This document shows positions 1 through 46,070 of a stretch of 46,070 nt of DNA, in pieces. A program made the translations under genes and the position numbers. Within the stretch, counting starts at the first letter, position 1; each line of letters opens with the position of its first letter. The stretch covers positions 1 to 46,070 of the forward strand of contig JACRMA010000029.1 of assembly GCA_016235085.1 (NCBI GenBank). The letters run 5' to 3'. Below the pieces are notes generated by a model. The model searched no databases. It saw nothing but the letters and a program-made list of their open reading frames with translations, and was not told the origin of the DNA. Origin of the DNA: Candidatus Zixiibacteriota bacterium. Its GTDB lineage: Bacteria; Zixibacteria; MSB-5A5; WJJR01.

Positions 1-949
1 CGGCGGAAATCTCGACGAACCCGGAGTGCATGCCGCCGTTTTCGACAGTGGCCAGGAAGGGCACGACGGCTGTCCCCCTGGCGTCGACGGTGATCTCACG
101 CTGGGCGACACGGCGGCCATCGATGAAGAGGCTGACCAGCAGCTTGTCCACCGTTTGGTCGGTGTTGTTGGCGATGGTGGCGGTCAGGTCGAACGGCAAT
201 CCGACGCTGATCAGTTGATCGCCGACTTTGACGTCGGACACTCCGAGATCATATCCGCCATCTCCGGACACGTCGACGAGATAGATCGTGACCCCTGACA
301 TGTCGGATGTTGCCGGAAGCACGACGGTCTTGGTGAATCCTTCGCGGCGCATGTCGCTGAGCAGATAGATTTCGCGATTCAGGTTGCCGCCGGAACCGGC
401 GCTCTTGAGTGCTTCGTTGAGGGCCGCACCGGCATCGGTGCCGGCGTAACTGACCGGCAGATCGGAGAGGCGTTTGACGAGTCGGGCGACATCGGCGGTC
501 GGGGCATCGGCAACAGGTGCCTCGGGGCCGGCAAAGGGGAGGGCGACGACCTGATCGCCTTCACCGGTCAACGCGGCGATTTCATTGACCCGTTTCTGCG
601 CCCGTTCATATGCAGAGCCGTTGACGCTTTCCTGGGCCATCGAGGCCGAGCGGTCGAGCGCCACAACGGCGGTGGTGCGGGCGCGCGAACCGAGCGCGGC
701 GAAGACTCCGCCTTTGAGCGCGGGACGCGCGAATGCCAGAACCGCGAACGCCACGATCAGGGTGCGGATGATCAAAAGCAGCCAGCGGCGCAATTGCAGA
801 CGGCGCATCCGGGTCCGGCGCAGATCGCGCAGGAACATGACCGACGAAAACTCGAGGGTGCGCACCCGGCGGCGGTTGAGCAAATGGATGAGCAGCGGGC
901 CGAGTGCTGCCGCCAGTCCTGCCAGTATCGCTGAATTCAGAAAGTTCAT
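1..949 (-). CDS. BatA-like VWA-domain membrane protein (C-terminus cut by window edge)
   Basis: The frame is open from the ATG at 949 to base 1, so only the N-terminal ~316 residues are present. The first ~25 residues (MNFLNSAILAGLAAALGPLL...) form a hydrophobic segment followed by LLNRRRVRTLEF. A second TM segment lies near residues 55-75 (WLLLIIRTLIVAFAVLAF). This two-TM start is typical of BatA/aerotolerance-type proteins. A von Willebrand A domain follows, with a MIDAS motif DRSAS at residues 99-103 and LLSDMRREG further on. After it comes a CARDB-like beta region (TATIANNTDQTV). Family knowledge: these proteins work with MoxR ATPases and DUF58 proteins at the cytoplasmic membrane, perhaps as chaperones for envelope complexes. 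It is the last visible gene of the minus-strand MoxR/DUF58 cassette, 34 bp after the TPR gene. The family call is firm; the exact role is unknown. Confidence 0.85.
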   Translation of the reverse strand, partial: MNFLNSAILAGLAAALGPLLIHLLNRRRVRTLEFSSVMFLRDLRRTRMRRLQLRRWLLLIIRTLIVAFAVLAFARPALKGGVFAALGSRARTTAVVALDRSASMAQESVNGSAYERAQKRVNEIAALTGEGDQVVALPFAGPEAPVADAPTADVARLVKRLSDLPVSYAGTDAGAALNEALKSAGSGGNLNREIYLLSDMRREGFTKTVVLPATSDMSGVTIYLVDVSGDGGYDLGVSDVKVGDQLISVGLPFDLTATIANNTDQTVDKLLVSLFIDGRRVAQREITVDARGTAVVPFLATVENGGMHSGFVEISA

Positions 950-983
950 TGGATCACCGTTATACCCACATCAGTCCGTCAGG

Positions 984-2921
984 TCAATGCTTGTAGATGT
1001 GGTTGATATAATACTGCGCCATCTGGGCATCGTAATGCACCGCAGGAATCTCGAAGACGGTCCGATAGGCCTTGACGGCGTCCTGGCGTTTCCCGGCGAG
1101 ATCGTAGCAGTGGCCGATATCGAGGTAGACTCGGCCCAGGTCCTCTGGAGCGTCCGTGGCGTACGCCGCCAGATGCAGGTATGCCAGGGCATGCTCGGTG
1201 CTGTCCGCGGCGAGGAAGGCTTCGCCACAGCGAATCAGGGAAGAAAGATCGCCGTGGCTGGCATCGAAGAACTCCTGGGCGTATTCCCCGGCCCGGCGGA
1301 TATGTGCGCGCGCGGAATCGGGTGCCCGGCGCCGTTCATAGGACACGAGCCGCAGCAGGAGGTCGATTGCCAGGGGCCCGCCGCTACGGTTGGCCAGACC
1401 CAGACGCCAGAGGGCCGCGGCGGAATCGCTACGCTGCTGCAGTTGTTGAATGTCTCCCAGCACGAGGTAAGCGCGGGCGGCGGTGCTGTCGATCGAAATC
1501 AAGCGTCTCAGATGGAATTCGGCGTCGTTGGGCTGGCCGTTGGCCCAGAGGGCCTCCGCCAGCAGCGCGATGGATGCCGCATCGTTCGGGTGTGCTTTGA
1601 ATGACCGGACGAAATACTGCACGGCCTCGGGCCACCGGCCGAGTTGGGCAGCCGCACGTCCCATCGACTCATGAATGCTGGCAGGAATCGTATCGGCGGT
1701 TTTGATGGCGCGTGACAGCAGATTGTAGTGCTCGGCATACCGATGGTATCCCGCGGCGCGTAGGGCCCAGCGGTACAACTCCGCCGGCCGGAAGTTACGT
1801 TTCTTGAGGTAAGCCACCCACTCCGACTCAAGTTCCTTCAACGTCTTACCGTACACCGACCAGAGGGCGCGTTCAATGGACAGGTCGGTGGAGCGGGAGT
1901 AGACTTCCCGGAACTTCGCCATACTTCGCGAGCTGATCAACCAGCGGACGAACGATGCGGCGTGGTGGATGGAGGCGGGGAAAGGTTGACGTCTGAATGT
2001 GTAGGTCTGGGCCAGCGAATCCAGCGGGATGACCCGCCCGCTGTCGCGATCCGCGATGACCTCATAATCGGAAGGGGACAGATATTCAGAGGCGCCCCTT
2101 GCCAGGAGTTCGGGCGCGTAGCCCCAGGTCCGGTAGAGCGTGAGCAGTAGCGGCGCGGCACCGTCCACGCCGGAGTATCCGTGGTCATACCGGGCGACGA
2201 CGGAATTCCGTGAGGGATCGATGGCAACATCAAAGCGAGGATCGAGAGGAACGTCGGCGGCGGAGCCTTCGATAAAGCGATAGTCGATTCGCCCCGGTTC
2301 GGTAATTCCAAACGAGTCACGCAGGGATGAGTAGTCTGCATCCAGCGAGCGGCTCAATTCCAGAAAGTGGAAGCCGGCGCGGGATCGCGAGTCGACGTGG
2401 AAGAGAAAATACATGCCGGAAACCGCATCCTTCAACGCGGTGTCTGCCTGTACGATCAATCCCATCGGCGCCGGGGCCGGATGCGGAACCATCAAAAGGC
2501 GATAGACCGACTTGCCCTTACCTCTCAGGCTTTCGACGACCAGCGGCGTGCCGAACTCGACTAAGGCGTCGTCACTGCGCTGGTCCGGTGTTGGTCCGGT
2601 GGTATAGAGGAAGTAGCTGAGGCGGACGTGGGAGGTTTGGTCGTCCTTGGCGGGTTGTTTCGCGGTAACGTAGATCACCACGTTGCCGATGCGCAGCGTG
2701 CTTTCATGTTCGAATGCAATGGAGACGCCCAACGTGTCGACGATGGTCGTCTCTGGTGGATCGGACTGGAGAATCTCACGCAGAGTGAGGTTCAGGCGCA
2801 CACCCTCGCCGGTTGTCGCCGTCTGCGCACCGGTGTTTTCGTGCGGCAGGAACCAAAGCGTGCAGACCGCGATCAGTAATAGAGTCAGCCGGCGCGTGAT
2901 CATGTGCTTACGGATTCTCAT
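984..2921 (-). CDS. Secreted TPR protein with degenerate peptidase-MA-like domain
   Basis: This 645-residue protein starts with a signal peptide (residues 7-33, LTLLLIAVCTLWF, cleavage near TGA/QT). Residues ~35-230 are a beta-rich region I do not recognise. Residues ~230-385 resemble the peptidase MA (gluzincin) fold: LLARGASEYL sits where WLxEGLAxY is usual, followed by SFVRWLI and a LKELESEWVAYL ending. I see no HExxH zinc motif, so it is probably not catalytic. The remaining C-terminal part carries TPR-like helices (SMGRAAAQLGRWPEAVQYF, ALLAEALWANGQPNDAEFH, AYLVLGDIQQLQQ). The ATG overlaps the nfo stop codon as ATGA, so the two are translationally coupled. Location is probably periplasmic. 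The TPR call is firm, the pseudo-peptidase reading is by eye. A second ATG at codon 7 is also a possible start. Confidence 0.8.
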   Translation of the reverse strand: MRIRKHMITRRLTLLLIAVCTLWFLPHENTGAQTATTGEGVRLNLTLREILQSDPPETTIVDTLGVSIAFEHESTLRIGNVVIYVTAKQPAKDDQTSHVRLSYFLYTTGPTPDQRSDDALVEFGTPLVVESLRGKGKSVYRLLMVPHPAPAPMGLIVQADTALKDAVSGMYFLFHVDSRSRAGFHFLELSRSLDADYSSLRDSFGITEPGRIDYRFIEGSAADVPLDPRFDVAIDPSRNSVVARYDHGYSGVDGAAPLLLTLYRTWGYAPELLARGASEYLSPSDYEVIADRDSGRVIPLDSLAQTYTFRRQPFPASIHHAASFVRWLISSRSMAKFREVYSRSTDLSIERALWSVYGKTLKELESEWVAYLKKRNFRPAELYRWALRAAGYHRYAEHYNLLSRAIKTADTIPASIHESMGRAAAQLGRWPEAVQYFVRSFKAHPNDAASIALLAEALWANGQPNDAEFHLRRLISIDSTAARAYLVLGDIQQLQQRSDSAAALWRLGLANRSGGPLAIDLLLRLVSYERRRAPDSARAHIRRAGEYAQEFFDASHGDLSSLIRCGEAFLAADSTEHALAYLHLAAYATDAPEDLGRVYLDIGHCYDLAGKRQDAVKAYRTVFEIPAVHYDAQMAQYYINHIYKH

Positions 2922-3793
2922 TTTTCTGCCGTCGCCAATTTGCGCAGCAGCGCGAGATTGGCCCTGTCGTACTTTCCGTCTTCGTCTTTTGGTGTTTCGA
3001 GAATTTTGGGAATCGTCGCGAGCTTGGGATCACGCATGAAGAATCCAAAGGCATCCTTCCCGATGAAACCCTTCCCGAGCTGTTCGTGGCGGTCCTTATG
3101 TGTTCCGAGATCGAATTTCGAGTCATTGAAATGCATGGCCTTCAGGCAGGAACGGCCGAGGATATTGTCGAATTTCCCCATCGTCTCACGGTAACCGGCC
3201 TCGGTTCGGATATCGTAACCGGCGGCGTACACGTGACAGGTGTCGAAACACACTCCGGCGCGATCCGCATGATCGAGGCGGTCCAGAATCTGTTTGAGCT
3301 CTTCAAATGTGGAGCCGATGTGCGAACCCATCCCCGCGGTCGTCTCGAGCAACAGCCAGGTGCGGCCATCGGGAATTTTGCCGAGCACCCAATCCATTGC
3401 GGAAGCGATGCGCTCGATGCCAGCCTGAACTCCGGTGCCCAGGTGGGCGCCGGGGTGAAAAACGAGTGAATCGACTCCGAGCTGGACGCAGCGTTTGTAT
3501 TCGATCATCAAGGCTTCGCGTGATTTCTCATAGAGAGCGGGATCGGGGCTGCCCACGTTGATCAGGTAGGACGAGTGCGCCACCGTGGGGCCGATGCCGG
3601 TGCGTTTCTGTTCGGCCTGGAACTGGGCAATGTCCTCGTCGGTGAGGGGTTTGGCCTTCCACTGGTTGGACGACTTGACGAAAAGTTGCAGGCAAGTGCA
3701 GCCGACTTCTTCGGCGCGCGCGAAAGCGGTATGGACTCCCCCCGCAATCGACATGTGCGATCCGATCAGAAGGGCATCAGTTTTTTTGGGCAT
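2918..3793 (-). CDS. nfo: Endonuclease IV (AP endonuclease)
   Basis: This is a 291-residue zinc-dependent apurinic/apyrimidinic endonuclease. It cuts 5' to abasic sites and trims blocked 3' ends in base-excision repair, in the cytoplasm. All family motifs are visible in order: GSHMSIAGG near the N-terminus, AHSSYLIN, VFHPGAH, LLETTAGMG, CFDTCHVYAAGYD, HFNDSK, THKDRHEQLGKG and ILETPK. These supply the His, Glu and Asp ligands of the trinuclear zinc site. Length matches the family. It sits inside the Bat-like cassette, 48 bp after the DUF58 gene and overlapping the TPR gene start by 4 bp. It is therefore probably transcribed with membrane-stress genes rather than with DNA repair genes. Confidence 0.96.
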   Translation of the reverse strand: MPKKTDALLIGSHMSIAGGVHTAFARAEEVGCTCLQLFVKSSNQWKAKPLTDEDIAQFQAEQKRTGIGPTVAHSSYLINVGSPDPALYEKSREALMIEYKRCVQLGVDSLVFHPGAHLGTGVQAGIERIASAMDWVLGKIPDGRTWLLLETTAGMGSHIGSTFEELKQILDRLDHADRAGVCFDTCHVYAAGYDIRTEAGYRETMGKFDNILGRSCLKAMHFNDSKFDLGTHKDRHEQLGKGFIGKDAFGFFMRDPKLATIPKILETPKDEDGKYDRANLALLRKLATAEK

Positions 3794-3841
3794 CGCGGCC
3801 TCGGGCGCAAAGCAATGGGATGGCGGGCAAAGCCCACCCGG

Positions 3842-4843
3842 CTAATACAGACGAGCTCGTTTTGCCAGATATGAAAACAACGCGTAATCATACGGAACGG
3901 AAGTATCGATTGGGACATAGTCGACGAACGACTGCCGGCATTCGCGCTTGTAGCGTTCGACGTGGGCGGCCATGGTGCGCTGGTATTCCGAGCGAATCTG
4001 CCATGGCAGGGTCGAGATTTCCTCGCCGGTTTCCATGTCCTTGAACAGCGCTTCTTCCGGAAATGTGAAGTCGCGCTCGGTTGGATCGAGTATGTGAAAG
4101 ACGATGACCTCGTGTTTGCGGTGACGGAAATGCTTTAGTCCGGTGAGGACATTTGCCGGGTCTTCCCACAGATCGGAGAGCAGGATGATCAGGCCGCGCC
4201 GTTTGATCCGTTCGGCCATCTCGTGCAGGGCGATCCCCGCATGCGTCTTCGCCCCCGGTGTGACGCCGGACAGAGTTGACAGCAACGCATGCAAATGCAC
4301 CGAGGCGGACTTGGGCGGCACATAGGTCTGAATCTTCTCGTCGAACGAGACCAGTCCGACCGCATCGCGCTGTTTGAGCATCAGGAACATGAGCGCCGCC
4401 GCGAGTTGCGAGGCGTACTCGAATTTGGTGACTTTGCCCGACGTGTAGCCCATCGACGCCGACGAGTCGAGCAGGATGTACGATTTGAGGTTTGTTTCCT
4501 CTTCGAACTCTTTGACGAAATACCGGTCGGATTTCGCGAATACTTTCCAGTCGATATTGCGGATCGGGTCGCCCGGCATGTACTGGCGGTGTTCGGCGAA
4601 CTCGACGGAGAATCCGTGGTACGGCGACTTGTGCAGTCCGGTGATGAATCCTTCCACCACAAGACGCGCCTTCATCTCCATCGACTTAAGCCGGGAGATG
4701 ACATCGGGCTGGAGGTATTGGCGGTATTGGGTGGCGGACATGGGGGGGGTAGGTTGATAATCGATGATTCGTGTAATTTGTGGTTGGCCGTCTGGCGCTT
4801 CGATTGGTGCCCCACCCGATAGGGTGGGATTTTTCATTGTCAT
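3842..4843 (-). CDS. DUF58 / VWA-like protein of the MoxR cassette
   Basis: The 333-residue protein has the DUF58 core at residues ~80-100 (EFAEHRQYMPGDPIRNIDW) and a MIDAS-like DSSAS at 126-130. DUF58 proteins are encoded beside MoxR ATPases and BatA-type VWA proteins and probably bind metal and a partner protein; here both neighbours are present. The start is uncertain. ATG 4843 has a weak purine-rich site (GAGAAAG) upstream, but codons 5-13 lie inside a dispersed palindromic repeat (4806-4830). The family normally begins close to Met35 (ATG at 4741, MSATQYRQYL), which has no obvious ribosome-binding site. The N-terminal 34 residues may therefore be a repeat-derived extension or may not be translated. 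Confidence 0.88.
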   Translation of the reverse strand: MTMKNPTLSGGAPIEAPDGQPQITRIIDYQPTPPMSATQYRQYLQPDVISRLKSMEMKARLVVEGFITGLHKSPYHGFSVEFAEHRQYMPGDPIRNIDWKVFAKSDRYFVKEFEEETNLKSYILLDSSASMGYTSGKVTKFEYASQLAAALMFLMLKQRDAVGLVSFDEKIQTYVPPKSASVHLHALLSTLSGVTPGAKTHAGIALHEMAERIKRRGLIILLSDLWEDPANVLTGLKHFRHRKHEVIVFHILDPTERDFTFPEEALFKDMETGEEISTLPWQIRSEYQRTMAAHVERYKRECRQSFVDYVPIDTSVPYDYALFSYLAKRARLY

Positions 4844-4907
4844 GCTTCTTTCTCGAATCCGAGGTTGCAGGCCTTACGAAGACTCCCACCCTATCGGGTG
4901 GGGCACC
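4806..4907. repeat. Inverted pair of palindromes (family E) around the DUF58 start
   Basis: Copy 1 (4806-4830) has stem CCCACCC/GGGTGGG around GATA and is preceded by GGTGC. Copy 2 (4884-4907) is the reverse complement, with loop TATC and GGGGCACC at its end. Copy 1 lies in the first codons of the DUF58 frame and copy 2 lies upstream, between it and moxR. Confidence 0.85.
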
Positions 4908-4948
4908 AGGATTGTGATCCTGTCCCTCGAATCGGGTGTCTTACTGTC

Positions 4949-5944
4949 TCAACCCTTCTCTTTCACATCCCCCAACAATCGGACGATGATGTCGAGTGTG
5001 CCGACACCGTCGGCTTCGGCGTTGAACGATGTCACGATGCGATGGCGCAGGACCGGACGGGCCACCGCGCGGATGTCTTCGACCGACGGTGTCGGGCGGC
5101 CATCGAGAATCGCCCGGCACTTGGCGCCCAGAACGAGATATTGCGAGGCGCGCGGACCGGCACCCCAGGAGACCCAGTCCTTGATGTACGGCATCGGTGA
5201 ATTCTCATTGGGACGAGTTGCCCGGGCGAGATTGACGGCATACGAAACCACGTGGTCGGATACCGGAACCCGGCGGACGAGCTGCTGGAGCGACTTGATC
5301 TTGGCAGAGTCGATCACTTTGTGCACGTCGGCGATCATGGCCGAGGTGGTCGCCTTGACGATCGTATTCTCCTCGGCTTCGCTGGGATAATCGACATAGA
5401 TGTTGAACATGAAACGGTCGAGTTGCGCTTCGGGAAGGGGATACGTTCCCTCCTGCTCAATCGGATTCTGCGTGGCGAGCACGAAGAACGGCTCTTCGAG
5501 ACGGAAGGTCTCGCCTCCCGCGGTGACTTCGTGCTCCTGCATCGCCTGGAGCAGAGCGGCCTGCGTCTTGGGCGGAGTGCGGTTGATTTCGTCGGCCAGG
5601 ACGATGTTGGCAAAGACGGGACCCTTAACAAAGCGGAACATCCGCTTGCCGGTCGTGTGGTCTTCTTCCAAAATTTCTGTGCCGGTGATGTCGGAGGGCA
5701 TCAGATCGGGCGTGAACTGGATGCGGGAGAATTTCAGATCGAGCACCCGGGCCACAGTCGAAATCAAAAGGGTCTTGGCCAGTCCGGGAACGCCCACCAA
5801 AAGACAGTGCCCGTTGGACAGAAGGGCGATGAGCAATTGCTCAACGACTTCGGTCTGGCCGATGATCACCTTGCCGATCTCGGTCTGCAGATTTCGGTAT
5901 CCGGATTTCAGGTCCTCAACAGCTTTCAGGTCATTGTCGGACAT
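4949..5944 (-). CDS. moxR: MoxR-family AAA+ ATPase
   Basis: This 331-residue AAA+ ATPase has Walker A GVPGLAKT at residues 51-58, Walker B IVLADEINR near 113-121, the FSRIQFTPDLMPSD segment, sensor motif VLATQNPIEQEGTYPLPEAQ and a C-terminal lid domain. MoxR ATPases act with VWA-domain partners as chaperones for maturation of envelope or metabolic complexes. The DUF58 gene follows 105 bp downstream and the BatA-like gene further on, giving the standard partner set. An AAGGAG ribosome-binding site lies 14 bases before the ATG. All ATPase residues look intact. Confidence 0.95.
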   Translation of the reverse strand: MSDNDLKAVEDLKSGYRNLQTEIGKVIIGQTEVVEQLLIALLSNGHCLLVGVPGLAKTLLISTVARVLDLKFSRIQFTPDLMPSDITGTEILEEDHTTGKRMFRFVKGPVFANIVLADEINRTPPKTQAALLQAMQEHEVTAGGETFRLEEPFFVLATQNPIEQEGTYPLPEAQLDRFMFNIYVDYPSEAEENTIVKATTSAMIADVHKVIDSAKIKSLQQLVRRVPVSDHVVSYAVNLARATRPNENSPMPYIKDWVSWGAGPRASQYLVLGAKCRAILDGRPTPSVEDIRAVARPVLRHRIVTSFNAEADGVGTLDIIVRLLGDVKEKG

Positions 5945-6114
5945 GGGTAGGTTCGGCTCCTTTGCGGATCAAATGACACGCCTCCGGACCAGATCACGAA
6001 GGCGCAAACACACAGTATGGAGACGCAATCCGCATCGAGTCAAACGATTTGCGGCGGCCGCCACGGAACATGGTACGTGGACGGAGGCGGGCAGTTCCAA
6101 ACGGGAGAAATCGC

Positions 6115-6789
6115 TTAGCGAACCACGATCAAACCGGAATCGAGGTAGAGATAACGGGAGTACTCTTTGGTGGCGTCGTTCCGGGGGGTGCGCACGGAAT
6201 TGATCTGCACGAAGGGGAGCCACTTTTTGTGGTCTCGGGCCCAGCGGAACAGATCGCTGGAACCCTGCCGGACGTCGACGGCGAAGCTCGAATGGCCGGA
6301 GTCGACCGGCGTTTTGGGGAAGAACTCAATGCGGCTGAGTTTGAAGTGATCGTCCAGTCCCAGGAATTTCAGCGAGGGCGCCCATTGGATTCGTTCCCCC
6401 TCGAGGGTGAACGCGGCATCGCGGACCGGGAAGACTTCGAGTGCTTCACGTCCCTGGCGGTCCAGTGAGGTGCAGACCAGGCGCGGGGAGCCGGTCTTGA
6501 GGTTGAACACGGAGATCGTGCCCACAGGGACGCCTGGTACCACGGGGGAGTACAGCCGCAACTGGCTGTTGACCCAGAACGTGGTATTGGCGGTGCCGAT
6601 CAGGAGCAGGGCGGTGAGGAGCACGAATGCCCGGCGCAGATCGACCACAAGACGGGGGAATGTCCGTCTCCGGCCCCGGGAATCGACCTTCATGGCCCGG
6701 AAGATATTCAGAATCAAAAACACCAGAATCGACACCCCGACTAAGAAAAATGCGGAGGCGATGACTGGGAGGATGGCTTCAGACAGCAC
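6115..6789 (-). CDS. Membrane protein of unknown function with two N-terminal TM segments
   Basis: I do not recognise the family. The proposed start is GTG 6789 because AGGAAGG lies 5 bases upstream; a longer frame reaches a TTG at 6864. The 224-residue product begins with a hydrophobic segment (AILPVIASAFFLVGVSILVFL), then a basic loop (SRGRRRTFPRL), then a second TM segment (FVLLTALLLIGTANTTFWV). The remaining ~150 residues look like an exported beta-rich domain with no cysteine pattern or catalytic motif I can name. It lies between bactofilin and MoxR on the same strand, so it may belong to the same envelope-related unit. Confidence 0.7.
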   Translation of the reverse strand: MLSEAILPVIASAFFLVGVSILVFLILNIFRAMKVDSRGRRRTFPRLVVDLRRAFVLLTALLLIGTANTTFWVNSQLRLYSPVVPGVPVGTISVFNLKTGSPRLVCTSLDRQGREALEVFPVRDAAFTLEGERIQWAPSLKFLGLDDHFKLSRIEFFPKTPVDSGHSSFAVDVRQGSSDLFRWARDHKKWLPFVQINSVRTPRNDATKEYSRYLYLDSGLIVVR

Positions 6790-6937
6790 GCACGCCTTCC
6801 TGGTGGAGGTTTCCACCCGGATTTCCACACCCGGCGTGGACAACCGCGCCCTCGGCGAAGCCAATCAAGTCGTAGAACTAATTGTCTTTCAGCCGCTTAG
6901 ACGCTTTTCCACAGATCGTCGGTCGTTTTGAACATTT

Positions 6938-7432
6938 CTACCCGACGGTCGGGGACCCAAAGGCCCCTTGTCGTGTTTTTTCGGCTGTTTCGAGGGGAGC
7001 TTTAGTCTGCAATGTTGACTTTGAAGGGTCAACACGCTGTCCGGACGAAGTGGGAACGTTCGGAGTTTTCATGTTGCAATTGCCGTGGAAGACGGCGCCC
7101 TGTTCAATCACGAGTGATTTTGTCGTGAGATCGCCGGAAATGTCGGCCTTGGCCTGCAATTCCACGCGCTCGGTGGCGTAGATATTGCCCTTCACCGTCC
7201 CGGAGACGACGGCATTTTTGGTTTTGACGTTGGCGTCGACTTCACCAGTCGGCCCGATCGCGATGGTATCGGAGACGGAGACTTCGCCTTTGAGCACGCC
7301 GTCCACCCGAAGGGTTCCGGCCACTTGTAATGTCCCGGTGAATACCGTGTCTTTGCCGATGAGAGTGTTCACTTTGTCTCCCCCTGCCTCGCTCATGCCT
7401 GACTCTTCGTCTTTGGGTCTGAATACGGCCAT
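6938..7432 (-). CDS. Bactofilin (polymer-forming cytoskeletal protein)
   Basis: The 164-residue protein has the bactofilin (DUF583) beta-helix core at roughly residues 25-115, with the repeated hydrophobic/glycine pattern (TGTLQVAGTLRVDGVLKGEV, IAIGPTGEVDANVKTKNAVV, SGTVKGNIYATERVEL, ADISGDLTTKSLVIEQGAVF). Bactofilins self-assemble into filaments at the membrane and position envelope enzymes. ATG 7432 is preferred over an ATG 42 bases upstream because GGGAAGGTGG lies just before it. The C-terminal tail (~45 residues) is Pro/Ser/Thr rich and likely disordered. It is the first gene of the minus-strand run that leads into MoxR/DUF58/BatA. Confidence 0.93.
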   Translation of the reverse strand: MAVFRPKDEESGMSEAGGDKVNTLIGKDTVFTGTLQVAGTLRVDGVLKGEVSVSDTIAIGPTGEVDANVKTKNAVVSGTVKGNIYATERVELQAKADISGDLTTKSLVIEQGAVFHGNCNMKTPNVPTSSGQRVDPSKSTLQTKAPLETAEKTRQGAFGSPTVG

Positions 7433-7958
7433 GATTGTATCCACCTTCCCGTCGCGCGGGGTAGCAGACCACATCCTGCCCCCGCTTGAAAAGCTACCAC
7501 TGTATTGTTTACCGCGTCCAGAAGAAAATTCCGTTTCAATGCCAAATCCGGCAGTTTTCGCCTATCGTTACGACGGGCCGCCATACGGGGGGCGGGCCCC
7601 ATCGATACATACAACCTATCGGCGTTTTCGGCTGAAATCTTCTTTTTCGGATCGCTTGCGGAGGTGTGCCACTGACTTAAAGGTGTTGAAAAAGCCTAAT
7701 CAACAAGGGCGAAGAGAAATTACACGGGTGCCACGGACAAGGAGGACCGAGCGGCTTTTTTGCTCGGTCCTCCTTGTCCGTGTCTTTCTTCGGTTGGCGC
7801 GAAAAGGACACGGACAAGCAGATTCTCCCAAAAGCCGGAGAATCTGCTTGTCCGTGGCACCCTGAGTTGGAACCTTGTTATTCAACAAGCCCCATGGTCG
7901 CGGGCACACCACCCAATGCCACGGGCACCCGGCCGGCATTGATCAAGGAGGTATAGAC
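7433..7958. other. Non-coding divergent region between bactofilin and methyltransferase
   Basis: This 526-bp region separates two divergently transcribed genes. The middle carries two long perfect hairpins (listed separately, 7726-7863). The remainder contains no convincing gene. It should hold the promoters for both flanking genes, but I could not pick convincing -35/-10 pairs. Confidence 0.6.
7726..7863. repeat. Composite palindromic element with two perfect long hairpins
   Basis: Hairpin 1 has a perfect 21-bp stem (7732-7752 with 7762-7782) around a T-rich 9-base loop. Hairpin 2 has a perfect 20-bp stem (7809-7828 with 7837-7856) around an 8-base loop. Both share the outer arm sequence CACGGACAAG but have different inner stems (GAGGACCGAGC versus CAGATTCTCC). 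The element begins GGGTGCCACGGACAAG and ends with the complement CTTGTCCGTGGCACCC, so the whole element is also an inverted repeat. No transposase is nearby. Confidence 0.9.
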
Positions 7959-8732
7959 ATGGACATGTGGAAGTTCTTTGACATCACGCATCGGGAGCAC
8001 ATTGTCTGCAATCCGATGAGTCCGGAGAAACTCGAACAGCTTATCACACTTATGCCTCTGAAACCTGGGGCACGCGTGCTTGATATCGCCACTGGAAAGG
8101 GTGAGTTTCTCATCAGACTTGCAGAACGGTACCCACAAATGACAGGGACAGGAGTTGATTTCTCTCCCTACTGCATTGCTTCAGTCCACAAGAAGCATCA
8201 AGAACGGGTTCCGCATGCCCATCTCCATTTCCTGGAGATGGACGGGGCCAAGTACGTCCCAGAGACCCTGGAGAGCTTTGATCTGGTGGCCTGCATCGGT
8301 GCGAGTTGGATTTATGGCGGGCATCGAGGGACGTTGAATGCGCTGCAGAAGATGGCAGCCCCAGAAAGTTGGATCGTTGTGGGAGAACCGTACTGGCGGC
8401 ATGAACCGGAGAAAGAGTATTTAGAAGCGATCGGAGCGGCACGTAACGACTTCGGGACACATTTTCAGAATGCAGAGGCCGGGCGGGAGCACGGATTGGA
8501 AGCTGTCTACGCGCTCGTAAGCAGCCAGGATGACTGGGATAGATATGAGGGGCTGCAGTGGTATGCGGCGGAAACCTGGGCGAGTGATCATCGGGATGAT
8601 CCCGATGTGGAGACTGTGCTGAAGCGAGTGCGTGAGAGTAAGGCAGCATATCTGAGGTGGGGGCGGGATACGCTGGGGTGGGCGATTTATGTGTTCAAGA
8701 AAGGCGGGCACAGCGCATCTCCAGTTGGCTAA
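7959..8732 (+). CDS. Class I SAM-dependent methyltransferase
   Basis: The start is ATG 7959, with AAGGAGG seven bases upstream, giving 257 residues. The SAM-binding motif I is VLDIATGKGEFLIRLAERYP from residue 40. An acidic residue ends the next strand (TGTGVDFSPY), and LVACIGASWIYGG follows as the motif-IV region. The C-terminal part holds an aromatic/acidic stretch (DDWDRYEGLQWYAAETW). The substrate cannot be inferred. The gene looks compositionally different: I counted 31 G/C of 60 bases at 8041-8100, against 37 of 60 at 9301-9360 in rarA. It stands alone, flanked on the left by the hairpin element and convergent with rarA, which fits recent acquisition. Confidence 0.88.
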   Translation: MDMWKFFDITHREHIVCNPMSPEKLEQLITLMPLKPGARVLDIATGKGEFLIRLAERYPQMTGTGVDFSPYCIASVHKKHQERVPHAHLHFLEMDGAKYVPETLESFDLVACIGASWIYGGHRGTLNALQKMAAPESWIVVGEPYWRHEPEKEYLEAIGAARNDFGTHFQNAEAGREHGLEAVYALVSSQDDWDRYEGLQWYAAETWASDHRDDPDVETVLKRVRESKAAYLRWGRDTLGWAIYVFKKGGHSASPVG

Positions 8733-8831
8733 CGCACATTATTGGTCATTCCTGTACTGTTGCCAACCAAATGGGGCCATGCTGTCGCCCGGATGCTCCG
8801 GTCCGTCAAATCGTACAAACTACCGGCGCTT

Positions 8832-10208
8832 CTAACTGGGGTCTTTTGTCAGGGATCGTTTGCGGAGTTCGGCTTTGATCTTCTGCCATTCGGCCATACG
8901 GGCGGTAACTCTCTCCTCCAATCCGCGATCTGTCGGATGGTAGAAGTGCTGACCGACTAGTTCCTCGGGCAGGTAGTCTTGATCGACCATTGCGTCCTGA
9001 AAGTCGTGAGGATACATGTAGCCTTTGCCGTAGCCGATCTTCTTCATCAGTTTTGTGACCGCATTTCGAATCCACAGGGGCACAGGCAGATAGGGGTGAT
9101 CCTGGATGGCCGAACGGACTGCTCTTTCTGCCTTGTAGAGGGCATTGGATTTGGGAGAGACCGCCAGGTAAACCGCGGCCTGGGCCAGGGCCAATTCGCC
9201 TTCTGGCGTTCCCAGGAAATGGTAGGCATCCTTGGCGGCCAGGGCGATCTCGAGCGCCCGTGGGTCGGCGAGGCCGATATCTTCCACCGCGAATCGCACC
9301 ATACGACGGGCCAGGTAGAGCGGGTCCTCGCCGCCTTCGAGCATTCGATACAGCCAGTACAGCGCCGCGTCGGGATCCGATCCGCGCAGTGATTTGTGCA
9401 GGGCGGAAATCTGATTGAAGTGCTCTTCGCCGGATTTGTCGTAGAGCTCGGTTTTGCGCTGAACGATGTCGCGGATCAGATCGGCGGTGATGGCCTGGGA
9501 ATCGCTGCCCTGGCGCGCGAGATCGGCAGCGGCGGTTTCGACGATGGTGAGCGCCCGCCGGGCGTCACCATTGGAAAGGACTGCGATGAGTTTGAGCACT
9601 TCATCCGTGGCGTCGATGCCCTGTTTCCCGAGTCCTCGTTCCTTGTCGACCAGGGCGGCGCGGGCGATCGCGACGATGTCATCCGGGGATAGCGGCTGGA
9701 GCACATGCAATGTCATGCGCGAGAGCAGCGCGGGATTGACCTCGAAGGAGGGATTCTCGGTGGTGGCGCCGATCAGGATCAAGGTTCCCTGCTCGACATG
9801 CGGGAGGAAGGCGTCCTGCTGCGCCTTGTTGAAGCGATGGAGCGCATCGACGAAGAGGATGGTGCGGCCACCATCGAAGGAGCGCCGTTTCTGGGCGTGA
9901 TCGACCGCTTCGTGGACTTCTTTGATTCCGGAGAGCACTGCCGAAAAGAAGACGAAGTCGGAGCCGGTGTGCGTGGCGATCACGTGGGCGAGGGTGGTCT
10001 TGCCGCTTCCGGGGGGACCCCAGAAGATCATCGAGCCGACCAGATCGCCTTCGATGGCGCGGCGCAGGGGTTTGTCCGGCCCGAGCAGATGGGACTGGCC
10101 GACATACTCGTCCAAATTCCGCGGACGCATGCGAAACGCCAGCGGCTCCCCGATACCCAGACGCTTCGGAGGGGGAGTTGGAAAGAGCGGCGTACCCTCG
10201 TCATTCAT
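8832..10208 (-). CDS. rarA: Replication-associated recombination protein A (RarA/MgsA), altered Walker B
   Basis: The 458-residue AAA+ protein matches RarA/MgsA/WRNIP1 over its whole length: VGQSHLLGP, Walker A GPPGSGKT at 64-71, RFNKAQQDAFLPHVEQG, sensor 1 LIGATTENPSFEVNPALLSR, the arginine finger, and a C-terminal domain (GEDPLYLARRMVRFAVEDIG, YPHDF, EELVGQHFYHPT). RarA acts at stalled replication forks with SSB and helicase. The Walker B motif reads FVDALHRF (D121, A122), where the family has DE followed by (I/V)H; the codon is GCG, one base from GAG. The catalytic glutamate is therefore missing in this sequence. The gene follows the 10216-11580 gene with a 7-bp gap and probably shares its transcript. 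Confidence 0.95.
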   Translation of the reverse strand: MNDEGTPLFPTPPPKRLGIGEPLAFRMRPRNLDEYVGQSHLLGPDKPLRRAIEGDLVGSMIFWGPPGSGKTTLAHVIATHTGSDFVFFSAVLSGIKEVHEAVDHAQKRRSFDGGRTILFVDALHRFNKAQQDAFLPHVEQGTLILIGATTENPSFEVNPALLSRMTLHVLQPLSPDDIVAIARAALVDKERGLGKQGIDATDEVLKLIAVLSNGDARRALTIVETAAADLARQGSDSQAITADLIRDIVQRKTELYDKSGEEHFNQISALHKSLRGSDPDAALYWLYRMLEGGEDPLYLARRMVRFAVEDIGLADPRALEIALAAKDAYHFLGTPEGELALAQAAVYLAVSPKSNALYKAERAVRSAIQDHPYLPVPLWIRNAVTKLMKKIGYGKGYMYPHDFQDAMVDQDYLPEELVGQHFYHPTDRGLEERVTARMAEWQKIKAELRKRSLTKDPS

Positions 10209-10215
10209 AGTTCAC

Positions 10216-11580
10216 TCAGAATTTGCGAATCCGAACTCCATCCAACATCACACCCATCTCTTTCAGACACGCGAAGAAGTGTCCAAGGGTTGGGAGGACT
10301 GCATCGGAACGGTCCAGGACGTCACGTTGAATCGATGGAGACAAGGAAGAATAGAAGAAGTGGTCCGACCAGATGGTGACGGTGCGGATGCTGCGCTGGT
10401 TATTCCGGAGGGCCAGATCGAAACACCCTGCCGCCAACAGTGGTTGATCGGGGAAGAGCAGGGCGTGATTTGATAGCGTTGGTGACGTGGAAAATTGGCC
10501 TGCCGTCGCCTTGACCAGGCTCGGTTCCGTGGTGCGGGCCACGCGCACGCGACGGTACTGATCCACGGCGAAGATGTACCATCCCGGAGGCAGGGTATCG
10601 AACTCTGCGCGCGTCAGTGCGATAACTGGTCCCCGCTTGACGGTGCTCGTCAGGACGTTCCCGTACTCGTATTGCAGCGCTGAGGCGCGAAGATTCTCGT
10701 AGAGCGTGTCTTTGGCGCCGCCGATGAAGCGATCCACAGCGTCCTGCGTGATGGCCGCTTCGGTGAAGCCGTAACACTCTCCGAATTTCATCTCGGCCGC
10801 TGTGGTCAACGCCGAATCGAATCGGGCGAGTTGCTCCGGCGTGGTCTCGACGGTGTCGGGATAAAGGTCCATCCAAGACGGCAGATTTCGCTCGGCTGCA
10901 CGCGGCGCTACGCTTGTGGGTACTCCGTAATCGATGGAGGTCAAATGGTCGGCCACGGCGCGGGCGTAGGCGTCGCGGATTTTGGACTGAATACTGTCGA
11001 CCGCGAATGCCGGATAGTAACTGTGCCGCGCCCAGATGAGAAAGCGGTTCTCATTGGGAGTCAGAAGAAGAAATCCCGGCGCGGTCTTATCCTCACCCGC
11101 ACACCAGACGCCGCGAAATCCCGGCAGGCCGGGGGCACCGGGCTTGTGATCGTACCGAGTGATCTTTCTTGCCGTCAGCTTGACCTCCGCCGACACGACT
11201 TTCCCGACGGCGAGATCGACTTTGCGGTATTCGGGAACGATCACGCGCGGACATTCGAAGAATAGGCGCACATCATCCGGCATTCCCGGCGCCGTTCCGA
11301 CCGGACCTTCGACAAACCAGCCGCTTTGTTCCGGGAAGACTTCGATTAGCGTCTTCATGACGGGCGGGAGGGGTTGAACGGCGTGGGCTGCTGAACATGA
11401 AAGGATGATGACCGTGATTGCGCAGAGCAAAATCACGGAGAATTGCGGCGGACGATTGAGGGAGGGCGAGGCTCCTGCCGAGCCTCTTCGCACAGGCGGA
11501 AAGAGGCTCGGCAGGAACCTCGCCCTCCCTCGCCCGCGGGTGTTTTGTGTCGAAATTTGCATGAACGCGTTTGCCATCAT
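10216..11580 (-). CDS. Secreted protein of unknown function
   Basis: I do not recognise this family. The frame from ATG 11580 gives 454 residues. Codons encoded by 11461-11528 are a dispersed inverted repeat (reads GRARFLPSLFPPVRRGSAGA), and the hydrophobic signal segment (FSVILLCAITVIILSC) only starts after it. The true start may therefore be GTG 11436, though neither start has a clear ribosome-binding site. The signal ends in SCSAAHA/VQ, either a signal peptidase I site or, less likely, a lipobox. The mature ~385 residues are rich in Arg, Tyr and Thr, with motifs such as GFRGVWCAGED, FLIWARHSYYPAF and GWYIFAVDQYRRVRVAR. No catalytic signature was seen. It lies between gltX and rarA on the same strand. 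Confidence 0.65.
   Translation of the reverse strand: MMANAFMQISTQNTRGRGRARFLPSLFPPVRRGSAGASPSLNRPPQFSVILLCAITVIILSCSAAHAVQPLPPVMKTLIEVFPEQSGWFVEGPVGTAPGMPDDVRLFFECPRVIVPEYRKVDLAVGKVVSAEVKLTARKITRYDHKPGAPGLPGFRGVWCAGEDKTAPGFLLLTPNENRFLIWARHSYYPAFAVDSIQSKIRDAYARAVADHLTSIDYGVPTSVAPRAAERNLPSWMDLYPDTVETTPEQLARFDSALTTAAEMKFGECYGFTEAAITQDAVDRFIGGAKDTLYENLRASALQYEYGNVLTSTVKRGPVIALTRAEFDTLPPGWYIFAVDQYRRVRVARTTEPSLVKATAGQFSTSPTLSNHALLFPDQPLLAAGCFDLALRNNQRSIRTVTIWSDHFFYSSLSPSIQRDVLDRSDAVLPTLGHFFACLKEMGVMLDGVRIRKF
11461..11528. repeat. Dispersed inverted repeat, family A (copy 1)
   Basis: Arms 11461-11488 and 11501-11528 are complementary over 28 bases with one mismatch, around a 12-base loop. The core is GGCGAGGCTCCTGCCGAGCC. 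It lies within or just before the 5' end of the secreted-protein gene. Related copies are at 22489-22571 and 36001-36060. Confidence 0.9.
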
Positions 11581-11681
11581 GATCCGGTGATGCGCCTGGT
11601 CACGTCTTATCCGATTCGGCAAGATCGCACATCGCAGGAAAGGGATACAATAGCGAAGGTGCGCGTTGATAGCCGGACGTA

Positions 11682-13151
11682 TCAGGTGCCGGGATTCGCC
11701 ACACCGGCTTTGCGGATGAACTCGACCGCTTGCTTCAGACGTTCGACACACTTGTCGCGTCCCAGAAGCTCGACGATATCAAAGACACCGGGGCCGGTGG
11801 TCATGCCGGTCAGTGCCAGACGCAATGGGTGAATCAGTTCGGCGGGGGAGCGTCCCAGTTGTTCGGCCAGCTTGCGAAGAACAGCTTCTGTCCCCGTCTT
11901 GGTGAAATCGGCGGCCGGGAGTTTGCCGAATTCGGTGGAGAGCAGGGTCAGATCCTCGGGAGCGCCCGGGCGATTGAAGTATTTCTTCGCTCCTTTTTCC
12001 TCGTAACTGAACTTGTCGGTGAAGTAGAAGGCACCCTGTTCGACAATGTCGTTGAGCAAACGAATCCGTTCGCGGAGCGTCTCGACCACGCGCAGCATCC
12101 ATGCCCAGTTGGTCTGAATATGGAGGCGCGTGACCAATCCCGATTCCATCAGCACCGGGGTCAGCCGCTCGAGCAGTTCGTTCGTGTTCATCTTGCGGAT
12201 ATACTCGCCGTTCATCCATTCCAGTTTTTGCATATCGAAAACCGGATTGGAGGGATTGACGCGTTCCAGCGTAAACGCCTCCACCAGTTCATCGCGTGTC
12301 ATGATCTCGCGTTCATCGCCGGGCGACCAGCCGAGTAAAGCGAGGAAGTTGACGATCGCCTCGGGGAGGAAACCCATCTGCTGATACTCGATGACCGAGG
12401 TGGCACCCTCGCGTTTGGAGATCTTGCGGCGGTCCTTGCCGAGATTCAAAGGCAGATGGGCAAAGAGCGGCGGTTCCACGCCGAGGGCGCGGTAGATCAA
12501 GACCTGTTTGAAGGTATTGGTGATGTGGTCATTGCCGCGGATCACATGGGAGATTTGCATGTCGTGATCGTCAATCACGCAGGCAAAGTTGTAGGTCGGG
12601 CGGCCGTCGGCGCGAGCGCAGACAAAGTCGTCTAGTTCGACGTTGGAACGCGTCAGCGCGCCGTATACCAGGTCCGTGTAGTGGGTCTCGCCTTCCGGAA
12701 TGCGTAGTCGGAGTGCCGGCTTGCGTCCCTCGGCTTCGTAGCGCGCACGATCGGCATCGCTGAGATTGCGGCAGTTGCCGTCGTAGCGGATCGGCTGTTT
12801 TTCCTGTTGGGCCTTCTCGCGCTTGGCGGCCAGTTCCTCCGGTGTGCAGTAGCAGAGGTACGCATGGCCGGAGTTCCGGAGTCGTTCGGTCCACTGCGTG
12901 TAGATCTCTCCCCGCTGCGACTGGAAGTATGGTCCCTCATCCCAATTGAGCCCCAACCATTTCATCGATTCCTGAATCGAGGTGACCATCTCGGCGAACG
13001 AGCGTTCCGGGTCGGTGTCCTCGATGCGCAAAATGAATTTGCCGCCATTATGGCGCGCGAAGAGCCAGTTGCAGATCCCGATCCGCGCGGTGCCAACGTG
13101 AAGATGGCCGGAGGGTGAGGGGGCGATACGGACACGAACAGGGGAGGTCAT
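11682..13151 (-). CDS. gltX: Glutamyl-tRNA synthetase
   Basis: This 489-residue class I synthetase charges tRNA(Glu) with glutamate in the cytoplasm. The HIGH-type motif reads HVGT at residues 18-21 within PSPSGHLHVGTAR, and KMSKS reads KISKR at 243-247. LRIEDTDPERS and the bacterial zinc-site cysteines (C100, C102, C127) are present. The C-terminal helical anticodon domain is complete, so this is bacterial-type GluRS rather than the archaeal/GlnRS-like form. This matters because GatDE, encoded at 18267-21639, needs Glu-tRNA(Gln) and so needs a GluRS able to charge tRNA(Gln). Whether this enzyme discriminates between tRNA(Glu) and tRNA(Gln) cannot be read from the sequence by eye. An AAAGGA site precedes the ATG. 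Confidence 0.96.
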   Translation of the reverse strand: MTSPVRVRIAPSPSGHLHVGTARIGICNWLFARHNGGKFILRIEDTDPERSFAEMVTSIQESMKWLGLNWDEGPYFQSQRGEIYTQWTERLRNSGHAYLCYCTPEELAAKREKAQQEKQPIRYDGNCRNLSDADRARYEAEGRKPALRLRIPEGETHYTDLVYGALTRSNVELDDFVCARADGRPTYNFACVIDDHDMQISHVIRGNDHITNTFKQVLIYRALGVEPPLFAHLPLNLGKDRRKISKREGATSVIEYQQMGFLPEAIVNFLALLGWSPGDEREIMTRDELVEAFTLERVNPSNPVFDMQKLEWMNGEYIRKMNTNELLERLTPVLMESGLVTRLHIQTNWAWMLRVVETLRERIRLLNDIVEQGAFYFTDKFSYEEKGAKKYFNRPGAPEDLTLLSTEFGKLPAADFTKTGTEAVLRKLAEQLGRSPAELIHPLRLALTGMTTGPGVFDIVELLGRDKCVERLKQAVEFIRKAGVANPGT

Positions 13152-13228
13152 TATCTGGCTGTCCTTTCAAAGTTCCGGTAGTACGGTTACCAGGCGGTTT
13201 CAGTTCAGCGGTCCGTCGGAGCTGCCGC

Positions 13229-13732
13229 TCATTCATACATCGAGCTGGGGGGGCGATTCTCCTGAACGCCGGGCGTCGGCTCTGGTTCCGAAGTTGGTGG
13301 CGGAGGTGAGGGGACGCGCATGACCGGGAGCGGCGTCTGCTCGCCGGGAGCGTGGGACGTGGGAACGACGGCCACGGTCGCCTGGACCATCTCCCACTCC
13401 AGTTCCAGTCCGCCCCAGAAACGGACGCTGAGATTGTAGAGCCAGCTTAAGAAGAATCCCATGATGGCCCCGCCGATGGCACCCATGAAACCGCCGAAAA
13501 CGGGAAAGAACATCGCGAGATTAACCATCGCGTCGCCCATAAATTCGCTCAACCCAGTCTGTCCCTGAAGGTCCAGTCCCGCGGGCAGGTCGCGGGTGAC
13601 CGACCAGATCAGTCCCATGAAGGCCCACTGGACCAATCCGAGCAGGAAGCCGGAGAATCCGCCCAGCAGGAAGAGGGTCTTGGTGGCCGAGAACACGCCG
13701 ATGCGTTTGATTTCGTAACGGGGCTTATCCAT
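13229..13732 (-). CDS. Small membrane protein, DUF3566-like
   Basis: The 167-residue protein starts MDKPRYEIKRIGVFSATKTL and has two long hydrophobic segments at about residues 20-45 (LFLLGGFSGFLLGLVQWAFMGL) and 70-105 (MVNLAMFFPVFGGFMGAIGGAIMGFFLSWLY). A proline-rich cytoplasmic or exported tail follows (VPSPPPPTSEPEPTP). The IKRIGVFSATK start and two-helix arrangement resemble DUF3566-type transmembrane domains; the function is unknown. GGAG nine bases before the ATG supports the start. It lies 77 bp upstream of gltX on the same strand. Confidence 0.75.
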   Translation of the reverse strand: MDKPRYEIKRIGVFSATKTLFLLGGFSGFLLGLVQWAFMGLIWSVTRDLPAGLDLQGQTGLSEFMGDAMVNLAMFFPVFGGFMGAIGGAIMGFFLSWLYNLSVRFWGGLELEWEMVQATVAVVPTSHAPGEQTPLPVMRVPSPPPPTSEPEPTPGVQENRPPSSMYE

Positions 13733-13938
13733 TAATCTGCTCCAGTGTCAAATGCCGGGTGGGTATTGCCATATCACAGGCGTACAGGGCCGGGAACGTG
13801 TCGTGCCGCGGGTAGCGAGGTCGGACAGGAGTGTCCGACCTACCGATGTGAAGCGCGTCGGCATGGCCAACGGTAATCGCCCTGCCCGCGATCAGCACAC
13901 ACTTACCTCTTCCAACATGACTGCCCATACGCTTGTCC
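13733..13938. other. Intergenic region with family D palindrome
   Basis: This 206-bp gap separates two minus-strand genes. Its only clear structure is a hairpin at 13819-13840: arm GGTCGGACA, loop GGAG, arm TGTCCGACC, followed by TACCGATGTG. A related hairpin with compensated arms lies at 27710-27731. Confidence 0.6.
13819..13840. repeat. Dispersed palindrome, family D (copy 1)
   Basis: Perfect 9-bp stem GGTCGGACA/TGTCCGACC with a GGAG loop. It is flanked by GCGA on the left and TACCGATGTG on the right; the 27710-27731 copy is followed by TACCGATATC. Confidence 0.85.
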
Positions 13939-14352
13939 TCATTCACCCATCGCCTTGATGATCACCCGTTTGGCGCGTTGTCCGTCAAACTCGGCGTAGT
14001 ATACGCGTTGCCATGGGCCCAGGTCGAGGCGGCCGGCGGTCACCGGCACAATTACCTGATGTCCCACCAGCAGGCTTTTGAGATGGGAATCGCCGTTGGT
14101 TTCGCCGGTTTCGTGGTGGCGGTAATCCTCCCGGTACGGGGCCAGTGATTCGAGCCAGACATCGATATCCGCCAACAGGCCGTTTTCGTGGTCATTGACC
14201 CAGACGCCGGCGGTGATGTGCATCGCGGAGACCAAGACCATTCCTTCGGTGATTCCCGACCGTTTCACGACCGCCGCCACCTCATCGGTGATGTCGTGAT
14301 ACTCCCGTTTGCGTCGGGTCTTAAAAGTGAGATACTCAGTCTGGGTTTTCAT
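13939..14352 (-). CDS. YjbQ / UPF0047 family protein
   Basis: The 137-residue protein matches the YjbQ (UPF0047) family over its whole length. It has the conserved [15 protein letters not shown] and [22 protein letters not shown] motifs, whose His and Glu residues cluster in a metal-binding pocket. It ends with [21 protein letters not shown]. Homologues have been reported to have weak thiamine-phosphate synthase activity, but the physiological role is unsettled. It is probably a cytoplasmic trimer. It stands alone, divergent from the PDZ gene. Confidence 0.93.
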
Positions 14353-14521
14353 GCAACACCTTCAAGACCAATCAATTGCCCCTGATGCCGGGCTTGTCAA
14401 CTGGTATCCGCGGCGGCATAAAGCGCCAATTCGAGTAAAACGGAACATACATGCCGGCTCAGGCGTAGAAAAATCTGCAAATGGAAGTAGGAAGTCAGGC
14501 ATCAACCGGGAGGACAAGGTC

Positions 14522-15448
14522 ATGAGACCCACGAGAAGTCTGGGGGGACGAATTCTGCTGGCGGTACTGGTGTGTACGCTGGCGGCCGCGGCTCTGGCAT
14601 GGGGCGCCCAGGGCGACAAAGAAAAAGTGAGAGTGATGAAGGACTCGCCGGCCAAGAAGGCGGGACTTCAGAAGGGCGATGTCATCCTGCAGTTTGACGG
14701 GCACAATGCCAAATCGGTGCGCAGCCTGACGGCCGACATCGAGGACTGCGAACCGGGTGAGTCCAAGACAATCGTGATTCAGCGTGATGGGGATAAGAAG
14801 ACGCTCAGTGTCGTCGTGGGCAAAGGCGAATCCGAGGACGAGTTCACCTGGACGGAAGATGTCACGCCTCCGCCTCCGGGCGTTCCGGACATGGGTGAGA
14901 TGAGGCTGCCGGATGCGCCGCGCGCGTTCGCGTTTTCGCTGGGCGAACTGTCCAATTCACGCATCGGCGTCTCCCTCTATGAATTGTCCGACCAGTTGGC
15001 CGACTATTTTGGCGCCAAGGACGGCGGCGCACTCATCAACGAAGTGATCGAGGATGGTCCCGCCGCCAAGGCCGGCCTAAAGGCAGGCGATGTGATCGTG
15101 CAGGTGGATCACAAATCGGTCAAGGATGTCAGCGCCGTACGGCGGGCGATTCAGAAGAAAGATGGCGGCGATGTTGCCACCGTGACTGTCCTGCGCCGGG
15201 GGAACGAAGAGAAGACGGTCGACGTGACGGTTGAGGAGTCGGAGTCCTGGTCGGGTGTCGGCGACAACCGTTTCTTCCGGGTGCAGCCGCGCAATGCCCA
15301 TCCGCTTCCGGGCGATCAGATGGCCCCTGCCATGCGCCGCGCCCAGCGTGCCATGCGCGACTCGAATTCGGATCTGCGCGAAGAAATGAAACAGCTTCGC
15401 GAAGAACTGAACCAATTGAAGAAAGAGCTTAGGGAGAAGGGGAACTAG
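14522..15448 (+). CDS. Secreted double-PDZ protein with C-terminal coiled coil
   Basis: ATG 14522 is preceded by GGGAGGACAAGGTC, which fixes the start; the product is 308 residues. A signal peptide (residues ~10-29, ILLAVLVCTLAAAALAWGA) is followed by a PDZ-like domain lacking its first strands (VRVMKDSPAKKAGLQKGDVI, to ~105) and a linker rich in Pro. A full HtrA-type PDZ domain follows at ~140-240 (RIGVSLYELSDQLADYFG, INEVIEDGPAAKAGLKAGDV). The last ~30 residues are a heptad coiled coil (LREEMKQLREELNQLKKEL). No protease domain is present. It may be a periplasmic peptide-binding adaptor. No partner is evident from the neighbours. Confidence 0.85.
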   Translation: MRPTRSLGGRILLAVLVCTLAAAALAWGAQGDKEKVRVMKDSPAKKAGLQKGDVILQFDGHNAKSVRSLTADIEDCEPGESKTIVIQRDGDKKTLSVVVGKGESEDEFTWTEDVTPPPPGVPDMGEMRLPDAPRAFAFSLGELSNSRIGVSLYELSDQLADYFGAKDGGALINEVIEDGPAAKAGLKAGDVIVQVDHKSVKDVSAVRRAIQKKDGGDVATVTVLRRGNEEKTVDVTVEESESWSGVGDNRFFRVQPRNAHPLPGDQMAPAMRRAQRAMRDSNSDLREEMKQLREELNQLKKELREKGN

Positions 15449-15454
15449 GGAAAC

Positions 15455-15550
15455 CGTCCCGCAGCAACGCGGGACAGATGTCAGCACTGGTGACGGCATT
15501 AACCGTCGCCAGATGAATCGAAGGCCGGACCCATGTGGGTCCGGCCTTCG
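15455..15550. terminator. Cluster of three hairpins after the PDZ gene (probable bidirectional terminator)
   Basis: Three hairpins lie in a row: GTCCCGC/GCGGGAC at about 15456-15475; TGGTGACGG/CCGTCGCCA at about 15488-15511; and a perfect 14-bp stem 15519-15532 with 15537-15550 around ATGT. They lie between the convergent PDZ and glnS genes. The T-run after the last stem is short (GCTGTTT), so intrinsic termination is likely but not certain. Confidence 0.6.
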
Positions 15551-15607
15551 CTGTTTGGGGCTGTGGGGGGTGCGAAGGTTGCGCCGGCGGCGGGTTATCG
15601 CTTTCGC

Positions 15608-15754
15608 GTAGGGGCGTATTGCATGCGCCCGTCTTCCATGTGCGGTAGGTGAACCGCTTTCCGGAGCCAATCGCGGAGAGATTCACCCTCGGACGTGTTC
15701 CCATACATGGATGGATTCTTGGCCGGGGTGACAGGGGCGTATGCAATACGCCCC
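15608..15754. repeat. Dispersed palindromes, family C (two copies)
   Basis: 15608-15630 reads GTAGGGGCGTATTGCATGCG followed by CCC. 15733-15754 reads AGGGGCGTATGCAATACGCC followed by CC. Each folds on GGGCGTAT/ATACGCCC or a near match. A third copy is at 21675-21699. They lie between the convergent PDZ and glnS genes; no gene is seen in the 320-bp gap. Confidence 0.8.
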
Positions 15755-15770
15755 GGGTGAAGGCGGATTT

Positions 15771-17513
15771 CTATTTCTGCGATTTCTGGACTTTTGCCCA
15801 GGTGTCGCGGAGGGAGACGGTGCGATTGAAGACCGGGTGACCCGGTTTCGAGTCGCCGGAGTCGACGCAGAAGTAGCGGTGCCTTAAGAACTGATAGCGA
15901 TCGCCGGCGGCGGCTTTCGCGAGACTTGGCTCGACTTTGCAGTCGGTCAGAGTCTCCAGCGAATTGGGAGTCAGATTCTGCCGGAAATCTTCGCCCTCCT
16001 CAGGGTCTTCCTTGGCGAAGAGATGGTCGTAGAGGCGAACCTCGGCGTCGATGGCGTGTTCAGCGGAAACCCAATGCAGGGTGCCTTTGATGACGCGGCC
16101 GTCGGGTGTGCCGCCGCCGCGTGACTCGGGGTCATAGGTGCAATGTACCTCGGTCACCTCGCCGGTCTTGTCGTCTTTGACGATATTCTGGCACGTGACG
16201 TAATAGGCGTGCTTGAGACGGACTTCCTTGCCGGGGGCGAGGCGGAAGAAACCCTTGGGGGGAGTTTCGTTGAAATCGTCACGCTCGATATAGATGACGC
16301 GCGAGAAGGGAATCTTGCGTGTGCCGCCGCTCGGGTCCTCGGGATTGTTGACGGCGTCGAATTCCTCGGTTTGCCCTTCGGGGTAATTGTCGATCACCAG
16401 CCGCAGTGGACGCAGCACCGCCATGACACGCGGGGCGCGCTTATTGAGATCTTCGCGCAGGCAATGCTCAAGCAATGCCACGCTGACCACGCTGTCGCGC
16501 TTGGCGACGCCGATTCGTTCGCAGAAGTCGCGAATCGATTCGGGGGTGTAGCCTCGGCGGCGCAGTCCGGCGAGTGTCGGCATGCGGGGATCATCCCAGC
16601 CGGAAACGACGCCTTCCTCCACCAGCGCCAGGAGTTTGCGCTTGCTCATCAGCGTGTAAGTCAGATTCAACCGCGCGAATTCGATCTGCTGTGGATGGTA
16701 GACCCCAAGCTGGTCGAGATACCAGTCGTAGAGCGGCCTGTGATCCTCGAATTCCAGGGTGCAGATCGAGTGCGTGATGCGCTCGATGGAATCGGAGACA
16801 CAGTGCGCGTAGTCGTACATCGGGTAAATGCACCACTGGTCGCCGGTCATGTGATGCGCTTCATGTTTGATGCGGTAGATCACCGGGTCGCGCAGGTTCA
16901 CATTGCCGGAGGACATGTCGATCTTGGCGCGGAGCACACGGGAGCCGTCGGGAAATTCTCCGGCCCGCATGCGGTGGAACAAGTCGAGATTTTCCGCGAT
17001 CGGGCGGTTGCGGTGCGGGCTCTCGCGTCCGGGATCCTTGAGCGTGCCGCGATGCTCGCGGATTTCGTCGGCGCTCAGGTCGTCGACATACGCTTTGCCG
17101 TCGTTGATAAGCTGCACCGCGAAATCGTAGAACTTGCCAAAGTAATCGGAGGCGTGGAAAAGTTTGTCGCCCCAGTCGAATCCGAGCCAGCGAACGTCAC
17201 GTTTGATCGCCTCGGTGTATTCAACGTCTTCTTTGCTGGGATTGGTGTCGTCGAAACGCAAGTGGGTGGTGCCGTTGTGCTCGGCCGCGATGCCAAAATT
17301 CAGGCAGATCGATTTGGCGTGCCCGATGTGGAGATAACCGTTGGGCTCGGGCGGGAAGCGCGTCACCACGCGACCATCCCACTTGTTCGTGGCCAGATCA
17401 TCTTTGACGATGTCGCGAATGAAGTTTGAAACCGGTGCGGTTTCAACAGATGCCGGTTCAGACGCCGGCAGGTTTTTTCGTTCGGGCTCGGATTTGTCGG
17501 TCTTCATGAACAT
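15771..17513 (-). CDS. glnS: Glutaminyl-tRNA synthetase
   Basis: This 580-residue class I synthetase attaches glutamine directly to tRNA(Gln). HIGH is at residues 62-65 within [15 protein letters not shown], and the KMSKS loop reads LMSKRKL at 288-294. The GlnRS-specific [17 protein letters not shown] and [17 protein letters not shown] segments are present, followed by the two-beta-barrel anticodon domain ([27 protein letters not shown]). The enzyme looks complete and functional, including the C-terminal YFCVDS...[11 protein letters not shown]. It is divergent from gatE, separated by a 750-bp repeat-rich region. Having GlnRS beside an intact amidotransferase for the same tRNA is unusual. Confidence 0.97.
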
Positions 17514-18266
17514 CCTGTCAATGGTTAGGGCGAAAACCTGTCGTAGGGTTTTACCGCCAGTATCTGTTTCACGGGCACGACGTGTTGGATCGGGCCTGAC
17601 GGGGAAATAAAGCGAATTCCTGGCGGGCCTTCAACCCGTTTGATCACGGTGCCGTCGCGCGACCGGGCGGCCACATAGGGCCGCCCCTACGGAGGAGCGG
17701 TGATGGGTCGTAGGGGCGCCCCTGTGTGGGTGCCCGGGATGGTGTGGGGAATGTGTTCGGTGTGCAATTCGCCAAGGGACTGAAAGCCCCTTGTCCGCAA
17801 CATGTCGTTCCCGGTGATCTTGTGGGTGTCACTGTGTGGGTGACCGGTTGTGTGCGCGGGAACGCGGGCGGCCACACAGGGCCGCCCCTACGGGTTGGTT
17901 GTGAATCAAAAGAGGGCGCAACGATGGGTTGTAAATCGGAAGTGGTTGTAGGGGCGCCCCTGTGTGGGCGCCCGGTATCGAATGGCAAACGGGCTCGTTG
18001 TGCAATTCGCCAAGGGGCTGAAAGCCCCTTGTCCGCGATGTGGGAGTAGGTGGCCGTGGAGGCGGTGTGGCGTCGCGGACAGGTTGTGCGATTGGCGTGT
18101 GAGCGGGCGGCCACATAGGGCCGCCCCTACGGGCGCGCTGTGTTTTCTCATTGCACCGGCAGTGTCATTTGTCGTGTTGGTTTTGGTGCGATGGCTTGAT
18201 CATGGGGCGGGTTCGTCATACCTTCGTGCCGGATGGTCCGGCCGCCATTGACGACAGGGTCCGGCG
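17514..18266. other. Repeat-filled divergent region between glnS and gatE
   Basis: No credible gene is present. About 470 bp (17664-18130) consist of family B palindromes and a third hairpin type, in two and a half composite units of roughly 239 bp. Promoters for glnS and gatE must lie at the two margins, but I could not identify convincing hexamers. Confidence 0.7.
17664..18130. repeat. Family B composite palindrome array
   Basis: Three elements alternate. B1 (CGGGCGGCCACATAGGGCCG, then CCCCTAC) is at 17664-17690, 17865-17891 and 18104-18130. B2 (GTAGGGGCGCCCCTGTGTGG and on) is at about 17710-17738 and 17947-17975. B3 (AAGGGGCTGAAAGCCCCTTG, then TCCGC) is at about 17774-17798 and 18012-18036. 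B1 is the reverse orientation of a B2 variant in which both hairpin arms change together (GGCGGCC/GGCCGCC versus GGGCGCC/GGGCGCC). The spacers differ between units. A further composite copy lies at 25018-25220. Confidence 0.9.
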
Positions 18267-20264
18267 GTGGCCATCGGGCGGGATATGCAACAGGGAATGA
18301 CACCGGGCGATAATCTGAAGCGGACGCGGGAACTGGTTGGATATGTTCCCCGTTCGCTGGCCACACAGCAGACATACCAGGCGCTCGGCTTCAAGTCGGG
18401 CCTGGAAATCCACCAGCAGCTTTTGACCAAGGCCAAGTTGTTCTGCCGTTGTCCGGCGGGGCGATACCAGGGGCCGGCCGAGTACGACGCCGAGCTGGTC
18501 CGGCACATGCGTCCGACGCTCAGCGAAATGGGCGAATACGACGGCACCGCGCTGATGGAACGCAAGACGAAGAAGAACATCATCTACCGGATCAAGAACG
18601 AGACGGCCTGCACGTACGAAGTCGACGACACCCCGCCATTCCCGATCAACCGTGAGGCGCTGGGCATCGCGGTGAGGATCGCGCTGATGCTCAAGCTGAA
18701 CATTGTCGGCGAGTTGCACATCACGAGAAAGCAATACCTCGATGGCAGCATCCCGACCGGATTTCAGCGCACCGCGATCGTCGGAATCGAGGGGACGATT
18801 CCCCTCACGACCGGACCGGTGCGGATTATTCAACTTTCGATTGAGGAAGATGCCTGCCGCGAGGTGTCGGATTCGGGGCACTGGCGGATATACAGGACCG
18901 ACCGGCTGGGGATGCCGCTGATTGAAACAGTGACCTATCCCGATATGAAGACACCCGACGCGGTCGCCGAGGCGGCACATTATCTGCGATTCCTCAATCG
19001 CAGCTCCGGGCTGGTGCGGACCGGCATCGGTGCGGCCCGTGAGGATGTGAACGTCAGCATCACGGGTGGGACGCGTGTCGAGATCAAGGGGGTCGCGCAC
19101 ATCCGCTGGATACCCGAGCTGGTGCACAACGAGGCATTCCGGCAAAAGGCACTGCTCACGATTAAGAGTATCCTTGCGGAGCGCATTCCCAAGCCGGACG
19201 CCTGGAACGTCGCTGCTTCCGAAGTGGACGCGAGTGGACTTAAGACAGACTATGCACCGATTCTCCACGCGCGGCAACTGGGACAACGGATCGTGGCTGT
19301 CACGCTGCCAAAGTTTGCCGGCCTGATGTCGTTCTTCACGCAGCCGGGACATATCTTTGCCGATGAACTCGCCGGACGACTCAAGGTCATTGCCTGCCTC
19401 GAGCGGCCGAATATGCTGCACTCTGAAGAACTCGAGCCGGCCGAGCGCGCGGCCTTCGCGGACTGCGTGTCGTCGGCTTCCAGCAGTGACGATGCCGTTG
19501 TTATCGTTTGGGGGCCGCCCGAAGATGTGACCACGGCGATTGAGACGATTGAAGAACGCTGCCGGATGGCGATGGCGATGGGTGTGCCCAACGAGACGCG
19601 CAAGTCGCTGCCGGATGGGACAACAATCTTCGAACGCGTGCTGCCGGGACCGGATCGCATGTATCCCGACACCGACTCGGCGCCGATCCCGATCGAGCAG
19701 GACGTGGTTGATGCGTGCGGGCTCGATTTGCCTGCATCGGTTGAAGACCAGATGGCGCAACTGGGCGAGTGGCGGATTCCGCGCGACACGTACCACTATC
19801 TTCTCAAGCGCCGGTTGGTGGAGTTGATCGGACGCATTGCCGCCGACTTCAAATGCCGCCCCAGATTTGTCGGCACGTTATTGGGACACACGTTGAAGCA
19901 CGTCGAGGGGAAATTCGGGGCAGCGCAGAAGTTCGAGCCTGAACGCATCTATGAACTGTTCGCGTTTGCTGCCGGGCGAAAGCTCGACTGGGCGATAATG
20001 CCGGGTCTTCTGACGACCGCGTATCAATTTCCGGCGATGCCCTTCGAGTCTGTCCTGACCGCGGTGGGATATACGCCGATTTCTGCGGAGCGAATCGCAG
20101 AGAGAGTCGCGACGCTGCAGGAGGAGTTCGAGCGAATTCGGACGTCGCCGGATCCTGGGGCGCGGGCGCGCTGGATTATGGGGCAGTTGCGTCCCGATGC
20201 GTTGGGCAATATGCCGTTGCCGGCGTTGCGATCGATGATCGAGAGTGTGGCCGCGCATGTCTGA
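18267..20264 (+). CDS. gatE: Archaeal-type Glu-tRNA(Gln) amidotransferase subunit E
   Basis: This ~665-residue protein belongs to the GatB/GatE kinase-amidotransferase family, which phosphorylates Glu-tRNA(Gln) and amidates it with ammonia from GatD. The N-terminal core is clear: GLEIHQQLLTKAKLFCRCP at 45-63, YEVDDTPPFPINREALGIA, QLSIEEDACREVSD, RLGMPLIETVTYPDM and EDVNVSITGG. It is GatE, not GatB, because an AspRS-like GAD insertion occupies about 330-470 (KFAGLMSFFTQPGHIFADEL, LKVIACLERPNMLHSEEL). Overall length is also near archaeal GatE (about 620) rather than GatB (about 480). A YqeY-like tail closes it. Its end overlaps gatD by 8 bp. GTG 18267, ATG 18285 and ATG 18297 are possible starts; none has a strong ribosome-binding site. 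Confidence 0.95.
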   Translation: MAIGRDMQQGMTPGDNLKRTRELVGYVPRSLATQQTYQALGFKSGLEIHQQLLTKAKLFCRCPAGRYQGPAEYDAELVRHMRPTLSEMGEYDGTALMERKTKKNIIYRIKNETACTYEVDDTPPFPINREALGIAVRIALMLKLNIVGELHITRKQYLDGSIPTGFQRTAIVGIEGTIPLTTGPVRIIQLSIEEDACREVSDSGHWRIYRTDRLGMPLIETVTYPDMKTPDAVAEAAHYLRFLNRSSGLVRTGIGAAREDVNVSITGGTRVEIKGVAHIRWIPELVHNEAFRQKALLTIKSILAERIPKPDAWNVAASEVDASGLKTDYAPILHARQLGQRIVAVTLPKFAGLMSFFTQPGHIFADELAGRLKVIACLERPNMLHSEELEPAERAAFADCVSSASSSDDAVVIVWGPPEDVTTAIETIEERCRMAMAMGVPNETRKSLPDGTTIFERVLPGPDRMYPDTDSAPIPIEQDVVDACGLDLPASVEDQMAQLGEWRIPRDTYHYLLKRRLVELIGRIAADFKCRPRFVGTLLGHTLKHVEGKFGAAQKFEPERIYELFAFAAGRKLDWAIMPGLLTTAYQFPAMPFESVLTAVGYTPISAERIAERVATLQEEFERIRTSPDPGARARWIMGQLRPDALGNMPLPALRSMIESVAAHV

Positions 20265-21639
20265 GACGCTCAAAGGGTACAAGGGTGACGGGCTCGCTGT
20301 CCTGGAGAAATTCCATGTGCGGATCTGGAGCGACGCGGTGGTCCAGACCACGCGCGGGGAGTTCAAGGGGATCATCCTGCCGCGCTCGGAGAACGACGAT
20401 GACCGTCATGTCGTGCTGAAGCTGATCACGGGATACAACGTCGGCATTGCCAGTGAAACGATTCTCGACATCAAGGAAATCGGCTACAAGGAAGCGCACT
20501 ACAAAATTCCCGAGAAGGAATTCCCCGTCTCGCCGGGCAAACCCAATGTCAAGCTGTTGGGAACCGGCGGCACGATCGCGTCACGGCTGGATTATCGCAC
20601 CGGCGCGGTGATCCCGGCGTTTTCACCCGGGGAACTCTACGGCGCAGTGCCGGAGCTGGCCGAGATCTGCAATCTGAGCACCGAGAAGTTGTTCGCAGTC
20701 TTCAGCGAGAACATGGGGCCGGAGCAGTACATCACGCTGTCCAAGGCGATTGCGCGCGAAATCGAGAATGGTATCGATGGGATTGTGATCGGGCATGGGA
20801 CCGACACGATGCACCACACGGCGTCGGCGCTCAATTTCATGCTGCAAAATTCGCCGGTGCCGGTTGTGATTGTCGGTTCGCAGCGCTCCTCCGACCGGCC
20901 ATCATCGGATGCCGCCTTGAATCTGATTCACGCCACCAAGACGGCGGCGGAGTCGGACATCGCTGAAGTTATGGTGTGTATGTTCGGACCGACGTCCGAT
21001 GAGTACGGGCTTTTGCATCTCGGGACGCGGGTGCGCAAGATGCACTCATCGTATCGCTCGACCTTCCGCACAATTGGTGACATTCCCATCGCGATGGTCA
21101 GCCGCAACGCGATCACGCCACTTAAAGACACTTACAATCGCCGCCGCAAGGACCGCAAGGTCACGCTGCTGCCGTATTTCGACGAGCGCGTGGCCATGGT
21201 GTACTACTACCCGAACATGCACCGCGACATGATTGACTCGCTGATCGACAACGGTTACCGGGGGATTATCATCGCCGGCACCGGGCTGGGGCACATCAAC
21301 AAGCCGGTCTATCCCGCGATTCGCCGCGCCGCCGCCGAAGGGGTTGCGGTCTTCATGACGGTCCAGACGCTCTGGGGATACGTGCACATGTCGGTCTATG
21401 ACACCGGCCGCGACCTGATGGCGATGGGGATTATCCCGCTGGCGAACATGCTCCCGGAAGTCGCTTATATCAAGCTCGGATGGGCGTTAGGGCAGACCGA
21501 CGATATCGCGAGGGTCAAAGAGCTGATGCTGACGCCGGTGTGCGGCGAGATCACCGACCGTGAGCCGTACAACGGCTACCTCATCTTCCAGGGCGGAATC
21601 CCCGAAGTCGAAGAGTTCTTGCGGAAGTATCATAAGTAG
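20257..21639 (+). CDS. gatD: Archaeal-type Glu-tRNA(Gln) amidotransferase subunit D
   Basis: The 460-residue product is the asparaginase-like glutaminase of GatDE; it releases ammonia from glutamine for GatE. An N-terminal beta domain of ~95 residues (VRIWSDAVVQTTRGEFKGII) precedes the asparaginase fold, which distinguishes GatD from free L-asparaginases. Catalytic residues are all present: T106 in GTGGTIAS, T182 and D183 in GHGTDTMHHTASAL, and K261 in TRVRKMHSSY, at spacings close to those known for archaeal GatD. The start ATG 20257 lies within the end of gatE (ATGTCTGA overlap), so the subunits are probably made together. The family is described as archaeal; this copy lies among clearly bacterial genes. 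Confidence 0.96.
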   Translation: MSETLKGYKGDGLAVLEKFHVRIWSDAVVQTTRGEFKGIILPRSENDDDRHVVLKLITGYNVGIASETILDIKEIGYKEAHYKIPEKEFPVSPGKPNVKLLGTGGTIASRLDYRTGAVIPAFSPGELYGAVPELAEICNLSTEKLFAVFSENMGPEQYITLSKAIAREIENGIDGIVIGHGTDTMHHTASALNFMLQNSPVPVVIVGSQRSSDRPSSDAALNLIHATKTAAESDIAEVMVCMFGPTSDEYGLLHLGTRVRKMHSSYRSTFRTIGDIPIAMVSRNAITPLKDTYNRRRKDRKVTLLPYFDERVAMVYYYPNMHRDMIDSLIDNGYRGIIIAGTGLGHINKPVYPAIRRAAAEGVAVFMTVQTLWGYVHMSVYDTGRDLMAMGIIPLANMLPEVAYIKLGWALGQTDDIARVKELMLTPVCGEITDREPYNGYLIFQGGIPEVEEFLRKYHK

Positions 21640-21674
21640 TCTGCCGCCAAGATCGTGAGATTCGTGCAGGGGGA

Positions 21675-21699
21675 GAGGGCGTATGCAATACGCCCCTAC
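21675..21699. repeat. Dispersed palindrome, family C (copy 3)
   Basis: AGGGCGTATGCAATACGCCC, a perfect palindrome around TGCA, lies between the convergent gatD and SDR genes. The two copies near 15.6 kb share the same core. Confidence 0.85.
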
Positions 21700-21724
21700 G
21701 CCGGACGGATTCTCGTTTCCCAAT

Positions 21725-22462
21725 TCACGCCTTCGGCTTGACCACCAGCGGCCGGATGACCAGTTCGGAAATCCAGGCGTTGGGATTAGACTCGCAGAGG
21801 CTGGCGATCGCTTCGGCGACCTCGAAGGGGGAGAGACGGGCGCGTTCGGAGCGCTCGGCATTCTCGTCCTCGGGGATGCGTTTGCCGAATTGGGTGTCGG
21901 TGGATCCGGGAAGGACCGATGAGACCAGAATCCCGTCGCTACGCACCTCCTGCGCCAGTGACTCTGAGAAGCCGATGAGGCCGAATTTCGAGGCGCAGTA
22001 GGCACCGTAGCCGGCAATCCCGTTGCGGCCGGCGCCGCTCGACACATTGATGATACGTCCGGATTTCCGCGCCCGCATGATCGGAACCACGGCACGGCAG
22101 AAGAGGAAGGCGCTGGTCAGATTGGTGTCGATCGTCGTGTGCCAGTCATTGAGCGTGTAATCCTCAACCTCGCCATGGATGCCGACGCCGGCGTTGTTGA
22201 TCATGATATCGACGGTCCCGTGCTGCTCGAGCACAAACTCGACAGTGCGTTTGACCGACCACTCATCGCGCACATCGCAGTGAATGCTGAACGCCTGCCC
22301 CGAAGCGGAGGCGATGCGTTCGACGACTTCATGCGCGGCGTTATCGTCACGGCCGACGCAGGCAACTCGCACGCCGTGACGGGCGAGGGTGATGGCGGTG
22401 GCGCGGCCGATGCCGCGCGAGGCGCCCGTGACGATGGCGACTTTATCTTTGAGGGGGATCAT
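21725..22462 (-). CDS. Short-chain dehydrogenase/reductase (FabG-like)
   Basis: The 245-residue classical SDR has the NAD(P)-binding TGASRGIG at residues 12-19, NNAG at 89-92, catalytic Ser in NVSSGAG (~141), and Y155/K159 in YCASK. VGRDD after strand 2, with Arg at the cofactor-selecting position, suggests NADPH preference. The C-terminal region (SELVIRPLVVKPKA) resembles the 3-oxoacyl-ACP reductase-like branch. The true substrate cannot be told; neighbours (methyltransferase, MATE pump) give no pathway. It is followed upstream by a family A repeat at 22489-22571. Confidence 0.9.
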   Translation of the reverse strand: MIPLKDKVAIVTGASRGIGRATAITLARHGVRVACVGRDDNAAHEVVERIASASGQAFSIHCDVRDEWSVKRTVEFVLEQHGTVDIMINNAGVGIHGEVEDYTLNDWHTTIDTNLTSAFLFCRAVVPIMRARKSGRIINVSSGAGRNGIAGYGAYCASKFGLIGFSESLAQEVRSDGILVSSVLPGSTDTQFGKRIPEDENAERSERARLSPFEVAEAIASLCESNPNAWISELVIRPLVVKPKA

Positions 22463-22488
22463 TGAATAATCCTTTGATGAGATCGGTT

Positions 22489-22571
22489 GAGGGAGGGTGA
22501 TCCGCCGCGGCGGACTGCCGAGCCATGTTTCCGCGCGGATAAGAGGCTCGGCGGGAGCCTCGCCCTCCCGC
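22489..22571. repeat. Dispersed repeat, family A (copy 2)
   Basis: The right arm (GGCTCGGCGGGAGCCTCGCC) matches the other family A copies. The left part is diverged and contains its own palindrome TCCGCCGCGGCGGA. It shares GGGTGATCCGC with the copy at 36001. Confidence 0.8.
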
Positions 22572-22612
22572 CATCCGCGCAGACAAGTAACGTGTTTTGA
22601 TTGGACGATACA

Positions 22613-23407
22613 TTAGAGCTTCTTCAAGATCGGGATCATGCGCACCGATTGCTTGCTGTTGTCGAATGGCTGGTCCAAGTCCAGTTTGCCCAGCCAGTCG
22701 AGGGTTTCAAAAACGCCTGACTTCTCGATTAAGAGGATGAATTCCTGATGCGTCAGGGAGCGGTCGAGGTCAATGAAATCCATCTTGGTGGAGTGGCCGT
22801 TCTCCCTGACCTCGATATGGACGCGGCAGCGCGTGATTTGCGCAATTGGGTCATACGGATCATCTTCGTATCCCCAATGCGAGAACACGACTATGTCGCC
22901 ACGGCGCGCTTCCCACTCGGTGAACAGCGACTTGCCGACGCGGAAAACGTCGCGCGGATGGTTGGCTTCAATAATGTAGAGCCCGCCGGGTGTCAGGTTG
23001 GCGGCAACCGAACGCAGGTGGCGGATGATGTCGTCGTTGGTCAGCAGGTAGTGGAACGACGACATGGCGCAGAAGGCCAGATCGACCGGCTCGGGGAGTT
23101 TGTAATCATGCATGTCCTCGAGGAGGAATGTCACCGGCGCCCCGGCGTTGGCGGCCTTGCGGCGCGCATACTCGAGGGTGGCCGGGTTGACATCGATCCC
23201 GTACGATTTGACGCCGCGCCCACCGTAGGTCACGCAATGGTATCCGGGTCCGCAGGCCAGATCCACAAAGGACTTCGGCTTGCCATTGCCGTAATGCTGG
23301 CAGATGGCGTCGAGCACATCGCACTCATGGACCAGATCGCGGAAATCAAAGGCGATGTCGTAGATTTCGGGACGGTCGTACGGGGTCTCTAACGAACGGC
23401 TTTGCAC
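22613..23407 (-). CDS. Class I SAM-dependent methyltransferase
   Basis: GTG 23407 is chosen as start because AGGGAGGAAG lies ~10 bases upstream; the frame stays open further but lacks another good site. The product is 264 residues. Motif I is FVDLACGPGYH at 47-57, motif II ends SYGIDVNPATLEYARRKA, and DLAFCAMSSFHYLLTNDD and LTPGGLYIIEANHP give motifs IV-VI. The C-terminal half (SHWGYEDDPYDPIAQITRCR, MDFIDLDRSLTHQEFILLIEKSG) is an antiparallel sheet common in small-molecule methyltransferases. The substrate is unknown. It is on the same strand as the SDR and MATE genes but separated by repeats and gaps. Confidence 0.88.
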   Translation of the reverse strand: MQSRSLETPYDRPEIYDIAFDFRDLVHECDVLDAICQHYGNGKPKSFVDLACGPGYHCVTYGGRGVKSYGIDVNPATLEYARRKAANAGAPVTFLLEDMHDYKLPEPVDLAFCAMSSFHYLLTNDDIIRHLRSVAANLTPGGLYIIEANHPRDVFRVGKSLFTEWEARRGDIVVFSHWGYEDDPYDPIAQITRCRVHIEVRENGHSTKMDFIDLDRSLTHQEFILLIEKSGVFETLDWLGKLDLDQPFDNSKQSVRMIPILKKL

Positions 23408-23558
23408 TGCGTTGCTTCCTCCCTGGGCACTGTCTGTGGTTCTGCTTTCAATGTCGGCTTCCGGCCGCCCGTTAATCAGGCGGCTCGTGAGGACTGACAG
23501 ACTATTACATCGGAAGGCGGCAATCAAGACCGGAGACGTGCCACGGGGAGCCCCGGCG

Positions 23559-24950
23559 CTACTCGCCGCTTTCGCGGCCTTCTTCGGGCGGGGCGGTGCG
23601 CGGGGGGAGGTTGACCTTGTCGGCGAGACGGAAGCGCATGTACTTGAATTTCAGCGACAGCAGGGCGCCGCGGACGGTCCAGTCGACCATCATCATCCAC
23701 CAGACGCCCATCAGCCCAAAACCCCACACGTAGCCGAGCAGATACCCGAACGGCAGTCGCAACAGCCAGCCGCCGACCAGGGGCATGGTCATCACCCAGC
23801 GGGTTTCCCCTGCTCCCCGCAGTGCACCGGAGACGACCATGGCGAAGGCGAGCGGGATTTGGATGGCTGCGGCCACCAGGCAGAATTTCTTGCCGTAGGC
23901 GATGACTTCGGGATCGGGCGTGAAGATTCGCATCCATTGCTCGGCAAAGAAGTAAAACGACAGCGCCAGAAGTCCCATGAAGATGCACGACATCTGCGTG
24001 GTGACCCAGCCGGCGCGACGGGCACCGTCGGGATCTTTGGCGCCAAGCCGCTGGCCAACCGTTGTGGTGGCCGCCTGGGCGAAACCCAGTGCCGGCAGGA
24101 AGGAGATCGACTCCATTTCAATGCCGATGCGATGGGCGGCGAACGCGGCGGTGCCAAAGCCGGTGAGCAGACGGGTGTAGAAGCCCTGCATACTGGTGAC
24201 CAGCACGCGCTCCACGACTGTGGGGGAGCCCAGGCGCCACACGGCGCGGGTCGCTCCCCAAGACAGCCCGCTGAAGCCGGGAGCCCATAACCCTCGGCGA
24301 GTGGCAATCATCCCCAGCGCAACCGCTCCCAGCAATTCCGAGAGGCCGATGGCGACGGCGGCTCCCGCGACACCCATTTGGGGGAAGCCGAGCCGGCCGA
24401 AGATCAGCACGTACGACACACCGACATGGATGACGTTGATCACTCCGGTCACATAGAGCGGCGTCTTGGGATCACCAGCGCCGAGAAAGATCGACGTGAA
24501 GGTCGAAAACCAGCCGGAGAACAGGAAAATGAGCAGATAAACGCGCAGGTACGACATCGACTGCGCCAGCATGGCGTCATCGGCGCCCATCATCCGGCAG
24601 AGCCATGGTGACGTGAACCAGAGCAACCCGGCCACGGCGAGCGCGACCACCGATGAGAGTACGAGGACAGCCCGGGCGACTTTGAGGCGCCGATCCGGTT
24701 CGTTGGCGCCGGTGTGGTACGCGACGAGAATCTGGCCACCGACGCCGAGTCCGCGTTCAACGGCAGCGGAGAGGAAGACGGGGATTTGCGCGATGCCAAT
24801 TCCGGCAAGAGGTATTGCGCCGAGATGCCCGACCATTGCCGTGTCGACGATGGAACCGCCGCGCATCAGCAGATTCGCGCCGGCCATCGGCCACGCGAGC
24901 GCCCAAGTCTCCTTCCAGAGTTGCCGTCGCGAGATGGGCGGATCGGGCAT
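23559..24950 (-). CDS. MATE-family efflux transporter
   Basis: The 463-residue membrane protein has about 12 TM helices in two repeated halves, as expected for Na+- or H+-coupled MATE exporters. Typical pieces are LAWPMAGANLLMRGGSIVDTAMVGHLG, IFLGAGDPKTPLYVT, GVAGAAVAIGLSEL, AAHRIGIEMESISFLPALGF, and VSGALRGAGETRWVM. It exports cationic or organic compounds across the inner membrane. The start at ATG 24950 (MPDPPISRRQLW) is chosen because everything upstream in frame is family B repeat sequence; it lacks a clear ribosome-binding site. The last ~25 residues are a charged tail. Confidence 0.92.
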   Translation of the reverse strand: MPDPPISRRQLWKETWALAWPMAGANLLMRGGSIVDTAMVGHLGAIPLAGIGIAQIPVFLSAAVERGLGVGGQILVAYHTGANEPDRRLKVARAVLVLSSVVALAVAGLLWFTSPWLCRMMGADDAMLAQSMSYLRVYLLIFLFSGWFSTFTSIFLGAGDPKTPLYVTGVINVIHVGVSYVLIFGRLGFPQMGVAGAAVAIGLSELLGAVALGMIATRRGLWAPGFSGLSWGATRAVWRLGSPTVVERVLVTSMQGFYTRLLTGFGTAAFAAHRIGIEMESISFLPALGFAQAATTTVGQRLGAKDPDGARRAGWVTTQMSCIFMGLLALSFYFFAEQWMRIFTPDPEVIAYGKKFCLVAAAIQIPLAFAMVVSGALRGAGETRWVMTMPLVGGWLLRLPFGYLLGYVWGFGLMGVWWMMMVDWTVRGALLSLKFKYMRFRLADKVNLPPRTAPPEEGRESGE

Positions 24951-25017
24951 GTGCGTATGGTAAGGGATTTGGGCGGACGGCGCATGCGCGGAGGTGGAGG
25001 AGTTGTCATCAGTTCGC

Positions 25018-25220
25018 GGTGGGGCGCCTCTGTGTGGGTGCCCGCGTTGCGCACCGCGTGGTGCGCTATGTCGACGGGGAGCGCAAGGGGCTGAAAGCCC
25101 CTTGTCCGCGCATCGTGGTAATGAACCGGTGTTAGGGGCGCCCCTGTGTGGGCGCCCGGTGTAGTGTGGCGAATGGGCCGCGACGCACGGCCACGGGCGG
25201 CCACATAGGGCCGCCCCTAC
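25018..25220. repeat. Family B composite palindrome (second locus)
   Basis: B2-type elements occur at about 25018-25044 (degenerate) and 25131-25159, the B3 hairpin (AAGGGGCTGAAAGCCCCTTG) at about 25085-25109, and the inverted B1 element at 25194-25220. As at 17.7-18.1 kb, it fills the gap between two divergently transcribed genes. Confidence 0.88.
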
Positions 25221-25292
25221 CATTCTCCCGAGTGGCCGAGCGGAAATGGGAAATCGCTTGCCCGGCGGCGTGAGTCGCAGCTTTCTAAGGCC

Positions 25293-26111
25293 ATGGCATT
25301 CATGGCTGATCCCACCTCATGGCCGATTGTCTCCAAGGCCAAGGCGGCGCAGTGGCGGAAACTGCGGACACAGAAGGGGCGAAAGCAGTCGGGGCAACTG
25401 GTGATCGAAGGCGTGCGCCTGGTGAGCGAGGCGATACGGTCAGGATGCCAGGTTGAGGCGCTTCTGGCGATGAACAGTAAACATGGCCACGAGGCGGCGG
25501 GGCGGGTGCTGGCGTCGGTGCCATCGTGGACCGGGATCACGTATCGGGTTCCCGAGCGCGAATTTGGGCAGATGACAGATACCACACACAGCTCCGGTGT
25601 CGCGGCTGTCATCACATGGAGTCCACCAAGCTGGGAGTCGATCGGGGAAATTCGCGCCGAGCGGGTTCTCTTCTGTGATCGGGTGGCCGATCCTGGCAAT
25701 CTGGGAACGTTGATCCGGACCGCCGCGGGTATCGGGTTGGATGCGATCGTCACCGGTCCGGACAGTGTCGAAATCACCAACCCGAAGACGATGCGGGCTT
25801 CGGCGGGAGCGGTTTTCCGCGTCCCCGTGATCCGTGTGGAGAAAATCTCGGGTTACGTCCGCTGGGTACGCGAACGATCTCATGCCGTGTATCTCGCCGA
25901 TGTGCATCGCGGGGAGCAGGTTCCGGCGGAGGGAGTCCGCAAGCCGTGGACACTGGTTATTGGCGGAGAAGTCGGAATGATCGATCCGGCATGGTCCGAG
26001 GCCAAACCGCGCTATGTGACTCTCCCGATGAAACATGGCGTAGAGTCATTCAACGCGGCGATTGCCGGGGCGATCTTGATGGATCGCTTGTGCCGGACGC
26101 TGGCCGGATAA
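25293..26111 (+). CDS. SpoU/TrmH-family RNA 2'-O-methyltransferase
   Basis: The 272-residue SPOUT enzyme has the three knot motifs: motif 1 CDRVADPGNLGTLIRTAAG, motif 2 VIGGEVGMID, and motif 3 LPMKHGVESFNAAIAGAILM. The N-terminal ~90 residues (KLRTQKGRKQSGQLVIEGVR) form a substrate-binding domain like that of TsnR/RlmB-type rRNA methyltransferases. It methylates a ribose 2'-OH in rRNA or tRNA; the target is not evident. ATG 25293 or ATG 25302 may be used; AAGG upstream is better placed for the second. Confidence 0.92.
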   Translation: MAFMADPTSWPIVSKAKAAQWRKLRTQKGRKQSGQLVIEGVRLVSEAIRSGCQVEALLAMNSKHGHEAAGRVLASVPSWTGITYRVPEREFGQMTDTTHSSGVAAVITWSPPSWESIGEIRAERVLFCDRVADPGNLGTLIRTAAGIGLDAIVTGPDSVEITNPKTMRASAGAVFRVPVIRVEKISGYVRWVRERSHAVYLADVHRGEQVPAEGVRKPWTLVIGGEVGMIDPAWSEAKPRYVTLPMKHGVESFNAAIAGAILMDRLCRTLAG

Positions 26112-26167
26112 GCCAGCTTAGGTGGAACATGGTGGAATTCCATCCGTAGATGAGTTATTGAGGTTCT

Positions 26168-27313
26168 ATGCTGAGAATTCGGACAGGCCAGGACAGCGCA
26201 TGCCCGCAAGCGATTGAGAAGGTCACCCTAAGCCGGGCGGGCCGCCCGCTTCTTTTCCGCCTGGTCGTGGTGATTCTGGCGGCTGTTTCGCTGAGCCGGA
26301 TTTGCATGGCGGCAGCGGAGGATGACAAGATCAAACGGCTGGGAGGCGGGCGGTATCTGGTCTCGTCCGTTCAGGTGCTGGATGCCACCGGGATTTCGAC
26401 ATTACGGGTTGAGGGTCCGGGGAATCTGGCAGGACATGTCGTCGTCACCGCCGACGCGCGGGACTCGGTCCGGATTGAAACAAACCGGATCGTACGGGTG
26501 CAATCGGAGGAGATGGCCTCGCGTTTTCTGGAGGAGATCAAAGTCAACACCCGGCTGAATGAGAGTGGGGTTCTCAGTCTGGAGATCATCACCCCCAGAG
26601 CCGCTCCCTGGGAGGGGAGCGAATGGAGCGTGACCCTTGACCTGACGATCACGATTCCGCCCCGATGGGACTTCGAATCGGACGCGAAGTTCTTCGAATA
26701 CGATTTGCGCGGGCCGTTTCGCGATGTGATCATAATGACCCAGCACGGCCGCGCCAAGCTGCAAAACGTGTCGCGCAGAGTCGAGATTCACGGCGAGTAC
26801 ACCAGCATCGAACTGGCCGACATCAAGGGCGCTGTCGACGTGTCAACGACGTACGCGAAAGTGGACGTGCGGCGCGTGGTGTGCGATCCCGATCGGTCTG
26901 TTCAAGTGGAGAATTCCTACGGTCCCATCTCAGTGAGCGAGCTGGTGGGATCGGTTGTGGCGCAGACCGAGTATGCGCCGATCCGTCTGGACCGTGTCTC
27001 GCTGATCGGGCAGCCGACCCGAATCTCGGGTGAAAACGTGACGGTCGACGCCGACATCGCGGAGTTCGGCAGCGCCAAGCTGGATATCCATACCAGCCGC
27101 TCCCCAGTCAAGATCCAGGTTCCCACCAGCCTGTCGGCGCGACTGAATCTGTCGGTCGGATCGGGCGGGACCATTCGGACGCGCGGGCTGACGATCCAGA
27201 CTCACGAAGACCTCCTCGGCAACGGCCGACTCGAAGGCATCTGCGGCAAAGGCGCGGGTGTGATCGATATCGATGTCTCGGGCTCGTCGGTGATTGAGTT
27301 GCGGGGGAAGTAG
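26168..27313 (+). CDS. Secreted DUF4097-like beta-strand repeat protein
   Basis: The 381-residue product has a signal-anchor region at about residues 28-48 (LFRLVVVILAAVSLSRICMA). The rest is a repetitive beta-solenoid pattern: STLRVEGPGNLAGHVVVTAD, SIELADIKGAVDVSTTYAKV, VQVENSYGPISVSELVGSVV, IRLDRVSLIG, GVIDIDVSGSSVIELRGK. This alternating pattern is like DUF4097/DUF2807 putative adhesin domains, seen in envelope proteins often linked to stress or anti-sigma systems. No enzymatic motif is seen. GAGGT lies just before the ATG. The location is probably periplasmic or outer-membrane facing. Confidence 0.75.
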   Translation: MLRIRTGQDSACPQAIEKVTLSRAGRPLLFRLVVVILAAVSLSRICMAAAEDDKIKRLGGGRYLVSSVQVLDATGISTLRVEGPGNLAGHVVVTADARDSVRIETNRIVRVQSEEMASRFLEEIKVNTRLNESGVLSLEIITPRAAPWEGSEWSVTLDLTITIPPRWDFESDAKFFEYDLRGPFRDVIIMTQHGRAKLQNVSRRVEIHGEYTSIELADIKGAVDVSTTYAKVDVRRVVCDPDRSVQVENSYGPISVSELVGSVVAQTEYAPIRLDRVSLIGQPTRISGENVTVDADIAEFGSAKLDIHTSRSPVKIQVPTSLSARLNLSVGSGGTIRTRGLTIQTHEDLLGNGRLEGICGKGAGVIDIDVSGSSVIELRGK

Positions 27314-27721
27314 GGCGCGCCACTCCTATCGCACGGGCATCCGCAACTTACCTTCTGCAGTTTTACTCTGGCGCTTTGCCGGGAATTCTTGTTTCTCGAC
27401 TCTTGGGTTAGCTGGGTTCCGGCGTGGTTTGGCGCTTGTGAATGCCAGGGATGGTTGCAGGGGACAGGAGGTCCGGGAATGAGACGCACTGGAAATATGA
27501 AGAAGGCAGCCGCTCCGCAGGTGCGGCGCTGGTTTCCCGCTTTCGCGGGAATGACGTTTGGGAGAATGCTCTCGCTTGTAGCGCACTCGATAGCCGCTTT
27601 CGCGCGAGTGACGTTGTTGCGTTGGTGCGGGTGTATCGCGGGAATGACGATGGGGAGATTGCGCGCGTTTGTTCATCGTGGGAAGGCGGCATTTGGTCGA
27701 GGTGAGACAGGCCGGACAAGA
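27314..27721. other. Repeat-derived stretch upstream of the SppA fusion gene
   Basis: The frame of the next gene stays open here, but the content looks non-coding. It includes TTTCCCGCTTTCGCGGGAAT (27532-27551), which belongs to a widespread palindromic repeat. Degenerate versions of the same text follow near 27590-27615 (GCCGCTTTCGCGCGAGTGAC) and 27635-27655 (ATCGCGGGAATGACGATG). The family D hairpin starts at 27710. I see no separate gene. Confidence 0.6.
27532..27551. repeat. Palindromic repeat CCCGCTTTCGCGGG with degenerate downstream copies
   Basis: CCCGC/GCGGG stem around TTTC, followed by AATGACG. Similar but decayed text recurs about 60 and 100 bases later, suggesting old tandem insertions. 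Confidence 0.7.
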
Positions 27722-27731
27722 GTGTCCGGCC
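27710..27731. repeat. Dispersed palindrome, family D (copy 2)
   Basis: Perfect 9-bp stem GGCCGGACA/TGTCCGGCC, loop AGAG, followed by TACCGAT. Compared with 13819-13840 the third stem pair has changed from T-A to C-G on both arms. The proposed GTG start of the SppA fusion falls in this hairpin. Confidence 0.85.
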
Positions 27732-30172
27732 TACCGATATCCACTTCGAAAGCACTCGTTGCATCGGTCGTTGTGATCGTTTGGGGGGTGTTTTCTGCGC
27801 AGGTGGTGATGGCGGTCGAGCCGTTTCCGCGGGATCGGATGGTGTTTCCATTCGTTCCGGCCGCGGCGGTTCAGGGACCGGCATCGCTGCGGTTCAATCC
27901 GGCGGGATTGTCGCTCGATCAATCGCTGGGGGCGAACTACTACCACACGTTTTCGGACTCGTCACTCAATGGGAACGACGGGCTCTACATTTCGGTGAGG
28001 GGCGCCGGATTTGGTGTCGAATGGCTGGGGGCCGATTCGATGGCAAAGGGGAGATCGTACACGCTCGGCTTCTCCACCAGTCAGAATCAGATGTTCGGCA
28101 TAGGACTCTCTTATCAATGGCGATCATCGGACGACCCGGTGCAGAACAAGTCGCACTTCTGGACCTACGGTTTCACCTGGCGGCCGAGCGCTACGACATC
28201 TCTGGCGGCGGTCTTCGACAACTTCAATCGCATGAAGGTGCAGGGTGAGCGCTCACCCAAGGAGATCACCTACTCGGGGGCATTTCACTTTCTCGACAAC
28301 CGGCTGATGGCCGGCGGCGACTGGTATCAATTGACCACCCAGAGTGTGTGGGATGGGACCTGGCGTCTGGGTGTGTCGTATGCGGTCCGCCCTGGCCTGA
28401 CCCTCTTTGCCGATCTCGACAAACAGAAGAACTACTTTCTCGGTGCGCGCATGGACCTGACGAATTTCTCGATCGGGACGCATTCGCGGTTCGAGAACAA
28501 GGGCGGCTACCGTGGCGGTGTGGCGTATGTGGCCATTGGCGAGGCGCGTCGCAAGCCATTGGTGAGAGTGCCGCGTGAAGTGGTGCACCTGCGATTGTCC
28601 GGGCCGATTCCCGACCGCCAGCCGGCACGGCGGCTGTTTGGCAGTTCACCGCGCACTCTGTATGAGTGGATCAGCCTGCTCGACAAGTCGGCGACTGATC
28701 CCACGGTCAAGGCGGTGGTTCTGACGATCGACTCGCCGGGTTTGGGATGGGCACGGATTGCGGAAATGCGGCGGGCATTGGCGCGGGTGCGCGCCTGCGG
28801 CAAGACGACAGTCGCGTTTCTTCCGGGTGTGGCCAGCAATGGTGAATACTACCTGGCGACGGCGGCGGATCGCATTGTGGTGCCACCGGTTTCCACCACC
28901 AACGTCCTGGGATTGCGCGCCGAAGTGACGTTCGTGAAACGTCTGCTCGACAAAGTCGGCATCAAGGCCGACATGGAGCACAGTGGTGAATACAAGAATG
29001 CATCGGATCTGGTGACGCGGACCAGCATGTCCGAGGCGCACCGTCGCGCGTTGAACAGCCTTCTGGACGACATGGACTCGTGCTGGATTGCGGACATGGC
29101 GGAATCGCGGCGTGTAACCCCGGCACAGGTGCGCCAGTGGATCGAGCACGGGCCGTTTGTGTCGGAGGATGCGCGGAGCGCGGGACTGGTTGATGCCGTC
29201 GCGTACCCCGACCAGTTGGACAGTCTGGTGCGCAGCCAGGTTGGCGGGTACGATATGACGATTGGCGCGAATGCACTCGAAGGCCGGAGGTATCATTCCG
29301 AACGCTGGGGGCCTGCGCCGACGGTCGCCGTCGTTTGCGCCGAGGGGGTCATGGCCGAGGGCGAGGATCAGGAGAATCTCTTTGCGGGCCCCGTCATGGG
29401 CAGCCGGACCATCAGCCGGGCAATTGCATCGGCGCGGCGTGACCACCACGTGCGTGCTGTCGTGTTGCGCGTGAACTCCGGCGGAGGTTCGATGTTTGCC
29501 TCGGATGAAATCTGGCGGGAAGTGTCGCTGACGGTTGGCCGCAAGCCGATTGTCGTGTCGTTCGGCGATGAAGCGGCCTCGGGCGGGTACTATATGGCGT
29601 GCGCCGCAGACTCGATCTTTGCCATGCCCAACACGGTGACCGGATCGATCGGCGTGATTGTCGGGAAACTCGATTTGTCCGGGCTGTACGACAAGATCGG
29701 ATTCGACAAGGAAGTCGTCACGCGCGGGCGATTCGCCGACATTAACGGAAGCACACGGTCATATGACGATGAAGAGCGCACGGTGATGCGTGATGAAATG
29801 AATCGGGCCTACCAGCACTTTGTCGATGTCGTCGCGGCCGGCCGTCACATACCAGCCGATTCGGTCAATGCCATCGGCCAGGGACGGGTCTGGTCGGGGA
29901 GTGCCGCCAAGCGGCTGGGGCTGGTGGATCGGTATACTGATCTGGAAGGCGCCATCATGTCGGCGGCGCGTATGGCGGGTGTGAAGGCGGGTCAGGAAGT
30001 CCAGGTGAAGATGTTGCCCAAGCGGCAATGGAAGCTGTTCGAGCTGTCGTTGGGCACATTGGGTGGCATTCAGGCGTTGGGTGCCAGCCTGATTCCGGGG
30101 CTCGGTCTGGCCGGGCAGGGCTCTGACGACAGTCCTTCGTACTCGTTGCCATTCGCAATCACCGTCAAGTAA
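27722..30172 (+). CDS. sppA: Outer-membrane-barrel/SppA fusion (signal peptide peptidase, S49)
   Basis: About 816 residues from GTG 27722, the last start before the signal peptide (KALVASVVVIVWGVFSAQVVMA/VEPF); the start is provisional because it lies inside a repeat. Residues ~35-285 look like a PorV/UPF0164-type outer-membrane barrel (SLRFNPAGLSLDQSLGANYY, FGIGLSYQW, TYGFTWRPSATTSLAAVFD, LRLGVSYAVRPGLTLFADL-like strands). Residues ~290-800 are a tandem S49 protease of the SppA 67K type. The catalytic Lys is K425 in SGEYKNASD in the first S49 half. The nucleophile is S590 in NSGGGSMFASDEIW in the second half, where GSIGVIVGKLDLSGLYDKIG also lies. SppA degrades leftover signal peptides. The fusion places it in the periplasm or at the outer membrane. 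Confidence 0.88.
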   Translation: MSGLPISTSKALVASVVVIVWGVFSAQVVMAVEPFPRDRMVFPFVPAAAVQGPASLRFNPAGLSLDQSLGANYYHTFSDSSLNGNDGLYISVRGAGFGVEWLGADSMAKGRSYTLGFSTSQNQMFGIGLSYQWRSSDDPVQNKSHFWTYGFTWRPSATTSLAAVFDNFNRMKVQGERSPKEITYSGAFHFLDNRLMAGGDWYQLTTQSVWDGTWRLGVSYAVRPGLTLFADLDKQKNYFLGARMDLTNFSIGTHSRFENKGGYRGGVAYVAIGEARRKPLVRVPREVVHLRLSGPIPDRQPARRLFGSSPRTLYEWISLLDKSATDPTVKAVVLTIDSPGLGWARIAEMRRALARVRACGKTTVAFLPGVASNGEYYLATAADRIVVPPVSTTNVLGLRAEVTFVKRLLDKVGIKADMEHSGEYKNASDLVTRTSMSEAHRRALNSLLDDMDSCWIADMAESRRVTPAQVRQWIEHGPFVSEDARSAGLVDAVAYPDQLDSLVRSQVGGYDMTIGANALEGRRYHSERWGPAPTVAVVCAEGVMAEGEDQENLFAGPVMGSRTISRAIASARRDHHVRAVVLRVNSGGGSMFASDEIWREVSLTVGRKPIVVSFGDEAASGGYYMACAADSIFAMPNTVTGSIGVIVGKLDLSGLYDKIGFDKEVVTRGRFADINGSTRSYDDEERTVMRDEMNRAYQHFVDVVAAGRHIPADSVNAIGQGRVWSGSAAKRLGLVDRYTDLEGAIMSAARMAGVKAGQEVQVKMLPKRQWKLFELSLGTLGGIQALGASLIPGLGLAGQGSDDSPSYSLPFAITVK

Positions 30173-30284
30173 TTGACGACAGGCACGTCACCCCGAAGAT
30201 AGTGACTTCAACTCCTTGCATCGGCGTGATGGCGGGGGTATGTTTCGCGTTCCGCGCCCGGGGCGCGCGATCGAGAGGAGCGGT

Positions 30285-30761
30285 ATGAAAAATCCTGCCA
30301 TCATGACGGACACGCGGATCAGCAAGCTGACGCTTCACCTGGTGCCGGATCGGCCGGGGATTGCCGCCGATATCTTCGGGCGTCTTGGTGAAGCGGATTT
30401 GAATGTTTCTATTCTGACAGTGTCGGGCGGGGCGGTCGGGCGCTCCGACATTTCGTTTACGGTGGGCCGCGAGGACGTTGAGAGAACGGCGGCGCTTTTG
30501 GAAACGATGCGCACCGAGCTCGGCGCGGCGTCGATTTCGCGGCGTGACGACGTGGCGGCGATCAGCCTGATTGCCGAGCAGATGCATCGCACGCCCGGCG
30601 TCGCGGGGCGGATGTTCCGCACGCTATCGGCGGCGGGGATCAATATCGACATGATTTCGGCGACGTCGGCGGCGGTGACTTGCGTGATTGATGCGCGCTT
30701 CCTCGATGCGGCGATCGAATCGCTCCGGCAGGAATTTCAGATCGAGCTGGCGCGCCGTTAG
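30285..30761 (+). CDS. Stand-alone double-ACT-domain protein (aspartokinase-like regulatory part)
   Basis: GAGAGGAGCGGT directly before ATG 30285 fixes the start; 158 residues. Two ACT domains are present: residues ~13-80 (ISKLTLHLVPDRPGIAADIFGRL, LNVSILTVSGG) and ~88-155 (AAISLIAEQMHRTPGVAGRMFRTL, GINIDMISATSAAVTCVID). The second resembles the C-terminal effector domain of aspartate kinase, including GINIDMIS and CVID. The kinase domain is absent. It could be a free regulatory subunit, an amino-acid sensor or a relic. The neighbouring genes (SppA, EIIA) do not point to a biosynthetic operon. Confidence 0.85.
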   Translation: MKNPAIMTDTRISKLTLHLVPDRPGIAADIFGRLGEADLNVSILTVSGGAVGRSDISFTVGREDVERTAALLETMRTELGAASISRRDDVAAISLIAEQMHRTPGVAGRMFRTLSAAGINIDMISATSAAVTCVIDARFLDAAIESLRQEFQIELARR

Positions 30762-30841
30762 GCAGAGGACGTGGCACGAGGGGTGCGGGCAGGAGCGGTG
30801 ATGTTGCGACTCAGACGATTCGTCTATCACCGATCACGGCC

Positions 30842-31354
30842 ATGAATATCTCCCGGCTGCTTCGTACCGATCTCATCAAATTGCGGATGGAGACCACGGC
30901 CGGCTCCGAAGAGGATGCCGAGGACGGTGTCGAACGGACCGCGAAACAAAAGCGTGAAGACAAAGAGAAAGTCATAGAGGAGCTGGTCGAACTTCTGGAA
31001 CGCTCCGGCAAGACCGGCAATCACAACAAGCTTCTGACCGATTTCATCAATCGTGAGCGAAAAGCCACGACGGCCATTGGGCACGGCATCGCGATCCCGC
31101 ACATTCGGTCCTATCAGGCCAAAGAATTGCTCATCGGTGTGGCGCTCGCCGATCCCGGGTACGAGTTCGATGCCCCAGATGGCGAACTGGTGCGGATGTT
31201 TTTCGTGATGGCGGCACCACCGTACGACGACAACCTGTATTTGAAGCTCTTCAAGGGACTGGCCGAGCTCCTTCGGTTCGATTACTTCCGGGAACGGCTC
31301 CTGCAGGCGTCATCCGAATTCGACATCATTCGGGCATTCGAAGAGATGGAGTGA
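30842..31354 (+). CDS. EIIA-Ntr-like (PtsN-type) PTS phosphocarrier domain
   Basis: The 170-residue protein has an EIIA-type fold with the phosphorylatable His at H87 in IGHGIAIPHIRS, preceded by the conserved RERKATTAIG. IGVALADPGYEF, FFVMAAPPYDDNLYLKLFKGLAELL complete the fold. An acidic/basic charged insert (GSEEDAEDGVERTAKQKRED) at ~20-40 lengthens the N-terminus relative to usual PtsN. EIIA-Ntr proteins signal nitrogen/carbon/potassium state rather than transporting sugars. It lies just upstream of a histidine kinase and sigma54 activator, a functionally plausible link, although a promoter-like region separates them. No strong ribosome-binding site is seen. Confidence 0.85.
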   Translation: MNISRLLRTDLIKLRMETTAGSEEDAEDGVERTAKQKREDKEKVIEELVELLERSGKTGNHNKLLTDFINRERKATTAIGHGIAIPHIRSYQAKELLIGVALADPGYEFDAPDGELVRMFFVMAAPPYDDNLYLKLFKGLAELLRFDYFRERLLQASSEFDIIRAFEEME

Positions 31355-31496
31355 CGCGAAAGCGGCATGGAATAGCGATTGCTTTGGAGGAGGCGCCAAG
31401 GCGGTCGAAAGCTATGCCTTTGGGAGGCAATGAGTTGAGAATTGCTGCGGTGGTGGAAAAGCAACATGCATGATGTATTTGGAACAAAAATAGGTC

Positions 31497-31520
31497 ATAT
31501 AGGACATATAAATCCTATAT
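31497..31520. promoter_or_regulatory. AT-rich inverted repeat upstream of the histidine kinase
   Basis: ATATAGGA (31497-31504), 8-base spacer, TCCTATAT (31513-31520): a perfect 8-bp inverted repeat ending 9 bases before the kinase ATG. It overlaps a direct repeat (GGTCATATA GGACATATA) and a possible -10 (TATATT, 31516-31521) with only a weak -35. It is a good candidate operator, perhaps autoregulatory. Confidence 0.5.
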
Positions 31521-31529
31521 TCTCGTGAG

Positions 31530-32654
31530 ATGAGCAGCACTGTCCGATGGGTCATTCTTGGGGTGATGTTGGTCACCCTTTCGGTGGCGCATTTCCTCAC
31601 GCCACATGATGTTCTTTGGGTCCACGATTTCCTCTTCAAGGTGACGTACCTGCCTATTGTGCTCGCGGCGCTCTGGTTTGGATTGCGCGGGGGGCTGTAT
31701 CTCGGACTGACGACGTGCGCGATCTACGTGATTCACATTCAGACGCAGCTTGCCGGGCATCATCAGCACGCGCAAACCAGTTTGTTTCTTGAGTTGGTGC
31801 TGTACCTCTTGATTGGTGGAGTGGTTGGCTGGCTCTCGGACCAGCAACGAGCCGCACGTGACCGGCTGACTTCGGCGAATGCGCAATTGCAGCGTTCGCT
31901 CGAATCCTTGCGGGAGAAAACCGAAGCGCTGCTTGCCGCAGAGGAATCGCTGCGCCAGGCAGACCGCCAACGCGCGGCTGGGCAGATCGCTCTGGGACTC
32001 GCGCACGAAGTGCGCAATCCGTTGGGTGGAATTGTCGGCGCCGCCGAGATTTTGGCGAACCCGGACACCGATGCGACCGGGCGTGCGGAGTTTGCCGCGG
32101 TCCTGGCGCGTGAGGTGAAACGGCTCGACCGCGTGATCACGGACCTGTTGGATTTTGCCCGGCCCACCGCTACGGCGGCCGGTGTGTCGAATCTGCGGCA
32201 GGAATTGGATTTCGTCGAGAAGCTCACGACTGGGCCGCGGGGGAAGAAGAATGTCGCGTTCGACAACTCGCGTGTGCCGGCCGATCTCGTGGCGGCGATT
32301 CCCCCGGACGCATTCCGGCAGGTGGCACTCAACCTGACGCTCAACGCATTGAGTGCCGTCCCGTCGAATTCCGGCCGTATCGAATGGTGCGCCGCGGGAG
32401 ACGGCCGGATGATTGCGCTGGTGATTACTGACAATGGTCCCGGTGTGGATCCCAGTGTGGTTGATCGACTGTTCGAACCTTTTGTATCCACAACGCCCGA
32501 GGGAACCGGACTGGGGTTGGCGATTGTGGCGCGTCTGGTGGGCGACACCGGTGGGAAGATTCATCTCGACAACAGCGGAACGCCGGGTACGAAGTTCGTG
32601 GTGCAATTGCCGTCGGCTGTGGAGGATTACACAGGGCAGGGATTGAAGCCATGA
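31530..32654 (+). CDS. Membrane sensor histidine kinase, NtrB-like
   Basis: The 374-residue protein has about four TM helices in its first ~102 residues (VILGVMLVTLSVAHFL, YLPIVLAALWFG, LYLGLTTCAIYVIHI, LVLYLLIGGVVGWL) with almost no periplasmic loop. A coiled coil follows (DRLTSANAQLQRSLESLREK). The H box is GLAHEVRNPLGG with phospho-acceptor H159. The ATPase domain has the N box (LNLTLNAL), DNGPGVD and GTGLGLAIVARLVG. It phosphorylates the NtrC-type regulator encoded next, whose ATG overlaps its stop (ATGA). The compact TM sensor suggests detection of a membrane or intramembrane signal. Confidence 0.94.
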   Translation: MSSTVRWVILGVMLVTLSVAHFLTPHDVLWVHDFLFKVTYLPIVLAALWFGLRGGLYLGLTTCAIYVIHIQTQLAGHHQHAQTSLFLELVLYLLIGGVVGWLSDQQRAARDRLTSANAQLQRSLESLREKTEALLAAEESLRQADRQRAAGQIALGLAHEVRNPLGGIVGAAEILANPDTDATGRAEFAAVLAREVKRLDRVITDLLDFARPTATAAGVSNLRQELDFVEKLTTGPRGKKNVAFDNSRVPADLVAAIPPDAFRQVALNLTLNALSAVPSNSGRIEWCAAGDGRMIALVITDNGPGVDPSVVDRLFEPFVSTTPEGTGLGLAIVARLVGDTGGKIHLDNSGTPGTKFVVQLPSAVEDYTGQGLKP

Positions 32655-34030
32655 CCGATCGGTCGAGGATCCTATTTGTTGAAGACGACGACAGTCTTCG
32701 CCGTGTCGCCGAATACAATCTCCACCGCGCAGGATTCGAGGTGGCCGTGGCGTCTGATGGTGCCGAAGGGTGGGCGGCGTTTCAGAAGGATGGCGCCGAT
32801 CTGGTCGTGACCGATCTGGCGATGCAGAAGCTCGATGGGTACGAACTGCTGCGGCGGATCAAAGGCGTCTCACCGGATACCGAGGTCATCATCATCACGG
32901 CCTATGGCACAGTGGACCGGGCGGTGGAGGCGATGAAGGCAGGGGCGTTTGATTTTGTGACGAAGCCGTTTGAATTCGACGTGCTGCGGCTGACAATCGA
33001 GCGGGCGCTGGAGCGGCGGCGACTCTTGCAGGAGAACACGCGGCTTCAGTCCGAGCTGACGGAGCGGTTTCGTCCCGAGAGCATTATCGGGGTCTCCGCG
33101 GGAATGGAACGAATCTTTGATCTGATCAGCCGCGTGGCGCCGACAGACACCAATGTCTTGATACTGGGGGAGAGCGGCACAGGGAAGGAATTGATCGCGC
33201 GGGCGATTCACTATCATGGCCATCGCAAGAGCGGCCCGTTTGTGGCGGTCAACTGCGGCGCGCTGCCGCGCGACCTGATCGAAAGCGAACTGTTCGGTGC
33301 GCAACGCGGCGCGTTTACCGGCGCCGATCACGACCGTCCGGGGCGGTTCGAGCGCGCCACGGGCGGGACACTATTCCTCGACGAGATCACCGAACTGCCG
33401 ACCGATTTGCAGGTGAAACTGCTCCGGGCACTGCAGGAGCGGCAGATTGAACGGCTGGGAGGGCAGGAACCGATCGCGGTCGACGTGCGGTTCATCTGTG
33501 CCTCGAATGCCGATGTGGGGCAGATGGTGGCCACCGGGTCATTCCGGCGCGATTTGTATTTTCGCATCAATGTGGTGACGATCCAGGTGCCGCCGTTGCG
33601 GCAGCGGTCCGATGATATCGAGCCTTTGGTGCACGCGTTTCTGGAGCGGTACCACGCTGAGAAGGTTGTGCTGGAACCGGAAACGTTGGCGGCACTGAAA
33701 CGGCACGCGTGGCCGGGGAATGTGCGCGAACTTGAAAACGCCATCGAACGGGCCGTGGTCTTGAGGGAGAACGCAGGCCGTATCACAGTGGCCGACCTTC
33801 CCTGGGAGATCACCGCGCCAGCCGCCGCGGGAGTTACAGCGAGCGGCCCGGCAACTGCGCCGGCGAACCTGCCCGACGGGGGAATCGACTTCTCGTCGGT
33901 GGAGAAATCACTTCTGGAGCAGGCCTTGCGCAAAGCGGGTGGGAATCGTTCGCGTGCCGCGCGGCTTCTGGGGATGTCGCGGCAGACGTTGTTGTACAGA
34001 TTGAAGAAGTTTGGGATTTCGGTGGAGTGA
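32651..34030 (+). CDS. Sigma54-dependent response regulator, NtrC family
   Basis: The 459-residue regulator has a receiver domain with phospho-acceptor D55 (VVTDLAMQ), T and K at the usual places (IITAYGT, TKPFEFD). The AAA+ domain carries Walker A GESGTGKE at 173-180, the sigma54-contacting GAFTGA at 220-225 and Walker B GGTLFLDEIT. A Fis-type HTH is at the C-terminus (LLEQALRKAGGNRSRAARLLGMSRQTLLYRLKKFG). All functional residues are intact, so it should activate transcription from sigma54 promoters when phosphorylated by its coupled kinase. No sigma54 target promoter was identified in the window. Confidence 0.96.
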   Translation: MTDRSRILFVEDDDSLRRVAEYNLHRAGFEVAVASDGAEGWAAFQKDGADLVVTDLAMQKLDGYELLRRIKGVSPDTEVIIITAYGTVDRAVEAMKAGAFDFVTKPFEFDVLRLTIERALERRRLLQENTRLQSELTERFRPESIIGVSAGMERIFDLISRVAPTDTNVLILGESGTGKELIARAIHYHGHRKSGPFVAVNCGALPRDLIESELFGAQRGAFTGADHDRPGRFERATGGTLFLDEITELPTDLQVKLLRALQERQIERLGGQEPIAVDVRFICASNADVGQMVATGSFRRDLYFRINVVTIQVPPLRQRSDDIEPLVHAFLERYHAEKVVLEPETLAALKRHAWPGNVRELENAIERAVVLRENAGRITVADLPWEITAPAAAGVTASGPATAPANLPDGGIDFSSVEKSLLEQALRKAGGNRSRAARLLGMSRQTLLYRLKKFGISVE

Positions 34031-34035
34031 TGCGA

Positions 34036-34081
34036 GTGGACGGAGTGGACGAAGTAGACGAAGTGGACGTCATGGACGTCG
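34036..34081. repeat. 9-bp minisatellite, copy 1 (GTGGACGAA units)
   Basis: About five imperfect units (GTGGACGGA, GTGGACGAA, GTAGACGAA, GTGGACGTC, ATGGACGTC) begin 5 bases after the stop codon of the NtrC-type gene and run to the end of the convergent GT9 gene. A related array is at 37633-37685. Confidence 0.8.
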
Positions 34082-35188
34082 TGGGAGCTTGGACAGAAGG
34101 CGATCGAAGGCGGCGGCGACTTCGCTGACTGGGATTGCCGACACCGTCATGCCCGGAGGCGCGGCGACAACCTCGTGGGGTATTTTCCACGGCGCCCAGG
34201 AGATAACGTTCTCGGCCACAGTATATCCGACAACCGGGATGCCCGCTGCCGAAGCGGCGTGAACCAGCGAAGTATCGGGTGTGAGCACGACGTCGGCACG
34301 CCCGGCTAATGCGGCGATCACGCGGAAATCGGATTGCGGCGGGAGGATCACGACCTCTGGTCGGTTGAGAGCAGCCGTAAGCGCCTCGGCACGGGGACGG
34401 TCTGCAGGCGATGAGGTAATGATCCAACTTTGAATTCTGCCTTCGTACCTCGGGACCAAATCGGACAAGAGCTCACGGTATGATCGGTCCGGCCAGGTCC
34501 GTCGCGGCAGACCGGCGGAGAGGTTGACCAGTACGACCCGGCCGGACTGAGTGCCGGAATTCGACTTGTGTACGACACTTTGCCACACCAAATCCGCCTG
34601 AGTGCGCACACCCTCTGGCCAACTGAACCACGGAATATCGTCGCACACCGGGGCGTCGCCTGTGGCGAAGGCGGCAATCCGGCGCAGCCGTTCCATGAAG
34701 TGAATCGACGGACGCGGCGGCAGTTCGACATGCTGATGGTACATCCCGCGCAACTCGGCCTTGTCACCACCGCTGCGGTGGGCGCGCGGCGCGGCGGCTA
34801 GAATCCAGAGTGCAAACGACAATGACGGCGATGAGACGAGATCGACGACCGCTTGACAGCGGCGCCGTCGCATTGCCAGGATTGTGGGCACGGCGCGGAA
34901 GAGATTGTTGCCCTTGGCGTAGAGATTGTTGGTGACGCCATTGTCGGCCATCATCCCGGCGACCGGCTCACGCACCAGCAGATCGATGGTCACGTCCGGT
35001 CCGACATGCTGGCGCAAGGCGCGCAGAATCGGCATGGTCAGGATGAGATCGCCGAAACCGCCCTCACGGACGACGAGTATCCGTTGGGCATCTGCGGGAA
35101 ATGGCTGCGGTTTGGCCCCGGCCAGCCACGCCAGGAACGACTTGACCGGTCGCCGCAGCATCCAAACCATCGTGTCTTTGTCGGCCAT
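34070..35188 (-). CDS. Glycosyltransferase family 9 (heptosyltransferase-like)
   Basis: The start is set at ATG 35188 (MADKDTMVWMLRRP), giving 372 residues; an extra in-frame 43 codons upstream have no family character. GT9 features are RILVVREGGFGDLILTMPILRALR (about residues 37-60), a central HRSGGDKAELRGMYHQH and the sugar-nucleotide-binding region LTPDTSLVHAASAAGIPVVGYT. GT9 enzymes add heptose or other sugars to lipopolysaccharide core at the cytoplasmic face, supporting a diderm envelope. It is a lone gene, divergent from yggS and convergent with the NtrC-type gene. No strong ribosome-binding site is seen. Confidence 0.9.
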   Translation of the reverse strand: MADKDTMVWMLRRPVKSFLAWLAGAKPQPFPADAQRILVVREGGFGDLILTMPILRALRQHVGPDVTIDLLVREPVAGMMADNGVTNNLYAKGNNLFRAVPTILAMRRRRCQAVVDLVSSPSLSFALWILAAAPRAHRSGGDKAELRGMYHQHVELPPRPSIHFMERLRRIAAFATGDAPVCDDIPWFSWPEGVRTQADLVWQSVVHKSNSGTQSGRVVLVNLSAGLPRRTWPDRSYRELLSDLVPRYEGRIQSWIITSSPADRPRAEALTAALNRPEVVILPPQSDFRVIAALAGRADVVLTPDTSLVHAASAAGIPVVGYTVAENVISWAPWKIPHEVVAAPPGMTVSAIPVSEVAAAFDRLLSKLPRRP

Positions 35189-35298
35189 GGGGGAGCACCG
35201 CGGAGACTGTCGCGGAGGTGGGGAAGGTAATACTTGGGCAGGCGGATTGACAGCAGCCACTGCTTGGATTCCGACATCGGCGAATACATACTTCCCCC

Positions 35299-36000
35299 AT
35301 GTCGACACCCGGGGCAATTGGGGAGAATGTCCGCCGTTTCCGGGGTGCGTTGCATGACGAGCTGGCGCGCTTAGGGAGAGCGCCGGAGTCGGTCGTCGTT
35401 GTTGCCATTTCGAAGACGTTTGGCCCGGAGTTCGTCGATGCGGCAGCCACGGTGGGGTTTCTCGATTTTGGGGAGAATCGGGTTCAGGAGGCGGCGGGGA
35501 AGATTCCCCAGGTTAGGGCGGCGGGGCTCCGGTGGCATCTGATTGGGCATCTGCAGGAGAACAAGGCGCGTGACGCGGTGGGTCTGTTCGATCTGATTCA
35601 TTCGGTGGACAGTCTCGAACTGGCGCGGGCGCTTGACCGCCGGGCGGGCGCGACCGGCAAGCGGCAGGATATCCTGCTCCAGGTCAACACCACGGCGGAA
35701 TCTCAAAAGTCTGGCTGTGATCCAGCGGGCGTGGAGGAGCTTGCCGGGCGAATCGCCGCCTTGCCGAATCTCCGGATTATGGGGTTGATGACGATTGGGC
35801 CGTTCGTGGACGATCCTGCTCCGATTGCGGTGGCATTCCGGAGCTTGCGGGGGTGGTTTGACCGGTTGTCGTCAACCGACTTACACGGCGGGGCTATGCG
35901 CTACTGCTCGATGGGAATGAGCGACGACTGGCGGATGGCGTTGGCGGAGGGTGCCAACATGTTGCGGATTGGCCGGGCGGTATTTGGCGAGCGGGGGTGA
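35299..36000 (+). CDS. yggS: YggS-family PLP-binding protein (PLPHP)
   Basis: This 233-residue alanine-racemase-fold protein carries the PLP-binding lysine K39 in VVAISKTF. It also has FGENRVQEAAGKI, WHLIGHLQENKA, the central VNTTAESQKSGCDP, and the phosphate-binding end CSMGMSDDWRMALAEGANMLRIGRAVFG. The family buffers pyridoxal phosphate and affects amino-acid pools; it has no strong enzymatic activity. It is the first member here of the ylmE(yggS)-divIVA-ileS-lspA-rluD cluster known from Gram-positive bacteria. The last codons are followed directly by a family A repeat. Confidence 0.95.
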   Translation: MSTPGAIGENVRRFRGALHDELARLGRAPESVVVVAISKTFGPEFVDAAATVGFLDFGENRVQEAAGKIPQVRAAGLRWHLIGHLQENKARDAVGLFDLIHSVDSLELARALDRRAGATGKRQDILLQVNTTAESQKSGCDPAGVEELAGRIAALPNLRIMGLMTIGPFVDDPAPIAVAFRSLRGWFDRLSSTDLHGGAMRYCSMGMSDDWRMALAEGANMLRIGRAVFGERG

Positions 36001-36060
36001 TCCGCTTGGGTAGGGCCTGGCGCGCGGATACAAGGCTCGGCAGGAGCCTCGCCCTCCCCT
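36001..36060. repeat. Dispersed repeat, family A (copy 3)
   Basis: It has the same right arm as the other copies (GGCTCGGCAGGAGCCTCGCC); the left arm is largely lost. It starts at the base after the yggS stop codon. Confidence 0.8.
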
Positions 36061-36127
36061 GCTTCAGGGTCAGATGCTGAATCGGTTGCTTTGCCGCCTG
36101 CGAAGGCAATTGTCCACCCAATAAATA

Positions 36128-36155
36128 GTGACTTTCCGGCGGTTTCGCATATAAT
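36128..36155 (+). promoter_or_regulatory. Putative sigma70-type promoter of divIVA
   Basis: GTGACT (36128-36133), 16-base spacer, TATAAT (36150-36155), about 55 bases before the divIVA ATG. The -10 is a perfect match and the -35 is 4 of 6. Confidence 0.55.
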
Positions 36156-36209
36156 GGCCGTCGGAGGCAGGGGTGATGGCGCCCAGCCATCACCACATAA
36201 GAGAAAACC

Positions 36210-36785
36210 ATGAACACGTCCTACGAAATCACCCCGGAAGACATCCGTGGCCAGGAGTTCCGTCGCAAGATGCTTGGCTACGACCCAGACACGGTGGACA
36301 ATTTTCTCGATCAACTCGCCGATCAACTCGAGCACATGCAGTCGGACATCGCCGGTTTGAGCGAACGTCTGGCGGTCGCCGAGCAGATCACGGCCGAGTA
36401 CCGTGAGATCGAGGAAACGATCAAGACCACGCTGATCGACGCGCAGAAGACGGCGAGCGACCGTCGCAAGTCGGCCGAGGCCGAGGCGAGCAGCCTGATC
36501 ACCAAGGCTTGCCTTGAAGCCGAGACGGTTACGAATGAGACGCATCAACGGCTGGCCGACGTGCGGCGGCAGATCGAGGAACTGACTGCGGTCAAGACGC
36601 GTTTCATCACGCAAATCGAGACGCTGCTGACTTCCCAACTAGACCATCTGCACGCGGTGACGAGCGAATTTGGCCCCACGCCCGGACGTCCCGCTCCTGA
36701 GGCGCCGCCGGTGTGGGCCTCCGAACGGTTGGCGACGGAAGCACCGGCGCCTGGTGGGCAGATGCGGATTCAGATCAAAGGATGA
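36210..36785 (+). CDS. divIVA: DivIVA-domain coiled-coil protein
   Basis: The 191-residue protein starts with the DivIVA membrane-targeting motif (ITPEDIRGQEFRRKMLGYDP, VDNFLDQLADQLE) in residues 7-42. A long charged coiled coil follows to ~155 (LAVAEQITAEYREIEETIKT, RRKSAEAEASSLITKACLEA). The C-terminal ~35 residues are Pro-rich. DivIVA proteins bind curved membrane at poles or septa and organise division or growth. Its position between yggS and ileS matches the Gram-positive division cluster. The ribosome-binding site is weak (AAGAG). Confidence 0.92.
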   Translation: MNTSYEITPEDIRGQEFRRKMLGYDPDTVDNFLDQLADQLEHMQSDIAGLSERLAVAEQITAEYREIEETIKTTLIDAQKTASDRRKSAEAEASSLITKACLEAETVTNETHQRLADVRRQIEELTAVKTRFITQIETLLTSQLDHLHAVTSEFGPTPGRPAPEAPPVWASERLATEAPAPGGQMRIQIKG

Positions 36786-36833
36786 CCAGAAACCGCACTG
36801 CGGAAAGAACGACATCTCTGTTAACGAACATAT

Positions 36834-36861
36834 GCGGGGGCACGGGGAGTTGTGCCCCTGC
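36834..36861. terminator. Hairpin between divIVA and punA
   Basis: GCGGGGGCAC pairs with GTGCCCCTGC (10 bp, one G-T pair) around an 8-base loop and is followed by GTTTT. It could terminate divIVA transcription partially, or attenuate punA, whose ATG is 20 bases further on. Confidence 0.5.
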
Positions 36862-36880
36862 GTTTTGATGGGAGTGGATT

Positions 36881-37628
36881 ATGAGTGACTGGCGGCAACA
36901 GATCAACGAGGCGACCGCCTCGATTCGCAAGCAGACCAATGCCACCCCGGCCATCGGGATCATCTTGGGGAGCGGACTTGGTGCTCTCGGCAAGGGTATC
37001 GAAGTCGAGAAGGCGATTGGGTACGAGACGATTGCGAATTTCCCGAAGTCGACGGTCGAGTCGCACGCGGGACGGCTTCTGTTCGGAAAGCTATCGGGGA
37101 AGCCGGTGGTGGCGATGCAGGGACGCTTCCATTACTACGAAGGGTATTCGATGCAGCAGATCACGCTGCCGGTGCGGGTGATGCATCAACTGGGAGTCAA
37201 GATCCTGATCGTCTCCAATGCCTGCGGCGGTCTCAATCCCCAGTTTGTCGCCGGAGATATCATGGCGATCACCGACCACATCAATCTGCTCGGCGCCAAC
37301 CCCTTGATTGGCCGAACAGGCGGCGCTCGATCTCAAAATTCCCATGAAGAAGGGCGTGTATGTCTCGGTAGCCGGGCCCAATTTGGAAACCGCTGCCGAG
37401 TATCGGTTCCTGCGGACCATCGGCGCCGATGTCGTGGGCATGTCGACCGTGCCGGAGGTGATTGTCGCGCGCCAGCAGGGGACGCGGGTCGCGGGGTTTT
37501 CGATTATCACTGACATGGGATTGCCGGACGCGCTTCATCCGACCGATTTTGAGACGATTGTCGGGGTGGCCAATCGGGCGGAGCCGGTGTTGTCGGCTTT
37601 GATCGGGGAGTTGGTCAAGCGGGTGTGA
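36881..37628 (+). pseudogene. punA: Purine nucleoside phosphorylase with internal deletion and frameshift
   Basis: The first frame (from ATG 36881, GGGAGTGG upstream) encodes a normal PNP start: [77 protein letters not shown]. At about 37305-37312 the match continues in another frame: [49 protein letters not shown], then the stop at 37626-37628. About 23 residues that normally lie between these parts (the GPRFPDMS...YD segment) are absent. The simplest reading is a deletion of ~70 bp, not a multiple of three, possibly between TTGGCC microrepeats. The intact gene would cleave purine nucleosides with phosphate. It may be a pseudogene or an assembly error. Confidence 0.85.
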
Positions 37629-37632
37629 CGGG

Positions 37633-37685
37633 CTGTGGACGAAGTTGACGAAGTGGACGAAGTGGACGAAATGGACGAAGTGGAC
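37633..37685. repeat. 9-bp minisatellite, copy 2 (GTGGACGAA units)
   Basis: About six units (GTGGACGAA, GTTGACGAA, GTGGACGAA, GTGGACGAA, ATGGACGAA, GTGGACTTG) begin within a few bases of the punA stop codon, matching the position of the array after the NtrC-type gene. Confidence 0.9.
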
Positions 37686-37756
37686 TTGACGCATGACTCG
37701 GGTGGCGCTGGGCTCTGACTAGGAGCTTTCCGGGGCAAATACGCCGCGTCGGCCTA

Positions 37757-37784
37757 TTGACAATCTGCGATTCTGTGTTACACT
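37757..37784 (+). promoter_or_regulatory. Putative sigma70-type promoter of the cohesin/dockerin-like gene
   Basis: TTGACA (37757-37762, perfect), 16-base spacer, TACACT (37779-37784, 4 of 6), about 95 bases before the ATG at 37879. The local sequence is more AT-rich than its surroundings. Confidence 0.55.
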
Positions 37785-37878
37785 TATAAGGCGTTGACGC
37801 TGGCATCAGTTTCGGAATTGCCGGCTGAGTCCGCGGACGTTTCTTACTCATCCCGGCAGCAAGTCGGAGGAGAATTCC

Positions 37879-38715
37879 ATGTTCGGACGGTTGTTCCACA
37901 AGTGTGGCGTCGCCGTACTGTTGACGACCTGTGTGCTAGCGCTGTTCCACGCTCCATCGGCAAGTGGCCAAACACCCTCCGACGCCGACACCATGCGCAT
38001 CCTGAACGCCGGGGGACTTCCCGGTGACACGGTGATCATCGAGTTCTTCCTTCGCAATTCAATCGTCTTGGGTGGATACGCGTTTCGAGTTCGCTACGAC
38101 CCGACGCTGATCGAGCCGTTGACCGACACGGTCGTGTTCGACACCACGCCAAAATTCACGACCGAGATAGAATCGATTCGAGGTACCTGCTTCGAGGCCT
38201 ATGGTGGCCGTGTTGTCGCGTCAGGTGTAATGACCTTTGCGGCCGTCGACTTTATGCACGCACCCTTCTCCAGCGATACCACATTCTATCTTCCCGGCCG
38301 GGCGGTTGCTTTGCGCATGTTGTGGCGGGTTCTTCCAGGAACGACACCACAAGTCACGCCGATCTTCTTCGAAAACGATCCGGTGTTTCCTCAGACATGG
38401 AACACAATCGGTGATTTGTCAGGGGTTCTTCTCAAGCGTCCAGTTCTAATCCCGGGAGACTTCTCGATCCTCGCGCCGAATTGTTCGTGGCAGGGTGACG
38501 TCAACGACAATGGACTGCCGTATGAAGTTGGCGATGTCGTGCGTTTGATCAGCTATGCGTTCGCGGGCGGCGCCAGTCCTCTGAAAGATCCATCGTGCGC
38601 GCGCGTGAATCGCGGCGACATCACCTGCGATGGACTCGTGGACGTGTTCGATGTCGTCACAATGTGCGACATCATGGCCGGGGTTCTGCAACCCGGCCCG
38701 GACCGCTGCAACTGA
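37879..38715 (+). CDS. Secreted cohesin-like/dockerin-like protein
   Basis: GGAGGAG precedes ATG 37879. The 278-residue product has a signal peptide (VAVLLTTCVLALFHAPSASG/Q). Residues ~37-195 resemble a cohesin-type beta sandwich (GGLPGDTVIIEFFLRNSIVLG, YAFRVRYDPTLIEPL, MTFAAVDFMHAPF, RAVALRMLWRVLPGTTP). Residues ~208-275 are a dockerin-like pair of calcium-binding loops (GDVNDNGLPYEVGDVVRLIS, GDITCDGLVDVFDVVTMCDI). Dockerins bind cohesins in cellulosome-like assemblies. In FCB-group genomes such cassettes are common in exported proteins with no link to cellulose. Having both partners in one small protein may allow self-association. Its own promoter separates it from the division cluster. Confidence 0.8.
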   Translation: MFGRLFHKCGVAVLLTTCVLALFHAPSASGQTPSDADTMRILNAGGLPGDTVIIEFFLRNSIVLGGYAFRVRYDPTLIEPLTDTVVFDTTPKFTTEIESIRGTCFEAYGGRVVASGVMTFAAVDFMHAPFSSDTTFYLPGRAVALRMLWRVLPGTTPQVTPIFFENDPVFPQTWNTIGDLSGVLLKRPVLIPGDFSILAPNCSWQGDVNDNGLPYEVGDVVRLISYAFAGGASPLKDPSCARVNRGDITCDGLVDVFDVVTMCDIMAGVLQPGPDRCN

Positions 38716-38760
38716 ACCGGCCAAAGCGGCCAGGCAACATCCCAGGTAGCATTTATCGAT

Positions 38761-38790
38761 CGACGCTGGCAATCGGGCCGGCGTCGTTTT
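38761..38790 (+). terminator. Rho-independent terminator after the dockerin-like gene
   Basis: Stem CGACGCTGGC (38761-38770) pairs with GCCGGCGTCG (38777-38786), with one T-G pair, loop AATCGG, then TTTT. It lies 45 bases after the stop codon. Confidence 0.75.
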
Positions 38791-38938
38791 CGTCTGGGAA
38801 AACCCGCAGATTGGCCGTGACAATCCGCGCAAAATCTGGTAAATACCCGGCTTGGCCGGGGCGGCTGGAGTGAGCCCTGTCAGGGCGTTAATGGGGAACC
38901 GGCGGGTGCCGGTGCCAGTTTAAGAGCCCGTAGACACG

Positions 38939-41900
38939 ATGAGCACCGAACCGATCATATCCGATTCCGAATTTGAGCCCAAAAGCGGCGCCAAAGGGCC
39001 GACCTATGGCGAGCTCGAGGAGCAGATTCTCAAGTTTTGGGAGGACAATAGTATCTTCCCGGCCTCAATTGCCGGCCGGGCGGGGTCACCGTCGTTTGTC
39101 TTCTACGAGGGCCCCCCGACCGCCAATGGAAAGCCGGGAATCCACCATGTCATTGCCCGCACCATCAAGGATCTGGTTTGCCGCTACCAGACGATGAAGG
39201 GATTCAAAGTTGAGCGGAAGGGCGGATGGGACACCCACGGGCTTCCGGTCGAAATCGAAGTCGAGAAGGCGCTCGGATTGGAATCGAAAGCCAAGATCAT
39301 CGAGTACGGCGTCGACAAGTTCAATGCCAAGTGCCGGGAATCGGTCTTCAAGTACAAAGACGAGTGGGATCGCCTGACGCGGCGCATCGGTTATTGGCTC
39401 GACCTCGAACACCCTTACGTTACGCTTACCAACGATTACGTCGAATCGGTGTGGTGGATTCTGGCGCAGTTTTTCCAGCGCGGGCTGTTGTACGAAGGCC
39501 ACAAGATCGTCCCGTATTGCCCGCGTTGCGGCACCGGCCTGTCCAGCCATGAGGTGGCCCAGGGGTACGACACGGTGACCGATCCCTCGGTGACCGTCAC
39601 GATGCCTTTGGCGGATGACCCGCAGACCGCGTTTCTGGTTTGGACAACGACGCCGTGGACATTGATATCGAACACAGCCTTGGCGGTCGGGCGCGATATC
39701 GACTATGTCCTCGCGGTCAAGGAAGGCAAACGGTTCATCCTGGCGGAGGCGCGCGCGAACGCGGTGCTCGGAGAATTTGAAGTCGAACGGCGGTTCAAAG
39801 GTGCGGAACTAATCGGCAAGAAGTACCAGCCGATTTTCCCCTTCTTCAAGGATGCCCCTGGCGAGAAGACCTTTTCGGTACTTGAAGCGAATTTTGTCTC
39901 GACCGAGGATGGCACCGGAATCGTGCACATGGCGCCGGCGTTTGGCGCCGATGACTACGAAGTCGGGCGCAAGAATGGGCTGCCGACGATTCAGCCGGTG
40001 CTTCCTGATGGGACGTTCGAGGCGAAGATAACGCCGTATGCGGGACAGTTCGTCAAGGACGCCGACAAACAGATCATCAAGGATTTGAAGCAAGCCGGAC
40101 GGCTCTACGACGCCGGGCAGATTGAGCATACGTATCCGTTCTGCTGGCGCTGCGATACGCCGCTTTTGTACTACGCGCGCCGTTCCTGGTACATCCGGAC
40201 ATCGCATTTCCGTGACCAGTTGCTCGAATTGAATAAGAAGATCAACTGGTATCCTCCGGAGATTGGTGAGAAGCGTTTCGGTGAGTGGCTGGAGAACAAC
40301 GTCGATTGGGCGCTGTCCCGCGAGCGATTCTGGGGGACGCCGCTGCCCATTTGGGTATGCGAGAAGTGCGGCGGCCAGACGGCGGTCGAGTCGGTCGAAG
40401 ATTTGAAACGGCGCGGGTCGCACCTGCCGGAACCGCTCGATTTGCACAAGCCCTATGTCGATGAGATCACGATTACCTGCGAGGGGTGCCAGACGGCAAT
40501 GCACCGCGTCCCGGATGTCATCGACGTCTGGTTTGATTCGGGGGCGATGCCGTTTGCGCAGTGGCACTACCCGTTCAGCGGCAAGGACAAGCTGCCGACG
40601 CGATACCCCGCTGATTTCATCAGTGAGGCGGTCGATCAGACGCGCGGCTGGTTCTATTCCTTGCATGCCATCGCCACGATGCTGACGGGAGAGTCATCCT
40701 TCAAGAACTGCCTCGTGATGGAGTTCATCGTCGACAAGAAGGGGCGCAAGATGTCGAAATCCCGGGGAAACGTGGTTGACCCCTGGGAGGTCATTGCATC
40801 GAACGGTGCCGACACGCTGCGCTGGTATTTGCTGTCTGTTTCGCAGCCTTGGATTCCGACCAAGTTCGACACCGATGCAGTCACCGAGGTACGGAACCGG
40901 TTCTTTGACACATGGCGGAACACACTGGCCTTTTTCGAGCTCTATGCCGGGATTGACCAGATTGATGTGATTGAGCTTTTGAAACGGCCGGCATCGGCGA
41001 ATGAGTTCGACCGGTGGCTGAACTCGCGGTTGGCGAGTGTGACTGGACAGGTGGACAAAGCGTACAGTTCGTACGATCTGACCAGCGCTGTCCGGCAGAT
41101 CGCCGATTTTGTCGTGGATGATGTCAGCAACTGGTACGTCCGGCTCAATCGCCGTCGGTTCTGGGGAGCGGGGAAGTCCGAGGAGAAGCTCGACGCCTTT
41201 GCGACACTGGCGCGCGGGCTTTTGACGATCGCGCAACTGGCCGCGCCGGCGGCACCGTTCTTTGCCGACCATGTTTACCGCCGCCTGATCGGGGATTCCG
41301 CCTCCGGATGGCCGAAGAGTGTGCATTTGACCGACTTTCCGTCGCCTAACGCTGGCGCGATAGATGCCGATTTAGAATCCAGAATGGCCGCCGCCCAGCG
41401 GGTTGTGTCGCTGGGGCGGGCCGCCAGAGCCAAAGCGCGTCAGAAGGTGCGGCAGCCCTTGCGTGAGGTGACGATCTTCCCGCCCGGAGAATGGGCGGCC
41501 GGGACACTGGATGGTATGACGGAACTGGTTGCCAGCGAATTGAATGTGAAGTCGGTGAGTATCAGGGCCGACGCCGACGGATTCGTGCAGATGTCGATTA
41601 AACCCAATTTCGCGGCGTTAGGGTCACGGTTGGGAGCGCGGGTCAAGGAACTGCAGAAGGCGCTGGGGTCCTGGGACAAATCGGCCATCGATAATTACCG
41701 GCGGCGGCAATCAGCAATTATGACAATCGGTGGAGAGACAATCGACCTGGGGCCCGGCGATTTGCTGGTGGACACCACTGGGCCCGAAGGATACTTTGTC
41801 GAGTCCGATGGGCGGCTGATTGTCGCGGTTGACGGCCGTCTGGACGACGACTTGCGCGCCGAGGGATTCGCCCGCGAGCTGGTCAACCGGGTCCAAAACA

Positions 41901-42124
41901 CGCGCAAGAAGATCGGATTGGACGTCACGGACCGCATCCGGCTGACCGTGCACTCAACGGCGCCGGTGCTGGAGGCTCTGCAGAAGCACGTGGGACGGAT
42001 AAAAGACGATACCCTGAGTGTAGAACTCGGGTTGAGGCCGGAGAAGGTTGACCGGTCGGCCGGTCACGTGATCGACCTCAATGGACAGGAAGCGACCATC
42101 ATCATTGAGCGGTCGCCCGTATAG
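38939..42124 (+). CDS. ileS: Isoleucyl-tRNA synthetase, type 2, with GXHH signature
   Basis: The 1061-residue class I synthetase charges tRNA(Ile), with a CP1 editing domain ([17 protein letters not shown]) and KMSKS at 604-608 ([14 protein letters not shown]). Length, the [10 protein letters not shown] start and [21 protein letters not shown] place it with the type-2 (eukaryote/archaea-like) IleRS group found in some bacteria. The HXGH signature reads G67-I68-H69-H70, the swapped GXHH form. From the literature on IleRS2, this swap gives very high resistance to mupirocin while keeping activity. A CX2C zinc site is seen (CEKCGGQ, CEGCQTA). The ribosome-binding site is poor (AAGAGCCC). The 5' leader (38791-38938) showed no T-box that I could recognise. 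Confidence 0.96.
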   Translation: [1061 protein letters not shown]

Positions 42125-42157
42125 AGGCGGAACGACAAACCCAGACTGGGAGAGGCC

Positions 42158-42409
42158 GTGAACAAACGCGACCTGAAAAAATTCGCGGCTTTGCCCCCCG
42201 CCAAGCACTTTGCCTCGAAGTCCGGCCGGTTCCTCTACCATTTGGACGAGGCCTTGCGGCGGATCGCCGACGGCAGCTACGGCAAGTGCGTGACCTGCGG
42301 CCAGGATATCTCCGTGGCGCGTCTGGAGGCGGTGCCGCACGCGCGGCTTTGCATCGCCTGCAAGGAAAAAGAGGAACAGGACAAGGTCCGGGCCAACAAC
42401 GACCACTGA
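42158..42409 (+). CDS. TraR/DksA-type zinc-finger protein
   Basis: The 83-residue protein starts at GTG 42158, with GGGAGAGG just upstream. It has a four-cysteine zinc finger (C44, C47, C65, C68: CVTCGQD and CIACKEKEE) after a helical segment, the layout of small TraR/DksA-like proteins (YlyA in Bacillus). Full-length DksA binds the RNA polymerase secondary channel; whether this short form does is unknown. It sits between ileS and lspA, exactly where the Gram-positive cluster has its DksA-like gene. Confidence 0.92.
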   Translation: MNKRDLKKFAALPPAKHFASKSGRFLYHLDEALRRIADGSYGKCVTCGQDISVARLEAVPHARLCIACKEKEEQDKVRANNDH

Positions 42410-42416
42410 GCCTCCA

Positions 42417-43070
42417 TTGCCTCCGAGTGATCCCACCTCCTTTGATCCCAATCAAGGGTCCGATTTGACCGTCCGTGTCCATGGCGGGCGTGCGATATGG
42501 CTTCTGCCGCTGGCCGTGGTCATCCTGGATCAAGCGACCAAGTGGGCCGTTGCCTCTTCGATGGACCTTCATCAGTCGGTCAAGGTATTCGGCGACTGGT
42601 TTTGCCTGACTTACATCCTTAATCCCGGCGGCGCGTTTGGCGTCCAGTGGAGCAATCAGGCGACGTACTTTGTCGCGGCGTTTGTGGTCATTGGCTGGAT
42701 TGGCTGGCACTTGTTTCGGGATGGCGATGAGGGGCGGCTGTCCCACTGGGCGCTGGCACTGATTTTGGGCGGGGCGATCGGGAATCTGATCGACCGGGTC
42801 GTTCTGGGCCAGGTCATCGACTTCATCGACGTGGATTTCTTCGACATGCGCATTCCCTCCTTCAATTTTGGGATTATTCAACATCCCGGCTATCTCATGG
42901 ATCGCTGGCCGACATTCAATATCGCGGATTCGGCGGTCACGGTCGGAGTGATCACGCTGCTGGTAACGCTCTGGTGGGATCCGATCTTCGGTCGCGGCCG
43001 TCAGATGGCCACGCCGCCGGCCGGTGAACCCGACACGGCCACATCGAAGGTTTCCGATTCAGTCTACTAA
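42417..43070 (+). CDS. lspA: Lipoprotein signal peptidase (signal peptidase II)
   Basis: Up to 217 residues from TTG 42417; TTG 42465 is an equally possible start, and no clear ribosome-binding site decides. Four TM segments are present (AIWLLPLAVVILDQATKWAV, ATYFVAAFVVIGWIGWHLF, WALALILGGAIGNLI, AVTVGVITLLVTLWW). The aspartyl protease dyad is D126 in GNLIDRVVLGQVIDFI and D171 in FNIADSAVTVG. It cleaves prolipoprotein signal peptides in the inner membrane. The lspA-rluD order with the zinc-finger gene and ileS upstream is conserved in many bacteria. The C-terminal ~25 residues are a Pro/Thr-rich tail. Confidence 0.95.
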   Translation: MPPSDPTSFDPNQGSDLTVRVHGGRAIWLLPLAVVILDQATKWAVASSMDLHQSVKVFGDWFCLTYILNPGGAFGVQWSNQATYFVAAFVVIGWIGWHLFRDGDEGRLSHWALALILGGAIGNLIDRVVLGQVIDFIDVDFFDMRIPSFNFGIIQHPGYLMDRWPTFNIADSAVTVGVITLLVTLWWDPIFGRGRQMATPPAGEPDTATSKVSDSVY

Positions 43071-43114
43071 CCGGCTGCTCCGCATGGCTGCGGGGCAGAG
43101 GAAGCAGGTCTGGC

Positions 43115-44101
43115 ATGCATGCAGGTCCTGAACGTTTTTCGTTCACAGTGGCGGCGGACGACGCCGGGAAACGCGTTGATCAATTCCTGACGCAGAGTCT
43201 CCCCGACGCTTCGCGGGCGCAGGTGCAGCGCGCCGCGGCTGCGGATGCCGTGCTGGTTAGCGGCAAACCGGTTCGCGTCAGCTATCGGGTACGTGAAGGC
43301 GAGTCGGTTCAGATTGATCTGATCCGTCCCGAGGATACCGGCGCCCAACCGCAACCGGAACAGATTCCCCTCAACATCGTCTATTCGGACGACGCAATCA
43401 TTGTGGTAAACAAGGCAGCGGGTATGGTTGTGCATCCTGCCGCCGGGCACCGTTCGGGCACGCTCGTCAATGCACTGCTGGGATCGAATGCGTTCTCCGG
43501 CGAAGCGATGGCCCCCAGTGACCGTCCGGGGATTGTCCATCGGCTGGACAAGGATACTTCGGGGCTGCTGATCGTGGCGAGAACCGAGCTGGCTCACCGT
43601 CGGCTCGCTGACCAGTTGAAGGATCGGACGCTGAAGCGCGTGTACCTTGCAGTTTCATGGGGGAACCTCCGCGTGCCATCCATTGGCTTCGACGGCGCGA
43701 TCGGGCGGTCGGCAACGGATCGGAAGAGGATGTCGGTAAGACCAGATGGGCGATCAGCGCGGACCAATGTGAAAGTACTCGAGCAGTTCGATTTGGCGGA
43801 CCTGTTGGAGGTATCGCTTGAAACCGGAAGAACCCACCAGATTCGCGTGCACCTGTCGCACGCAGGGCATCCGGTGGTTGGTGACGCTGCTTATGGAGGC
43901 GGCCAAGCACATCTTAAAGGTATACGGCCATCGCTACGGCTTTTGGGACGCCGTATGGTGGAGACGATCGGCCGGCCGGCATTGCATGCGCAACAGTTGT
44001 CGTTCCGCCACCCGGTCACCGGCTCGCTTCTGGAGTGTCGGATCGATCCGCCGGCGGATTTTCTGGCGTTGGTTACTATGTGCCGTAATCCTGAACATTG
44101 A
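43115..44101 (+). CDS. rluD: RluA/RluD-family 23S rRNA pseudouridine synthase
   Basis: The 328-residue enzyme has an N-terminal S4 RNA-binding domain (GKRVDQFLTQSLPDASRAQVQR, residues 18-70) and the RluA catalytic domain. The catalytic D145 is in VHRLDKDTSGLL. IVVNKAAGMVVHPAAG, GRTHQIRVHLSHAGHPVVGD and ALHAQQLSFRHPVTG complete the family set. S4 domain plus the position after lspA suggest RluD, which modifies helix 69 of 23S rRNA, although substrate assignment by eye is tentative. GAGGAAGCAGG lies upstream of the ATG. A small hairpin (CTGCTCCGCA/TGCGGGGCAG) sits between lspA and this gene. Confidence 0.93.
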   Translation: MHAGPERFSFTVAADDAGKRVDQFLTQSLPDASRAQVQRAAAADAVLVSGKPVRVSYRVREGESVQIDLIRPEDTGAQPQPEQIPLNIVYSDDAIIVVNKAAGMVVHPAAGHRSGTLVNALLGSNAFSGEAMAPSDRPGIVHRLDKDTSGLLIVARTELAHRRLADQLKDRTLKRVYLAVSWGNLRVPSIGFDGAIGRSATDRKRMSVRPDGRSARTNVKVLEQFDLADLLEVSLETGRTHQIRVHLSHAGHPVVGDAAYGGGQAHLKGIRPSLRLLGRRMVETIGRPALHAQQLSFRHPVTGSLLECRIDPPADFLALVTMCRNPEH

Positions 44102-44191
44102 ATTCAAGAAGTAATTCATGTTTGCATCTGCAAGTTCCCATAGTCACAATTGGTATTTTCCGGTTGTTGTACTTTAGAGATCGATTCGCAC

Positions 44192-44227
44192 TTGACAATT
44201 CCCGCTACTGCCATATCTAATATGGCA
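44192..44227 (+). promoter_or_regulatory. Promoter-like site with inverted repeat upstream of the subtilase
   Basis: TTGACA at 44192-44197 is followed by TGCCATATCTAATATGGCA (44209-44227), a perfect 8-bp inverted repeat with a 3-base centre. The repeat covers the place where a -10 would lie, so a bound repressor could block initiation. The leader to the ATG is about 140 bases; GGCCGC/GCGGCC (44230-44251 region) may form a hairpin in it. Confidence 0.5.
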
Positions 44228-44364
44228 AGGCCGCCAAAGTGTCGCGCGGCCAATGCCAATCGGTCACAGCGCGGTGAATCGGCGTATGGGTGCACGATGC
44301 GAGAGCAAGTTCACCGGTGTTGTGATCAAGGATTGTAAACCTTAACATCGCGGGAGGAGCACAG

Positions 44365-46070
44365 ATGCGGAAGAGCACTCTGTGGGTTTTGCTGGCCCTT
44401 AGTGCGGCCGGTGCGATGGTCCTGTTTGGTTGTTCGCAGCAGTCCCCGCTGCAATCAGGGGATACGGTGTCCACACCTGGTGTGGCATCCCCCAGCAATG
44501 ATGGGGTGGTTATTCCGGGCGAGTACATCGTCGTCCTCAAGCCGGGTGAGTCCCGGGGTCTTGGAAAGCGCGTCGCGGCGGATGCGCTCAAGGTGGCCGC
44601 GGCTGTCGGCGCGAAGCCGCAGAATGTCTACGCGACGGTGCTAAACGGATTCTCAGGCAAGCTGACTCCGGATCAGTACCAGGCGCTCTTGAATAACCCG
44701 TCGGTTGACTACATCGAGCCCAACCGCACGATTCACATGATGGCCCAGACGGTGCCGTGGGGGATCAGCAAGGTGAATGCCCCGCTGGCCCACGCACGCG
44801 GCGTACGGGGCGCGACGGTGAAAGTCGGCGTCATTGATACGGGAATCGATTACAATCATGGCGATCTGGCGGCCAACTATGCTGGTGGCATCGACTATGT
44901 CAACGGCGACAGCAACCCAATGGACGACAACGGCCATGGCACGCATGTTTCCGGCACGATCGCCGCGATCGACAACACGGTCGGTGTCCTCGGTGTGGCG
45001 CCTTCCTGCCGTCTGTACGGCGTGAAAGTCCTGAACTCGGCCGGCAGCGGGACATTTGCCAATGTCATCGCGGGCATCGACTGGTGCGCCGCCAATGGGA
45101 TGCAAGTGGCCAACATGAGCTTGGGTGCCTCCAGTGGCACCACGGCCTTGCAGACCGCGTGCGATAACGCGTATGCGGCCGGTGTCGTGATCTGTGCGGC
45201 GGCCGGCAATGGGTACGGGGCGCCGGTGTCGTACCCGGCGGCCTACTCCTCGTGTGTCGCCGTCTCTGCCACTGATCAGAACAACAACCTGGCGGTATTC
45301 TCCAATTTCGGATCGCAAGTCGACGTCGCTGCGCCTGGGGTGTCGATTTACTCCACGTATCCGGGGAACAGCTATGCCACGATGGATGGCACCAGTATGG
45401 CAACGCCGCATGCCGCCGGCGTGTGTGCGCTGATCTGGTCGACGGGCAGCTACACGACCGCATCGGCCGTCCGCACGCGGCTGACCAGCACGTGTACCGA
45501 TATCGGAGCGGCTGGATTCGACAACTACTTTGGCGACGGTCTGATCAACGCTGACGCCGCAACCGCAGGTGGCGGCGGTGGCAACCAGCCGCCCGTCGCG
45601 AACGCGAACGGCCCGTATAGCGGCACAGCCGGAACAGCGGTCTCGTTCTCTTCCGCCGGATCGAGCGATCCCGACGGGAGCATCGCCAGCTACTCGTGGA
45701 GCTTTGGCGATGGCGGAACCAGCACGCTGGCCAACCCGACGCACACGTATGCTGCGGCGGGAACCTACAACGTATCTCTGACCGTGACCGACAATCTCGG
45801 CGCAACGGGCTCAAACTCGACGACTGCAACCATCAGCAGCGGTGCCAATCAGCCGCCCGTGGCCAATGCCAACGGCCCGTATAGCGGAACTGCCGGCACC
45901 GCGGTCGCATTCTCATCGGCTGGTTCGAGTGATCCGGATGGCACAATCGCCAGCTACGCGTGGAGCTTCGGCGATGGCGGAACCAGCACGTTGGCCAACC
46001 CGACGCACACGTATGCTGCGGCGGGAACCTACAACGTATCTCTGACCGTGACCGACAATCTCGGCGCAAC
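44365..46070 (+). CDS. Lipoprotein-type subtilisin-like protease with PKD repeats (C-terminus cut)
   Basis: GGGAGGAG precedes ATG 44365; at least 568 residues run to the window edge. The signal has a lipobox-like LFGC (residues ~20-23), suggesting a lipoprotein. An inhibitor-I9-like propeptide follows (GEYIVVLKPGE, YATVLNGFSGKLT, VDYIEPNRT). The S8 catalytic domain has Asp in VGVIDTGIDYNHGDLA, His in NGHGTHVSGTIAA, Asn in CAAAGNG and Ser in GTSMATPHAAGV. After a glycine linker come PKD domains (NGPYSGTAGTAVSFSS, SWSFGDGGTSTLANPTHTY, VSLTVTDN); the second is cut at 46070. It would act at the cell surface or outside. Confidence 0.93.
   Translation, partial: MRKSTLWVLLALSAAGAMVLFGCSQQSPLQSGDTVSTPGVASPSNDGVVIPGEYIVVLKPGESRGLGKRVAADALKVAAAVGAKPQNVYATVLNGFSGKLTPDQYQALLNNPSVDYIEPNRTIHMMAQTVPWGISKVNAPLAHARGVRGATVKVGVIDTGIDYNHGDLAANYAGGIDYVNGDSNPMDDNGHGTHVSGTIAAIDNTVGVLGVAPSCRLYGVKVLNSAGSGTFANVIAGIDWCAANGMQVANMSLGASSGTTALQTACDNAYAAGVVICAAAGNGYGAPVSYPAAYSSCVAVSATDQNNNLAVFSNFGSQVDVAAPGVSIYSTYPGNSYATMDGTSMATPHAAGVCALIWSTGSYTTASAVRTRLTSTCTDIGAAGFDNYFGDGLINADAATAGGGGGNQPPVANANGPYSGTAGTAVSFSSAGSSDPDGSIASYSWSFGDGGTSTLANPTHTYAAAGTYNVSLTVTDNLGATGSNSTTATISSGANQPPVANANGPYSGTAGTAVAFSSAGSSDPDGTIASYAWSFGDGGTSTLANPTHTYAAAGTYNVSLTVTDNLGA
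45583..46070 (+). repeat. Near-identical 264-bp tandem repeat encoding PKD domains
   Basis: Unit 1 is 45583-45846 and unit 2 starts at 45847 and is truncated by the window edge. The last ~110 visible bases of unit 2 match unit 1 with only a few differences, so the duplication is recent or kept uniform by gene conversion. Confidence 0.9.

Follow-up and report, generated by a model that had tools for sequence, protein, structure and literature searches.

The window, a 46,070-nucleotide stretch of a Zixibacterial genome, carries two overlapping forward-strand genes that encode the two subunits of a GatDE amidotransferase. Specifically, gatE (18267..20264) encodes a 665-residue transamidase/kinase and tRNA-binding subunit and begins at a GTG codon, its exact start being uncertain; gatD (20257..21639) encodes the glutaminase subunit and begins at an ATG, with a GTG at 20245 as another possible start. 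Counted from the ATG at 20257, the two genes overlap by 8 bp (20257-20264), as the earlier note on this DNA had stated. On the reverse strand, the divergent neighbour of gatE is glnS (15771..17513), which encodes a canonical glutaminyl-tRNA synthetase (GlnRS), followed by gltX (11682..13151), which encodes a bacterial GluRS with the Pfam domains tRNA-synt_1c and Anticodon_2, the only GluRS of the genome and a candidate source of Glu-tRNAGln. This arrangement of gltX and glnS close together on one strand beside gatED (11682-17513) recurs in part: the proximity of gltX and glnS is seen elsewhere in Zixibacteria, for example in G026-G029, and gatED adjoins glnS only in this genus among the genomes compared.

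In profile searches, the window GatE scores 386 bits against TIGR00134, above the curated cut-off of 319.6, and 453.8 bits against NF003107, just under the cut-off of 456, and GatB models give at most 109 bits. The NF003107 match extends to model position 623 of 630, and the TIGR00134 alignment stops at position 514 of 622. The best PDB matches are the archaeal GatE chains 2d6f and 1zq1. An insertion missing in GatB (19164..19587, forward strand, residues ~300-440) appears as a gap in the GatB alignment, with query residues 293-464 set against GatB residues 234-271, that is, ~170 residues versus 37. The earlier note had called this a GAD insertion; the insertion relative to GatB and the fit of the predicted model to solved GatE uphold that reading, but a Pfam search found no match of the GAD model to the window GatE. 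Foldseek returned weak AspRS matches for this GAD/AspRS-like region. The AlphaFold model of GatE (mean pLDDT 85.5, pTM 0.84) has solved GatE as its best structural match, with a TM-score of 0.77-0.82 depending on the target. Additionally, the C-terminal helical and YqeY-like tail region (19698..20261, forward strand, residues ~478-665) is confidently all-helical in the model, and its sequence diverges from archaeal tails. At 79 GatE positions, conservation exceeds 90% among the archaeal rows and among the bacterial rows alike. Taken together, the score above the curated cut-off, the insertion and the helical/tail region identify the protein as GatE, and a GatB-rooted tree groups it with GatE.

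The window GatD scores 500.7 bits against TIGR02153 (cut-off 324) and 504.8 bits against NF003217 (cut-off 310). Its Pfam domains are PF18195 (GatD_N, the GatD-specific N-terminal domain), PF00710 and PF17763. Among solved structures it is closest to the archaeal GatDE entries 2d6f and 1zq1, at 398 bits, and ordinary asparaginases reach at most 135 bits. The catalytic residues are T106, T182, D183 and K261 when numbered from the ATG, or T110, T186, D187 and K265 from the upstream GTG; this T/T/D/K tetrad, reported as intact in the earlier note, is invariant in every alignment row with a letter at these positions (82-84 of 85 GatD rows). Elsewhere in the survey, the GatD genes of G083:C15 (L023) and G045:C156 each carry one in-frame TGA, which in G083 falls at a Cys position of the sister genome G082 (AETMV*MFG versus AETMVCMFG); an error, a pseudogene and recoding are the candidate explanations. 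The profile scores, the PDB comparison and the GatB-rooted GatE tree set the pair apart from GatB and ordinary asparaginase, and its genes are gatE and gatD rather than a gatB with gatA and gatC partners, as in GatCAB. The matches to GatE and GatD models, with archaeal GatDE structures as the best relatives, bear out a complete, intact GatDE pair on a bacterial chromosome.

In G001, a second and independent assembly of the genus, 11 consecutive genes around gatED are found in unchanged order, so the pair occupies the same locus elsewhere in the lineage and the locus is not a chimera. GC content is flat over gatED, which also speaks against a chimeric join. The proteins of the two genomes are 91% (GatE) and 99% (GatD) identical. 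Comparing the two genomes gives a dN/dS of 0.098 (gatE) and 0.026 (gatD), next to 0.007-0.041 in four genes nearby; selection on both gatE and gatD is thus purifying. The invariant tetrad, the predicted fold and the dN/dS values together support the suggestion that the pair is apparently functional. A GatE-GatD fusion in G001 (a 1172-aa frame) was considered and rejected, its extra length being only an open frame antisense to glnS.

GatDE has been called exclusively archaeal, still in 2022 reviews, and GlnRS has been called absent from archaea (PMC9499178, PMC8762117, PMC8007984). The earlier note's description of GatDE as archaea-specific agrees with these reviews (PMC9499178, PMC8762117) but not with the genomes, in which the pair is common both among Zixibacteria and across many further bacterial phyla. 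Among 133 Zixibacteria genomes, GatD occurs in 80, GatE in 82 and either one in 84, and GatDE is found in ~20 other bacterial phyla. When GTDB genomes were scanned with the GatE alignment, at least 572 relatives came up. Nearly all of the best 80 are bacterial, mostly with gatD adjacent, and they come from Planctomycetota, Aminicenantes, Ignavibacteria, Bacteroidota, Acidobacteriota, Myxococcota, Krumholzibacteriota, Fermentibacteria, KSB1, WOR-3, Cloacimonadota, Nitrospinota, Gemmatimonadota and others. A plasmid search for GatE yielded only a partial Natrinema GatE. A literature search, mostly of openly accessible papers, found no mention of a bacterial GatDE, though an earlier report may exist.

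A GatE tree of 83 rows has one clade (support 100) made up of 50 bacterial rows and five from Thermoplasmatota MAGs; the 28 canonical archaeal rows lie outside it, across a long branch. When rooted on 14 GatB sequences, bacterial-type GatE and the canonical archaeal GatE sampled (Thermoplasmatota, Methanothermobacter and Pyrococcus) are sister clades, with supports of 98 and 97. The window locus is one of several hundred cases and is ordinary within the bacterial GatDE clade. Specifically, the window GatE nests with Zixibacteria family f7, a Bacteroidales and a Cloacimonadota MAG (support 100), and the GatE of G130, from the same family as the window genome, falls with those of Acidobacteriota. 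The window GluRS, in contrast, is placed among those of its own order, so the gatED pair has probably spread horizontally among bacteria.

The window GlnRS scores 743.6 bits against TIGR00440 and conserves the Gln-specificity motifs of E. coli GlnRS. The earlier note, correct about the pair itself, overlooked both this neighbour and the co-occurrence of GatDE with GlnRS. Among the 84 Zixibacteria genomes that are at least 90% complete, 56 carry GatDE and GlnRS, 3 GatDE only, 11 GlnRS only and 14 neither, although most genomes in the survey are MAGs and gene absences are therefore uncertain. GlnRS is thus present in 56 of 59 near-complete carriers of GatDE. With one genome per genus, the same classes number 42, 3, 9 and 6 (Fisher p = 0.005, uncorrected for phylogeny). 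The survey gave no association of GatDE with GatB, which about half of the GatDE genomes carry; in the window genome a GatB fragment lies separately on contig C101. AsnRS was found in 77 of 79 high-quality genomes. Additionally, of 50 GatE-bearing genomes picked from the scan, nearly all of them non-Zixibacterial, 38 carry GlnRS, 26 of those without GatB, and the single-contig chromosome of an Ignavibacteria member (CP054675.1) encodes GlnRS with GatE/GatD and without GatB. Five of these 50 genomes lack both GlnRS and GatB, as does the Zixibacterial G123 (94% complete); the GatDE genomes without either also include G134, G152, G158, G165 and the archaeon G179. The archaeal role of GatDE supposes a carrier without GlnRS, and here glnS adjoins gatE; GlnRS absence is a property of carrier genomes, outside the enzyme definition of GatDE.

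At the GluRS position that matches Thermus R358, all Zixibacterial enzymes examined have Arg, even those of GlnRS-less genomes, so the discrimination of GluRS cannot be read from it. The single-contig Zixibacterial genome G118 encodes two GluRS (G118:C1, 1515583-1517004 and 2815047-2816462), one of them ~1.6 kb from gatE; a dedicated GluRS beside gatE was rejected in this case, as the copies are 87% identical and the gatE-proximal copy is not in an operon with gatE.

The two tRNAGln genes of the window genome, one UUG and one CUG, each have a U1-A72 pair. In archaea, GatDE is reported to touch tRNAGln at the D-loop and at the A1:U72 pair, and the latter feature is missing here. The cradle segment of GatE is fixed as RKQYLDGSIP in the bacterial type and as RKIVIDGSNT in canonical archaeal GatE; GatB, too, carries Tyr and Pro where the bacterial type does. 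The QY/IP residues were considered as an adaptation to U1-A72 and rejected as such: the archaeon G196 combines the bacterial-type segment with A1-U72 tRNAGln, so the segment does not track the 1:72 pair.

The window enzyme resembles archaeal GatDE (2D6F, 1ZQ1) in having both subunits encoded by adjacent genes, the four GatD catalytic residues, GatD_N, and the catalytic domain, insertion and helical/tail region of GatE, but the bacterial type forms its own sister clade with fixed residues of its own. In archaea, GatDE makes up for the lack of GlnRS, whereas the bacterial type usually coexists with GlnRS, and the window glnS product is a normal member of the canonical bacterial family. A bacterial parallel is GatCAB, also a tRNA-dependent amidotransferase retained alongside a direct synthetase: Deinococcus, Thermus and Bdellovibrio keep it beside GlnRS and AsnRS, and there it serves Asn synthesis (PMC4206432). 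GatDE, by contrast, is known for Gln alone. GatCAB is also encoded by genes of its own, with the amidase GatA in place of GatD.

Intact genes, family, conserved catalytic residues, fold, selection, clade and co-occurrence with GlnRS are seen directly in the data, and we infer the substrate, activity and corrective role of bacterial GatDE. Since a canonical GlnRS is present in the same cell, GatDE is most likely a second or corrective route. We consider it reasonably probable that the window encodes a functional GatDE of a distinct bacterial clade, acting as a second or corrective Glu-tRNAGln amidotransferase beside GlnRS and as the sole route in a few genomes. In this scheme, an incompletely discriminating GluRS would make Glu-tRNAGln and GatDE would convert it: GatD would free ammonia from glutamine or asparagine, and GatE would bind Glu-tRNAGln, phosphorylate the glutamate with ATP and amidate the activated glutamate to Gln-tRNAGln. 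In the few genomes without both GlnRS and GatCAB, GatDE would be the sole route. Among the points against this explanation, the GatDE reaction looks redundant in most carriers given their GlnRS, and the window tRNAGln has U1-A72 rather than the archaeal A1:U72.

The coexistence with GlnRS would also be accounted for if the bacterial clade had kept GatDE chemistry and been repurposed for another substrate, either another misacylated tRNA or a non-tRNA glutamyl group. The co-occurrence of GatDE with GlnRS in place of a replacement, the divergent tRNA-binding tail beyond the end of the TIGR00134 alignment, and the clade-specific fixed cradle residues are consistent with such a change. However, the catalytic residues and many other GatE residues are common to archaeal GatE and the bacterial clade, carriers without GlnRS and GatB must obtain their Gln-tRNA from GatDE, provided that their assemblies are complete, and a role in Asn synthesis is disfavoured by the nearly universal AsnRS. 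We therefore hold repurposing to be possible but unlikely. A recent horizontal import of ordinary archaeal GatDE into this bacterium is more doubtful by a good measure. Archaeal sequences underlie the family models, and the closest solved structures come from archaea, but the window GatE sits in a bacterial subclade inside a multi-phylum clade, a long branch away from canonical archaeal GatE. The isolated case or recent archaeal acquisition implicit in the earlier note does not stand against this wide bacterial spread, although the archaeal sampling is mostly of one phylum and would still allow an ancient transfer. An assembly chimera, contamination or a decaying passenger gene, which might be suspected in a 142-contig MAG, is hardly credible, being refuted by the eleven-gene synteny, flat GC, purifying selection and phylum-wide presence.

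Bacterial-type GatE also occurs in Thermoplasmatota. In the MAG G196, gatD is adjacent to gatE, and a GlnRS gene lies between tRNAGln-CUG and tRNAGln-UUG, both A1-U72 (L293, G196:C6 40001-55814; locus 11838-13743, reverse strand). This GlnRS scores 744.6 bits against TIGR00440 and is 63% identical to that of the window and 58% to that of E. coli. Its contig also carries an archaeal-type tRNA-intron endonuclease and NucS, with a composition that fits the bin. The G196 GlnRS runs against the claim of GlnRS-free archaea, as a provisional finding from one MAG. In the MAG G179 (L116), bacterial-type GatE was found and neither GlnRS nor GatB was detected; judging from gene content, GatE is likely the only route to Gln-tRNAGln there. 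G202 and G211 each have two GatE copies with differing scores, possibly one canonical and one of bacterial type. G197 and G206, considered as further archaea with bacterial-type GatE, were rejected because their genes read as canonical archaeal.

A deep bacterial GatDE clade that coexists with GlnRS contradicts the published archaea-only statements (PMC9499178, PMC8762117). It follows from this clade that GatE and GatD are no longer valid as archaeal markers in MAG contamination checks. According to reviews, archaea lack GlnRS because GatDE and tRNAGln co-evolved, and bacteria with both GatDE and GlnRS make that account testable, through why both routes are kept and whether GatDE is corrective. 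The clade also bears on whether GatDE predates the archaea-bacteria split. More tentatively, GatDE may be functionally tied to GlnRS, as a partner that repairs or channels Glu-mischarged tRNAGln, and the combination of GlnRS with GatDE may have crossed domains, including into a Thermoplasmatota archaeon. If this were true, GatDE would be a bacterial quality-control enzyme, and the rule that archaea do not charge tRNAGln directly would come to an end.
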